DNA of 64,000 nt from Halichondria panicea (Eukaryota; Porifera; Demospongiae; Suberitida; Halichondriidae): positions 13,078,198-13,142,197 of the forward strand of contig NC_087377.1 of the NCBI RefSeq assembly GCF_963675165.1. Direction: 5' to 3'. The notes beneath the pieces were generated by a model. That model was not told the origin of the DNA. It did not search any database and was given only the letters and a program-made list of their open reading frames with translations. Each line of letters opens with the position of its first letter. The stretch's first letter is position 1. Both the position numbers and the translations under genes were made by a program. This document shows positions 1 through 64,000 of this stretch, piece by piece.

Positions 1-17
1 AAAAAGAATCAACTCAC

Positions 18-2133
18 TTTCTTTGAATTCCTTGGACCGTCATGCCTCAGCTCACTGTAGTCTCCCTGAGCAGTGACACATACACTACTGTAACACACTG
101 AGTTTATGATCTTACCTGAAGTCCCGACATTTCCACAACATCTTCATTGAGCTCATCTGATTTCTGTCTCCTCAGTAACAGCAGGGCAATCACCACAATG
201 ACCACGAGGCACACAACCACCAGTATACCACCAACAACACCACCTACTACTATAGGTCCAATGCCAGTACCTGGGGGTGATATAATTATGTACAGAGCAA
301 TGTAAAACTAAACAAGTTTATATATAAACATCACCTTCAGTCCTAACTACACACATGATTGCTTCGGGTTCAGTGCTCCATTCTCCAGCATTATTGCAAG
401 TGATGGTGTTGGGCCCAGTCAGTGAGAGTTCATTGTCACACTGGTAAGTCAGCACTGTTCCCTCCAACACTGTCTCGTTCAACCTTTTGTAGTTCACTAT
501 AGTCCCGTTTAAGGGCTCGTCAGGAACAGTGCAGTTGACTAAAATTAGATCAAGGATTGGAAACGGTCGATATTCTGCGATACAACTGTACTGTATTACC
601 TGGACTCACTCTGCATACCAAGCTCCCAGGATTCTCCACCCACTCTCCCCTACCCCCTACATCAGTGCATGTGCTGGTCCTCACATCAAGGGGGAACAGT
701 CCATCATCACAGCGATAGATGACCTGTGAACCCAGTGAGAAGGGTGGTGTTTCCATACCATTGATGTCCACAGTGCCATTGTACGGTACTGTTGGAGAGT
801 CACAGGTGACCGAGGGATCTAATAAGGTCACCATAGAAATATGTACACATTCAATCTGTTATGTATGATATCTATACCTGTAACTGGACTGCTGCAGTCA
901 AAGGTCCCAGGGTCAGGAGACCACCCACTACTGCCACAGGTTGAGGTTATCACTTCACTGTCTCTGCAAGTGAAGGTGAGCATGGATCCACCAATAGTGA
1001 CAGGAGGTGTGTTGGTGATAGTCACATCAGCAGCAGTAGACGGTGTGGGGCACACAACTGCATTAAGGAGGAGGAATTATATAGTATTAGCTATATAAAT
1101 CATGACTGACTTAGATCCATAATTAAACTCTCTTGGCTCATTCCTGCACAGTTGTCAGCTCTGATAGTCACATTGTAGAGAGTGTTGTAGGAGACAGTTA
1201 TCTGTGCCGAGATGGCCTCCACGGTGACTGGTGACCCGGACAAAGGTGTTGGGGAGATAGTAACGACATAGTTGACAGACACACTGCCAGTAGAGGAGGG
1301 AGGGCCCCACTCCAGGGTAGTATTAGAGTAGCTGGGTTGGTTTAGAGTGAAGGAGACTCTTGGACTCAAGGGAGGGGAGGGTGGATCTGTGTGTGTGTGT
1401 GCATTATACAGGGTGTCTTACAGGATTTTGAAGTAGAGGGGGGAAGTAACAAAAGTAACCAGAAAATTTTGCTACCCTGTTAGTATGTAAAATTGCCAGC
1501 TATGGACACTCAGGTCATACATGAATGCACATTTTAGGGGGGGGGGGGAGAAATTGGATCTAGGGGGGGATATCTCCCCTTCCCCCCTGTACAAAACCAT
1601 GGCACATCATACACTGCATGCACTGTATTATTCGTTTCACGGAAACCAGGCAACGCCCAAACTCTGTCATTCTCATTCATCAACCACTCACCAGCAACAG
1701 TAATGGGAAGAGGACCTTCTCGTGAGCTAGCCCCAATACACTCCACCATAAAACCCTCCACAATGGAGGCCTCGGACAGTGAAGTGAGAGTGGCAGTGAC
1801 ATTATTTTCACTCGTGTCATTGCGAACACCACGGAATGCTGGAATACCTTCTGTGGCATCATCATTATTAAAACGTAAAAATATGCTGAACCGGGCCCCT
1901 TGCAGTGGAGTGATATCCCATTGTATAAAGCTACCAGGCAGAGTGCAGGTGAAGGTGACAGTGTCATCAGGACAAGCCACAGTGGGGGTTATTGTCAAAT
2001 AAGCTGCTTTGTGTAACATTGTTTAATAATAATTTATTATATACATCTACCTACCTTCCCCTCGGCATGACCAACTTAAAATAAGCAACGCTAGAGTGAC
2101 AGCAATCTGTAGATCTGATGATCTTGCATTCAT
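18..2133 (-). CDS. Ig-like/FN3/triple-CCP type I membrane receptor, copy A (3' end outside window)
   Basis: Multi-exon cell-surface receptor. Exons read on the minus strand: 2133-2055 signal peptide (starts MNARSSDLQIAV, hydrophobic core, ends CRGEG); 2006-1692 Ig-like domain (Cys pair around CPDDTVTFTC); 1386-1111 fibronectin III (LEWGPPSSTGSV, NYVVTISP); 1057-878, 818-600 and 538-335 three CCP/sushi modules, each with four Cys and a late Trp; 270-116 transmembrane helix of about 25 residues followed by RRQKSDELNEDV; 65-18 a tail exon containing GDYSELRHDG. Domain exons join in phase 1, the usual rule for shuffled extracellular modules. The donor at 17 shows that the tail continues beyond the window. 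A Tyr in DYSEL could be a signalling site (inference). Ligand unknown. Exons 1-6 are almost identical to copy B at 41742-43561 in inverted orientation. Domain identity is fairly sure; function is not. Confidence 0.82.
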
Positions 2134-2240
2134 CTCTGCTACTCTCTCTCTCTATATATTAGGTCTGCACAAAAACCATTCGCTACTAGTACTCTCTCTC
2201 TATATTTAATATTTAGATCGAAGGTCTGCACAAAAAAAGA
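2134..2240 (-). promoter_or_regulatory. Upstream region of receptor A with a local duplication
   Basis: The stretch just upstream of the receptor A start matches the upstream region of copy B (41691-41741). In A, a block containing GAATGG, TTTGTGCAGACC and a (GA)n tract is present twice in tandem; B has it once. No clear TATA box is visible. Likely promoter-proximal DNA by position only. Confidence 0.4.
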
Positions 2241-2345
2241 ATGGTTTCCATATGCTGACTCGAATTATGATCGCCCTCTATATCTTTTCTTTGCAGTCGA
2301 TCCCAGGCCGCACTTCCCAGGCCGGTGAAGGAGGCTAGCTCATGG

Positions 2346-2410
2346 TAGCCTCCTTCACAAAGGCCTCAAAAAGGAGGAGAGCAAAGAAGAGAGGCCTGGG
2401 ATCGAGGCTA
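2346..2410. mobile_element. 65-bp miniature TIR element (TAGCCTC family) with 9-bp TSD
   Basis: Ends are TAGCCTCC and GATCGAGGCTA. It is flanked on both sides by AGCTCATGG (2337-2345 and 2411-2419). The related inverted locus near 61655-61740 lacks this insertion. The 9-bp duplication suggests Mutator-like transposition; that assignment is inference. Confidence 0.7.
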
Positions 2411-2436
2411 AGCTCATGGGTGCTTCTACTCTATAC

Positions 2437-2753
2437 ATAGTCTCATGAATCAGCCGCACCTTTGGTGTCAGTCTGAGCACTCTTTATGTGAAGTCATTTC
2501 ACAATGGAATGTATTACGTCACTATACAAGCTGACAAAACCATAAAAATGCAACCACATCCGCTATCTCTGCTCAGCCACATCACTGCTTGCTGCTCAAC
2601 CGCATGTAACGTTTCACTATTTGCTGCCTCCTATTCAAGTCACCTGATGCTTGTGAGCAATCTCATTGGTCACGTTGGAAATCCACTGTGGCCCATGAGT
2701 TCACGTAAAGAGTGCTCAGACGGACACCAAAGGTGCGGCTGATTCATGAGACT
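2437..2753. mobile_element. 317-bp TIR element with 9-bp TSD
   Basis: Inverted ends of about 50 bp (AGTCTCATGAATCAGCCGC at the left, its complement at the right) enclose AT-rich non-coding DNA. The flanks are ACTCTATAC at 2428-2436 and 2754-2762. The related locus at about 61640 (opposite strand) has a single uninterrupted copy of this target, so this is a true insertion. A diverged copy lies at 45700-45945. Confidence 0.75.
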
Positions 2754-2762
2754 ACTCTATAC

Positions 2763-3030
2763 GGTGGCCCAGAGAGTTCACAGAGTACGATTGACCTTCG
2801 CTAGTAGACAGTACAATTTACCTTCGCTAGTAGAGAGTTGACCGCTAGTGGACAGTACGATTGACCTTCGCTAGTGGACAGTACGATTAACCTTCGCTAG
2901 TGGAGAGTAAAAGTGACCTTCGCTAGTGGGCAGTACGATTAACCTTTGCTAGTAGAGAGTATGATTAACCTTCGAGTGGAGAGTTCTAGTAAAAGCTCAC
3001 CTTCTAGCTAGAGACCTTTACCTATGTACG
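2763..3030. repeat. Minisatellite of about 25-30-bp units (CCTTCGCTAGTRG)
   Basis: Seven or more degenerate units containing CCTTCGCTAGTGGACAG and variants. The same array with the same flanks occurs inverted at 60672-60855 plus 61548-61640. No coding content. Confidence 0.75.
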
Positions 3031-3106
3031 TAGGGGGGTGCTGACCTTATATTTGACCTTTGCTACACACAGATGCTATCTAAAGAGCCATGTGTGGCCT
3101 GCTTTG

Positions 3107-3744
3107 CAGGGCCGTAAGAAGATTTTTAAGTGGGGGAGGCAGAAAAAAGGAATGGATCCTCTCCTTGCGACGCAGGGGGTGGGTCCCTCCCGTCCCGCCG
3201 GAGGCGAACTTTTTACATTTTGAGAGATAAACAGCTAGGAGAAAGATACATAAATGAAATGATCTGCATGTGAGCTGAGAGCTATACGCAAAATAATTTA
3301 TTCGACGTGTGTTAGTGGAAGCAAAGTCACGAGCAACTGCTTCAAAGTCAAGCGAATCAGTTAGCTACTTGTGTATATAAAGTAAGAATAGACGCTGGGG
3401 ATTCATCGAGCTTCGTAAGAAGAAGGTCTTAGTTCGCCTATACCTCATTCATATAATGGGCAGGCTGAGGTAGTACTGAAGAGAAAAAAGAATGAATATT
3501 GTGCCATAATGAGCTCTAGCTATATAACTTTCAGCTGCATGTGGATCAACTTACTTTAGTTACTGTACAGTGTTGTTGCAACAAACCACATGCATTTAAC
3601 CATAATAACAGGACTGTGATCTGCTGGACTCTGCAGAGGAGCCCCACCCCATTTCACTGTCTGAAAGCCAGGGGGGCTCTGCCCCCCTGGTTTACAGAGT
3701 GGGTGGGCAGTTTCCCCCTAGCCCCCCTGGTTCTTACGGCCCTG
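3107..3744. mobile_element. hAT-like non-autonomous TIR element
   Basis: Left end CAGGGCCGTAAGAA is inverted at the right as TTCTTACGGCCCTG. CAGGG ends are common in hAT elements. Both sides abut CTGCTTTG-like sequence, overlapping the right end by three bases, so the 8-bp TSD is uncertain. No transposase inside. Confidence 0.5.
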
Positions 3745-4260
3745 CTTTGGACAGCAGGCACAACACTAGATGTCCTAGTGACTCACTAGCCCAGTAGGCT
3801 ACAGTTGAACAGTAAGCAATTAAGCTGCATGGTTGCTTATTTGTGTGCATGTTGGCGCGGCCGGAGGCCGGGAGGCATGCATAAAACATTTGAAACACAT
3901 GCTTTGGTTCCAAGTTTACATTAATAAGTGCATGCACCTTCTGTATATTATACATACAGAAGGTATTGATTTATATACCATGGTACAGAGACTATTAATG
4001 CACATTTAATGTAAAACTTATAACAGAAATTATGGTCAGGGAAGTGAAGTGAAGTGAAAATTTATCATGTATAGTGAGGTTGCATGTATTATTGTATCCC
4101 ACGTTTCTTCCTCTGGAAACTCTCAGCTGAAAAGTAATAACATTGTTATTAGATTATAATGCTTACTTATTCCTCCTTTTTATATACCTTTTACCTTCTT
4201 ACAAGTAGATGAGTCTAGTGCCACAGTAGTTAGTGTATATGGTGCATTGTGAGTATACTT
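3745..4260. other. No gene recognised
   Basis: AT-rich DNA with short open frames only. A GAAGTGAAGTGAAGTG run at about 4036-4060 is the only local repeat seen. Confidence 0.5.
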
Positions 4261-4455
4261 ACCTTAGCGGGTAATTTTCGTGGGGTAAAATAATTATTCG
4301 TTCAACTCGAGAAAAGGTGGTTTTCGTGAGTCGTTTAGTCGCGTGGCTGCACGGCCGGCATTCCTATGTTCCGATAAGCCACGCCTACGTTAAAATTTTG
4401 TGGAGGTCAGCCTGCCCACGAATATTTTACCCCACGAAAATTACCCGCTATACGG
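4261..4455. mobile_element. MITE with TAGCGGGTAATTTTCG ends
   Basis: About 195 bp. The left arm TAGCGGGTAATTTTCGTGG is the reverse complement of the right arm, which ends in GCTATACGGTA. Belongs to the same broad family as 6089-7132, 9715-9925 and 48237-48453 (ACCGTATAGCGGG-type ends). Non-coding. Confidence 0.65.
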
Positions 4456-4776
4456 TATTGTCGTGATAGTGTGGTTGGACTCCGCCCAACTATTTCGGTA
4501 CGTGAATGTGAACTCGACTATACTACTGCACTGCACCACACTGTAATTTTTAGCGTACAAGATTTCAAAAACTATTATACCACAATGCTTCATTCCCCAC
4601 CTAGTACCTATGGATTAATTATGATGTGCAAAACCAAGATGACATTTGTAGCAACATTAGCGGTAAGTTGCTGTAGGTACATGTATTATAATATATTTTA
4701 TATTTTTAGTTATTGAGTTGCATCTATCGATGTCAGTCCCACTACCCCCCCCCCCGTGTGGCATAGTGGGGACATA

Positions 4777-4935
4777 CCGTAAAACCTCTATTTAAGGCAA
4801 CCATCTAAATATGCGACACTTGGACATTTCGCCCATATTATAACACCATATAAATTCATTTTTTGTGTACATTAAAACTCTACTTTCGCAAAACGTAATT
4901 ATTTAAAAGTGTCGCCTTAAATCGAGGTTTTACGG
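4777..4935. mobile_element. 159-bp Tc1/mariner-type MITE with TA target duplication
   Basis: Inverted ends CCGTAAAACCTC and GAGGTTTTACGG, continuing into ATTTAAGGC on both arms, flanked by TA. Size, ends and TA duplication fit a mariner/pogo-derived MITE. No coding content. A poly-C tract (4744-4755) lies just outside. Confidence 0.7.
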
Positions 4936-6088
4936 TAGTTAAGTTAGGATTTGATTCAGCAAGTAATCCCGAGGTGCGGGATAGGGTGGGCAATTTGACT
5001 TCCTCAATATACAAACTTTCAACAGTAATATCTAGCCGCGTGTAGTCAAATCCCGATGTTGTTAAGTGGGCCTGGGGGGGGGGTATGGGAGGGGAAGTGG
5101 GGATTTTATTTCAACCAGGCTCCCAGAAGTGGGGCAGTTGATATTGATGTAACCTGGAATGACAGCTTATCGGAAGCCACGCCTTTAATCTTTGCATGTT
5201 ATAGCAGATACTTCTAATTAAAGAACAATTGTCGTGGACTTAATTTTCGTGTAGGATTACTAACCCACAAAATCAGCACCCCTTGAAAATTTCGCGCTAT
5301 ACTCATAATTATAACTTGTTGCCTGAAGTTGATCCATGGTTAACTTCAGTCAACAGATTGCCTGAGTGATCAAATTTGTTATTATTACTAAACCATACTA
5401 CCTATGCCGTCATAATTATCTGAACACGTATCAAAGTGGCCATTTGTGAGTGGCAGAGATTAGTGAACTGATCAAGTTGTATGTAGTTTAAGGTAGTTAA
5501 ACGTAGTTAACGAGGGAGCGGCCTTACCTCGAGGTAAGGGGCACACAGACATACAGGCGTGCCCCTTCTTGCTAAGCTACCGCGCATGCGTAGCCTACAC
5601 GTGCAAGTACACCTGCTTACAGAACTGTCTCACGAGCACACTGGCTGCTGCTCAATTTTCGAGCCTTCCCCCCCCCAGTCGGTTACCACCTATCACCTAT
5701 TTCCATCTGACGATGTGATTACCGGGAGGGGGCTGAATGAGGGCCCCTCAAAAATAACTGTTATTTCAATACCCTGTTATAGTATGTAAAATTGCCAACT
5801 CAGTCCTACAACTAGTACCTGAATGCAAAAAGGGGGGGAAATTGGAGTTAGGAGGGGGATATCCCCCCTTTCCCCCCCTGTATGACACCCTCTCAGGACT
5901 CCCCCAAAACCTAACCACAGTCATGTGACCTTCGACTTCTAGGGCGACAGAGTCCACGGGACACCTGACTCCAGCTTAGACCCGGTACTGCCAAAATGTT
6001 AATAATATCCGCGCACCGGATATGACACTCTAGTTATTGCAACACTCTTGTGACCGTAGTTAAATGAAGAGAGACCCTGCTTTTACTA

Positions 6089-7132
6089 TACCGTATAGCG
6101 GCAAATTTTCGCGTGTGCACATTTTCGCTATTTCGTTCCAGAGCCCTCAGCAGACATTTTCGTGGGTTTTACTTTTCAATGCTAGGAAATCACACCATAG
6201 ATATATAAGAAGGGAGAGGGATGGGAAACGCTACATAAATAGCATTGACGATCCGCGTTTCAGTCAATGTTTTCTTCTTTATTTCCTCCAGCCCATGCTT
6301 TTAGCTAGTACTAGGCTATAAACTAGCTACTGAGCTCCATGTATTAGCAATGGCTAGTGGAACAGTCACAACAAGGTAGCAGCAATAGTTAGTGAGACCC
6401 CTCCAGGCAGTAAAAAGCAGCTTGGACAGGCAAATTCTTGAGAGGAGCTCTGTCTGTATTGTTGAGTATTCTAGTACAGTCACAGACATGATAGGAAATG
6501 TAGCAAAGTTCTGTCGTAAATTATTGTGCCGATACGATGAACCAACTATCAATGAATACAAAGAGACATTTACCTACATTCAATCATTGATATAACTTTC
6601 TAAATGAGTACACAAAAAGTATGCTTGTCAAAACCAGAACATTACTGACCAACCTAAAGCCAAGTAGCTTTGATTTTACTTGCATACAATGCCCAGCTAC
6701 TTAAGAAAGAGGGAATCATTAATATTTTGGGCTGTAGTCACAGCCTCTCCTTGTAGAAGGTACACAAAGCCACTAGATAACCGAAACGATAATACTTGGT
6801 GAGATACACAACGCTTCTATAGGAGGCGTGGATGCTCAGCACAGGACTAAAAGTCCCAGTGGGGAGCTGTGAATGATAGTAATAACATTTCCCGCTTGGT
6901 TGGCGGGGTGTCTAAAGGCGAAACGTGGATCAACTTTTGGCATTACACAGAAGTGATTGTGCGCACGTGCTCCGTTTCCCATCCCTCTCTCTTCTTATAT
7001 CTATGATCACACCCACCAATAGCTTTGCATGTGAAATACTGGTGTGTGGGAGTTTATCCATTTTCGCGTTAACTTCTCTGCCCTCGAAAAACGCAAAATG
7101 TTGCATCCCACGAAAATTTCCTGCTATACGGT
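6089..7132. mobile_element. ACCGTATAGC-end MITE carrying a nested 810-bp element
   Basis: Ends ACCGTATAGCGGCAAATTTT and AAAATTTCCTGCTATACGGT are inverted. The flanks of the nested insertion (6196-7005) match the uninterrupted middle of the sibling copy at 9715-9925, which shows GGAAACCACACCCACCAATA at the equivalent site. The host MITE is therefore about 230 bp without the insertion. Non-coding. Confidence 0.65.
6196..7005. mobile_element. 810-bp TIR element with 7-bp TSD (CAKAGAT..GAAACG class)
   Basis: Inverted ends of about 33-35 bp start CATAGAT and end GGGAAACG. Flanked by ATCACAC at 6189-6195 and 7006-7012. Inserted inside another MITE. It shares end motifs and TSD length with 31272-32811 and 33061-33826. 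No transposase recognised inside. Confidence 0.72.
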
Positions 7133-7594
7133 ATAAAGTCCAATCATTAATCCATTTTTCAGACTCTATTTCAATAATTTAGTCCTTAGTGCCGTAACCA
7201 GTAGAACAGAGCTAAGGCCACTCCAAATCAATTACTTGTTTCTCATCCCCCTGCCGTACCTACTTTGAGCCTGGTCAATTTACCTTGAAAACATACCGGT
7301 TGCTCATCACAAGTTGACCTTTGACCTGCTACTAGCGTGATTTAGTCAAGCACGTGATCTAGCACATAGCCATAGCTAGCTATAGTATCAAAAGAAGACT
7401 GGCTGCTAATTATCTTGCAAAAGAAGGTCTGCGTGATTACAGACACTCCTGCAGACACTCATAGTACATTTGTACACTACTGGTCTACTGTATATGATGC
7501 CTGAAACTTCAGCAACTAATTTTAAAACCAACTATTAAAACAGGAAGTGACTTCATAATTAATAGACCACAACTTCTGGTACCGGCCTGCCGGT

Positions 7595-8150
7595 GCACTA
7601 TTTTTATGCCTCGAGGCGTAGCCGCACGAGGGATACGGTAAAGCTGACTGTGTGTGTGTCTGTGTGTCTGTCTGTCTGTGTGTCTGTTCCAGCTGTAACT
7701 GCTCAACGGTTGCAATGCGACGAAAGCTAACAGCTTCTATAAGGCTTCTAGCCACGTTCTCTTGGATTTTGATTCGTGGATTAGCAAACTAAAGCTTCTT
7801 TCTCGAGTTATGGCTAGTTTGACTCACATTGAAGGCTGTTGCAGTCTCTTCAGAATCTTTCATAGCATCATCTGTCCGCACAAACTTTCTATTCAACATA
7901 TGAGTTAGCCTTGCACTAAAGCGCTAGCTTTTTGTTGGCTACAATACTCAGAAAATATCTGTTAAAACAGCTAGCTAAGCTAGCATGCAGTAGCCATTTG
8001 TGAAATTGATCTCTTTGGACACACCCTTTAATTATTCCAGTGGATGTAATGCGCATGCGCGCTCATTCCCATGTGTGAGAAAATAATATCCAATCCAGAT
8101 CCAGATCCTCCTGGCAGAATCATCTTTGTCTTGAGGGCCTGGTAAGCCAC
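7595..8150 (+). repeat. Hairpin-plus-microsatellite repeat, subfamily 1
   Basis: Begins with a small hairpin (CCTCG..CGAGG enclosing AGGCGTAGCCGCA) and GGATACGGTAAAGCTG, then a (GT)n tract, then about 450 bp of conserved interior. Other copies lie at 9135-9560, 14075-14560 and 18565-18905. No coding frame. Superfamily unassigned; a Helitron-like or SINE-like origin is possible. Confidence 0.6.
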
Positions 8151-8542
8151 AAAACACTACCATATATTACAATATAGATAACAATATGCATGTACACAGG
8201 TCTTTTCTTCTTAGATATTATATACACTGAACTACAGATCCTGGAAGAATCAATTTTCTTCTTTCTTGAGGTCCTGGTAAGCCATATAATACAATAAATA
8301 ACAACAATAGATGCATGTAAATAAGTCTTTTCTTCTCAGTGACTTTATATAGATAAGCTAACTTTAATAAATTCATTATAGAAACTAATAATTATAACAC
8401 GGCGAGAGGCATTAGCACAGCGCCAGCTTGAACACTAGTTACCACTATTTTTAAAGATCAGGGTACAAGTAATAGTTGTACCATGGATATCAAGGGTGTA
8501 TTGGATTTGCCTCCAAGGGAATACATACAACTGCTTGAGGTA

Positions 8543-8792
8543 CAGTAGAACCTCGATTATCCGGACACCTTGGTTCCAGAGGCAGCCCGGATAACTGAAT
8601 ATACCGTATAATCGAATAGATAAACCACGCCTTGATCCACCCACTTTATTGATAAACAGCGGCATGGTTGTCTGCGTATGCGCATGCGCAGAAGATAAGC
8701 AGACCTGTCTCCATAGTAACAGCTGCAATGCGCATGCATTCCAAGGACACGCCCATTTTCTAAACAGAAACTTCCAAGCCAGATAATCGAGG
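8543..8792. mobile_element. pogo-like MITE, right end damaged
   Basis: Starts CAGTAGAACCTCGATTATCC after a TA. The right arm shows GATAATCGAGGTT but lacks the terminal bases. CAGTAGAACCTCG ends resemble pogo/Tigger-class elements (family knowledge). Non-coding. Confidence 0.55.
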
Positions 8793-8817
8793 TTACCTTG
8801 AGCAGCTGTAGCAGTCT

Positions 8818-8848
<31 letters not shown>

Positions 8849-9134
8849 ACCGTATACCTCGCTTGCGCATGCGCACCGAGGCATAATAACAATGCACACG
8901 CAGATATCCATGGTACAGGTAGCTTGTAATGAACACATATTGCAATTAGAAGCTGTTATCCAACCCATTTACAACTGAGTAGTAGTAAACACTCTTTGAT
9001 CTCTGCCGTGCATGCACTGTGCACATTTTGTGTGGTGTGCTTGCACTTCACAAACCACATTTACAACTTTAGACACCCACTTCCAATAGGGTCGGTGAAT
9101 CTGATTGGATATTGACTTCACAATGTGATCCAAG

Positions 9135-9482
9135 TGTGTCACAGTAGTGTCCTAAGGGGTGTGTCGGCAAGTTACAAGAAATTAAGAATGGCTACTAAAA
9201 TAGCTAGCTTCTTTAACAGCTCTTTCTGACTATTGTAGCTAACAAAAAGCTAGCGCTTTAGTGCAAGGCTAACTTATAATTATGTTGAATAGAAAGTTTG
9301 TGCGAACAGATGATGCTATAAAAGATTCTAAAGAGGCCTTCAATGTGAGTCAAATAGTCATAACTCGAGAAAGAAGCTTTAGTTTGCTAATCCACGAATC
9401 AAAATCCAAGAGATCGTGGCTAGAAGCCTATAGAAGCTGTCAGTTTTTGTTGCATTGCAACCGTTGATCAGTTACAGCTGGA

Positions 9483-9517
<35 letters not shown>

Positions 9518-9560
9518 CAGCTTTACTGTATCCCTCGTGCGGCTACGCCTCGAGGCATAA
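9135..9560 (-). repeat. Hairpin-plus-microsatellite repeat, subfamily 1 (inverted)
   Basis: Interior matches the 7595-8150 copy on the opposite strand. It ends with a (CA)n run at 9486-9515 followed by the CCTCGTGCGGCTACG hairpin. Confidence 0.6.
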
Positions 9561-9687
9561 TGAAAGAATCACAATGCCTACCCAGACTGCACTGAGAGTG
9601 AGATGGGGTGAGGCTGCTTGCTTGCAACTGGCTAGGTTGAAAAAGTCTGAGAAATCTGTGCTCCAGAATTCCATGTTCATGTTGCGG

Positions 9688-9956
9688 TAGCCTCGAATCC
9701 ACGCTGATCAAAATATCGTATAGCAGGAAATTTTCGTGGAGGTGCAAAATTTCGCGTTTTTCAAGGGCAGATCGATCGAGTAGTTAACGCGAAAATTAAA
9801 ACTGGTATAAACTCCCACGCACCGGTATTTCAGTATTTCACATGCAAAGCTATTGGTGGGTGTGGTTTCCTGGAATTGAAACGCGAACATTTGCACCCGT
9901 GAAAATTTCCCGCTATACGGTATATGCGTATTTTAATCGACGTGGATTCGAGGCTA
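9688..9956. mobile_element. TAGCCTC-family element with 9-bp TSD, interrupted by a MITE
   Basis: Ends TAGCCTCGAATCCACG and CGTGGATTCGAGGCTA. Flanked by ATGTTGCGG (9679-9687) and ATGTTGCAG (9957-9965), one mismatch. About 210 bp in the middle (9715-9925) is an ACCGTATAGC-type MITE inserted into the AT-rich core, so the host element was about 55-60 bp. Confidence 0.68.
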
Positions 9957-10558
9957 ATGTTGCAGTAGCATGCAGGTGCAAACCAGAGGAGGTTGGCCAT
10001 GAGTCATTCCTAAAGTCTCTGCTCACATTACCATAGATACCGAACAATTCTAAAAAGTTATGGCTACTCTTGCTTTGCTGAGCTTATAACACCAAAGAAA
10101 GAAAGAAGGAAGAGACAAACAAAAAGGAGAGCTTGCCTTTCTAAGTCGCGTGACGGTAGACAAGTGGTAGACAGGTGAAAATGAACGTGGGCAATCACTA
10201 ACTGGGCGGAGCCTGACAGAGCAAAAAGCTACAGCATGCCTACGCATTGCAAACTCTAACATAAAAGCTGTTAGCATCCTAGATAGTGCGCCAGAATCAA
10301 GTGTGGAGACATCGTAGACAATATCTAGATCTAGATCTCATTTATTTTCCTGGGTTCAGAACAGACCCACTTGACTAGTAGATACAGCAGTATAGTCTAC
10401 TCTAGTCTTTCTAGTCTTTTATACTTACTCTACTGACTAAAGGTCTCACGAAGGCTGTTCCTCCAATTTTCCTCTTCTTAATTATTGATCTTATTGTGAC
10501 AAAGAACAGAAAAAGGAGGGCCTGCGAAGGAGGCTATATTATATATGTATCTATATTA

Positions 10559-10966
10559 CAGTAGACGCTTGCTGTTCCGTCTCTCTGAAGTACAGCCACC
10601 TCGATATACCGGCCATTTGGTTTGGCATGGATTGCTAGCTAGATGTTTACTGCACAACTCACCCTAAAGTATGGTCACTCGCTATTCCGCATACTGGCCA
10701 GTGCTGGCTGCCCCAAACTATAGGTTTCAATGTAATTTTATACATTTGTTACGGCCAGATATGGCGTTTTAGGTGTGGTTTGGTAGTATTACACTTAATA
10801 GTGAGCAGAATGATTCGATCATTATCCTCGAGACAAGAACAAATTAGTCATTAGATTCGAGGTAAGGTCGTTTTTAAGCCTTGGCTATTTCCTGAAATAC
10901 AGCCACCTCGCTATTCCGGCCAAGCTGCACTGTCCCAAGGGTGACCGGAATAACGAGAGTCTACTG
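10559..10966. mobile_element. pogo-like MITE (CAGTAGAC..GTCTACTG)
   Basis: About 408 bp. Starts CAGTAGACGCTTGCTGTTCC; ends CCGGAATAACGAGAGTCTACTG-like with TA on the right. Same family as 20937-21520 and 29945-30372. Non-coding. Confidence 0.68.
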
Positions 10967-11974
10967 TATCCTACAGTTTGACCAATGAGATAAATTAGTG
11001 GTGACGTAAGTGTGATATAAGAAGCTTAGCAAGTCTGGAAAAGCTTGGAGCTACATGTTCTTAAAACAATGAACAGAAACAAGAAAACTTAGCTAGCTAA
11101 CTCGATCAGTCCAAAAGGGGGCGGGGCTCACTTACTGGTGTGCAATTAATAATGCCGTAATTATTGTTATGAGCATGCGCAGTGAGCTAGTGAAGCCATG
11201 AGCAGTGATAACTGCATGGGACCATCCCCACAACAATTCAACATGTAAAAACATGGTATGAATTGGTATGAATTACACTGAAAATTATACTCGCGCGTTT
11301 AATTATTGTGAATTCCCCCAAAATTTGCAATGCCCCCATGTTTTGTCCCGGAAATTTGGCTGGGAAAGTTGCCAATCAGATTGCGAAGGGTATAAAATTT
11401 TATGTTTGTGTGTACCTATACCCACAAATTTATTATCGCAGCATGCAGCTGCAAAAAGCCTGCTATTCCGCGAAAAAATAACCTTTTCCAGTGGTCTTTC
11501 CGTGAAAGTTTGTATATACCGTATGCTCCCACAGTTGTAAGTTTGTTTTCCCAGCCTGTGTTGTAATAATAAGTATAATGAATAATGACTGACCGAAGCA
11601 GAATCAATAAATCTTCTTTACTTGGCCTTAGCAGTATCTTATTCCATTTACTCGTGCACAGCAGCAGCTCAAAGTCTTCTGTGGTTCTTGCGAAAGCTTA
11701 TAAAAGTCTTGTTATGACTTTCTAGACACTTGTGGTATGTATACCTACCATGCCTCATACGATGCTCAGGAGTGTGTATAAAGGCCCTTTGCTACGGTAA
11801 ACATATAGACCAGGAGAAGTGCTGAGTGAGCATGATTGGACCCTAACTCAGCACTTTTCCTAGTCTTAATCTGCTCAATACATATAGCACTGGAATGCTT
11901 TGGCCAGGCGACAATGCTGTATAAATGTGTGATTTGTAGGCCATTATAAGTATAATTGTTATATTCTTGTTTAG

Positions 11975-13869
11975 GTGGTGACGTTTTATATTGCTGCACC
12001 AGTTATTGGTAAGTACAGTAGTTATGGCTGTCCATCCCCATTCATTCAACTATCTTGTTTTTCATGTCTAGGTCAGGTGGAGTACATTAATTCAGATTTG
12101 AATTCTGCCGGCCGTAACTTTTCTTGTTCTAATGAAGTTGTCACATATACTTGCAGAGGGCAAGGAGGCACTCTCTTTGTAGATTCTCCACCATTGTTTA
12201 ATCATCCTTTCGGCAGTACCGGTCCTGTTCCAAACGCTCAAGTATTCCCCTCTGCTCCAAATGTTGTTCTTAATCTTATAAACAGATTTACAAACTTGTC
12301 GGGTACATATTATGATGTTAGTCTTCAAATCGGAGTATCGAGTGATGTGCGGATTAATGTTTCATGTTCTACGGATGTTCCTGGCCCTCTGAATGATTTT
12401 GTATTACCATTGATCCACGAGTGTGAGTTTCTCTAGTAATATGAGTAATTGTTAGCTGGTAATTCCGGGGGACAAAATTTTCGTGGTTGGAGCTCAGACA
12501 ATGAATATTTACCCACGAATGAAGCGACTGCCTACATTTACCTGCAGTGCAAGCAGCAACTACGAAAATATATTCCACGAAGTGACTAAATATTGCTCAA
12601 CCACGAATGTTTTGTCCCCGAAAATTGCCAGCTGTACGGTATTACATTATACCCGATAGAAGGTATTTTGAGGTTGCGTATTTACTAATGTACCACGAAA
12701 TTTATACCCACGAATTATTAATTTTGGTTGTCCACAAAAATCGGCAAAACCCTTTTTAATAGTATTCCGCAAAAGTTTATACCCTCTTGCTATACGGTAT
12801 TGCATTCTTAGAGTGCAATATGCATAAGTACTTGTCCCGAATTAGCCAGCTAGATTTAGTACCCCTGTTTCTTGTCCCGAAAGGAAAATTCAAATATCCA
12901 GGAAGGGTTATGCAGGCATGAAGGCATGAAGCACCGCGCAGTGCCGCAAATCTTTTACGGAAGCATAGATAATTTAGACAATAGAAGCCTATTTAGCTAT
13001 ATATACGAACAGAAGCATATGCATGAGGAGATGGAGCGACTTACTATGCATAATAATTATTGCGGACTCAATATCGTCTAACCACATTTCCATGTGCTGT
13101 ACATGTGCGGCTGATAACGCAGCTCTTAGCGGTTTAACATAGTTCCATCTCCTCCTCATGTGCTCCTGATACAAACGAGTGTGCAAGCGCACGCTTGCTA
13201 ATGCCTCTCGCTATGTTTTTGCTTTCGCTCAAAAGTATTAGAGTGTACGTTTTGCAATGGGCTTTGATTGTTTCACAAGAAAGGGGTATCCACAGTTAAT
13301 AGTGCATACTGATTGTGCCTGTAGCCAAGGCATAGTCAGTATAGTCTGTGAGATAAACGACAGAATTCAATCACAGAGAGTAGTATCTATAACAAGCAGT
13401 CTAAAAAGAGTTTAATCAATAAAAGCACCGCGGGTGCTGATGTCTCGGTGGAGATGCCAAGGCTACATAACATAAAGTTACTAATAGCTTTTATACACAT
13501 GATAAACAATTGCTGCATGCAAAAACTCAGGAATGGGTAATGATCGACCGTGATTGTTGTTAAAAACTATCGATGCCAAAAGTTCAAGTTTAAATTAATG
13601 GCTGCATTAGCAGAGCCTTTGCAGCTCTCTTCTCACTCTTGCAGCTACCAATAGCTAGCGTTCTAGTGCAGAGCTAACTACTAAGTAGAGTAGCAACACT
13701 CGGTAAACAAGTTTGGCTACGTGCTCTTCTGAAAAGGCTGTAATGGCTCCAAGTAGGCATAACTCGAGAACGAAGCATTATTTTGTAAATCCACGAATTA
13801 AAATCCAAGTGAACATGACTAGAAGCCTATAGAAACTCTTGATTCATCCTTGGAGCAGCTGTAGCAATC

Positions 13870-13902
<33 letters not shown>

Positions 13903-16900
13903 ACAAACACACTACCGTATACCTCGCTTGCGCATACGCACCGAGGCATAATCACAGAGAGTAGTATCTTATAACAAGCAGTCTAAAAAGAGTTTAATCA
14001 GAGAATTCAATCACAGAAAGTAGTATCTATAACAAGCTGTCTAAAAAGAGTTATAAAAAAAGGTTAGTTTGTGGCTTACCAGGACCTCAGAAGATTTTGC
14101 CAGGATCTGAGGTTCAAAATGGATTCTCTTACACGTGGTATTGAGCGCGCATGCGCATTACATCCAGGAATAAGGGGTGTGTTTGCAAGTTCAATATAAT
14201 GGCTACTAAAATAGCTAGCTTCTTTAGCAGCTCTTTCTGACTCTTGTAGCTAACAAAAAGCTAGCGCTTTAGTGCAAGGCTAACTCATAAGTTGAATAGA
14301 AAGTTTGTGCGAACAGATGATGCTATGAAAGATTCTGAAGAGACTGCAACAGCCTTCAATGTGAGTCAAACTAGCCATAACTCGAGAAAAAAGCTTTAGT
14401 TTGCTAATCCACGAATCGCTAGAAGCCTATAGAAGCTGTTAGTTTTCGTCGCATTGCATCGTTGAGCAGTTACAGCTGGAACAGACACACACACAAACAG
14501 ACACACACACAGTATAAGCTTTACCGTATCCCTCGTGCGGCTACGCCTCGAGGCATAACAAGAACTAGTTGATAGATTTAAGCCACATAATAGCTCTCAA
14601 AGTCTGAGACCTTAGTTGTTTAACCCTTTCCCGGCTTTAATTAAAACAAAATAATACAGAATAAATACATGTTTTTCTTTAAAAATCCATATCTTATGAA
14701 CCGTACATTGAAATCACTCGTAACTATTTCCTACAGGTAGCCCAGACCCCGGGGGTACCATGACATCATCATCGTTACCTAGCAACTGACCACCCCCAAC
14801 TAATTAGCGATTGTTTACAAACATTCACAATTATGTACACAAACAATATTATACGAAGGCACAAAGTGACTATAGACACTAAGTAAGTGTTCTCAATGTT
14901 CTCACGGTGACATAGTTCGATCAGGATCTGCCGAAACTTCTCTGCGAGGTCGTATCAGCAGACGCCCTTTTCCCGGGAAACGTTCTTCACCTACACACAC
15001 GTTTACAAGTTCAATGGTGGCTCATGATATCCACTGCTGTACTAACTAGCCTAAGCAAACCTATACTGAAGCTATCCTGAAGCTATCAGAATACAGTAGG
15101 TTGTACAAATGCTACTCTAGACTTACCAGATCCAGAAACTTGGTCCAGCTCCTTCAGGCTCCTCAGGCTCTTTATTTTTTAGCTTGAGGTAGCTTCCTAC
15201 CTAGCTACGATCCCAGTCACTGTCCTCTCACTCTACAAGGCCATAAGCATCGATATTCTCACTGTCTAGCAGCTCTAGAGCCCCACTGAGGTTGTACTAC
15301 AAAGATCTTGAAGTCATCATCAAACGGTCACTTTTCTTTCGACAGTACTGCACAAAGCGTACCTCAAAGCAAGATGTTGAAAATACCACGTGAAAGAGCA
15401 GCTCAATGCGCATGTGCTGGTACCTACAGCGTGCGCATAGCTCCAACACAGCCTGCACAGCAAATTTTTGAAAAATCTCGGTCCGCTGGACGACATATGT
15501 CGTCCAAAGCCGGGAAAGGGTTAAGCTTACTCCCACTATAACAATTTGCTGTTCTAAATTAATCCCCCTAAACCCACCACCTCATGTTTTCATGGACATT
15601 TTTTTTTTTTAATATGTTGTAGCTGGAAAACGGTCACTACAATAGAAAGCTAGAATTGTGATTGGTTTGTTGTCCCTGGCCCTGTTAGCTAGCTGACTCT
15701 GGGATCCATACAGGAGCAATACTTCTAGGCTTCTTTGCTGTGATCCTAGTCCACAGTGCATACCGTATATGCTCGATCAGAGGCCGATCTTGTATAAAGG
15801 CCACACTCAAATAGTAGCCTCCCTTGCTAACATTTAGTAGCCGCTCTCAAATAGTAGCCTCAGTGAACTTTGACTCTAGCATTTCTGTACGTGGCAGCCA
15901 AAAAAATTATTGATACTAGCAGCTAGCTACATGTACATAGCTACTAGGCAGCTTGTTAGTGTGCTACTTGACATTACCATTAGCTATAATAAGCTATTTC
16001 TGTCCTTCCCTGTATCAAGGGCGTATACAGAGAAGAGGGCATGCAACTCATTATGTGCCGTACGTACTCATCCGACTTCGTATCAAAGACCGGATATACA
16101 ATCCAGTATACGGACGGGAACAAATGGGCGGTGTTATTTACGGAGTTATAATTATGGGCGTGTACATCAGAGCTAGCTAGCTAGCTAGCTAGCTGCCTTG
16201 CATGCTAAAGCGCTAGCTAGTCTAGCTATTTTAGAGAAGTGTCATGACCAGTCCTAGTCCAGCCAGGTCCAAGACAACCCCTTCGAGAGGGAAGTTAAGT
16301 GCTGGGCGTATTGTTAAGAAGTACCAGAGACTCAGGAAGACAGGTAGGTTTCATCTTCTTGGCGTTGCAACTGTTGGATGGTTTGCCTTTGCCTTTGACA
16401 CTGCTAGTACGAGCCATACTGCTGCTGAGAACTAGTTCTATCCATGCTGCAATCGAGCTAGCTAGCTGCAGATATAAAAAAAGATCTTGATTTACCTTGT
16501 GCGGTCAAATGTTATGCGTAGGCGTTTTTGTGGGCAGTTCTAAAAATAGCTCAATACGAAGTCGGATGATTCTGAGAATAGGGTGAGTTGCATGCCCTCT
16601 TCTCGCCCTTGCCTGTATGCAATGCATCTAAAAAAAAAAAAAAAAAGACTCCCTCATGGCAGAGTTCAAGTTTATGCAGGTGAAAAGAACTTTTGATGAC
16701 AAACTAATGGTTGTTGAATTAGCTGGAGCTAATAAACGCTGCTCTTGAACAGTGGCCTCTCTCGAATTGTAGCCAGCCGCCTCTTCTAGCAAAAGAAACA
16801 TTTAGTAGCCGCGGCTCCTGATCAAGCATATACGGCAGGGTTCAGCCCACACTGATTGGGGGTGGTTAGATCCGACCATGCACCGTTCTCTTCAATCCGA

Positions 16901-19900
16901 CCACCACTTACCTCTCTCCGACCAGTTGCTAATCTACTTTTGCTTATAGCATGCTCAGTAGGAGGCCACACTACACACGTGGCTGAATCTCCACGATCTA
17001 GGAGTGATAATTATGAATACATGTAGATCTAGTTCAGATAAGACTTGATGACAGTGAATCTAGCATGCAGTGGTGATGCATGGATCTGAGACTATGCAAG
17101 CCTCCTCAAAGAAGACAGCAGCCATCTGGTGCAAGCTAATGCACTGATTCTGCATGCTGCTATTAGTATCAGCAACTGATGCAGAATCAGTGCATGAGCT
17201 TCTATGACTCAAAGTAAGGCCACTCCAAGTGATACTCTGGTTTCTGGTCCACCGCCCGCATCAGATTTTATTCTTGGATTTCTATCTCATTATTGGATTT
17301 CTATCTCATTATTTCTACTACGCATGCGCATAATGGTCCATGTGGTACAAAATAGTGTGATAATGATATTCATTTGCAAAATAATGAGATTCATAAGGTA
17401 AACTTGATAAAGAAAAGCCGCCCGCCCGCATGCAATTAGAAAAACTTCAGGACCAGAAACCAGAGTATCACTTGGAGTGGCCTAAGCAAAAAGTAAGCAA
17501 GGAAAGAAGAGCATTGGCTAAAATAAGTATAGCCTATGTAGGCCATAGGATTTTTTTGTGTGTTGTTGTATGCTTTTTGTGTTGTATGCCAGAAGCACAT
17601 TACAGAAGGAGCGTCTAACTGTGCATGGGTTCGGAAATCGCATCTCGTGTGCTTTCCTAAACGCCGCATTGCCTTATAAGAAAAGTGTGTAAGTACTGTG
17701 TACATAAATTACAGACCGCGGTCAGCCTGTGAATATCATTATAAACGGATTTTGTATGTAGTGCAGCAGCAGGAGAGCTAGGTTGAGCCAGAAAGAGCTA
17801 AAATGAATAGCTAGATCTTTGATGGATGTTGGTATATATCATGGAAGAGACTGTCATCGGTGAGGTACAGAAAGTTCTAAAATAGGAGCATATCCAGTCA
17901 CTTTGTACAGAGAAAGTTTGCTAGACTTAGACTAACACATACTAGGCGTTTTGTTTTTGCAGTAGGGGGGGTTCTTAGAAGAGAGACAGGCCTATAGCTA
18001 GCTAGCTAGCTGTAGCTTTTCACTTTTATTGACCTATGCTTGGTAAAAGTGCACCGTCAGCTCAATTAGCATTCGCCCGCAGACCCACTTAGTGGTTTTG
18101 CATATAAGGTCATGCTTTGCAAACTTCCATGAGATGCAATTCCCGAGGTGAGACGCTCCTTCTGTAATGTGCTCCTGGTGCCACTAAAACCCTGTTCTCA
18201 AATGTTTCAGCATCTGGTTTAGTTTTATTGTTCCTGAGTTTCTGTGCTAGGACAGTTACGTCATACATGATAACACCACTACATGCACTGTATTATATCA
18301 TTCTTCTGGTTTCTTTGTAATCATGTCCCCAGCCGAGGGTTTGCACTTTAATGCTGTTCTGTCGTAAGTTTGCAGTTATTTATGTGTTATAGTGATGTTA
18401 GTGATGTCTTGTTTTCTTCAGGACCATGCGGAGACTATATTTATCAACTATCGCTAATTAGATCTATGACGAGTAATTCACATATACATACTAGACATGC
18501 CTCGCGCAGAGTTGTATTTAAGTATAATTTTAAGAGAAAATTAATAGAACAACAGCAAATTGTTATACCTCGAGGCGTAGCCGCACGAGGGATATGGTAA
18601 AGCTGTCTGTGTGTGTATTCCAGCTGTAAGTTATGGCTATTTGACTCACATTGAAGGCCTCTTCAGAATCTTTCATAGCATCATCTGTTCGCACAATTTT
18701 CTATTCAACATAAAAAATTATAAGTTAGCCTTGCACTAAAGCGCTAGCTTTTTGTTAGCTACAAGAGTCAGAAAGAGCTGCTAAAGAAGCTAGTAGCTAT
18801 TCTTATAATTTCTTGTAACTTGCTGACACACCCTTTATTCCTGCGCATGCGCTCATTACCACGTGTGAGAGAATCCATTTTCAGAAATCAATGGTCTTGG
18901 TAAGCCACCAAACACTTGTACAATGATACCAGAATACAGTAGATGTGTGCACACAAGATATTGTGTACACAAGATATTGTGTACACAAGATATGTACTAG
19001 TTAATGCACTGTTGCAAGTGCTCTATGGATATTATTGGCCAAGTGGAAGTTCGAGAAGCTCATGTACATGATGCTTCGAGAACTTAGCAATACTAGCCTT
19101 TACTCGAGAATAAAGCCTTTGTTAGCAAGATAGCATTGCTAGAAGCTTATAGAATCAACTTAGCTGTACTCTCATTGCAACCATGGAGCAGTTGTAGTTA
19201 TTATAAAATTCGATGGCTTAAAAATCAATTATTTTAACCACCAACCGTGCTCTAACTACCCCAGCCATGCTCTAACTACCAAACTGTTCCAAAAATGCCA
19301 ACCACAGAATAATAGAGCACGGTCTGTGGTTACTACAGTTGTAGATCCTAGTCTATGGCATTTGTTACCCGAGACGCGCGTGGGCGGCCACGGGTATAGT
19401 AGTATGTTGGTTTGTTTGTCTGTTTGTTTGTCGCGAGTATATCTACTCACCTGGATGCCACAGCGCTGCGTTTACAGCATGGATAGCCTTCACACAACAA
19501 TATCTTGGTTTAAGTAGTGGCAGATTTTGATGTTAAAGCTTCTTTGTCGAGCAAAAGCTAAGAAGCTTGAACAAGCTTGTGACTGGGTCTGCTTACCTGG
19601 ATGATCTAGCACTGCGTTTACAGCATGGGTAGCCTCCACACAACAAGTTAATACTTTTGATAGTGGCAGCTTTTAGTGTTAATGCTTTGTTGTCTAATAA
19701 AAGCGAGCAAAATTTAGCTTGAACAGAACTTGTAAACTTCGCACTACCAGACCGCATCTTAAGTGGGTGCGTAGGTGTAGTGGTAAAAATGATATCAGCA
19801 TACACACACGTGTGGTTTGTACCTCCAGCCCACATTTAATTTTATTCATGGCTAACAGTTTACATAACTACAAGTGTTAGTGACGGATTCAGTCCGAGAT

Positions 19901-21914
19901 ATAGAATGGAATGTGCGTGGGAGTTGCATACTCCTCTTCATACACTCCTGTTAAAACTAATAACTTATTGTGTGAAGACTATTCATGATGTAGACGCAGT
20001 GCTGTGGCATCCAGGTGAGCAAGCTCAGATCTGACAAACACAACTATACCTGCTGGCCGTGCAAGTCCAAACGACTACTATACCCGTGGCGGCTCACGCG
20101 CCTCGGATAATGATACTAATTACGTAAAACATGCAACAAAGTGATTCCCGAAATCCTTCCGTGCAACGGTAGAGGGCAGCGGTGCCTGACTACTCAACCA
20201 CGATGAGTAATTGTGATCCTTCATATAATTATACAGCACGAGTGGAACCACCATCCGATGTGAGGAGTTTTTACACTGTTAAGTGTGCTGAGCTTATAGC
20301 AAGTCGATCAGTTCGTGTCTGGTGGACCCCACCTGCGAACTCCCAATTTGACATTGATTATTATCTTGTAAGAGTTTACAGGAACAGAGTGTTGTACACA
20401 ACTATAACGTCTACTAACAATAGTCTGAATGTTAGCATTCCATTTGGAGCAATAAGTGCTGATGTTAGAAGTGTTTCCACTTGCGGCACTATCAGTGCTG
20501 CAGGAGCATCAACAGACGAATCAGTTAATGAAGGATGTCCAGGTTTGTTTGAAACAAATCCTCATGCATGAATCTAATTATCTTTGTTCCCTTTTGTAGA
20601 GTTTTATTTTGGTTTTTTGGTTCCAACACTAATCGGTTTTCTCCTCATCGTCACTGTTATCATACTGGTTATGTTTCTTGTGATAGCAAAGAGGAAGGTG
20701 AGCATAATAATTATTATAATAATAATAATAATTTATACATAAATTGTGTATGCGTGTACTGCCTTGATGTTAAATATCGACAGTTCACGCATGTGTACTT
20801 AGCCTTATTTTGCTCCTCTTGCAGATATCACTCTTGCAAGTAAATGATGAAAAGGTGTGTATGTATGTATATCTATTGATATGCATGTAACAATGTTGGC
20901 TGTATCAAAATGGTAGTATATATATATATATATATACAGTAGACTCTCGCTATTCCGGCTCTCTGAAGTACGGCCACCTCGATATACAGTAGACTCTCGC
21001 TATTCCGGCTCTCTGAAGTACGGCCACCTCGATATACCGGCCATTTGGTTTGGCACGGAATGCTAGCTATATGTTTACTGCACAAAACTCACCCTGAAGT
21101 ACGGCCACTCGCTATTCCGTTTACTGGCTGTCCCAAACACATGCTAGCTATATGTTTACTGCACAAAACTCACCCTGAAGTACGGCCACTCGCTATTCCG
21201 TTTACCGGCCAGTGCTGGCTGTCCCAAACAAGGTTTTCAATGTAATTTTATACGTATATTACGGCCGGATATGACGTTTTGGGTGTGGTTTAGCAAATAA
21301 AATTGGATTACACTATATTGGATTACAAATTGGATTAGAATAGAGAACAGAATGATTCATTATCCTTTATTATCCTCGAGACAAGAACCGCAAAAGTAGT
21401 CATTAGAGATTCAAGGTAAGGTCGTTTTTAAGCCGCGGCTATTTTCTGAGCTACAGCCACCTCGCTATTCCGGCCAAGCTGCATGGTCCCAAGGGTGACC
21501 GGATTAACGAGAGTCTACTGTAATGATAATAACCTTTGCATAATTATGTTAAATCAGCTGTGGATTTTCTAAGAGTATGTAGTAGTAATTAGGCCTTGAT
21601 AAATAATTATTATGCTTTTTTTCACCCATTATTCTATTCTTTAATTCTTGAAAATGTGCCTATTATTCACATAAAAAATCCGATTATTCTCATAAAAGTG
21701 CAAAAAAATGCGACATATTAATTATAGACATGGACATTGATGCCTATTATTCCCAATATTGTTTAGATGCCTATTATGCTTAAATTATTACGAGCATAAT
21801 TTATCAGGGCCTAGTAGTAATTTATAATTTCATATTAATTTTGTCTCACTACTTTTATGTTTGATATTTCCCCAGGGCGAAGCTCTTGAACCACATCGAC
21901 AGTCATCGCAATAA
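11975..21914 (+). CDS. Ig-like/FN3 membrane receptor without CCP modules, copy C
   Basis: Likely exons: 11975-12011 (possible end of a leader; first exon not found), 12072-12422 Ig-like domain with Cys residues and several N-x-S/T sites, 20237-20542 fibronectin III (VRVWWTPP, IDYYLVRVYR), 20600-20697 transmembrane helix (FLVPTLIGFLLIVTVIILVM) ending VIAKRK, 20825-20854, and 21876-21914 with stop. The cytoplasmic tail is very short (about 25 residues) and has no Tyr motif. Extracellular junctions are phase 1, as in copies A and B. The long intron 12423-20236 is filled with repeats, and a pogo-like MITE sits in the last intron. Probably a diverged paralogue; the 5' end and signal peptide are unresolved. 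It could also be two fragments, because the intron is unusually long for this region. Confidence 0.6.
13425..13950 (-). repeat. Hairpin-plus-microsatellite repeat, subfamily 2 (inverted)
   Basis: Carries a (CA)n tract at 13870-13912 followed by a hairpin of CCTCG..CGAGG type enclosing a GCGCATAC core. The interior matches 46360-46915 on the other strand. Confidence 0.6.
14075..14560 (-). repeat. Hairpin-plus-microsatellite repeat, subfamily 1 (inverted)
   Basis: Parallel to the 9135-9560 copy, ending in the CCTCGTGCGGCTACG hairpin and AGGCATAA. Confidence 0.6.
14624..15520. mobile_element. Non-autonomous piggyBac-type element with TTAA duplication
   Basis: TTAA at 14620-14623 and 15521-15524 bracket inverted ends CCCTTTCCCGGCTTT. 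TTAA targets and CCC-starting ends are the signature of piggyBac elements (family knowledge). Just inside the right end is the 18-bp palindrome GGACGACATATGTCGTCC. No transposase frame inside, so it would need one supplied in trans. Confidence 0.78.
15763..16835. mobile_element. TIR element with CCGTATATGC ends
   Basis: Left end CCGTATATGCTCGATCAG and right end CTGATCAAGCATATACGG are inverted; TA at the left. Subterminal TAGTAGCC motifs repeat at both ends. About 1.07 kb, with no recognisable coding sequence. Confidence 0.55.
17217..17483. mobile_element. 267-bp MITE with about 34-bp inverted ends
   Basis: AGGCCACTCCAAGTGATACT at the left is repeated in inverse at the right, continuing through CTGGTTTCTGGTCC with no mismatch seen. 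AT-rich middle, non-coding. Confidence 0.72.
18565..18905 (+). repeat. Hairpin-plus-microsatellite repeat, subfamily 1 (shortened)
   Basis: Starts with CCTCGAGGCGTAGCCGCACG and a short GT run, then a shortened version of the 7595-8150 interior. Confidence 0.58.
19365..20110. mobile_element. TIR element ending just upstream of the receptor C FN3 exon
   Basis: Left TTACCCGAGACGCGCGTGGG and right CGCGCCTCGGATAA arms are inverted, both continuing into CACGGGTATAGTAGT. The interior has two diverged tandem copies (about 19440-19570 and 19590-19715) of a unit also present at 43640-43745. Non-coding. Confidence 0.55.
20937..21520. mobile_element. pogo-like MITE with internal duplications, in receptor C intron
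   Basis: CAGTAGACTCTCGCTATTCC start and GAGAGTCTACTG end. The first 50 bp or so are duplicated in tandem at the left end, and an inner block (ATGTTTACTGCACAAAACTC) is also repeated. Flanked by a TA-rich run. Confidence 0.68.
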
Positions 21915-21959
21915 GGTAAATAATTATTATCTTTAATTCATCGACCCTACATGTAAGAC

Positions 21960-24900
21960 TCCACACTGTATGCCAATACAATAATTGTTCGTTCTCGCTG
22001 TAGATTGTAAGAAGAATCTTTCAAGTCTGCAAGACTTAGTACACTGTTTAAGTATAACGGACTGTAGAGAATAACAGACTGTAGAGAGACTAATGTATTA
22101 TAATTATAGGTGCTGTGTTAATGATGATAATATCTGTGCAAGCTTCGTTTCCCTCAAATAATGGCAATATGTATATACACGCTTCTCCAAAACCGGCCAT
22201 GCAGCTAATTGCATGGAGCACAGCATATCTGACCGAGAGTCTACTGCCTCTACACTAATATGCCACACATACATAATACTTAAAAGGCACTTGTACCATG
22301 ATGTGCTCCGACACTAAGGAATATCCATTGAAACCTCCACGGGTACAAATCCCATCCATGTACCCTGCTATAGGCGTACATTCATGTACCCTAGGGTATA
22401 CATTGGCTGTGGTCAGCCTAAAGCCCACCCTCCACCCCATTCTTTTATAGATCACTACTGTGACACACTAGGATCACATTGTGAAGATAAATTCTTCAGT
22501 TTCCAATCAGATTCACTAAAACTACTGGACCACATTGGAAGTGGGTTGTAAATGTGGTTTGTCAAGTGCAAGCACACGCACACAAAATGCATGTGCACAC
22601 AGTGCATGCACGGCAGGGATCAAACTACTACTCGGTATAAGTTATAAATGGCCATTCTATGTAGCACTTAATAACCAAGTCAATGTACTTTGCTGTTTTG
22701 ACTCCACAGCAGGGAAAGAGAAAAGTTGACATAGAGTAATTCATTGTAAAGACAACGGACTTAGAGCTTGTCAGTGGTATAAACTTACTTCTCTAGAGTA
22801 CCTCCCAGCCCCTGAGTGATCGCTAGTGGATAGGATAGCTAGAAACAGTTAAAATACAACACAGAACGATCAACCACGAAAATATTTGCGAGCGCGAATT
22901 CAACCTTTTACACAGGGCGGCCCGGTCGTTTCCAATCCCTCTTACTGTTCTATTTATGATTTATGATGAAACCCTAATGAACAGTATACCCCCAATGAAA
23001 AAGTATACCTCCTATTATGAAAAAAGTATACCATACTTCAATTTGGCACTAATATAGCGCCATACGAAAAAAAAGTATAATTTGTCTTTGTCATTCTCGA
23101 TGTTTTAGAGCAACCCCATTAATCTTGAGTTGCTGGCTAATCATAGAAAATAATGGGGACCCTTGGGACCATGCAACTTGGCCGGAATAGCGAGGTGGCT
23201 GTATATATAGCTCAAGAAATAGCCGCGGCTTAAAAACGACCTTACCTCGAATCTAATGACTAATAATTTTGTGGTTCTTGTCTCTTTTTTATGAAAGATT
23301 TAGCAATTATACATAATTATACACAAATACACAAATAGCTACAAAGCTAGGGTGAAGTGAGTCCTATAACATACGTTTTAATAGTTACAACATGTCAACT
23401 AGATGTGAATACAGATGAGACTTAAATGAACTTATACTAGTACAGTCTACTAAAGTAAAGTCCTTGTGGCTAACCATAATTATTGTGACGCCCATGAGAA
23501 AACTGAAGTAGCCGAATAGCCGCGGTTAACGCAAATTTGTGTCATTAAGGAACTCTACTCTTATTTAATTTGTGGTAAGCTACAACCTTCCTGAGCTCCA
23601 CATCTTTGCAAGGCTTCTCTCGAAGGTTAACAGAAGCCATACCAAGTCCGATTGCCATAGGTTAGCAATCAAAAATTTGCTTAAAATTTCGTATGAAATT
23701 TGTATTTATATAAATTCAATATCAATCTCAAAAATGAACATACATTATAATAAATACAATTACAATAATTAATTCTATGGTGCAACAATAACAAAGAGGC
23801 CTCTGTACACAGGGGATGAGGTATCCTGGATAGTAGTCACAGTGAGTAGAACTTCTCAGAACCATAAGATGGTGGTGGTTCCATGGCAGATAGCAGTGAC
23901 GATTGTTTCACAGACCTGCATGAGGAAGAAAGAGTATTACCAACCAAGCAGATCACCTCTAGAATCAATGGTTCTTACACACAAGTAGCACAGAACCTGA
24001 CAAACACCAGCCAACAAGCCAGCCATAAACAATTGAATTTTAAATGTAACCTTGGGGTGGTGCCTAAAAGATCAAAAGATTATCATGCAATCAATACACA
24101 CACTAAATTGAATAATAACATTCAGCCACATAATTATAATTGAATTGCTATAATAGACAGCAGACTAAAAATTGGGTAGATACATGTAACACAGCACTAA
24201 CTCACAAGCCAACAAACCTAAAGAAGTATACTGAGAACAGCCATACACAAAGTACAGTACATCTCATACAAGGGTGACAAAAAAATAATTATGAATCATG
24301 CAACCTTAGAACTCATAGGCACATATAAAGCAATTGTGATCCTACAATAAACTGGGAGTTTATAAAAAGATTCAACTTTGGGCACAAAAGAGTTACAATG
24401 CATATCACAGGCAAACACACAAGCCAACTAATGACAAATTATGACCTAATCCTAGCTGGGGAGCATAACACAACCAACAAGCCTATTATGTTGGGAAGAA
24501 AATGTCCTTACACAAGTAAACAGTACACTCATAAGCCCAACAGCCTTTGCTTTCCCCTGAAAAGGTCAGAACATTATTATGCAATCAACCTCTGTACAAG
24601 TCATGTACAGTGAGCCTAATAGTAGTGAGCCTAATTGAGTAGTAGACTAATTGAATTGTAACCTTGGAAGCAAGCAGAAACTTCACACAAGCCTAGGCAT
24701 AAGAATTAACTTTTGGCAGCACTGATAATGTAAATTGTTAGCAGCATAAAGTATCATGCCACAGGCACACACAGGGGGCACACACGCACGCACGGGCGGG
24801 CACGCACACACACACATGCACGCACACACGCACACACACGCGGGCACCAATAGTGAATACACATGCAGCTATTAACAGAATACATTGTGGATGAGACCAA

Positions 24901-25560
24901 CAGATAGCTAAGCATAACACCTTTACATTGCAACACTGCTGAGCGTACATATATAGGCTTCTGTATTTTAAACTCGGGCTTCAACACACTGCTGGAGCAA
25001 GTATACTTTACAAGCTACGTAGGTAAGCGTATAGTATTATCAGCTAAAAACATACGCACACAAAGCTTACCTCTAAAGTAATCTCTCGCTCTGTCCTTGG
25101 CTGGATAACTCTTCGACTGTTCAGATAGAACTACAAGGTAGCTTGAAGAGAACTGTTACTGTTACTAAGGGGTGCATCTTTCTTTGCCACACTGAAACAA
25201 ATAAATTGAATATCAAACACTGTACACTACACTCTAAAAACAGGCTCTAAACTAACTCAGCTTCTACACCAGTATACTTTACACACTCATAAGCTATCTA
25301 GGCAAGTGCATAAGCATATTAAATCAGCTCAGAGGCTTCTGAAGGCTTATACTAGCTACATAATGCTTGCTATATACGCACACAAAGCTTACCTCTGAAG
25401 TGATCCCTTGCTCTGGCCCTTGGCTGGTTGACTGTTTCGTTGGAAACCAGGAGATCCTGACACAGTAACTACTGTAGACTACTTTAGTAAGAAGTTGAAT
25501 AAAGAAAACTGTCACTGTTTCCAAGGTCTGTAAATTTCACCTCTACTGTATGTTTATAAA
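21960..25560. other. No confident gene; repeat remnants
   Basis: Partial copies of known repeats: the end of a pogo-like element at 22190-22245, a partial relative of the 33061-33826 element at 22660-22945, and an inverted pogo-like fragment at 23170-23275. 23880-24700 contains several diverged copies of a short unit (CACAAGCCAAC, ATTATGCAATCAA). A GCAC/ACGC-rich microsatellite lies at 24765-24845. An open frame at 23883-24143 starts MADSSDDCFTDLHEEER but has no recognised relative and may be chance. Confidence 0.4.
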
Positions 25561-25689
25561 TTCAGGTTTGCACGTTGTTATGGACTTTTGAAGCTGGAAC
25601 ACTGGCCAATTTTACAAGGTAAACGTTTCGTTTTGCTTCCTTTTTGAAATAATCCTCCTCATCGTAGGCTCCCATCTGAAGTTTTTTCA

Positions 25690-26636
25690 CTATTGATAAA
25701 GATGTGTTGAAGAATGCTCCCAGGTTTGTTATTCTCTTTCACTAGCATTCACATATTAAACACGCAATCAAATTGACTTTAGATAATGCTGCCGAGTTGA
25801 AGTCTGGACTAATTACGTAAGTGCCACTGTTCTATTGTGTTTTGTGATACGTTATTGCTTCTGTAGACACTAGATGTTGTCAGAAGAATGAACTAAAGAT
25901 AAAGCAACAGTTTCCTGGTAAGAAAATTCAGCAAGTATGTAATCTGTGTGAATAGCGTATTGGTGTACAGTTGCGGGATATCTTCGAGATGAAAAAGAGC
26001 CCTTGTAATGTGTACAGCACACTGTAAGCTGTTGACTGACTTCATAGTACGCCGGTAAGATTATTCACAGTGGACAGTGGTGTGTTCTTCTTTTAATCTT
26101 CTAACTCTTCTTCAGATGTTGCAAAACTCAAGGTTTGTTTATTGTTTTCATCTTTAGCACTCGTTACACATGTTATTTAATAGATTTCTTTATTGGCATG
26201 CCGAGTTGGAGTCTGGATGTGTTAGGTAAGTGCCATTATTTTGTATGTGTTTGGTGGTGCATTATATGCCTCATAGATTGAAGTTTTTAGACGAATGATA
26301 AAGAGAATGCAACAATTGCCTGGTAAGCAACTTAGTTTAATCTATGTGAATAAGTATTATTAGTGTACAGCTGGCGAGCTATCTCGGAGATGAAGAACGG
26401 CCCTTCAAGCTGTTCACTGACTTCATAGTACGCCGGTAAGCAGTGGTGTATTTTTTGTATAATTCCCAGCCTCTTCTCCTCAGAGTCTATCTTTGTGCAC
26501 AAAAACAAGACAAATATAAATACAGTAAGTTAGTATACTTATGTGGCGTTAACGTACGATTCAACTGGTTGTTTTTATCTGCAGTGCCACCGTGGGGATG
26601 TGAAGACACGGATATGATAATGAGAGACATAATGTA
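25690..26636 (+). other. Tandemly duplicated block of possible small exons
   Basis: A unit of about 400 bp occurs twice (about 25700-26105 and 26106-26455). Each has the same series of GT..AG-bounded pieces: one ending in the GATGTTGCAAAACTCAAG type, one containing GCCGAGTTG.AGTCTGGA, one with a TTGCCTG-type end, and one ending TTCATAGTACGCCG before GTAAG. In the second unit the last piece reads LASYLGDEERPFKLFTDFIV. Copy 1 has changes that break this frame. A final piece near 26585-26636 ends in a stop. This may be a real gene with duplicated exons or a decayed one. Family not recognised. Confidence 0.3.
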
Positions 26637-26933
26637 GCTGAACAGAAATTAATATATATGTATAATTATCTTGTTCTTGTCTTCTTTGTCTTTGAATTGT
26701 GACCTTTTGAAGCATGATACTAGCTTATTAAATTGTGCATGAGAACAGTATGATACAGGCTGAATACAGGCCGTTTGTACGGGCTGTATGTGAACGGCCT
26801 GTTTAGTAGTGTCTACCCAACGGTCCCGTATCAGGATGTGGTAAACGTCCTGTAACGGACATGTAACGGACCTGACACGCCCCGTGGATTTTTGGCTGTG
26901 TAGGAGCTGATAATGAAAGTAATTTAAAATTAA

Positions 26934-28500
26934 TTAGATTTTCGTTCCGCGGTGGGTGGTACTACGTATGAAATCATAACCGCGGCTAGTGAGGGTGGAT
27001 TTAGATGCTAAAGCACGTGAAATGAAGTTCGAAAAAATATCTGATATTCTATTAAGTGGTTTAGAGATTGGAACAAGTACACAATCTCTAAGCGCAGAAG
27101 GAATGTATCCATGGCGAAGGACAGCCGTGAAGAAGGTTGCAAGGGATGGCGCAATGACAGATGCAGCAAGCACAAAATGGTTTGATAACAAATTGGAACC
27201 GTCAGATTTGTTACGGCCAAGATCTTTTAAACAGTGTTCTACAAGTTCCACTGAAATATCAACCTCTTCAATGTCAGAAACCGTTATCTGGGAGGCCACC
27301 TTATCTAAAAGAACATTCCTGTGTGTAGTATCACTGTAGTTCAAGATGCCAGATAGCTTTGAACGAAAGCACTCACTGATCTCCTTGTCATTGCTGAAAC
27401 CATCCACAACTGGGGAATTGCACTGTTTAGAGCGAGACTTCATTTTCATCACTTCTTTCCAGAATAGAGAGTTATTGGCCGACAGAAGTGCATTACTAAG
27501 CTTCTCACTGACAATGTGTTTTTGTCTCCGCTTGACATTCCTAACCGCATACTTGTAAGCTTTCTTAGTCTGCTTTCGCAGATCAAACACGACACCAGCC
27601 TCAGGACAGCCTGCCTCTACCCATATCTTGTTCCAAACCATGGCAGATTCTCTTACTTCACGCACGTGATCATTCCATCCAGGCATTGTTCTAGCTCTTT
27701 TGCTTATGACCGGGAAACAAAGTTTGGATGCAACAGAAAGACAGGACAGTAGCTAATTACAGAACAAATCAATTTCCTCGTGGTGTAATAAACAGCACGT
27801 TGAGCCGCAATTAAGAAGGTCCTATGACAAAAGTGGTAGAGTTTGAAATATAATTTGTCTGTAATCCTCAATATTATTTGCACTTAAAACCGACCAATTG
27901 ATACCACGAACGGGCTGTTGAATAGGACAATTTCTAGTGAGTCTTCCAGAAACATCGTTGACACTAGAATCCAGTTTAAGCACAAACGCGAGTGGTGCAT
28001 GATCCGAAAAATTGCTTGGAGAGTGAACACTATGGACACCACAAATTATATCAGTGTGATGTTGCAGCGTGAGAATGTGATCATGATCAGGCCACGACCT
28101 GACAGAACCCCCATCACGTTCATACGTGAAGTTTACACATTCTCTATAAAAAAGGTCCACAGAACAAAGATTAAAGTCAGACATGAAGGACAAGAGACTA
28201 TCACGAAAAACTGATGGACGTATCATATCAACATTAAAATTACCCGCAATAACAATCTTATCAAATGAGTGAGACTCAATAATACCCTTCAATTCTCCAA
28301 GAGTTTCAAGATATGTGGCATGTGAGTGTGCAGTGCCATAATTTGTGGGCATGTATACATTAAGAAGCAAGACAGTCCAACAATTTGTAGTGATCGTAAT
28401 AGCACAGAATCTTAGAATTAATTCGTTTGATAAAGGGAAGGAGTGATTTTCGAATGAGGAAACCACAACCACCAAAAGGTCGTCCTCTTATAAATTGCTT
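26934..28500 (-). pseudogene. Non-LTR retrotransposon fragment (endonuclease plus start of reverse transcriptase)
   Basis: The upstream part (about 28500-27822) is an APE-type endonuclease: RGRPFGGCGFLIRK (seen only in another frame), LLNVYMPTNYG, AGNFNVDM, and SDHAPL near the end. The usual GDFN reads GNFN here, so a catalytic Asp appears lost. The downstream part (27686-26934) is the linker and first RT motifs (GRNKSDGSNLLSN, LRDCVLVPISK). The palm motifs with the catalytic YxDD are missing. At least one frameshift lies near 28440. LINEs usually lose their 5' end; here the 3' end is gone, so later rearrangement is likely. CR1/L2-like by style (inference). Confidence 0.75.
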
Positions 28501-29018
28501 TTCGTTTTTGCTGACTCAGCAGTAACGGCTACTGCACTTCAGCTAGTCTCATATTTTAGTCGCCCTCTAAAAGTTGGGCGGCCTAATCACGAGTCTATGT
28601 TATAGAGGGCGACTGATTTATGAGAGAATGTTTTTGCACGCTTTCTGTCGCTGAATCGATCCGTTGACAACTAGTTGGTGTCTGTGATGGTTACTGGACC
28701 TAACCCTATCAGCACATAATAGCCATTCTAGCTAGATCCAGTCGTGTTATATTGCTGAGTCAGCAAAAACGAAAAGCAATTTGGCCTGGAATGTCATTAA
28801 AGGTCATAATTAGTGAAAGTTGGTAGAAAAATCTGTTGACAGCTAGTTGTGTTTGGTGTCTATGATGGTTACCGGACCTAACCCTATCAGCACATAATAC
28901 CCATACTAGCTAGATCCGCCTAGATCCGGTCATGTTCTACTGCTGAGTCAGCAAAAACGAAAAGCAATTTGGCCTGGAATGTCATTAAAAGGTCATAATT
29001 AGTGAAAGTTCAAGTGAT
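28492..29018. repeat. Inverted-end element with a tandemly duplicated interior
   Basis: AATTGCTTTTCGTTTTTGCT at the left is inverted at 28757-28783 and again near 28945-28970. A block of about 175-190 bp (GTGTCT.TGATGGTTAC.GGACCTAACCC onwards) is repeated. It abuts the 5' end of the broken LINE. Confidence 0.6.
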
Positions 29019-29019
29019 G

Positions 29020-29500
29020 TCCGACCTCCTCTGGAACCAGAGGAGGAATGCCAGTGTCAAAAGGTCACTAATTAAAACACCATGTGGCCCTATGTTTTAC
29101 ATGTAAAACTGAGTTTACCCTCGCGCCCCTGAGTTTATACACCATCAATAGCTTGATCCTCTTTATAATCACAACAGAAATCGGTTGAGCTATCGCGCCC
29201 CAGAGGAATCAGCTTGAGAGAGAGGAGATCCAGGATTTAATTGCAACCTTTGACCTTTTATTGCATTCTTCAAAACCACAAGATATGGAAATTAGCCTTC
29301 TGTGGCTAGGGTATAAATTTTGATGTACTGGCTTGCTGCACTGGATAGATCTAGGTATAGTAAGCAGGCATATAAAGAACAGAAGCGCTAAGCTGCTACA
29401 TGTATATGCAGCAAAGGTCAAGAACCCAGAACAAGAATGTTTAATCCTTCATTAAACGTGACCCTATTGACCCTGGCGTTCCTCCTCTGCTCTGGAACAC
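29020..29500. mobile_element. TIR element with CTCCTCTGG ends
   Basis: ACCTCCTCTGG..CAGAGGAGGAATGCCAG at the left is inverted at the right (CTGGCGTTCCTCCTCTG). The right end abuts half of a TAGCCTC-family element (29503-29535, GCCGTATTTTAATCGGC then GATTCGAGGCTA). Non-coding. Confidence 0.5.
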
Positions 29501-29789
29501 CAGGCCGTATTTTAATCGGCGTGGATTCGAGGCTAGGGCGTAACTAAAAATTTTACGGAAAGGAGGCAACACCCCCGCAAAATGTTTGCCCGGAAACCAC
29601 ACCCACTAATTATCTCGCGTAGACGTGCATGCAAATGGCAATTTACCTGCTCTTCCTACATCAACAAGACTAAACTGTGAAGATCTATATACCTATAGTT
29701 ATAGCTAGTTATCCAGAAGTTAGCTATAGCTAGAGCTATTAAAAACTAGTGATGTGAGTCACATGACACTTGAAGTTCTATAGTACAGG

Positions 29790-30540
29790 AGACAAGGGCC
29801 TCCTGTGCCTCATTGCTAGTTATGCCACTGTTTCTACTAGCAAAATACGTTAGGGTCATTGTCATCAAGGTTCTCGATTGCAGAAAAAGGCCGATTCTGT
29901 CTTTTTTGGGATTGGTTTCATCTTTTTCATGGGGAGTGGTAGTACAGTAGACTCTCGCTATTCCGGCTCTCTGAAATGCGGCCACCTCGATATACCGGCC
30001 ATTTGGTTTGGCACGGAATGCTTGCTATATGTTTTCTGCACAAAACTCGACCTGAAGTACGGCCACCTCGCTATTCCGTTTACCGGCCAGTGCTGTCTGT
30101 CCCAAACAAGGTAAATTTATACGTATATTACAGCCGGATATGACGTTTTGGGTGTGGTTTAGCAAATAAAATTGAATTACACTTAATTAAAAAATAGAGA
30201 ACAGAATGATTCATTATCCTACATTATCCTCGAGACAAGAACCGCAAAAGTAGTCATTAGGTTCGAGGTAAGGTCGTTTTTAAGCCGCGGCTATTTCCTG
30301 AGATGCAGCCACCTCGCTATTCCGGCCAAGCTGCATGGTCCCAAGGGTGACCGGATTAACGAGAGTCTACTGTATTCTATAAACTGCTTCTTAGGCACTG
30401 ACTTGCCTGTGTGTAAGAAACACTGAACTAAGGTCTTCGGTTCTAGTCTCGTTTGCTACACGCTTTAAGAGTTCACCCATGGTTCTATATCTGTTTTCAT
30501 TATAATTAAAATAATATGTACGAGGCTATATACATCATAC
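29790..30540 (-). pseudogene. Helitron replicase/helicase fragment (copy 1), interrupted by a MITE
   Basis: Nucleotide-level copy of the fragment at 58451-58945 in the same orientation, with a pogo-like MITE (29945-30372) inserted. On the minus strand it encodes degenerate pieces matching GELLKRVANE and THREVSA, motifs known to me from Helitron-type proteins. Not functional. Confidence 0.5.
29945..30372. mobile_element. pogo-like MITE with TA duplication and a known empty site
   Basis: CAGTAGACTCTCGCTATTCC start, CCGGATTAACGAGAGTCTACTG-type end, TA on both sides. The sister locus at 58621-58645 reads GTGGTAGTATTCTATAAAC with no insertion. Confidence 0.82.
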
Positions 30541-31264
30541 AAGCATAGCCATTGAGGACATACTGTATATCCATGTTAGCCTGCCAAGCTCGTAGTAGTA
30601 CATGCGAATTGTAATTGCTAACGTTACATTCATTTGGTTTACGCTAAAGCACATTAAAGGGAAGGTACTATGAAAAAAATTAAGTTTTATTTTTTTCCCT
30701 TAGGTGCTGGAACACCTACGCCCACGTACGCCCACACACACGTTGCTAGGGAAATCTAACTATGAAACTACCTCATTGCCAGCAATGACTGGACACCAAT
30801 TAAAATATGTCAGTAAATCAGTTAGTATTTTCTGTATAATTATTACGGTATGATTTTATATGTGTTCTTATGAGACCAAAGGCTATGCTTCCCTTTTTCC
30901 CTTGTAGGGAGTTACTTTCAGTTGATTTGCTGATACAAAGAAGAAGAAATACACCTTAGCTAACCTTGGAATCATGATCCCACAAGAAGCTAGCCAGCCA
31001 GCTTGTATAAGTTCCCTAACTGCTTTTGTTGATCAATGTTTCAGCGCTTGTCTCGTGTATTGTATTGTAAAATTTGATTATTTTGTATTTTTGTGTTTGA
31101 TTTGCGGCATTCTTACACATATATTTTCATTTTTGCCGATTGCCAGCAAAAATATACGGCCTACTCTGCTGCTTAAAGCGGCTGCTGCTCGATATAAAGT
31201 GGACTAAGCGGATCCAAAATGTGTCCAGTTTTGTCAAAAAATCCACAATTATCAATGACGTATC
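30541..31264. other. No gene recognised
   Basis: 30541-30690 continues the repeat shared with 58790-58945. The rest is AT-rich with no convincing frame; an open frame at 30974-31207 is not supported by any motif. Confidence 0.4.
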
Positions 31265-31271
31265 GCATTAT

Positions 31272-32811
31272 CATAGATGATACAGTACTGACGTGGATGT
31301 GAAACGTTTCCGGATTCCGGTATTCTGCTTGACGCTATCATAGTAACGGGCATATCCGAGGTAATTTACTAGTTTCCGTAAATTAGGCAATTTGATCCAA
31401 ATAAACGCCGAGGAAATTATCGAGGTTATACCAAGCAGCTGTGTAAGTGAGTTGGCAGAACTGGCCAGAGACAGATAAAAGAGAATCTATGTATTAACAG
31501 AAAGGATATTGATGCTGCAAGTGTATTAAGAGAAGACAGTAGTAGTGACTGTGAGGAGGTAGAATGAGTAGAGGAAGTACAGTCCAGTGCAAGATTTAAC
31601 TATTCTATAATTAGTCTAGTAAATAGTCTATAATTATTATTTTATAGTAGATCTACCCCTGTACCCATGTAATTATATCCAAAAAGCAAGCCACTCAATG
31701 TTGGTAGCATGCATGTAGATCAAAAGAAGTGTGGCTGACTCATAACACTAGCATGAGATAAGCAAACGGGTGAAATTGTTGATGATCTGTACGTGTACGT
31801 GTATACGTGTAGCTACATGCTAATATTATAATAGTCTTGAGAGTATTAATTTATAGTACACGATAAACTGTTTCTTGATCGTTTACGAAGTGGCTGTGAG
31901 AGAGACACATTCCAACTTGCCGGTTTGAAATTCCTATACAAGTGTAGATACACGGCACTTGAAAAGAGGTTGGACGTTAATGCTGTCTTCACCGATGGTG
32001 TTGCCTAGAGAAGTAGCACTCGAGTAGGTCCTGGGATAAATTTCACTTGATAGTATAATTAGCTAACATTTGGCAATTGATATCTTAGCTCAGCAAAAGA
32101 CAACACTGCAATTTGGAAAGTTAATGACATGTACATGTACGTGTGAACTTATTGATAGAAATCATAATTGTATAGTTGTAATAAGAACGTAGCATTAATT
32201 TTTGTTTAACAGTACATGTACATGGATTTTACATATTTTTCTTGAGGCTGTATTTTTCCTTACTGTATGCTTAGTTAATAGATTCTCCTGCTGCATCAAT
32301 ACACGAAGGTTTTCATCAGCTAAATATGCAAAAAGTAGGTTCAACAGGTTTAGAAATAATCTCACGCAAAAAGTGCAACTAACTCATGCTTTAGCCCTTT
32401 CTATAGCACTTAAACTTTCATAACAGTTGTCAAACATAGATTCTCCTTGTAGTTTACAGTGTACTTCAAGTATTACTACTGAATGGTAACCTGAATATTT
32501 ACTGTCCAAGCCAAAAATCTCACACAAAGTATTTTTACAGGAAAATTTATGCTAAAATATGATATTCTCCCATGAGCTTAGAGAAACTAGTCTTACCTAC
32601 AAGCCCACTGCAAGTATCAATGTGTGCCGGTCATTTTCACCAGTTTTCAGACACGGAACACTGTTTACTACGCTCTGGTTGCTATATAAACATGACAGTT
32701 ACAGGGTTTCTAACATAATCTGCTCGTTACAATGATAGCTTAAGACAATTTCCGTGGACCCCTCCGGATACTAGGGCGTTTCACATCCACGTCAGTACTG
32801 TATCATCTATG
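31272..32811. mobile_element. 1.54-kb TIR element with 7-bp TSD (CAKAGAT..GAAACG class)
   Basis: Flanked by GCATTAT at 31265-31271 and 32812-32818. The 35-bp arms start CATAGAT, contain GATACAGTACTGACG and end GGATGTGAAACG, and agree closely. No transposase domain recognised in the interior. Confidence 0.75.
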
Positions 32812-33060
32812 GCATTATCTACACATACCTAAGAGCTGTGTAGAGCCACTAATTTGGGGAATTCCCCATTAATCGCAACGTACCAGCAATGTAAAGTGTA
32901 TATGGCTGCAAGTAAGTATAGGCTAGCAGTCATTTACTTGAAGATAGTAAATGTCTACAATCTATCAGGATATATAGTACACTATATTATTATGTTGGGT
33001 AGAATTAATCATGATTCAGAGTCAAGTCGTGGCTGTTTGTTCATGTCTACTAAATCTAAT

Positions 33061-33826
33061 CAGAGATACAAAAGAAAGGGGATTGGAAACGAAATTTTTA
33101 CGAAATTTTTGCGTGAAGCATTCCGTGTTATAGGGCGTGGCTAAAACTACAAAGGATTATATTTATAGTCAGCATGCTCATTACCAGTCTTGACTGCTCT
33201 ACAATGTGCTGTACATAGAAACAGTGAAATTGATCATTTTTAATGTTGATTTTTCTAAAAAGTAAAGAAAATTTAGCTCTAAAAAGTCGACTAAGCCATG
33301 CAGCCACTATTACTAGACAAATAAATGCTATGCAAGAAGAAATAGCCTTTACTATGAAGTCGTAGGAGGGACAGGCCCGTGGCGTGTCTAAAAGTATACT
33401 AAAGCAGTTTGAAGGACTATACTGCAAACGTTTATGAACAGTACAGCTTATTTATAGCATGAAGCCATTCTATGTAGCACTTAGATACATAATAACCAAG
33501 TCAAGCAATGTCCTTTGCTGTTTTGACTTCACAGGAGGGACAGAGAAAAGTTGACATAGAGTAATTCAAGCTAAACTCAAAAAAATTGGAAACAGAGTAA
33601 AGACAACGGACTTAGAGCTTGTCAGTGGTATAAGCTTACTTCTCTCAAGTATCTCCCAGGCCCTGAGTGATCTCTAGTGGATAGGAGAGCTAGAAACCAG
33701 GGATACAAAACTTTTCCATGTAATTATTTGCGAGCGCAATAATTACACGGAGTGCTTCACCGGATGTCAGTCCTTTTACATAGGGCGTGGGCGGTCGTTT
33801 CCAATCCCCTTTCTTTTGTATCTCTG
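33061..33826. mobile_element. 766-bp TIR element with 7-bp TSD at a gene's stop codon
   Basis: Flanked by ATCTAAT at 33054-33060 and 33827-33833. The arms of about 31 bp start CAGAGATAC and end TTGGAAACG. The right TSD overlaps the TAG stop (33829-33831) of the minus-strand gene, so the insertion left the reading frame intact but replaced its native 3' flank. A partial relative is at 22660-22945. Confidence 0.8.
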
Positions 33827-33828
33827 AT

Positions 33829-36402
33829 CTAATGGAGTTTTTCGTATGTAGACTTTCGTTTCTTTCGCTTAAATTGTGATGTCTCGTCTATTCTCGCTTC
33901 AGCTTTCAGAACCTCCCCCACTGGGTCATGCAGATTACTGGAGAAGTAGTGTCTCTTGGCGTCATCATTATTTTTCTCCACCCCTAGAGAAAAAGGTGAT
34001 TAAAATATTATCTCTTTACACTCGAACTCACCTTGTCCACTAAACATCTTGACATTTCCGTATTTTGAAATAAAGTAAGGGAAGTGAAAGACTGGTGTGC
34101 ATATAGGGCGTAATATTCTTTTCCTGAAACCCTTGACACTTGTGCTTCAAGCTCAAGAAAAGCCTTATCCAGTCTTTCGCCTATCATGATAGATTATAGT
34201 AAATTAGATACAATGGTTCTCCCTACTAGTAAACTAACACTATACCTTTTGCTCAACCACTTCACTGGGAGGTGGAGTCCAGCTAGAAACCATCTTTTAC
34301 AAAGAGAGAAATTCCTATAGAGCCAGACCATATAAATAATTATGTTTGTAAAATGCGAAGGGAAATTTAATTAGTACTCACTGTCCAAAGTTGGGCCATT
34401 TTAGCTTGAATTTCTTCCTTCAGTAGGTCAGCAAACCTCACTGGGAGACGTTCCAGAAACTTCTTGGTGTCGTTCCCCTGCAGTGATGTCCATTCGTAAT
34501 GTCCAGAAGCTTTGCCATCTGACCCCTTGCTTCCCATACCCTGAACGTGATACCACAGTCTTTAACGATCGTCTGTAGTGTTTGTAGGTGAGTGAGTATA
34601 TGTGCGTTTCCTTGTCTGTCTTGTTTAGCAGATGCCACTATCTCTAGAATGAGATTTCTTGTTAAAACGTCAGCTATACGTAGGAGTAGGTGTAGCTCAT
34701 CGGGTATTATATGGTCTGGCTCTATGTTCAGTAGTGGTATTGTAATTGATCCTAGTCGTACACTTGCTGGTTTACTGCTGGGAAGTGCGCCTTTTGCTTG
34801 TAGGGAACTCAATGTTCTTGCATTTGTTACGGTGTAGTCAGCCCTATCCTTTGACATATCCCACCTATAGCGGCAAATGGGGAAGCTAGGTTTAAGCATA
34901 ATAATTATAGATATACCTTTCATCCTTCTTGATGGTACACCAGACACAAGCGTACATAGAGGTTGCTTTGTTGAGGCCCATACTCAGTAAAAGAAACTAA
35001 TAATGCAATTTTTATAGTCAGTAATTAACTATACATTCTCACCTTGTAATCACTACCCAGGAAAAACTCAAGGCGGTACTCTGTTTCATCAATAGTGAGT
35101 AGTGGGTGTGAAATGATGTCGTTCAACTCCTTCAATACCTCAGATAGTCCTGAACTAATTGTTTCATACGACTCTTCGGCTTTTAGGCCAGCAAAAGTAT
35201 GATTGCCTGTATGAATGTCAATATAAAAATATTTTCACCACTTTCTCGTTTAATATTTTTATTGGTAAGCTTACCTATGCCTGATAAAACATTGTCTTGA
35301 ATTTCTGGAAATGCAAATGAGAGAAGTATGATATTGGATGATCTTGTGAATCTGGCTCCGTCACCACTGAGTTTTACTTTTACTGGTTGGGTGATAGCTT
35401 TCCCTGAATGAACCTAAAATAATCCATAATAATAGTGTATAATTTCTTCTTTACTTACGATCTTAGCTAGCTCTTCCTGGATTGCAGCTTTCGGTGGTCT
35501 ATAAGCACCAGGATAAGCACCTTCGAGATATCGGATGTCGAGAGAGTTGTTAATTGAGAGGCGAGCATCCTTGATTCGGTACAGTGGTGGTAAATCAGAT
35601 GCGACGCTCAATTCATGATAAGCTTCGTTCACTCACAACAAACCTGTCAAGTACATAAAGAGCTTGCTGTACCCTCGCAGAATCGTTTGGTGAAAGAGCT
35701 GGCGTTTGATGTTGTGGCTTGTGAGATGGGCTAGATAAAAAATTGATGGGAGATCCTGTCTGTTTGCGTAGCTCTAGAGATTCTGGCTGAAGACCGAATG
35801 ATTCACAAAACCAAAGCGCTTGCTCTGCAGAGCTCTTACAGTGTGCTAGCTTTCGTTTTACCTGTCGTGGTGATATATACCTCGTGAACTTTTTTGCCTT
35901 TGTTGATGTGTGCTGTGGTAGGTCTACTTGTTTCGGGGATTGTTGTTGGCTGTGGAGATTCAGTGGATAGTTGCTGCTCAATTTCAGAATACGATTCTGC
36001 TTCTCCATCAAGCACGAAGAGGTTGTATTCTCCAGCAAGTACGGCATACCTCCTTCTTCCTTTTAGCCCCCGTATCCTTCTTGCTACCTTGCTAGCTTGT
36101 TCTGCAAGCCTTTTCTCCAGACGATCGCTTTGTGCTAGTTTAACTATTGTTACCATGCTATTAACTAAGCTAATGAATGTCTCTTCTGCCTTCTTGTTCA
36201 TGTACCAATGATGCAGCAACTCGATAGGAATAGAGAGAGAGAAGTTTGGCTGTACTTGTGGTTCTGTGTGGCTGAAGTCAGAGTACTTCTTTGCTGAATT
36301 TGAGATGGTGATGGACAGGCTCTCTGCTCTTCTGGACTGCTTGTTTACTGCCATAGCTAGGAGGCCCGGGATAATGGAACAAAAGGTCCCTTGAGCTGTC
36401 AT
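33829..36402 (-). CDS. Uncharacterised multicopy-family protein (SGDGA / YACVWC / DELHLLL motifs), possibly decaying
   Basis: About nine or ten exons on the minus strand. N-terminal segment (to about 35870) with SIPIELLHHWYMNKKAEETF and a basic helical stretch, then EAYHELSVASDLPPLYRIK, VKLSGDGARFTRSSN, LEFFLGSDYK, FLLLSMGLNKATSMYACVWC, EPDHIIPDELHLLLRIADVL, a YEWTSL segment, KNITPYMHTSLSLPYF, and the last exon GVEKNNDDAKRHYF ending at the TAG at 33829-33831. I recall this order of motifs from multicopy proteins in sponge, cnidarian and mollusc genomes. Conserved Asp, Cys and His suggest a transposase-like or nuclease origin, but function is unknown. Two apparent frame breaks (about 35880, and about 34520 between VWEAR and SDGKASG) suggest decay or sequence error. 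Either ATG at 36402 or 36354 could start it. Confidence 0.6.
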
Positions 36403-36568
36403 GTAACAAAATTAATTAGCCATGTCAATATGAGTGGGTGGGTGAATAGGCTGCGGTGTTGTCACCCACTAAATTAACCACAGTACTCATTCAATAGCAT
36501 GATAACACTTCTCAGATGCATTATGGCGGGTATTTTGCGATCTCTGGTTCTCTTAGACTTATTACAAA

Positions 36569-37702
36569 ATGGCTGACCAGCAGAAAGAGACATTCTAAAG
36601 ATCCAAGCTCAAGAGGCTCAATCGAAAAGCTAGAGTTGACAAAATTGGCAAGCAGCTGTGTATGGAGAAGAAGAGCCTTGAATGTGCCGAGAAAAATGTT
36701 CAGAATTGGAAGAAGAAGGCAATAGATTATAAACTGTAAGTTGCTGATTAACAGCCAGTAAATAATATTGTTCATACAGGGAACTCAACGTGTATCGAGC
36801 TAAGCAATTACGGACAGGAACTCTGGGAACATCCTGCAGTCACCAACGACCACTAAAGTTGCTAACAGCAGCCATGAAGACGAGTGCAATCAGTCTACCC
36901 AAGGCAACTCCAAGAATGTGTACGAATGCTGATATTATGCGAGGAGTTACTGTAGTTCCAGAGATAAGTGAGAAATGTTTAGCAGATGGGGGTGGTGATG
37001 TTCATATAGGAAATGGTCGGTTTGGAACATGCTCTCGTATGATTTTTAAAGAGTGTTTTGACGTCTGTGTCAAAACATTTACTTCCGACTCCTCAATCGA
37101 ATCGATTAGGCATGAAGCCAGTATATTACTTACATTAAATTCCAGCCCTTATATACCACACTGTTTTCCACCAGGAGAGCTTTAGTAATGTCTAATGTAA
37201 GCGTGAAGCAGCAACAAGTTTCATTATATTCTGCCTTGTATTCGACTAACGAAATTAAATTAAGCCCTAAGACATGCGTGGATGCAAATACTGATCCAAA
37301 TTTGTGATGGTCTATCATACATGCACAAGCTGAGTCTTCTTCACAATGATCTTAAAGTAGACAACGTAGTATTAGGGACTACTTTGTTAGAATGTATCCG
37401 GCCATGTATTGTGGATTTTGGAAAGGCATGTAAAGAAAAGCATGCTAAGAAGTACTGCCTGACCGAGGAACAGAAAGTTATTTACAAAAAAGAACACACT
37501 CAAGTAGCTCCAGACCTCCGCGATGGGCTTGTTTTACAGAGCACATGCACAGAGCGATATATACTCATTAGGTAGAATAATGAAGAAGATGAACTCCATT
37601 GTAATTAAGTCAACTGAACTTGCCCATGTAATTAAGGAATGTCTTTCTTATCATGCTCATGACCGTCCTAGCTTAGAAACCATTTCTCTTAATGTTGAAT
37701 AA
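36569..37702 (+). pseudogene. Decayed protein-kinase-like gene with N-terminal coiled coil
   Basis: An ATG at 36569 opens MADQQKETF and then meets an in-frame TAA (36596-36598). The same frame continues as a Lys/Glu-rich coiled-coil segment to a donor near 36737. Downstream are kinase pieces: glycine loop IGNGRFGTCSR, lysine strand DVCVKTF, helix IRHEASILL; then DGLSYMHKLSLLHNDLKVDN (catalytic loop with HND in place of HRD) and IVDFGKACKE (DFG), and in another frame DIYSLGRIMKKMN and HDRPSLE before the stop at 37702. At least two frameshifts (near 37185-37280 and near 37545) plus the early stop make it a pseudogene. HND-type kinases seem to form expanded families in sponges and cnidarians (recollection). 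Confidence 0.65.
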
Positions 37703-38001
37703 TTATTATGACTATGTGACTAATTATGTCGTACATTCATTCGTTCATGTTTAAATCTGGTGCTAGCTTTAACTATGACATAGTCTATGTATATAATTGT
37801 AGGCAAATCCGTGCTCTCTAATGGAAGGCTGACAAGGTTAGCTGTAAGTCGGGATGCGTGTTGACCCAGCCATTTGTTTGAGAGTCATTAAAAGCATTAT
37901 GGTAGAGAATTGGCCTGAAGCAGTTAGTTATGAGTCACATAGTGCGTATTGGCTGCTCAGGTTGGGCCATGCATGCATTAACAATTAACAATTAACAATG
38001 A

Positions 38002-38826
38002 TCAACAACATTTTTTCACCAGATTTACACATACAATTTCAGATAGTAGTCTAGGTGACTCTAACATTTCACCATTGCTATTTCTATATGTTTTCGGTCC
38101 ATACTTAATTCTAGGACATACTACAATAGGAAAATCTACTGTGCAGCCATTGCCATATCTATCATACAAAATATACCAACTACCTATAAAATATTCATCG
38201 TTAAAATCAGTTTGTTGAAGTTGGAGCTTTCCGCGGGTCATTTGGGTTCCTCGATCTTTAAATAGGTAACGAAATACATCTAGCCGGAAATCTATAGTTA
38301 AATTACAGGATTTTACAGTACCTAAATTTAAACTACATTGAATGGACAGAACAAATCTTCTTGTTGCGTCACTTATAAGCTCGGTATGTGGTGCTTGTGG
38401 TGTATTGTATGATCTGAAAGGGGGGAAATGTGCAGATATAATTATAGTAATACACAGTGCACTGGCATGCCATACTTAATAATCTTACTGGATAGTAGAG
38501 ACAGTCACATCTTCCTTAGCGACCCATGAAGACTGTTCCAATGAGTAACCAGCCCACTTTACCAAATACTTCGTTTTCCCCTAGAAATAGAATCAATCGT
38601 ATAGGGCTATATATCATAAAATGTTACGTACCTTAGTTAGTCGATGATGAATTATCCTCTCAACAAGGAAGACCCCTTCTGGCAGACTGTCATCAGACTT
38701 ACAGCTCAGAGTGGTTCTCACATCTCGTGCTTCCCGCATGCTAGATAAGTCCATGTCAGCCGAGCTTATATTATGGAGGTAGGAATAGTATCCTTTCTCA
38801 GGTCGTTGCCTCTTTGACGAGTCCAT
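38002..38826 (-). CDS. Chromodomain protein, three exons
   Basis: Exon 1 (38826-38632) MDSSKRQRPEK.. ends in the first chromodomain strand (VFLVERIIHHRLTK). Exon 2 (38585-38500) completes it with GKTKYLVKWAGYSLEQSSWV. Exon 3 (38413-38002) encodes about 135 residues without a recognised domain. Chromodomains usually bind methylated histone tails and guide chromatin factors or transposase-linked proteins. The key aromatic positions (Y in KYLVKW, W in KWAGY, W in SSWV) are present. It is divergent to the small gene at 39097, with about 270 bp between starts. It may be a host gene or a domesticated/transposon accessory protein; not resolved. Confidence 0.65.
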
Positions 38827-39096
38827 AACAGGTCGATCTGCATGAACAGGTCTGCTGGAAGATTAATAATTAGTGACCATAAAGATTTTATCTCTATTCA
38901 TTTGACACACTTTACTACCATTGATTGCATGCTATTACTGTCATGTGAATCAGTAAATTACTATACAAAAAATAACAGAGAAAGAATTGAGATGGGAAAT
39001 TGCTGCCACTTCCACCCGTACCCGTACTACATCGACTCCGACTTATGAGAGATCAGGCACCACAGGAACTCCTTTCCTATTGGGTCGCTAGTAAAG

Positions 39097-39369
39097 ATGG
39101 GAACTGAGGGAAAACAATTTTATTTTACAACAGCAGATGATACTGGAACACATTATTTTCCGATGGGGTCTCAGAAAAAGGCCCAGAACTATTTAAAGAA
39201 AGTTGTGAGGCTCAGCCAAACATACGATGTCCAGGTGTCAGAAGTTTTAAACCCAGACTACACGTTGCTAGGATTTAGAGCCAAAAAAACAAAAGAAGAA
39301 AGCACAAAAGAAGCGGACAACAAAGAGCCAAGAAAGAAAGTTAAATTAAATTTAGTAAAAGTGTTGTAA
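39097..39369 (+). CDS. Small hypothetical protein, Lys-rich C-terminus
   Basis: A 90-residue frame starting MGTEGKQFYFTTADDTG, with an aromatic-rich N-terminal half (THYFPMGSQKKAQNYLKKVV), a middle VQVSEVLNPDYTLLGF, and a basic tail (KKTKEESTKEADNKEPRKKV) resembling a nuclear localisation signal. No family recognised. It is head-to-head with the chromodomain gene, so they may share a promoter region (38827-39096). Balanced composition and a clean stop support coding; upstream exons are possible. Confidence 0.45.
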   Translation: MGTEGKQFYFTTADDTGTHYFPMGSQKKAQNYLKKVVRLSQTYDVQVSEVLNPDYTLLGFRAKKTKEESTKEADNKEPRKKVKLNLVKVL

Positions 39370-39476
39370 CTATAGAACAGGACTGAGAAGAATATGACTG
39401 AGAACTCACTACTATACTGTACTGTTCTATATAATTATTTACTGTGGTAGATCTCTCTAGTCACTGTTACAGGCCG

Positions 39477-39541
39477 ATAAAAGTAATAACAAAATACTGA
39501 GCTGGCAGTACTGCATGCTCAGTATTTTGTTATTACTTGTA
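39477..39541. mobile_element. 65-bp hairpin insertion inside the Ginger TIR
   Basis: The 22-bp stem arms (AAGTAATAACAAAATACTGA.. and complement) surround a short loop. It splits GGCCGGTG into GGCCG/CCGGTG, giving a 3-bp CCG duplication (39474-39476, 39542-39544). The opposite TIR is uninterrupted. Confidence 0.68.
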
Positions 39542-39732
39542 CCGGTGTCATAGGATAGAACCTCCGGGCGACAGTTTCTCCCCCGGAGCCTGCGGTCTTA
39601 GGACAATGCCTCCCCCCGGTGGTTTTGTCCTAGGACAGAATCCCCGCCCCCAGGATATATCATCCGGGTACATGTACCCTGTCAAAAAACCTGTCAAAGC
39701 TTTAGTATAATAAGCGTGCGCGTGCATGCGAA

Positions 39733-40463
39733 ATGTATAGACTGTTAGCAATCAGAATGGCTACTCAACAAGAGTATGAGGACATACTGCTGTACAAGAC
39801 TGCTGCCAGCAATGCTGGCCAGAAGAAATACAGAGACGGGCTTTCCACTAATGACAAGAGAAGTATAAGAGACAAAGCTCAAAGGTATGCTCTGCAGCAA
39901 CAATGCTTATACCTGCCTGAGAAGGACAGCACTGGCATCCATAGAATGAGAAGAGTTGTGGTGAAGCAAGAGGAGAAAAGCAGGATACTAAACATGTGCC
40001 ACGATGGACTGGATGGAATGCATTTTGGGAGAGACAAGACCTATGGAAAGGTATATTTATCATCATATCTTATAAAGTATAATTATATCTGTTTCATGCA
40101 TGTAGGTTGCTCAGGATTTCTACTGGAAAGACCTACATGCTGACGTCATACAGCTCTGCAAGCACTGCGACAAATGCCAACGAACGAATCACCAACTGCA
40201 GAAGCCCAGAGCAGAACTACATCCCATCCCTGTGACAAAGGTCTGGTACAGAGTTGGTATTGACTTGGTAGGACCTGAAACAAGCTCTGGAAACAAGTAC
40301 ATTATCACGCTCTCAGACTATTTCTCTAAGTGGCCTGAGGCTGCCCCACTCCCATCAAAATCAGCAGAAGGTGTAGCAAAATTTCTGTTTGACACATTTT
40401 GCAGGCATGGGTGGCCAAAAGTGATTCAATCAGACCAAGGAAGAGAGTTTGTCAACGAAATCA
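39733..40463 (+). pseudogene. Integrase-type transposase, truncated before the third catalytic residue
   Basis: Two exons: 39733-about 40050 and from about 40107. An HHCC zinc-binding segment (CHDGLDGMHFGRDKTYGKV, then WKDLHADVIQLCKHCDKCQ) is followed by the DDE core: first Asp in VGIDLVGPE, second Asp in VIQSDQGREFVNE. The third acidic residue and the C-terminal part are absent, because the sequence passes straight into the Ulp1-like segment, suggesting an internal deletion. Related to gypsy integrases by motif style. Not expected to be active. Confidence 0.7.
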
Positions 40464-41075
40464 ATGTACACATGCAGCTGTGCAAATCTTCTTTGTTGAA
40501 GAATGACAGCACTGGATTGCCACTTCTCTGTTTAAGGGTGAACTGTATTTGTACGACAGCTGCTTCAATGGAACGCTTTCCCCAAGTACTGAGCTCCAGA
40601 TAGCACAAGTGTATAGCCCATTAATTCAATGCAATGGGCTGTTGATTTCTGTGGTGGCTCTCCAGCAGCAAGAGGGTGCTAACAACTGCGGACTATTTAG
40701 CATTGCTGCTGCATATCACGCTGCTATGAACGATAATGTGGATTCTCTAGTGTTTGATGAGGCCAAAATGAGAGCACATCTCATTAAGTGCTTTGAGAAG
40801 GGCAAACTCTCACGGTTCCCTCGCACAAAGAAAGCGATGCCCAAAAGACCAACACCACAAACCATTGCCATTACAATATACTGCATGTGCGAGAGACCGG
40901 ACTCTTTTGAGGATATGGTCATGTGTGACAAATGTAGTGAGTGGTATCATAGCCTCGATTCAAGGCCGTATTTTAATCGGCCTGGAATCGAGGCTAGTGG
41001 TATCACTATCGCTGTGCCAAAATTCACAAAGAACCAGTAGGTAATTGGTTTTGTTCTGGTTGTATCACTTTATGA
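40464..41075 (+). pseudogene. Ulp1-like cysteine protease plus PHD finger, interrupted
   Basis: Ulp1-like features: His-Trp (QHWIATSLF, in a frame that meets a TGA just before it), Asp in ELYLYDSCF, and Gln/Cys in QQQEGANNCGLFSI, so the catalytic set is recognisable. A PHD-type finger starts YCMCERPDSFEDMVMCDKC..WYH, is cut by the 47-bp element at 40950-40996, and resumes as CAKIHKEPVGNWFCSGC to the TGA at 41073-41075. With the insertion the frame instead ends at 41040. In Ginger-type elements such domains are fused to the transposase; here they survive as a broken reading frame. Confidence 0.65.
40950..40996. mobile_element. 47-bp micro-transposon (TAGCCTC family) with perfect 9-bp TSD
   Basis: Ends TAGCCTCGATTC and GAATCGAGGCTA, core GGCCGTATTTTAATCGGCC. 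Flanked by GTGGTATCA at 40941-40949 and 40997-41005. Removing it and one TSD restores the PHD finger's Cys/His order, which confirms both boundaries. Confidence 0.88.
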
Positions 41076-41741
41076 TTTGTGCACTTTTGGTTATATTTAT
41101 TGTACTTCTTTCTCTTGCATTGTTGTATAATTATATTGAGTATTGAATTTGAGATCTATAACATAATAGATACAGCATCTAGTTAGGCTTTGTCTATGGC
41201 TGTTACTTCGTAGCCTAGACTAGTCCTCTCAGATTACCTGTGGACTGACTTTCACCTGCACCGCAGAATGGGGGAGCTCTGGTCCTGGGGTAGGAGCTTT
41301 TGTCCTAGGACAGAAACTCCGGGGGGAGGAAATATCCTAAGGACGGAACCCCCCCCCCCGGAGCTCCTGTCCTGGGGGAGGCCGTGTCCTGTGACACCGG
41401 CCTGTAACAGTGACTAGAGAGATCTGCCACAGGATAGAATCTACCACAGAAGTCTACATGATCTCAACCAACAGGTAAACAATAATATTACTCACCAGCA
41501 CCAGTGCAGTGAACGTAGCTAGTTCAGCAAAGATCTTGCGCACGCACTACAATAGTCTATAGTAGCATTTATTTCCGCAGTAGTTAAAATGATTGAGTAA
41601 TATTTGAGTTTTCATATAAATAGAACAAATATTTAGACAGGATGCTAGAACATTAGTGTCCAAAATACAATGGCAATTGTAGGGGAGTCTGTAGCGAATG
41701 GTTTTTGTGCAGACCTAATATATAGAGAGAGAGTAGCAGAC

Positions 41742-44700
41742 ATGAATGCAAGATCATCAGATCTACAGATTGCTGTCACTCTAGCGTTGCTTATTTTAAG
41801 TTGGTCATGCCGAGGGGAAGGTAGGTAGATGTAAATAAGAAATTATTATTAAACAATGTTACACAAAGCAGCTTATTTGACAATAACCCCCACTGTGGCT
41901 TGTCCTGATGACACTGTCACCTTCACCTGCACTATGCCTGGTAGCTTTATACAATGGGATATCACTCCACTGCAAGGGGCCCGGCTCAGCATATTTTTAC
42001 GTTTTAATAATGATGATGCCACAGAAGGTATTCCAGCATTCCGTGGTGTTCGCAATGACACGAGTGAAGATAATGTCACTGCCACTCTCACTTCACTGTC
42101 CGAGGCCTCCATTGTGGAGGGTTTTATGGTGGAGTGTATTGGGGCTAGCTCACGAGAAGGTCCTCTTCCCATTACTGTTGCTGGTGAGTGGTTGATGAAT
42201 GAGAAGGACAGAGTTTGGGCGTTGCCTGGTTTCCGTGAAACGAATAATACAGTGCATGCAGTGTATGATGTGCCAGGGTTTTGTACAGGGGGGAAGGGGA
42301 GATATCCCCTCCTAGATCCAATTTCTCCCCCCCCCCCCCCTAAAATGTGCATTCATGTACTAGTTGTATATGACTGAGTGTCCATAGCTGGCAATTTTAC
42401 ATACTAACAGGCTAGGGTAGCAAAATTTTCTGGTTACTTTTGTTACTTCCCCCCTCTACTTCAAAATCCTGTATGACACCCTGTATAATGCACACACACA
42501 CACAGATCCACCCTCCCCTCCCTTGAGTCAAAGAGTCTCCTTCACTCTAAACCAACCCAGCTACTCTAATACTACCCTGGAGTGGGGCCCTCCCTCCTCT
42601 ACTGGCAGTGTGTCTGTCAACTATGTCGTTACTATCTCCCCAACACCTTTCTCCGGGTCACCAGTCACCGTGGAGGCCATCTCGGCACAGATAACTGTCT
42701 CCTACAACACTCTCTACAATGTGACTATCAGAGCTGACAACTGTGCAGGAATGAGCCAAGAGAGTTCAATTATGGATCTAAGTCAGTCATGATTTATATA
42801 GCTAATACTATATAATTCCTCCTCCTTTAATGCAGTTGTGTGCCCCACACCGTTTACTGCTGCTGATGTGACTATCACCAACACACCTCCTGTCACTATT
42901 GGTGGATCCATGCTCACCTTCACTTGCAGTAGAGACAATGAAGTGATAACCTCAACCTGTGGCAGTAGTGGGTGGTCTCCTGACCCTGGGACCTTCGACT
43001 GCAGCAGTCCAGTTACAGGTATATATATCATACATAACAGATTGAATGTGTACATGTTTCTATGGTGACCTTATTAGATCCCTCGGTCACCTGTGACTCT
43101 CCAACAGTACCGTACAATGGCACTGTGGACATCAATGGTGTGGAAACACCACCCTTCTCACTGGGTTCACAGGTCATCTATCGCTGTGATGAGGGACTGT
43201 TCCCCCCTGATGTGAGGACCAGCACATGCACTGATGTGGGGGGTAGGGGAGAGTGGGTGGAGAATCCTAGGAGCTTGGTGTGCAGAGTGAGTCCAGGTAA
43301 TACAGTACAGTAACAGAACAAGGTCAGCCATTAAATTGTCAATCCTTCTTTTAGTCAACTGCTCTCTTCCTGCTGAGCCATCCAACGGAACTATAGTGAA
43401 CTATAATGAGAGGTTGAATGAGACAGTGTTGGAGGGAACAGTGCTGACTTACCAGTGTGACAATGGATTCTCATTGACTGAACCCAACACCATTACTTGC
43501 ACTAATGCTGGAGTCTGGAGTATTGAGCCTGAGGCAATCATGTGTGTGCCACCAACTGAAGGTGAGAGTAATATGAACCCGAGGCACATAGCAACCATGG
43601 GGGTTATGGTAATCCCTTGATTTGTTTGTCTGTGTATTTAAAGTCTGCTCACCTGGCTGCCATAATTATATACTATAGCACCTTCTTTTACAGCACGAAT
43701 AGCCTCAACACAACATATTATAATTAGTGGGAGCAGATTTAATTTTGTGGCAAGCGAGCAAAAAAGTTATAGTTTATAAGACGGTATACAATATTATGTA
43801 GCTAAACATGATAAAAAAAATATGCCTTTAATTTGAGGCACGCCATTACACATGCATGTGATTGTGCACTTGTGCACTATACATGCAGCCATGTGCATGC
43901 ATGGAGCCTTATTTCACGGGAAGACTTCTTAACTTGCTGGCTTCATTATTATACTGTGAGCCTATACTCCGGTCCCACACATATATAATGTGTTAGGTGT
44001 GTCCTATACATGTATACTTGTAACACTCCAGGCCTCGATCTCTGCTAGCTCTGCTGTAATTAATCCTAACGGTCCGGGACTCTCAATGCATGTCAGATGC
44101 CACTAGGGTTTATTTCAGTGTGGCTTAGCAGGTTATAATTATTTCACCTGCTTAAAATGTTCTGTCACCTTATAGCTTGGAGCATGTTCTCACAGCTCAA
44201 CAACTGTAAGGCAATGGCGTTCCCTATCAAAGACACCATCTGCTGGCTATGGGATTTTTGACAAGTAGGAACTATAATGAAACAGAAATTCGTCTATATA
44301 ATTATCACCCCCTCCTCAACTATAACCTCAATCCCAGGCAGCACTTCCTTTCTTCAATGGAAGGCTTGTGGCTACCTGGCCCTCAACTTAGTGCATGTAA
44401 CAACAATTAATTAATGACTGTACATTATTAGTCACAATACTATACTACATTGTATAGATCTACTATGAGCAGTAAGGCAATTACATACATGTATGTACAT
44501 GTAGCACACAGGCTGGCTTACAAAGCAATCTTCTTGACGACAACCAGGTAGATGAAGAGTATGACAACTATAGCTCGTACATTATTATACCGGTATAATA
44601 CAACATCGCTTGCTCCAGGGTTTGCAGCAACGTTGCATGAAGTTACCACAAGTCAACCATTTTGTCTGGAAAACGTTAAAGTAACATTTTTCTGGGGGGA

Positions 44701-45412
44701 CGCAAGCAAGCATCCTATATGCTAGCTACGTGTCAACCACATGTCACCTACATGCTTGGGAAAATCTGAAATAAATCCTGATTTGGACTTCTTTGCCGAC
44801 TTTACTGAGATCCTATAGTGAATTATATAGTCCCATGCATGAAGTGCATGTCTGACAATGTACACCACCATCTATCTACGTGCACGTGTCAAGTGGCACC
44901 ACGACCGTTTCAAAACCTTTAATTAGTTAAAAATTATGCACTTCCGCTTATTGAGGAAGTTAGGGGTGTGTTTTCAATTAAAATTCTATGAATATCATTA
45001 TCATTAAATACCTCAATCCGCTTGCTATTTTAGCCTGAGAAACTACAAATTGACTTTGCATGGCCTAAGTGTATTATACTAGTAGGGTATATACGAATCT
45101 GATTGTGCTCTATATAATAATTATTATGCCAATAATTACTGCCAATCCTTCACAGCTGCCACCCTATCAACTGGTGCAACTCTTGCCATCGGTGTTACTA
45201 CTACTTTCGTTGCGTCTACTATCCTTGGATTTCTCGCTGGACTCCTAGTGATGTATTCGTTCACGCGTAAGAAGGCAGTGTACTACACAAGAAAAACAGC
45301 ATTATCTGTTGTACAACCCACGAAACCAGTTGGTCCTGTTTATGAAGAGGTGTCACCCAAAGAGGAGATTGAACTGAACACTAACCAGGCGTATGGACCA
45401 GTAGGACTGTGA
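41742..45412 (+). CDS. Ig-like/FN3/triple-CCP type I membrane receptor, copy B
   Basis: Exons: 41742-41820 signal peptide, 41869-42183 Ig-like, 42506-42781 FN3, 42836-43018, 43078-43296 and 43355-43561 CCP modules, 45156-45412 transmembrane plus tail with stop. Junctions outside the membrane are phase 1. Exons 1-6 and their introns are nearly identical to copy A; the last exon is unrelated: LAIGVTTTFVASTILGFLAG spans the membrane and the tail carries two Tyr motifs, GPVYEEVSPKEE and NTNQAYGPVGL at the C-terminus. Tail Tyr motifs fit SH2/PTB-type signalling (inference). The 1.6-kb intron before the last exon is where A and B stop matching. The gene appears intact from start to stop. Confidence 0.85.
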
Positions 45413-46359
45413 ATTTTGTACTACTAACTTTTGTACTAACTATCATCATGCATACAATTTAAGTTTTCTAGCCAGTATTATAAGTGTTTCATCGATCTGC
45501 TATAGATTGCTAACCGTTTAAACAGTTACTTTAATTATATAATTAAAAACAATAGCAATTACATAATAATGTTTTGTTAACAAAAATATACACACAAGTC
45601 ATAATAATTAATATGCACAACATTGAGAGAAACTACAGTACTGTTACTGTTCTGTCAAACTGTCCAGATACCTGCAGTTAATAACGTATTACAACGTACA
45701 CTGTATATACAAGCTGACAAAACCATAAAATCATAACAGTGCCACATCCGCTATCTCTGTTTAGCCACAACATTTGCTTGCTGATCAACCGGACGTAAAG
45801 TTTCATATTATTTGCTGCCTCCTATTCAATTCAAGTCACCTGATACTTGTGAGCAATCTTATTGGTTACGTTGTAATTCCATCGAGGCCCATGAACTTAC
45901 GTAAAGAGTGTTCAGACCCTTTAGGAGGGCGACTGATTCATGATTGCCAATAATAAAATTATGGCTTCTTAGCCTTTAAAATTCACCATAATTATTTTGG
46001 TGATCACCCAGGTCATAAAACATAAACTTTTGCCATGATTCGAATAAAAACTGATAGGACTGTACCACCGTACTCCTTATGATATGGTATTTTAGGTGAC
46101 ATGTTTAAAGGGGATGGGCACTCGTTAAAGGGTCAAAGCTTATTGTTGCAACCTTTAATTACTCAAAAATGGTGTCTTTAGTTACTATTGTCCGCCTTTT
46201 ATAACTTAATTTCGTGATGGGATCAAAAGATATGGACATTGCAATATAAAAGTGAACTACAGTTATAGACATGATTGTGGGTCATTCCATAGGAATTGCC
46301 TATAGCTAAAAGGGTGACCTTTCAGAATTCTCCAAAGCATCGTACATTATAATTATTAT
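45413..46359. other. Intergenic; diverged copy of the 317-bp TIR element
   Basis: 45700-45945 matches the interior and right end of the element at 2437-2753 in the same orientation (GCTGACAAAACCATAAAA through CTGATTCATGA). No gene seen in the remainder. Confidence 0.55.
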
Positions 46360-46915
46360 GCCTCGGTGCGCATGCGCAAGCGAGGTATACGGTAGTGTGT
46401 TTGTGTGTTCTGTGTGTGTAGACCGCTACAGCTGCTCAAGGATGAATCAAGTGCAAGTAAGAATTTCTATAGGCTTCTAGTCATGTTTACTTGGATTTTA
46501 ATTCGTGGATTTGCAAAATAATGCTTCGTTCTCGAGTTATGCCTAGTTTTGCTTACTTGGAATGCCATTGCAGCCTTTTCAGAAGAGCACATAGCCAAAC
46601 TTGTTTACTGAGTGTTACTACTCTACTTAGTAGTTAGCTCTGCACTAGAACGCTAGCTATTGGTAGCTGCAAGAGTGAGGAAGAGAGCTGCAAGGCTCTG
46701 TTGATGGCAGCCATTAATTTTAGACTTGAAGTTTTGGCATTGATCGTTTTTAACAACAATCATGGTCGATCATTACCCACTCTTTGAGTTTGCATGCAGC
46801 AAAAGCAAAAATGTTCATCAGTACAAAAGCTATTAGTAGCTTCATGTTATATAGCTTTGGCATCTCCACCGAGGCATCAGCACCTGCGGTGCTTTCATTG
46901 CTTCTGAGGTAAGGC
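46360..46915 (+). repeat. Hairpin-plus-microsatellite repeat, subfamily 2
   Basis: Starts CCTCGGTGCGCATGCGCAAG/CGAGG hairpin, GTATACGGTAGTGTG and a GT run. The interior matches 13425-13950 inverted. Confidence 0.6.
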
Positions 46916-46919
46916 CACC

Positions 46920-49388
46920 TCTTAAAAAGAAAAACAACTTACGATCAGAGTGTTTCCAGAGTGTATTCTTGTAGCTAATGTAACAACTAGGTTTTCACAA
47001 TGTTGTGTGGCCAGATTATGGGATAATTAACGTTAGAATTTGGTTAACAATTTGGTTTGAAACAACTAATTGAAAGGTATACTGTATAGCGGATAATTTT
47101 CATTGGTGCAATTTTCATACTAACTACCCATTTGTATTCGTACAGGTCAGGATGGTGACGTTGAATATAATATGAACAATTTCTCAGTTTTAATTTTTGT
47201 AGCCACTGATACGAAAATTTCCACCATACGAAAATAACTATAAGGTAATTGGCAGAAATTATGCTCTATGAAGCATATAGGTGGCCGGGTCACCAACATT
47301 TTAGTGAATTTTGAAGGACTCGTAAATAAAACGCCATAATTATGATACATGGGGCTAAGGTGTTAGTATGTATGTTTCGTTGAAATCTGAGGGGGTGCTC
47401 ATTTTTTGTGTTGACTAAATTGAGGAATGTCCCATAAACGAAGTAAGTACTTTAAGTGACACAAATTCACACATGCATGTACGTGGTATAAAGTTGAGGT
47501 TTAGCCTAAGCTGAGTGGGTTTGGTTGTGAGTTAGCTTAAGGGTCATACTGAATGACACAATAAACATACGTGGGTACAGTAACAATCGTCCTGTATAAG
47601 GAAAGTTGGACTTGAGCCTATGTCATGCCATACAGTGCTATCACTACACATAGACAGAAGCTAGACATTATACGTAATAACTCACGTCGGATTATGTTGT
47701 TCTATTCTCCCCAGCAGCTGACAGAGTGAAGTGAGACAGACCACTACAGCAGACTGCATGCACCAGGCATTATCACTGCTGAGTGCTCTGTGAGGGGTAA
47801 ATGTAGTATCTCTACATTATCAATAATACTGAGGAAACAAGGACACATTTAATTTATACTACATGTACAAAATTAAGTACCCTTATCAAACACATCTTTG
47901 TACATGATCAGTACACCTAATCTACACAACATTAACATACCTTTATCCCATACCTCACTACACCCTTAATCACATAGCATACCCACACACATCTCACACC
48001 CTCACACACGATTCTTCTCCCACGGATCTCCCGGCTTGTGATAGTGTGAGTCCACACATTGATCCTCCCCTCCTCATTTTGGGGCCAGTAAACCACATGA
48101 GAACATCTGCTGATCTGTGTGGGTCGGGTCGTTATAGATACGAGGCATGCACCACCCCAATACAGCCAGTCCACGATCAATACCAGAGGAACTGAGGAAG
48201 GAGGAGGAAGAACTGTAGTAAAAATAATTTGCTTCTTATACCGTACAGTGGGAAATTTTTGTAAGGTACGTTTCGAGGGCACAGACAGAATACGGGAAAA
48301 TTAAACCTGGGATAAACTCCCAGCACTGGTATTCACATGCAAAGCTATGTGAGTGTGGTTTCCTGGTTGAATGCGATTATTAGAACTCACGAACGTTTAT
48401 GCTGAGGGCTCTGGAGCTAAATAGCGAACATTTCCCGCTATTATTATACGGTAGCTTAAAACACGATCAGCATTAACATTAAAGCACATCCGCACACAAT
48501 CTTTCAGACAGCTGTTCAGGTAGTAACACAGTGGAAAGTAAAGCTCAATGCACAACAATATTAATTGCCAAGCAGCAGCTTACAAAGTTAAGGTTACGGT
48601 ACACTGTTCCACCCACGCTCAAATTTGCGTGGGTGTTCAATGCAGTACACTAGTAAAATGGCTCTCATCTGGCAATGGTCACTTGGCGTCAATTCTAAGC
48701 ATCAGGAAACCCCTCCTTACCGTATAGTCTGCTGTTTCTTATTATACGAATAAAGGGGCAGGGCGACTCGAAGAGTTTTTCCCAAGAGAGTAAGTTGAAA
48801 CAAAGTTACGGCCATTTCTAGCTGTTTTTGTAGGCTAATATGGCGACTGTAGAGTAGTAACAAGGATATATTTTTTGCTGTAAGGTCTCTATGAACAAGA
48901 TCTCTTCGAGTCGCCCTCCAGTAAGTCTTTAGGCATCGAATACTGGTCAGAAAGACAACCTGGAAGCTATGCGGTCAATAAAACTTGACACTAAAATTTT
49001 CAGTTTTTTCCAGCTGACCTCAGACCACTTCATTGGATTATAAGACATAGATACTTTTAGCTACAATAATAGCTAGCATTGTTTCATGTTCTCTTTTCAT
49101 TGATAATCATTGCTAGTTACAAAAATAATGTAGTGATGAGAAATAAAGAAAATAAATATCTTATGAATTATTCATGAGCAATTAGTATTCAGGATTCATA
49201 CAAAAATCAACATACTATATGCACCATACTATGATTATGCATTCACCTATATAATTATATATATATATGATCATTATCTACATCGTTAATATTATTCTTC
49301 GAATACGTATAACAATAAGATTATTGTTCAATTAAGGCAGTTTCAATATAGTGTTAAACCATTGTGAAGTTTTTGTCCGCAATAACAG
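46920..49388. other. No gene recognised; scattered MITEs
   Basis: 48237-48453 is an ACCGTA..TACGGT-ended MITE similar to 9715-9925. 48757-48922 has inverted AGGGCGACTCGAAGAG arms about 150 bp apart. The 117-codon frame on the minus strand at 47932-48282 overlaps a MITE and has no recognised domain. Confidence 0.4.
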
Positions 49389-52300
49389 CTAGCACAGCCG
49401 CTTTAAAAACTTCGAAGCTTTCAATATACGGGTAGAGATTACAATTTCTCTCGAACAAGTGTGAGAGACGATGTATTCATCCTCTTGTTGGATCTGAACA
49501 TGAATTCTGTTTCCTGTCACCACAGGACATCCAGTGGCAAACTGTACAAAGTCACGGAGAACTGTTACGGAACAAGAGGAGATGGGACGATTTAGCATAA
49601 TTATGTATAATTATAATTATTATAGGAAAATAAACATTCCGAACGAGTGGTGCAAGCTGCACTGTGCTAATGCCTCTCGCCATGTTTTGCTTTCGTTTAG
49701 AGTGTTACAGTAATGATTTCAATGCTATAACATGCTCCCCCAGAGAGGTATCTTTGTGTAATAAAATTGTTATTGTCATTGAATCACACAGTCATTATAA
49801 AAGAGGAGCATGGCTTGATGAATTGATCTTCAAGGATCTGACGATAAAAGCATGTGTATAGATTACCAATGTAAAAGTCTATTTTTTGCATTTTCTGTCA
49901 ATGAAATAAAGGGTGGATTTGCAATGAGGTCAGAGTTCGCAAGGGCAGCATACATGCATGCAGCTTTAGTACAAGGCTAACTCATAAGAAAGTTTGTGGG
50001 ACGCAGCAACATGTACAGCCATCACTGTGAGTAAAAAACCATAGCCATAACTTGAGAAAGAAGCTTTAGTTTGCAAATCCACGAATATAGAATAACCAAA
50101 CAGCTCTATAAACATATAAACACAAATAATAATTATACCTTACCTTGTTCAGGGCTCTCTCCAATGAAAGCCAGAAGATAGTTCCAAATACGCAATACTA
50201 CTTCACCTTCCAAGCTGGATGCTGCTTTTTCAAGATACTTGAAACGTCTGAGGGGCTGATCTCTTTTGAAACAGTGAACACACTTTTTAACACATCAGGA
50301 AAGGCACGCATTACAGTGCGAACACTAAACTCTTCTAGGCCTTCCGCAAAAGAGTCCAGGTACACCTTCCTCTTTTGAAAGGCGTCATATGCCATTATAT
50401 TCCCTATGATTTGAGCTCTGTTCTCCACCTACAATTATGCATGTTATGTAAGGAAAATGTGTGTGTGTGTGTGCAGTAACCTTATCACTAAAAAAAATCA
50501 TCTGGGTGGAATCCGGACTAAACCAATCCGTGTTACGGCATAATCTGGATTAATGCCAACCAACCTCTGGAGGTGGTTCAGATTGATTAAGAAGCAGTTA
50601 ATTTAGCTGTGGTAAACACAAAGGGCTAATTCTGAGGTGTTGCATGCATGCATTCATAATTAACCTTAATAGGTACATCACATCCACTCTGGTCCATTAC
50701 TTTGCAAAGTTCGTCCACTCTATTGAAGTTGTGCAGCAACTCGGGCGTGTTCATCTCTTGCAACTACATAAAGAGATCACACAATAAACACAGTGTAAGT
50801 ACTCCACATAGTGTTACTTACATCAGACACAAGAGTTTTAACGTTTTCACTCAAGTCTTCTTCTCTTACCAAAGACAAGGCTTCGTCAACATTACAACCG
50901 CACATATAATAGTAGCAGCACTGTGACAGATAAGGGAAACCTTGACCATCCATTAAGAAGCTGTGTCCCACCATCTTTCCAATGACTTTCAGTAGACCAG
51001 ATGACAAGTTCGACACGCGGAAAACAGGGCGACGACCAGTCGGAGGGCCCTCAAAAATTCTCAATTTGTCAGAAGCGCCAATTTTCTCAAACACTACTGA
51101 AAAGAACTGTCGTCGAATCCCCCCTATAGAGAAACAATTGGATAGTTGTAAATCAATGAATAATATTTTCGCGATCAGTTAAACCAGGAGCCCATAAAAT
51201 AAGGCGACTAACTTCAACGTATACTCAGAGATCACGTTTCATAATTTAGCGACTAAGTGCTTGCAAACTGCAGCCCTATATTACGTATAACACATGTAGG
51301 TTCAACCACTTAGTGACTTTGAATACATGGAAATGTGGTCATAATATTATAGCCACTTACAAAACGTGATCCCCTATGTGCTAACACAAGTGCAACATGC
51401 CATACTTACCAGTATCAATTCCTGGCTGCCCAATGATTGCTACCCTAAGCCAGGGGCGTACACAGGGTGGTGCTTAGGGTGCTCCAGCACCCCCATCCAG
51501 GCTCTGGTGCTCCAGCACCCTATCCAGACTCAGAGAAGCTCAAGTAGATAGTTCAACCATCACTGGCTGGCTAGAAGGAAGCTACACTTACTGCAGCTAT
51601 CTACAGCTTAATAGTGATAGTTACAATAACTTTATACCAGTTAGATCTAGCTAGCTAGCCTAAAAAACTTACTTTTCTTCGATCGTTACTGGGATATCCA
51701 TGGGAACTAATAAAGAGTGGGGAGGGGCTCAATAATAAGGCTAGGCAGCAGGAAGTGGTTTGCTGTATCAAACACTTGAGCTGGCCTCACAACATGCAGC
51801 ACAACAAGGTTCTTGGATCCAGGTACATGAGGTGCATGAATGTATAGTATAATTAAGCCTACATGTATGTACAATAATAATAATCAATGTTTGCAATGTA
51901 AACTACAAAGTCTCTTTTCCTCAACATCAAGGTACGTACTGGTGGTCATACTTTGTACGCTGCCTGTCACCTCCTGGTAAGCTGATCAATCTTTTAGTGG
52001 CCTGAAAAGAAAAGAATCAAGACTGTCGTCAGATCAAGCAAAGGAACAAACGTTTATCATCACTTAACTTCTACATTTACACAGAGACTAGACATGATTG
52101 CATTGACATTTGACATACCTTAAGAAGAGTTGGCTAGAGTTTGCCATCCCAGGCGAATTGAGCTTCTGGTCGTAAACATTCTTGACTTGCTGATGGCACT
52201 GTAAAATACTGTCAGTACTGTGGCTGTGCACCATCTAGAAAACAGTGGGTGTTGCCGACAAAAGGGGTGTCACCCCGGAAGTGGGCGTGGTCTAAATTTT

Positions 52301-54889
52301 GATGCGCGCTTTGCGCGCAATGAGCACCACCATTGACTGAATCCTAGGATCGCCCCTGCTAAGCTGTCCATCTTTCATGACCCTAGGATCGCCCCTGCTA
52401 AGCTGTCCATCTTTCATGACCCTGGAGCTTTTGTAGAAAGCAATAGCTGAAAACACCCAATCGTCCTCATCTTCATCTTCATCAATTCTCAAACGAGGGC
52501 TCTCACTTGCTGTCTTCTTGATTTGGACTTTGTGCAGCAACTTCTGTAGACGGACAGCTGACAAAGGTGCCTGTAAAATATCCAGAACTCTATTTAAGTC
52601 ATGACCAGTTACTTCCAGAAGCGTCCTGAGTTGCTGGCTAGTACTATTAGGAAACATCTCCGATAAAGAAGCAATACAGTCGGTGAACAGTGGAGAGACG
52701 ACAGAGGGCCCTGGAGTGACGAGTCGCTGAGGCATTGGAGTGAGGGGTGGCTGAGGCGTTGGAGTCACGGGTGGCTGAGGCATTGGAGTGAGGGGTGGCT
52801 GAGGCGTTAGAGTCACGAGTGGCTGAGGCATTGGAGTGAGGGATGGCTGAGGCGTTGGAGTCACTTGTGGTTGAGGCATTGGAGTGACAGGTGGTTGGGG
52901 CATTAGAGTGACCAGTGGCTGAGGTATTGGAGTCACGGGTGGTTGAGGCATTGGAGTGACAGGTGGTTGAGGCTGCATTGGAGTGACAGGTGGTTGAGGC
53001 ATTGGAGTGACAGGTGGTTGAGGCGTTGGAGTGACAGGTGGTTGAGTCTGAGATATTGATGCAGAAGTGGTTGTTTCGCTTGAAGTGACATACTCTAGGT
53101 AGCTTGGAAGTCCATCTGACTCAGCAGGACTATCAAGCTCTGCATGGGCTATGGTGTTCAGGTGTGTTCTTGAGTGCTTCAGTTGAACCACCACTAGCAG
53201 CAAGATCAGCAACCCCTTCAAATTCTTTTGTCATTCGTACATATAAAGCACCACAGCCTGCTAGTTTTTTAACGGTCTTGCAATTGAATGTCATTCCAGG
53301 TTTGAGATTTGGTAAAGATGCATTTTTCCCACAGACATCAATAAAATCAAAATCGAACTTGTCACACTCAGATAGGTCATATTCACAATTAGTATGGACG
53401 ACAGCTACAATGTCCTCACGAACACTAACCTCAGATGCATTTAGTGGAATTTCTGGTAGCATTCCGCGCATTAGGATGATGTGTTCTTTTCTTGTAAACT
53501 TAGACGGTGCACTTCGGCCCATGACACAAAACACAACTAGTTTTCGCTGAAACATTTCTGTCTGATACTTCTGTTTTTCTTTCGGCTTTTGATATTTTAA
53601 CCCAGCAATTGAAGATTTGCTTAAACGTTTTGGGCACCGTGGAATAGGGTTCCAGGAGGAATTATATGATGTGCTTGGAAGCGATCCACTCATGATGGAA
53701 TGGGTTCGAGCAGTGACTTGTTCCGCTATATAAATAAAAGGGTAAACATGTCAAACAATTCTGTGACATAGATCCAATGCATGTCACATAATTACATTAT
53801 ACACTGCAAGTACACTGTAAAAAATGGTGTGTGGTTTTGACGCAAGTGCGTGACTATTGTGGCAACTATCAGGAAAAAACGCAAGAAAAAACGCACGTTT
53901 GCCACAATAGCCACGCACTCTGCGTCAAAACCACGCATCATTTTTTACAGTGTATGGACACTTACTCTGGACGGATTCTGAGCATCTCCTTCTTATTTCT
54001 GCCCTGACACTAATCTTATCGAGGCCTAGCTCCTTGAGATGGCTGTCTGGCAACAGCTTAACTGTTGCCACATACACCTGAAGTGACACAATAAACAAAA
54101 TCAAATTAAGTGGCAGTGAATCACTATTACTGTAAAATAGCCACCCCACTCTATAATTACACGCAATTCTATTCGCCCAGTACCATATAAATTCGTTCGC
54201 TTTTCGTATATACGAAAATGAGGTTTTTTATGGACCATTCTTACATGCTATGGATCATTCGTGCATCATTTCTACATGGTTATACGTAGGCTCTTTCTTT
54301 ATCTGTTCTTTGACAATTTATTGTTAAACTACGGTATTATAAGAAAGAAATATAGAGGTAGAGATAAGAATAATTCCAGCACGGTTGTTTTAGAATTATG
54401 CTGATGCTGACGTGGCACTTAAATTAGGGGGCGCTGCAATTAGGATATTCCACCTTTCTAATGGTAATTCCACAAACGTTTATACCCTGGAAATATATAC
54501 CCACCATGCATGCATACGGTACACACGCAATACAGCGCTGCAGTTTGCAAGCGATTTCCATGTAAGGAAATGCGCCAATAATATTATTACTAAACATGAT
54601 CTCGAGTATATAGTGTGCAACAACTCACTTTTTCTCGTTTGAAGTTTTCTAGTACTGATTGTCCGACATCTAGGTGTTGTAGCAGGGACTCCATCTACAA
54701 AAAACAGAAATTATTGTCAGTGTGTGCATATGTATACTCCTCACTGTCAGTACTATACATGCATTTACAATGCTATAGATCTATATAGCAGTATAGTGGG
54801 AAAAGAAGACGGTATTTCCATACTATCATAAAGTAAAGTAAAAGTCTGCCTACCGCTGCCTCTTGTGTGGCATGCCATTCATCATCCAT
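49389..54889 (-). CDS. SAM-CUE-HECT E3 ubiquitin ligase (G2E3-like truncated HECT), damaged
   Basis: Exons on the minus strand: 54889-54854 (start), 54694-54629 and 54077-53966 (SAM-like: LLQHLDVGQSVLENF, LPDSHLKELGLDKISV), from about 53727 a middle region (CDKFDFDFIDVCG), a Pro-rich minisatellite-encoded stretch (PPVTPMPQ repeats, 53050-52730), a CUE-like ubiquitin-binding domain (FTDCIASLSEMFPNSTSQQL), an acidic linker and AIAFYKSS; then HECT exons 51124-50820 (GGIRRQFFSVVFEKI, GHSFLMDGQGFPYLS), about 50769-50673, 50431-50157, and 49563-49389 with the C-lobe catalytic Cys in SHTCSREIVIST. A 58-bp GT..AG piece near 53197-53140 would join two frames. An A5 run near 50220 shifts frame before EGEVVLRIWNYL. 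A hAT-like element separates the linker from the HECT. Family assignment is firm; function is uncertain. Confidence 0.72.
51451..52358. mobile_element. hAT-like element inserted at the exon end of the HECT gene
   Basis: Ends CAGGGGCGTACACAGGG and, inverted, CAGGGGCGATCCTAGG; both sides abut CTAAGC. CAGGGGCG ends are typical of hAT non-autonomous elements. Immediately right, 16 bp of the element end plus 23 bp of target exon are repeated in tandem (52359-52420). Non-coding interior. Confidence 0.62.
53813..53952. mobile_element. 140-bp foldback MITE with TA duplication, in HECT gene intron
   Basis: Nearly the whole element is a hairpin: arms start CACTGTAAAAAATG and continue through TTTTGACGCA and CTATTGTGGCAA with few mismatches; TA on both sides. 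Confidence 0.75.
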
Positions 54890-55038
54890 GGTGTCTGCCA
54901 GTCCAAGGAACACAAGAACTGAAGAAACTGCTGAAGTGCTGAAGAAACTGATTTACTGTCTATATATCCTACCATATATAGTCAATAATAGCTAAGTATA
55001 GCCTATATCAAGTGTATATACCATATATGTGTGCATAC

Positions 55039-56093
55039 TATATATAAGGGTTGTTATAAAACAGGGAATGAGAAATGAGGAAATGAGAAATAAGAAATGA
55101 GGAAATGAGGAAATAAGAAATAGGAAATGAGGAAATAGAAATAGAATAATAATAATATATTTTGGTTACGATCATCACCATGGCATTAATTTTCATCACA
55201 ATAATTATGACATTGTTATAATTATTATTATAGATGCACAAAAGTATAATGACTGATATCAGCCAAGAAGCTAGTAGGTGACTAAGTATTTAGTTATCAA
55301 ATATAATTATAATTATAGTGGCACCTCCACACAGTACAGGTTGTCGGACACATTGTAAGAATTAAATTTTACCATCGCTTCAGATGGCACAGTGAGCTTT
55401 CTTCATTAAAGGTAGCATCAGCTTTAACTATATTATAAGCATTGCTTGTGAGAATGGTAATGGGAATTGCTTTCTTCACCCTGTAGCGAGATTGGATATG
55501 ATACCAGTACAGTGTACTAATGTCATTACTTCCTGCAGCTTTATGACAGGACTGGCAGATCATTAGAATTTGCTTGGTTTGACAAACAGTTTTGGAGGTT
55601 TCTTTGCTGTTACTTACATGTAGATGTTGACATTGAGTCCAGTCCATTGACTATCACTTGCCCACCGGATTGTGAAATCGGTGAATGTATTCCCAGTATA
55701 GCCACGCATAGGTAAATTGTTTGAGACTGTGGGACTGTAGGACAGTACATGTAAGTACCGTTACGTAGGTAGATCTGATGTCTGAACCATGCCAGTCGTA
55801 TACATGGCACACAAGTAGATAGAGGTAGAGAGTGTCACACCGTGTACCAGAGGAACATAAGTTCTGTATGGTGGCAGAGCACCAGGAGACTTGTCACCAG
55901 GAGGTACGTACCTGTAGCTCAGTAGATGTTAGCTTCGTCTTCAGACTTGCTCTGCCCATAGATACGCTCTGCCTAACAGCTCATTTCTCGTTCTCATTTC
56001 TTCATTTCCTCATTTCCTATTTCTTATTTCCTCATTTCCTCATTTCTCATTTCCTCATTTCTCATTCCCTGTTTTATAACAACCCTATATATA
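55039..56093. mobile_element. TIR element whose ends are GAAATGAG minisatellites
   Basis: AAGGGTTGTTATAAAACAGG plus about 90 bp of GAAATGAGG/GAAATAAG units at the left are inverted at 55985-56093. About 1.05 kb. No coding domain recognised inside; several short minus-strand frames look random. Confidence 0.65.
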
Positions 56094-56126
56094 ATAGATC
56101 TATATATATCATGCATAAATTATACT

Positions 56127-56302
56127 ATACACAGTAAAAACAGATTCGTTATAATAACATAAAACATCTCAAATAAAATGCATCATTTGAAATTTAATGT
56201 AGAAATGACATAAATTTCTGTCATTTCTACATTAAATTTCAAATGATGCATTTTATTTGAGATGTTTTATGTTATTATAACGAATCTGTTTTTACTGTGT
56301 AT
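56127..56302. repeat. Perfect 84-bp-arm palindrome (8-base loop)
   Basis: 56127-56210 is an exact reverse complement of 56219-56302; the loop is TAAATTTC. Ends read TACACAGTAAAAACAG and its inverse, resembling the CACTGTAAAAA ends of the 140-bp MITE, with TA flanks inside the arms. Could be a foldback MITE or a hairpin-RNA source. Confidence 0.9.
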
Positions 56303-56512
56303 TTATAATTATACTATGTTTGTCATAATTATATAATGTATCATGTGACATACAAAATCTTGTGTAGTGTGTGATCACATGCAGTAATTATATGGAAATT
56401 TGTTGACTTATATTAAATGAGCATCACATTCAAGACAACCCAACATGCATGCATGCAATTAGCATGCCATATAAACAAGACATCATGCATGCAATAAGTT
56501 TAGTCAGCAAGT

Positions 56513-57120
56513 TCACAACAGAGTGTTCATGATGGTTGAGTGCAGAGGGTTGAGTGCATGGGTTGTCAGAATCCATCTCTTTTGACCAATTTGTAGGCGT
56601 ACAACCACTCGAGCGAAGTTCACTGTGCATGCTTTCTGTTTTTTATCTATAATTATACTGGCTGCATGGGGTTTTGGAGAGAGGACTTCTTGCAAAGACC
56701 ATGCAATCACTGGACTTGGTGGAGGGCTTTGGATAGGACTTGGCAGAAGAGAGTTGCACATGACAGGAGTTGTTTCTTCTTCCTATAGGGAATACTGCAG
56801 TAGGATATAATATATAGACAGCAATTAATGCATGCATGTTAATTATAAGCATCATTATATATTAAGTTCAGATCAAACCTGTAGTATTATTTCCAATTGG
56901 CAAGGTAAAATGCACTCTAATGCTAATGGAATAAGCGCAGCCTTCTGTGGGAGTCCTACCAGTGTTCTTTTTTGGTTTCTTCTCATTTGATGCAGGAGAA
57001 ATTCTTTTTAGAGAAGGAGGTGAAGTTGAAAGATCAGTGCCTGTGCATGTGACCACAGAATCTCTGTCTGAGCTACTCCGGCCTGCTGTAGTGTCTAGTC
57101 TCTGTGTTGTGCTGTTAAGC
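56513..57120 (-). CDS. Possible two-exon Ser/Pro-rich gene fragment
   Basis: Minus strand: an exon from about 57120 to 56881 (RRPSLK-type Ser/Thr/Pro-rich segment: LSTSPPSLKRISPASNEKKP, then SIRVHFTLPIGNNTTG) ends at a GT donor; an acceptor at about 56788 opens EEETTPVMCNSLLPSPIQSP and runs to a stop at 56513. The join keeps frame. No recognised domain. Upstream exons may lie between 57230 and 57360. Coding status is uncertain. Confidence 0.3.
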
Positions 57121-57434
57121 TAGCAGGTTTACTATCACAAGACACAAGACCATGCTGAACCTCAAGTAGACAAGCATTTAGTTATTTACTGTATATCCAT
57201 GAAACATAGCAAGTAAGCTGCTGTGACCTCCTACCTCCTGCAGGCGTGCCTGCGTGATCTCAGGCTCAGAAGGTCCCCATCTGAGCTACTCTGAGTTGCT
57301 GTAGGCGTGCCTGTGGCCTCAAGAGTATCTGTGTCTTGTCTGTCTGTTGCGGTACTAGAGTGCGCGCAGCCATAGATATATAGCCAGCCGCCCTAGAAAC
57401 CCTTGCCAGCGGCCTGTAATCGAGGCAACCCATG

Positions 57435-57725
57435 CTAATCCCCACCCACCAGATCGATCACATCAAGTCGATCCTTACCAGAAGAAGTCGACGATTCGAT
57501 CCCTACGCACATCGAGTCGATCCCTACCAAAATCGAGTCGATAAAACACATCGAGTCGATCCCTACCAAAATCGAGTCGATAAACACATCGAGTCGATCC
57601 CTACCAAAATTGAGTTGATAAAACTCGAGTCGATCCGTACCAAAATCGAGTCGATAAAACACATCGAGTCGATCCCTACCAGATGAAGTCAATAATCGAT
57701 TTGATAAAACACATCGAGTCGATTT
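57435..57725. repeat. Minisatellite, about 38-40-bp unit
   Basis: Five to seven degenerate copies of ATCGAGTCGATAAAACACAT / CGAGTCGATCCCTACCAAA. Open frames on both strands here are a by-product of the repeat. Confidence 0.78.
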
Positions 57726-57949
57726 TATCCTGACACCAACACATGGTATTTTGTATCGCCATTTTGAAACAAAAGGCTCACCATAGATAGATAGATAGAT
57801 AAATTTTCATTTGGATAGGAATCCAACATAATGGTAGGTTTTCATGCAGGTCCTATATAAAAGAAGAAGAAAAAAATATATAAAACATACATATAGATAA
57901 TTAATTCTTATATGACAGGTGTTCTCCTAGATTGTACTGTGTAGTGTTT

Positions 57950-58450
57950 TCAGGGAGGTTTTTTGAACAACTTTAAGGTGGGACATGATTTTGAGGATAG
58001 CGGGAGACGGTTGTAGTGCAGAGCACCTGAGTATTCAAAGCTCCTTCTGTAGTGATCAGAGTTTGGCTGGCCTAGGTGGATATTACCTGATCCACGGGTC
58101 CCCATGTTGTACAGTGTCGAGTTGAGTTTAAACTTGTTCTTCAGGTAAGAAGGGGCGAGGTTCAGCAGACATCTGTAAACTAGAGTGAGCATAAACCTCT
58201 GCCGCCTTTCTTGGAGTGTAGTCCAGCCAAGTTGGTCCCTGAGGGGTGAGCTGCTAGTGTGCGGAGGTTTTCCCAATATCACACGCATTCCATAGTTCTG
58301 TATACGTTCAATTCTCTTACTGATGGTAGAGTTGCATGAATGCCATACCACTGAGCAATAGTCTAGGTGGGGGCGAACAAGGCTGTTAAATAATAGTTTG
58401 CGGGTGTTGATTGGTAGGAAGGAGCTAGAGCGTTTGATTGTTGAGAGTGC
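57950..58450 (-). pseudogene. CR1-like LINE 3' end (reverse transcriptase thumb/C-terminus)
   Basis: Minus strand LFNSLVRPHLDYCSVVWHSC, RIERIQNYGMRVILG, then QLGWTTLQERRQRFMLTLVY and YNRLPL; typical C-terminal end of LINE ORF2. 5'-truncated, as expected for LINE insertion. The 3' flank has a (TAGA)n run at 57783-57804. It joins Helitron-derived sequence at about 58450 without a frame break. Confidence 0.7.
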
Positions 58451-58945
58451 GGTACAGGAGGCAAGGGCCTCCTCTGCCTCATTGCTAGTTACGCCACTGT
58501 TTCTACTAGCAAAATACGTTAGGGTCATTGTCATCAAGGTTCTCGATTGCAAAAAAAGGCCGATTCTGTCTTTTTTGGGATTGGTATCAACAAACAACAC
58601 AGTTCTGCTCATCTTTTTCATGTGGAGTGGTAGTATTCTATAAACTGCTTCTTAGGCACTGACTTCCCTGTGTGTAAGAAACGCTGAACTAAGGTCTTCG
58701 GTTCTAGTCTCGTTTGCTACACGCTTTAAGAGTTCACCCATGGTTCTATATCTGTTTTCATTATAATTATAATAATATGTACGAGGCTATATACATCATA
58801 CAAGCATAGCCATTGAGGACATACTGTATATCCATGTTAGCCTGCCAAGCTCGTAGCAGTACATGCGAATTGTAATTGTTAACGTTACATTCATTTGGTT
58901 TACATTAAAGGGAAGGTACTATGAAAAAAATAAAGTTTTATTTTT
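58451..58945 (-). pseudogene. Helitron replicase/helicase fragment (copy 2)
   Basis: Minus strand MGELLKRVANETRTEDLSSA, FLTHREVSA then an in-frame stop, EAVYRILPLHMKKMSRTVLF and VDTNPKKDRIGLFLQ. I know these motifs from Helitron-associated proteins in invertebrates. Same-orientation copy of 29790-30540 but without the MITE insertion. Confidence 0.55.
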
Positions 58946-60671
58946 TTGCCTTAAAATGTTCTTTGTGAGGTATAAAATAACCTTGTGATGCAAACATTTT
59001 AAATTAAAGTTTCTGAGGAACAGGAAAGGCTTAACGTTTTACTTCCTGTTGAGGTGTCAAACGTGACGTCAGAGTAGGTACTAGCATCGATCTGACTGGC
59101 AGACACATGCATGTGATTCTAGCTATGATTTTCAAGCCAGTTGAGTCTTTCCTACTCGATCCTTCTCATATCTTTTGAGCATGAAAAAAGCTGCAGTGAA
59201 GATGAAATAAGCGCTGTGGAGCCATATCTGTATGAGCCAGAAAGCCTTCCCATGCTAGTTCGAGTGGTGATGATGATGGTGACAATGAAGGCAGGATAGA
59301 AAATGTTAATTGTATATACTACAGTAGACTCCGGTTAATCCGGTCACCCTTGCCGGTATGGGTTAAATACCCTAACATCAAAAAATGCACTCTGTCTATC
59401 TCTTCCCCAAAAGCTTTGTGCGACAATGTCCAAACGAGCACCATCCTCGCGATTGGCTGTCCTGTGTTCAAATTGCTCCCCAGTTACAGGTTGTAATCCA
59501 GGTTCTATTTTCACGTTGTGGCAGACTTCGCTCATTATAGGGTTGCAGTTATATCACGAATCTCATTGTGGCGTATCGATGGAAAGCCTCCCCTGCATGG
59601 GACAGCTAAGCGCATGTTCTACTGTGAAGAACTTTCCACAAACACAGTGGGAGGGTAAATATTCTGGGTAATTTGAAGCGCATGATGCGCACTATCATCC
59701 CTGCAATAGGTACCAAGCCGTATTTTAATCGGCCTTGAATCGAGGCTAATAGGGAGTTTGCCAGTCACTCTACTACACACACACACTACCGTATAAATAT
59801 ATTTCGATTGGAACATTTCTAAGAAATGGTGCTGATACTAATGTGTACTAGGTGAATGACCAAGCTACAACATACCCAAAAATCAAGTGTTTCCATGGAA
59901 GCATATAAGGTGGTGGGTTTGTGGTGATTTAATAGCAAATTGTTATAGTGGGTAATCGGTAGTATGTACAGCTAAGGCCTAAGGTCCTATAGACTTCATC
60001 ACATAATTGTTCAATACATGGTTTAGGTTTCCTGACCATCCTTTATGGGTCTTACAAATGTCCACAGTGCATGTAATTCATGATTTACTGGTTTTTAGGT
60101 ATTAAAACAGCTTCTGAACTAACAGTTCTGTTTATGGTATGTTAATTTTATGCAAATGTTTGAATTCTTGCGATTTCATTATTTTCATTGAATATAGCTA
60201 ACACTCAAAATTGTTGTTACAGTAACTATTCAGAATAATCTCCCAAGTTTAGAAACAGCAGAGTTTCACTGAAACATTGCATTAATAATGAAACTGGTTA
60301 ATTACTAACTATGACATGAGACTCTGGTAAATTAAGTTTAGCATATTGTGCTTTCAGACGTTCAATAGTTGTTTTTCTAAGGTGCTTGGTGGTAGTTAGT
60401 GTAAAACCAAACAAGATGACAGACATTTTGGGAATCTGGTCGGTCCAGTTGACCACCTTTCTCTTATTTTTTTCGTCTCACACTTTCCAATGCTTCCATG
60501 ATGAGGTGTAAGTGCCTTCCATCCACACAACATCTATTGTAGTGTCAAGCACTTGTGTGCAGAGACCAATAACAGGTTCCCGTGCATAATTTTCGCAATG
60601 CACTGCCACATGTCATCAATTTTCAGAGTTGTTATGTCAGCGAGACTTGAATTGCGAGGCTGTCGAGGCCC
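58946..60671. other. No gene recognised
   Basis: Contains a pogo-like end at 59321-59345 (CAGTAGACTCCGGTTAATCC) and half of a TAGCCTC-family element at 59712-59749 (GCCGTATTTTAATCGGCC, GAATCGAGGCTA). 60400-60660 has short LINE-like or transposase-like stretches too degraded to name. Confidence 0.4.
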
Positions 60672-61740
60672 ACGTACATAGGTAAAGGTCTCTAGCTAGA
60701 AGGTAAACTTTTACTAGAACTCTCTACTAGCGAAGGTTAATCATACTCTCTACTAGCGAAGGTTAATCGTACTGCCCACTAGCGAAGGTCACTTTTACTC
60801 TCCACTAGCGAGGGTTAATCGTACTGTCCACTAGCGAAGGTCAATTGTACTGTCTCCAAGTCTTCCAAACAACTGCTAGGTAGAATACATAGGAACTTTC
60901 GTGACGCCCCAAAACATCTTCGCCACAAGATATATCAAACCACTGTACTCCCGAAGCTAGACTACTGCGGGGCAGTTTGGGACCCCCACCAACTCAAATC
61001 CACAAAATTACTGGAAAACGTTCAGAAATTTGCGGGAAGAGTTATAACTCAAGACTGGTCATCAAGCTACCCGTTTCTGTGCTCCTCCCTGGACCTAAAG
61101 CCACTGTCTATCCGAAGACGCATGCAAAAGTTGAAGCTTTGCTTTAAAATCCTAAGAAAAGACTCATGCATCCCTCCAACAGCCTTCACTCCCCACCCAC
61201 AACCATCTCCAAGATGTTCAAACTCAGTCCAACTCTTCACCCCGTTTGTACCAACAGATGCACACAAATTTTCATATTTCATAGATGTCATCAAACATTG
61301 GAATGCCTTGCCTAATGAAATTGTCTCGGCACAGACCCCGCTCATGTTTAAAAACCACCTGCACCGTTTGTATACCTGCACTCCGTAGTTACTGCATGCA
61401 TGCTCTGAACAAACCTATAACATTTTGTTTTTTTTACTGCCTTGTTCGTCTGTTTGTTCCTAGGTAGACAACGTTTTATTAGCCTAGCGCTATTTGTTGT
61501 AAACCCTGTATGCTTTTTTGCATAAAAAATTTTAAAGATAAAAAAAACTGTCCATGCACTAGCGACGGTCAACTCTACTAGCGAAGGTAAATTGTACTGT
61601 CTACTAGCGAAGGTCAATCGTACTCTGTGAACTCTCTGGGCCACCGTATAGAGTAGAAGCACCCATGAGCCAGCCTCCTTCACCGGCCTTCCTAAGTGAA
61701 GTGGGAAGTGCGGCCTGGGATCGAGGCTACACCGCCATGA
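60672..61740. repeat. Inverted relative of 2288-3030, split by a LINE
   Basis: Minisatellite units TAGCGAAGGTYAATCGTACT at 60710-60855 and 61548-61640, then CTGGGCCACCGTATAGAGTA and a GATCGAGGCTA-ended element (61665-61730). The order matches the left locus on the opposite strand, minus its two insertions. Confidence 0.75.
60856..61548 (+). pseudogene. 5'-truncated LINE (reverse transcriptase C-terminus, 3' UTR, A-rich tail)
   Basis: Plus strand: KLDYCGAVWDPHQLKSTKLL, NVQKFAGRVITQDWSSSYPF, LKPLSIRRRMQKLKLCFKIL, and FIDVIKHWNALPNEIVSAQT before the stop at 61386-61388; then 160 bp of 3' UTR ending GATAAAAAAA. Inserted into the minisatellite. An inverted copy of only the last 45 bp or so of this tail lies at 61767-61812. 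Confidence 0.78.
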
Positions 61741-61812
61741 GCACACTCCAGGATTACGATTGACCTTTTTTTTTTTCTTTAAAATTTTTTATGCAAAAAA
61801 GCATACCCCTTT

Positions 61813-62546
61813 ACCGTTCAGCCGCACACAATCTGGAAAATCTGGAACAGTTCCTAGTTTGCATCTGAGCCCAACCCACCAAATTATAGCTTGATGTTAT
61901 CTCCGCCCCAAATGAAGTGGCTAATGGCTTGGGGCGTGGGTCAATGGCTGTGCACAAACTAACCATCGATTTTATGCCTTGCTGCTGCCTCGATGGAAGT
62001 ATGTGTGGCCTTTAAAAGCTGCACTCTGGTCAACTAAGCTGCTTAGCAAGCATGTAGACTATTGTAGAGCTTGTGTCCACTTGTGAAGTGCCTGTGTACA
62101 CAAATGGCTTGCTGCTTCCTCTTCGAAAATATTCTATGGCTACCAAGATAGTCCAGAGGGTCTACCAATGGATACTACTCAGTCCTACGTACTGTATAGC
62201 TTGTTTTAAACCTTTTTTTTAAGTGTCCTAATTGAACAGCTCAGCAGAACATCAAATTAGGATAATCGCATTCATGATACTATCCAATCTGCCACAGAAT
62301 CCAATATCATGCAACATTCACAAGTTGATAGCACGCTCCCTCCCAGATTGTTGTTGTAAAAATTACAACATTTTGACCGGTAAAGGATAATCTTTACAAC
62401 AATGGGTATGGATCGTCGCCCACTGGGTTGTTTTTCATGACTGACACTTGTAGCTTAGTAATATTTCATGTTTAGTTGCAAAATAATGACAGAAAAACAC
62501 TTGAAAATGACATGTACACAATTAATATTTATTAGCACGTTCACAC
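61813..62546. other. No gene recognised; 3' flank of piggyBac transposase
   Basis: AT-rich. I looked for a CCC..TTAA end downstream of the transposase and did not find a convincing one. Confidence 0.4.
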
Positions 62547-64000
62547 CTAGTCTAGTTTACTACATCTATGTCCAATAATAGCATGTTCATGGCAGATCCT
62601 GATGGTACAGTTTGGGCAAGCCATTGCTGTGTGCTTTTGCTCCTTGCTGGGTATCCTGTCTTGCACACATATTTGACATCTACCTCTGCTCAGTCCCACT
62701 CTGCTGACACTCACACGGATGTCCTGTGAGGGAGGATTACCAAGGTTGAGACCAGACACACCTCTAGCACATGTACGTGACATACTCAACAGACTACCAA
62801 TCACTTCCAAACGAAACCCTTTCAAACACTTAGGCTTTTCACCTACCCTCACACAATTGTGCTTGTACAGAATATACCCATTATTAACAGTAATATCCAC
62901 AAAATGAAACAAGATCCTGAACCAATACCGGCGACACTTTCTATCATATCCATACGTCTTCCTCATACGCCCTGTATTGTCAACCCCTCCCATGTACAAG
63001 TTATAGGCAGGGAGACAAGGGGGAACACTCTGTGCGCATAGAGTACCATCTGCCTGCAATCTGAACACAGCGTCTGGCATTGTCTCAGGAAATACATTAG
63101 TAGCAAAACACACCACCTTACGGTCATTGAACACAAAGTAACAGATGTCATCCACAGTCTTAGATACATATTCACCTTTATGAGGTACCACACCCTTTAG
63201 ATCTGAGGGGAAACCAGCGGCTGACTTTGTCATTGTACCCACTACGAATACGTCATGCTTACGTAAGTATACAATCAACGGACCAGATGTATAAAAGTTG
63301 TCCATGTAGACCACATGATTCATTGTAAGAAAAGGCTCAACTAATTGCTTCACTACCCTCATCAGAAGTCCCTTCTCTGACACCTTTGTCCCGGAAGAAC
63401 CGGTGAGCCTACCACTATACACATCAAACGTACATAGATACCCACAACAAGAACAAGAGCAGCACCACACCTTGAAACCTAGCTTTACAGGCTTTCTGGG
63501 CATATGAATTTTACCCCATTTTCTACCCTTGTACTTAATCATCATTTCATCTACGGAAAGCTCTTGGCTAGGATGATATTTGGCCAAGTGGTTTGTACTG
63601 AGCGTTTCCGAAACTGTATGTATCTTGCTTGTTATCTTTCTGCTATCAACTATGCACGTATTGTCGTTACAATGGAGATAGCGCCGCAAGGATTTAAATC
63701 TATTGAAAGGCATGGTGTCCTTAACAGCCTGTACTCCTAAGAGCCGATCTGTGGACCAGTAGTCAGTATACTCGGGGAGCCTATGAATACCCATCTCCAG
63801 TATTATGCCAATAAATACCCAGATCTCGTCTCTATGAGTACCCTTCCAACTTTTAGCTCCACACTGTGTGGCATACAGGTTTGTTTGCTCGGCTATGTGC
63901 TCACACAAGCTATCTGGCCACAATAGTTTCACAAAGTCTATGAACGCAGTGTTACAGGGGTCAACTTTATCTGCAGCACCAACTACACCCTTGAACTCGG
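62547..64000 (-). CDS. piggyBac-type transposase (5' end beyond window)
   Basis: One open frame from the window edge to the stop at 62547, about 485 residues visible. DDE core: first Asp in LSVDEMMIKYKGR, second in VVYMDNFYTSGPL, third region MGGVDNTGRMRKTYGYDRK. The N-terminal part resembles the PGBD-type conserved region (FIGIILEMGIHRLPEY, YWSTDRLLG, FNRFKSLRRYLHCND). The C-terminus has a Cys/His cluster (CQICVQD, ACPNCTIRICHEH, HRC) matching the zinc finger that binds element ends. No frameshift or stop seen, so it may be recently active or domesticated. Partner candidate for the TTAA-flanked element at 14624-15520, though their ends cannot be compared because this element's ends are not in view. 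Confidence 0.85.
   Translation of the reverse strand, partial: EFKGVVGAADKVDPCNTAFIDFVKLLWPDSLCEHIAEQTNLYATQCGAKSWKGTHRDEIWVFIGIILEMGIHRLPEYTDYWSTDRLLGVQAVKDTMPFNRFKSLRRYLHCNDNTCIVDSRKITSKIHTVSETLSTNHLAKYHPSQELSVDEMMIKYKGRKWGKIHMPRKPVKLGFKVWCCSCSCCGYLCTFDVYSGRLTGSSGTKVSEKGLLMRVVKQLVEPFLTMNHVVYMDNFYTSGPLIVYLRKHDVFVVGTMTKSAAGFPSDLKGVVPHKGEYVSKTVDDICYFVFNDRKVVCFATNVFPETMPDAVFRLQADGTLCAQSVPPCLPAYNLYMGGVDNTGRMRKTYGYDRKCRRYWFRILFHFVDITVNNGYILYKHNCVRVGEKPKCLKGFRLEVIGSLLSMSRTCARGVSGLNLGNPPSQDIRVSVSRVGLSRGRCQICVQDRIPSKEQKHTAMACPNCTIRICHEHAIIGHRCSKLD

Follow-up and report, generated by a model that had tools for sequence, protein, structure and literature searches.

The window analysed here, a 64,000-nucleotide stretch of the Halichondria panicea contig NC_087377.1, contains a 47-bp palindrome at positions 40950-40996 that lies between perfect 9-bp duplications. 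It is a genuine element of a known kind of mobile DNA, and an unusually small one. We consider it probable (roughly 0.8) that this element derives from an AcademH-like DNA transposon family of the same genome, of which it would be a tip-only miniature. Its layout is TAGCCTCGATTC-AAGGCCG-TATTTTAAT-CGGCCTG-GAATCGAGGCTA; as a single strand it is predicted to form a hairpin of -20.3 kcal/mol (z -8.45), and it has no coding capacity. A preliminary description of this DNA had reported a PHD finger interrupted by a 47-bp transposon with a perfect 9-bp target duplication; the two tips and the two duplication copies were found to be exact in the sequence. The element and its host sequence comprise the following features:

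40941-40949, + strand: target-site duplication (TSD), left copy, GTGGTATCA; exact, and single in empty paralogues
40950-40996, no strand: tip-only palindromic element of 47 bp, recognised from other copies genome-wide and from its DNA fold
40950-40961, + strand: 12-bp tip TAGCCTCGATTC, A-type end (CAAGG next); exact
40962-40984, no strand: hairpin A-AGGCCG-TATTTTAAT-CGGCCT-G, from the fold
40985-40996, - strand: 12-bp tip, inverted copy, C-type end; exact
40997-41005, + strand: TSD, right copy, GTGGTATCA; exact, and single in empty paralogues
40106-40603, + strand: host ORF with integrase core (PF00665) and H2C2 (PF17921) domains, by Pfam
40507-41040, + strand: host ORF with a PHD finger (PF00628) cut by the insertion, by Pfam (profile positions 1-25)
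39542-41402, + strand: host repeat shared with C1:2459012 and C1:1440099, with approximate limits converted from L098 403-2263

The 47 bp and the additional 9 bp amount to 56 bp, and the reading frame of the PHD-finger ORF is therefore shifted. The window ORF reads CDKCSEWYHSLDSRP..., and the empty copies L131 and L133 read CDKCSEWYHYRCAKIRKEPVGNWFCSGC; the latter two translate through as CMCKRPDSFEDMVMCDKCSEWYHYRCAKIRKEPVGNWFCSGC, a complete PHD finger. Coverage of the Pfam PHD profile is accordingly 1-25 in the window ORF versus 1-47, i.e., the full finger, in L131, which bears out the earlier claim that excision restores the finger. The host sequence is itself repeated, with 672 candidates genome-wide; of the 40 copies that were scored, three are filled with the 47-mer (the window, C1:2459012 and C1:1440099), 37 are without it and none carries a long insert. 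Among the empty copies, 33 align as two pieces that overlap by 10 bases (n = 32) or 8 bases (n = 1), the 10-base overlap being that expected from a single 9-bp target plus one chance base, while four others align continuously at 87% and are 52-54 bp shorter. The empty site was furthermore found in six fetched paralogues (L129-L134), in which the left and right matches adjoin without a gap. Their left flanks are 98.8-99.4% identical to that of the window over 483-485 bp, the closest differing at 3 of 485 bp; the right flanks are merely 88-94% alike, with differences that are mostly gaps, and the age of the insertion is thus uncertain. These empty sites, together with the other copies described below, rule out a chance palindrome.

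The window copy and that of L099 have approximately 1.86 kb in common and are unlike each other beyond it, which indicates that the insertion reached its second place as part of the host repeat, whereas L099 and L100 are alike across the whole 3.5 kb and represent a larger duplication. The window copy would thus derive from entry into one copy of the integrase/PHD repeat, which later spread the insertion. The disrupted ‘gene’ is a repeated relic with integrase domains. By eye, the integrase and PHD parts of the window host copy (39542-41402) seem to be joined by an internal deletion. A Ulp1-like label for the host ORF was considered and has no Pfam support.

The preliminary description had named a scarcity of other copies, or copies lacking 9-bp duplications, as observations that would speak against it; a genome-wide search for pairs of exact 12-bp tips returned 277 places of 34-64 bp (backwards control, 0), and most of the copies sampled carry 9-bp duplications. 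The scan covered three further size classes, which hold 11 (65-95 bp), four (125-185 bp) and 46 (545-600 bp) places; three of the four places in the 125-185-bp class look like neighbouring elements, and the 46 places were counted from 38 forward and 39 reverse matches. Duplications were assessed in 61 copies of 34-94 bp, i.e., 49 of the 50 places listed for 34-64 bp, all 11 of 65-95 bp and the window copy. The 9-bp flanks agree exactly in 37 and with one mismatch in seven (44/61), as against exact agreement in 0.49% of 3660 mispaired flanks, both figures including paralogous copies of single insertions. Agreement is limited to the nine positions (46-52 of 61 copies inside versus 11-32 of 61 outside). 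When paralogous insertions are merged and 9 bp with at most one mismatch, or exactly 8 or 10 bp, is accepted, 37 of 51 independent sites possess a duplication, which in 30 cases is an exact 9-bp one. By class, these represent 33 of 40 sites at 34-64 bp and 4 of 11 at 65-95 bp; of the 14 without a recognisable duplication, seven belong to the 65-95-bp class. The smallest copies with an exact duplication measure 35 bp (L047 and L121).

The exact core of the 47-mer occurs at 12 places, with exact duplications at the window, L017, L030 and seven of nine newly fetched places, and with a degenerate duplication at L106; inclusion of these nine places brings the duplicated independent sites to 45 of 60. 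Relative to the assembly strand, one core match is forward and 11 are reverse, perhaps by chance. A 47-bp copy at C5:6421650-6422150 (L105) has a 10-bp duplication, AGCTTTACCG.

Within the window, a scan of all TAGCC...GGCTA pairs up to 6 kb apart, with 9-bp flanks of at most one mismatch, yielded three elements, namely the 47-mer and the first two of the relatives below:

2346-2410, no strand: 65-bp relative with exact TSD AGCTCATGG
9688-9956, no strand: 269-bp relative with TAGCCTCGAATCCACG tips and TSD ATGTTGCGG/ATGTTGCAG
59659-59748, - strand: one end of the 600-bp MITE family, 94.4% over 90 bp
29499-29535, - strand: end fragment of the 600-bp MITE family, 94.6% over 37 bp
7987-7995, - strand: empty-site counterpart GGCTACTGC of the 61-bp copy L045, by sequence comparison
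55539-55547, - strand: empty-site counterpart of the 54-bp copy L035, with one mismatch within the 9 bp

A generic scan for 12-bp inverted tips with at most one mismatch, 24-400 bp apart and flanked by exact 8-10-bp direct repeats, returned four rows, among which the 47-mer is the sole 9-bp row. One of the others is low-complexity sequence at 61526, and two belong to a single candidate element at 21581-21822, with inverted tips TAGGCCTTGATAA/TTATCAGGGCCTA and the 8-bp direct repeat GTAGTAAT.

The tips of the 47-mer are also borne by much longer elements. By plain search, GATTAAAATACGGCCTGGTA was found 145 times in forward and 148 times in reverse orientation (control, 0). Of 20 loci fetched from these matches, 13 contain an element between 496 and 3525 bp long that is flanked by 9-bp duplications (exact in 11, with one mismatch in two) and has ends of the type TAGCCTCGATTC(A/C)AGGCCGATTAAAATACGGCCTGGTA. 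Six of the remaining seven loci lack such an element, while L091 has two ends and no duplication by that test. The base that follows TTC usually distinguishes the two ends, designated A-type and C-type. Long members end in TAGCCTCGA-type tips, next to which comes an inverted repeat (CCAGG...CCTGGT type), and DNA folding of eight long ends showed five hairpins well beyond shuffled sequences (z -3.3 to -4.6); the other three have z values of -1.1 to -1.7, i.e., about one shuffle in seven to fourteen is as good. One long form is a 600-bp MITE (L079) with 803 candidates, of which the 40 scored are full or nearly full length and 95-100% identical, which points to recent spread; its interior is partly self-complementary. 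By eye, positions 139-399 of L079 form a long fold-back, each half of which contains a piece resembling the first RecQ exon. The 3525-bp element of L075 was considered as a coding member and set aside, as its long ORFs resemble, again by eye, inserted reverse transcriptases.

Positions 40963-40996 of the window are identical, across all 34 bp, to the C-type end of the 600-bp MITE, and the reverse complement of the window element consists of the whole C-type end hairpin followed by an A-type tip. The 47-mer thus retains one entire end hairpin and a second tip. More generally, judging from their junctions, the tiny members look like two terminal repeats of long elements joined inside the end hairpins. 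Forms of 47 bp occur at 11 independent duplicated sites (the window insertion being entered there via its paralogue L009), and their junctions show an 8-bp overlap, CGGCCTGG, at eight sites and a 6-bp overlap at one, two being blurred by substitution. The A-core 58-mers contain 30 bp of each end with a 2-bp overlap, CG, at eight independent duplicated sites (six exact junctions and two with a central substitution), while the 58-bp copy L037, which has another core, joins two right ends of the C14 element described below (30 + 30 bp, 2-bp overlap). Four end types are borne by both tiny and long elements; for example, ATTAAAATA is found in L079, CATTAAAATA at C3:892501 and CTTGAACAAGG at C5:4854802.

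With respect to how the tiny forms reached their sites, we lean towards insertion while already tiny. A transposase, for which DUF6589 is the candidate, may act in trans; internal deletions would have occurred repeatedly at the end hairpins, where either recombination took place or repair synthesis was aborted, with the 8-bp CGGCCTGG overlap in most 47-mers and the 2-bp CG overlap in the 58-mers; and the resulting palindromes would then be inserted by a 9-bp staggered cut. This order of events is favoured because one 2-bp junction recurs at several independent sites, because few exact-tip elements occupy the scanned 65-185-bp classes compared to 46 at 545-600 bp, and because the scored paralogues of the window hold 47 bp or nothing. 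It is weakened by the different 47-mer types and several end types, which indicate repeated origin and also fit shrinkage in place, by the 8-bp overlap, which matches an outcome of recombination in place, and by related sub-families with other tips, which include members of intermediate size (79, 92, 98, 103, 237 and 269 bp). The suggestion in the preliminary description that little more than the ends is needed requires movement while tiny, i.e., the favoured reading.

Shrinkage in place and excision scars, taken together, are a minority possibility that deserves some weight. In the former, which shares its origin with the preferred explanation and differs in the last step, a MITE of approximately 0.5-0.6 kb would insert and later lose its interior, either because the hairpin bases slip or because CGGCCTGG repeats recombine, so that two tips remain within the old duplication, and the tiny forms would never move. 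The 47-mer junctions are consistent with such deletions, with overlaps of 6-8 bp where unblurred and the 8-bp type commonest (8/11), and the end hairpins and the partly self-complementary MITE would favour them; several end types, moreover, each gave tiny forms. We nevertheless judge shrinkage in place unlikely, given that the A-core 58-mers display a single junction with just 2 bp of overlap at eight independent duplicated sites, that the exact-tip classes of 65-95 and 125-185 bp are nearly empty, and that all three filled host copies hold the 47-mer with a long insert in none of the 40 scored. Excision scars, in which a long element left and parts of both its ends were kept, would explain why both tips and the duplication remain, as after incomplete repair; known excision footprints, however, keep a few bases, and here many sites carry identical 47- and 58-bp forms, with 277 tiny exact-tip places as opposed to 46 in the 545-600-bp class, making scars quite improbable.

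The empty targets of the 37 independent tiny sites with exact duplications share a palindromic motif that extends four bases outside the duplication: C at position -4 and G at position -3 are absent and, mirrored on the other side, C at 12 occurs once and G at 13 never, while inside the duplication G is present at position 1 in 21 sites and C at position 9 in 18. A matrix built from the 34 sites without a neighbouring tip scores 18 long exact-duplication sites (of 20 independent) above background, with p = 2e-11, a rough value since background positions overlap. For three of the 18, the score is at background level (matched by 21-23% of positions), and for the window site it is modest (matched by 7.6% of positions). 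After removal of two long sites with a neighbouring tip, a four-position rule holds for 14 of the remaining 16, versus 3474 of 9139 window positions (p = 7e-5). Long and tiny elements, as sets, thus prefer the same palindromic target motif, which would fit mobilisation of the tiny copies by a related transposase. The half-site GC(A/T)N fits the inner tip of the element itself, GCTA, which ranks 5th of 256; an exact identity of half-site and tip was softened, as GCAG, GCAA, GCAT and GCTG rank ahead.

A RecQ-family search (512 candidates, 28 scored) returned six near-identical 396-aa ORFs, and the three loci fetched carry coding elements with related tips, TAGCCTCGAGACCAGCCGTTCG..., in the form of near-identical DUF6589+RecQ transposon copies:

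L095, positions 112-5460
L096, positions 3728-9302
L097, positions 3673-9021

The 5575- and 5349-bp copies are flanked by exact 9-bp duplications; L095 (112-5460) has both tips and no matching duplication. L095 and L097 are 99.9% identical over 5352 bp, while L096 matches L095 at 99.8% over 4669 bp and at 98.8% over 694 bp; given the six near-identical ORFs, this family looks recently active. In L096, an 8693-bp element at 870-9562, with TAGCCTCCTTCGCAGCC tips and TSD ATTCAGGAC, encloses the coding element and others, i.e., the elements are nested. DUF6589 (E 2.7e-31) lies opposite the DEAD/Helicase_C ORF in L095, and both coding lineages possess DUF6589 (E 2.7e-31), DEAD and Helicase_C, with RecQ_Zn_bind in the second. 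This second lineage is represented by a 5643-bp element at C14:5650576-5656218, with GTGTTTACC on both sides, whose right tip is TAGCCTCGATTCAAGGCCG / TAGCCTCGATTCAAGGCCGCTTTAGAAGCGGCCTGGTATACC and whose left tip, TAGCCTCGACTCAAGTCCG, is somewhat different. Genome-wide, 16 of 29 RecQ match rows (37 minus eight second pieces) lie 1.1-1.5 kb from one of the 63 DUF6589 rows used (of 92), all 16 in opposite orientation; six of these pairs are copies of one element. Four more loci with coding-type matches or RecQ/DUF6589 pairs were inspected, with a complete element bearing these tips in L126 only, and a coding element with the exact ATTAAAATA core was not found. A solved-structure search with one DUF6589 ORF gave no match, and the term DUF6589 was absent from the literature searched, which was covered in part.

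According to the available text of PMC10045372, AcademH comprises the helicase-encoding Academ DNA transposons (citing Kojima 2020), and duplications of 9 or 10 bp in AcademH versus 3 or 4 bp in AcademX are related to the presence of a helicase versus a nuclease. By duplication length and encoded helicase, the coding elements fit AcademH: as in that description, the elements reported here have 9-bp duplications (with one of 10 bp, in L105) and a helicase in the coding members. DUF6589 is the putative Academ transposase. KolobokH, the RecQ-encoding Koloboks with a TTAA target duplication in the portion of PMC9587614 consulted, was rejected in view of the varied 9-bp duplications observed here.

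A Mutator-like source, which the preliminary description had proposed, is highly improbable. Duplications of 9 bp are typical of Mutator elements, if not specific to them, and 31 PF10551 matches are present in the genome, but no TAGCC-ended element with exact 8-10-bp duplications surrounds the transposase at the 10 of these loci viewed at 8 kb, three of which have other ends (AGGGATTGGCT, AGGGATTGACT and AGGGGTTGGCT), nor do four further loci viewed at 3.3 kb show such ends, and where the tips are related, the coding elements specify DUF6589 and a RecQ-type helicase instead, so that for the elements found a Mutator origin is contradicted.

Like ordinary MITEs, of which the 600-bp family (L079) is an example, the tiny copies are short and non-autonomous, with TIRs, a uniform duplication and a high copy number; ordinary MITEs are, however, about ten times longer, whereas the tiny forms are almost devoid of interior. 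AcademH derivatives of 35-66 bp were not found described in the literature searched (partial coverage). In the part of PMC3464196 consulted, the Thon solo-TIR IESs of Paramecium are similarly very short remnants (IES minimum 26 bp), of elements with internal palindromes in their TIRs, and recombination of short direct repeats within the TIR is put forward there as a speculation; Thon differs in its Tc1/mariner source and TA boundaries, as opposed to two tips and 9-bp duplications. Galileo of Drosophila mojavensis likewise includes copies cut down to two TIRs or one, though it belongs to the P superfamily and has 7-bp duplications and long, internally repetitive TIRs (PMC3573991, in part). Notable in the present forms are exact duplications around elements as small as 35 bp, a target motif common to long elements, and re-use of 9-bp targets.

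The 47-mer may illustrate the lower size limit of mobile DNA. Should the tiny forms be mobile, they would be natural deletions that delimit the minimal ends of a helicase-carrying transposon group, and it must be asked how a transpososome assembles on DNA far below bending length. Such insertions can shift reading frames and would easily be missed by repeat finders tuned to longer elements, while the common motif and target re-use make the target choice of this group testable. We tentatively propose, at somewhat less than even odds, that the 35-66-bp palindromes are themselves mobile, the AcademH-like machinery recognising ends of at most approximately 17 bp with hardly any interior. As the duplex would be too short to loop, the ends would meet through cruciform or hairpin extrusion, perhaps aided by the element's RecQ-type helicase, or be supplied by two molecules; machinery that reads half-sites outside the cut, GCWN including GCTA, would re-insert at the element's own duplications and generate element-TSD-element-TSD arrays.

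Arrays of this kind were observed. Facing tips 1-31 bp apart occur at 96 places; of the 40 distinct spacers among the 50 places listed, 11 measure exactly 9 bp (p = 4e-8 relative to a uniform expectation), while six measure 4 bp (p = 0.0017). Among ten spacer-9 loci that were fetched, L113 and L122 each have three copies of one 9-base sequence around two different elements, six have a duplication for one of their two elements (L120 with two mismatches) and two have none within the stretch; further threefold cases are L041 (one mismatch) and L071. In the window, the tip of a second element abuts the same 9 bp to the left of the 65-bp relative (2346-2410), with a 1-base overlap. The same nine bases in threefold around different elements indicate that an occupied target was used again. 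The arrays, in which different short elements share one 9-bp target, are:

C1:5871212 (L113)
C1:12912476 (L041)
C1:1194152 (L122)
L071, positions 2650-2770
window, positions 2333-2419

At L123 (645-649) and five other listed places, facing tips are exactly 4 bp apart, and in L123 the two facing ends are inverted copies of each other.
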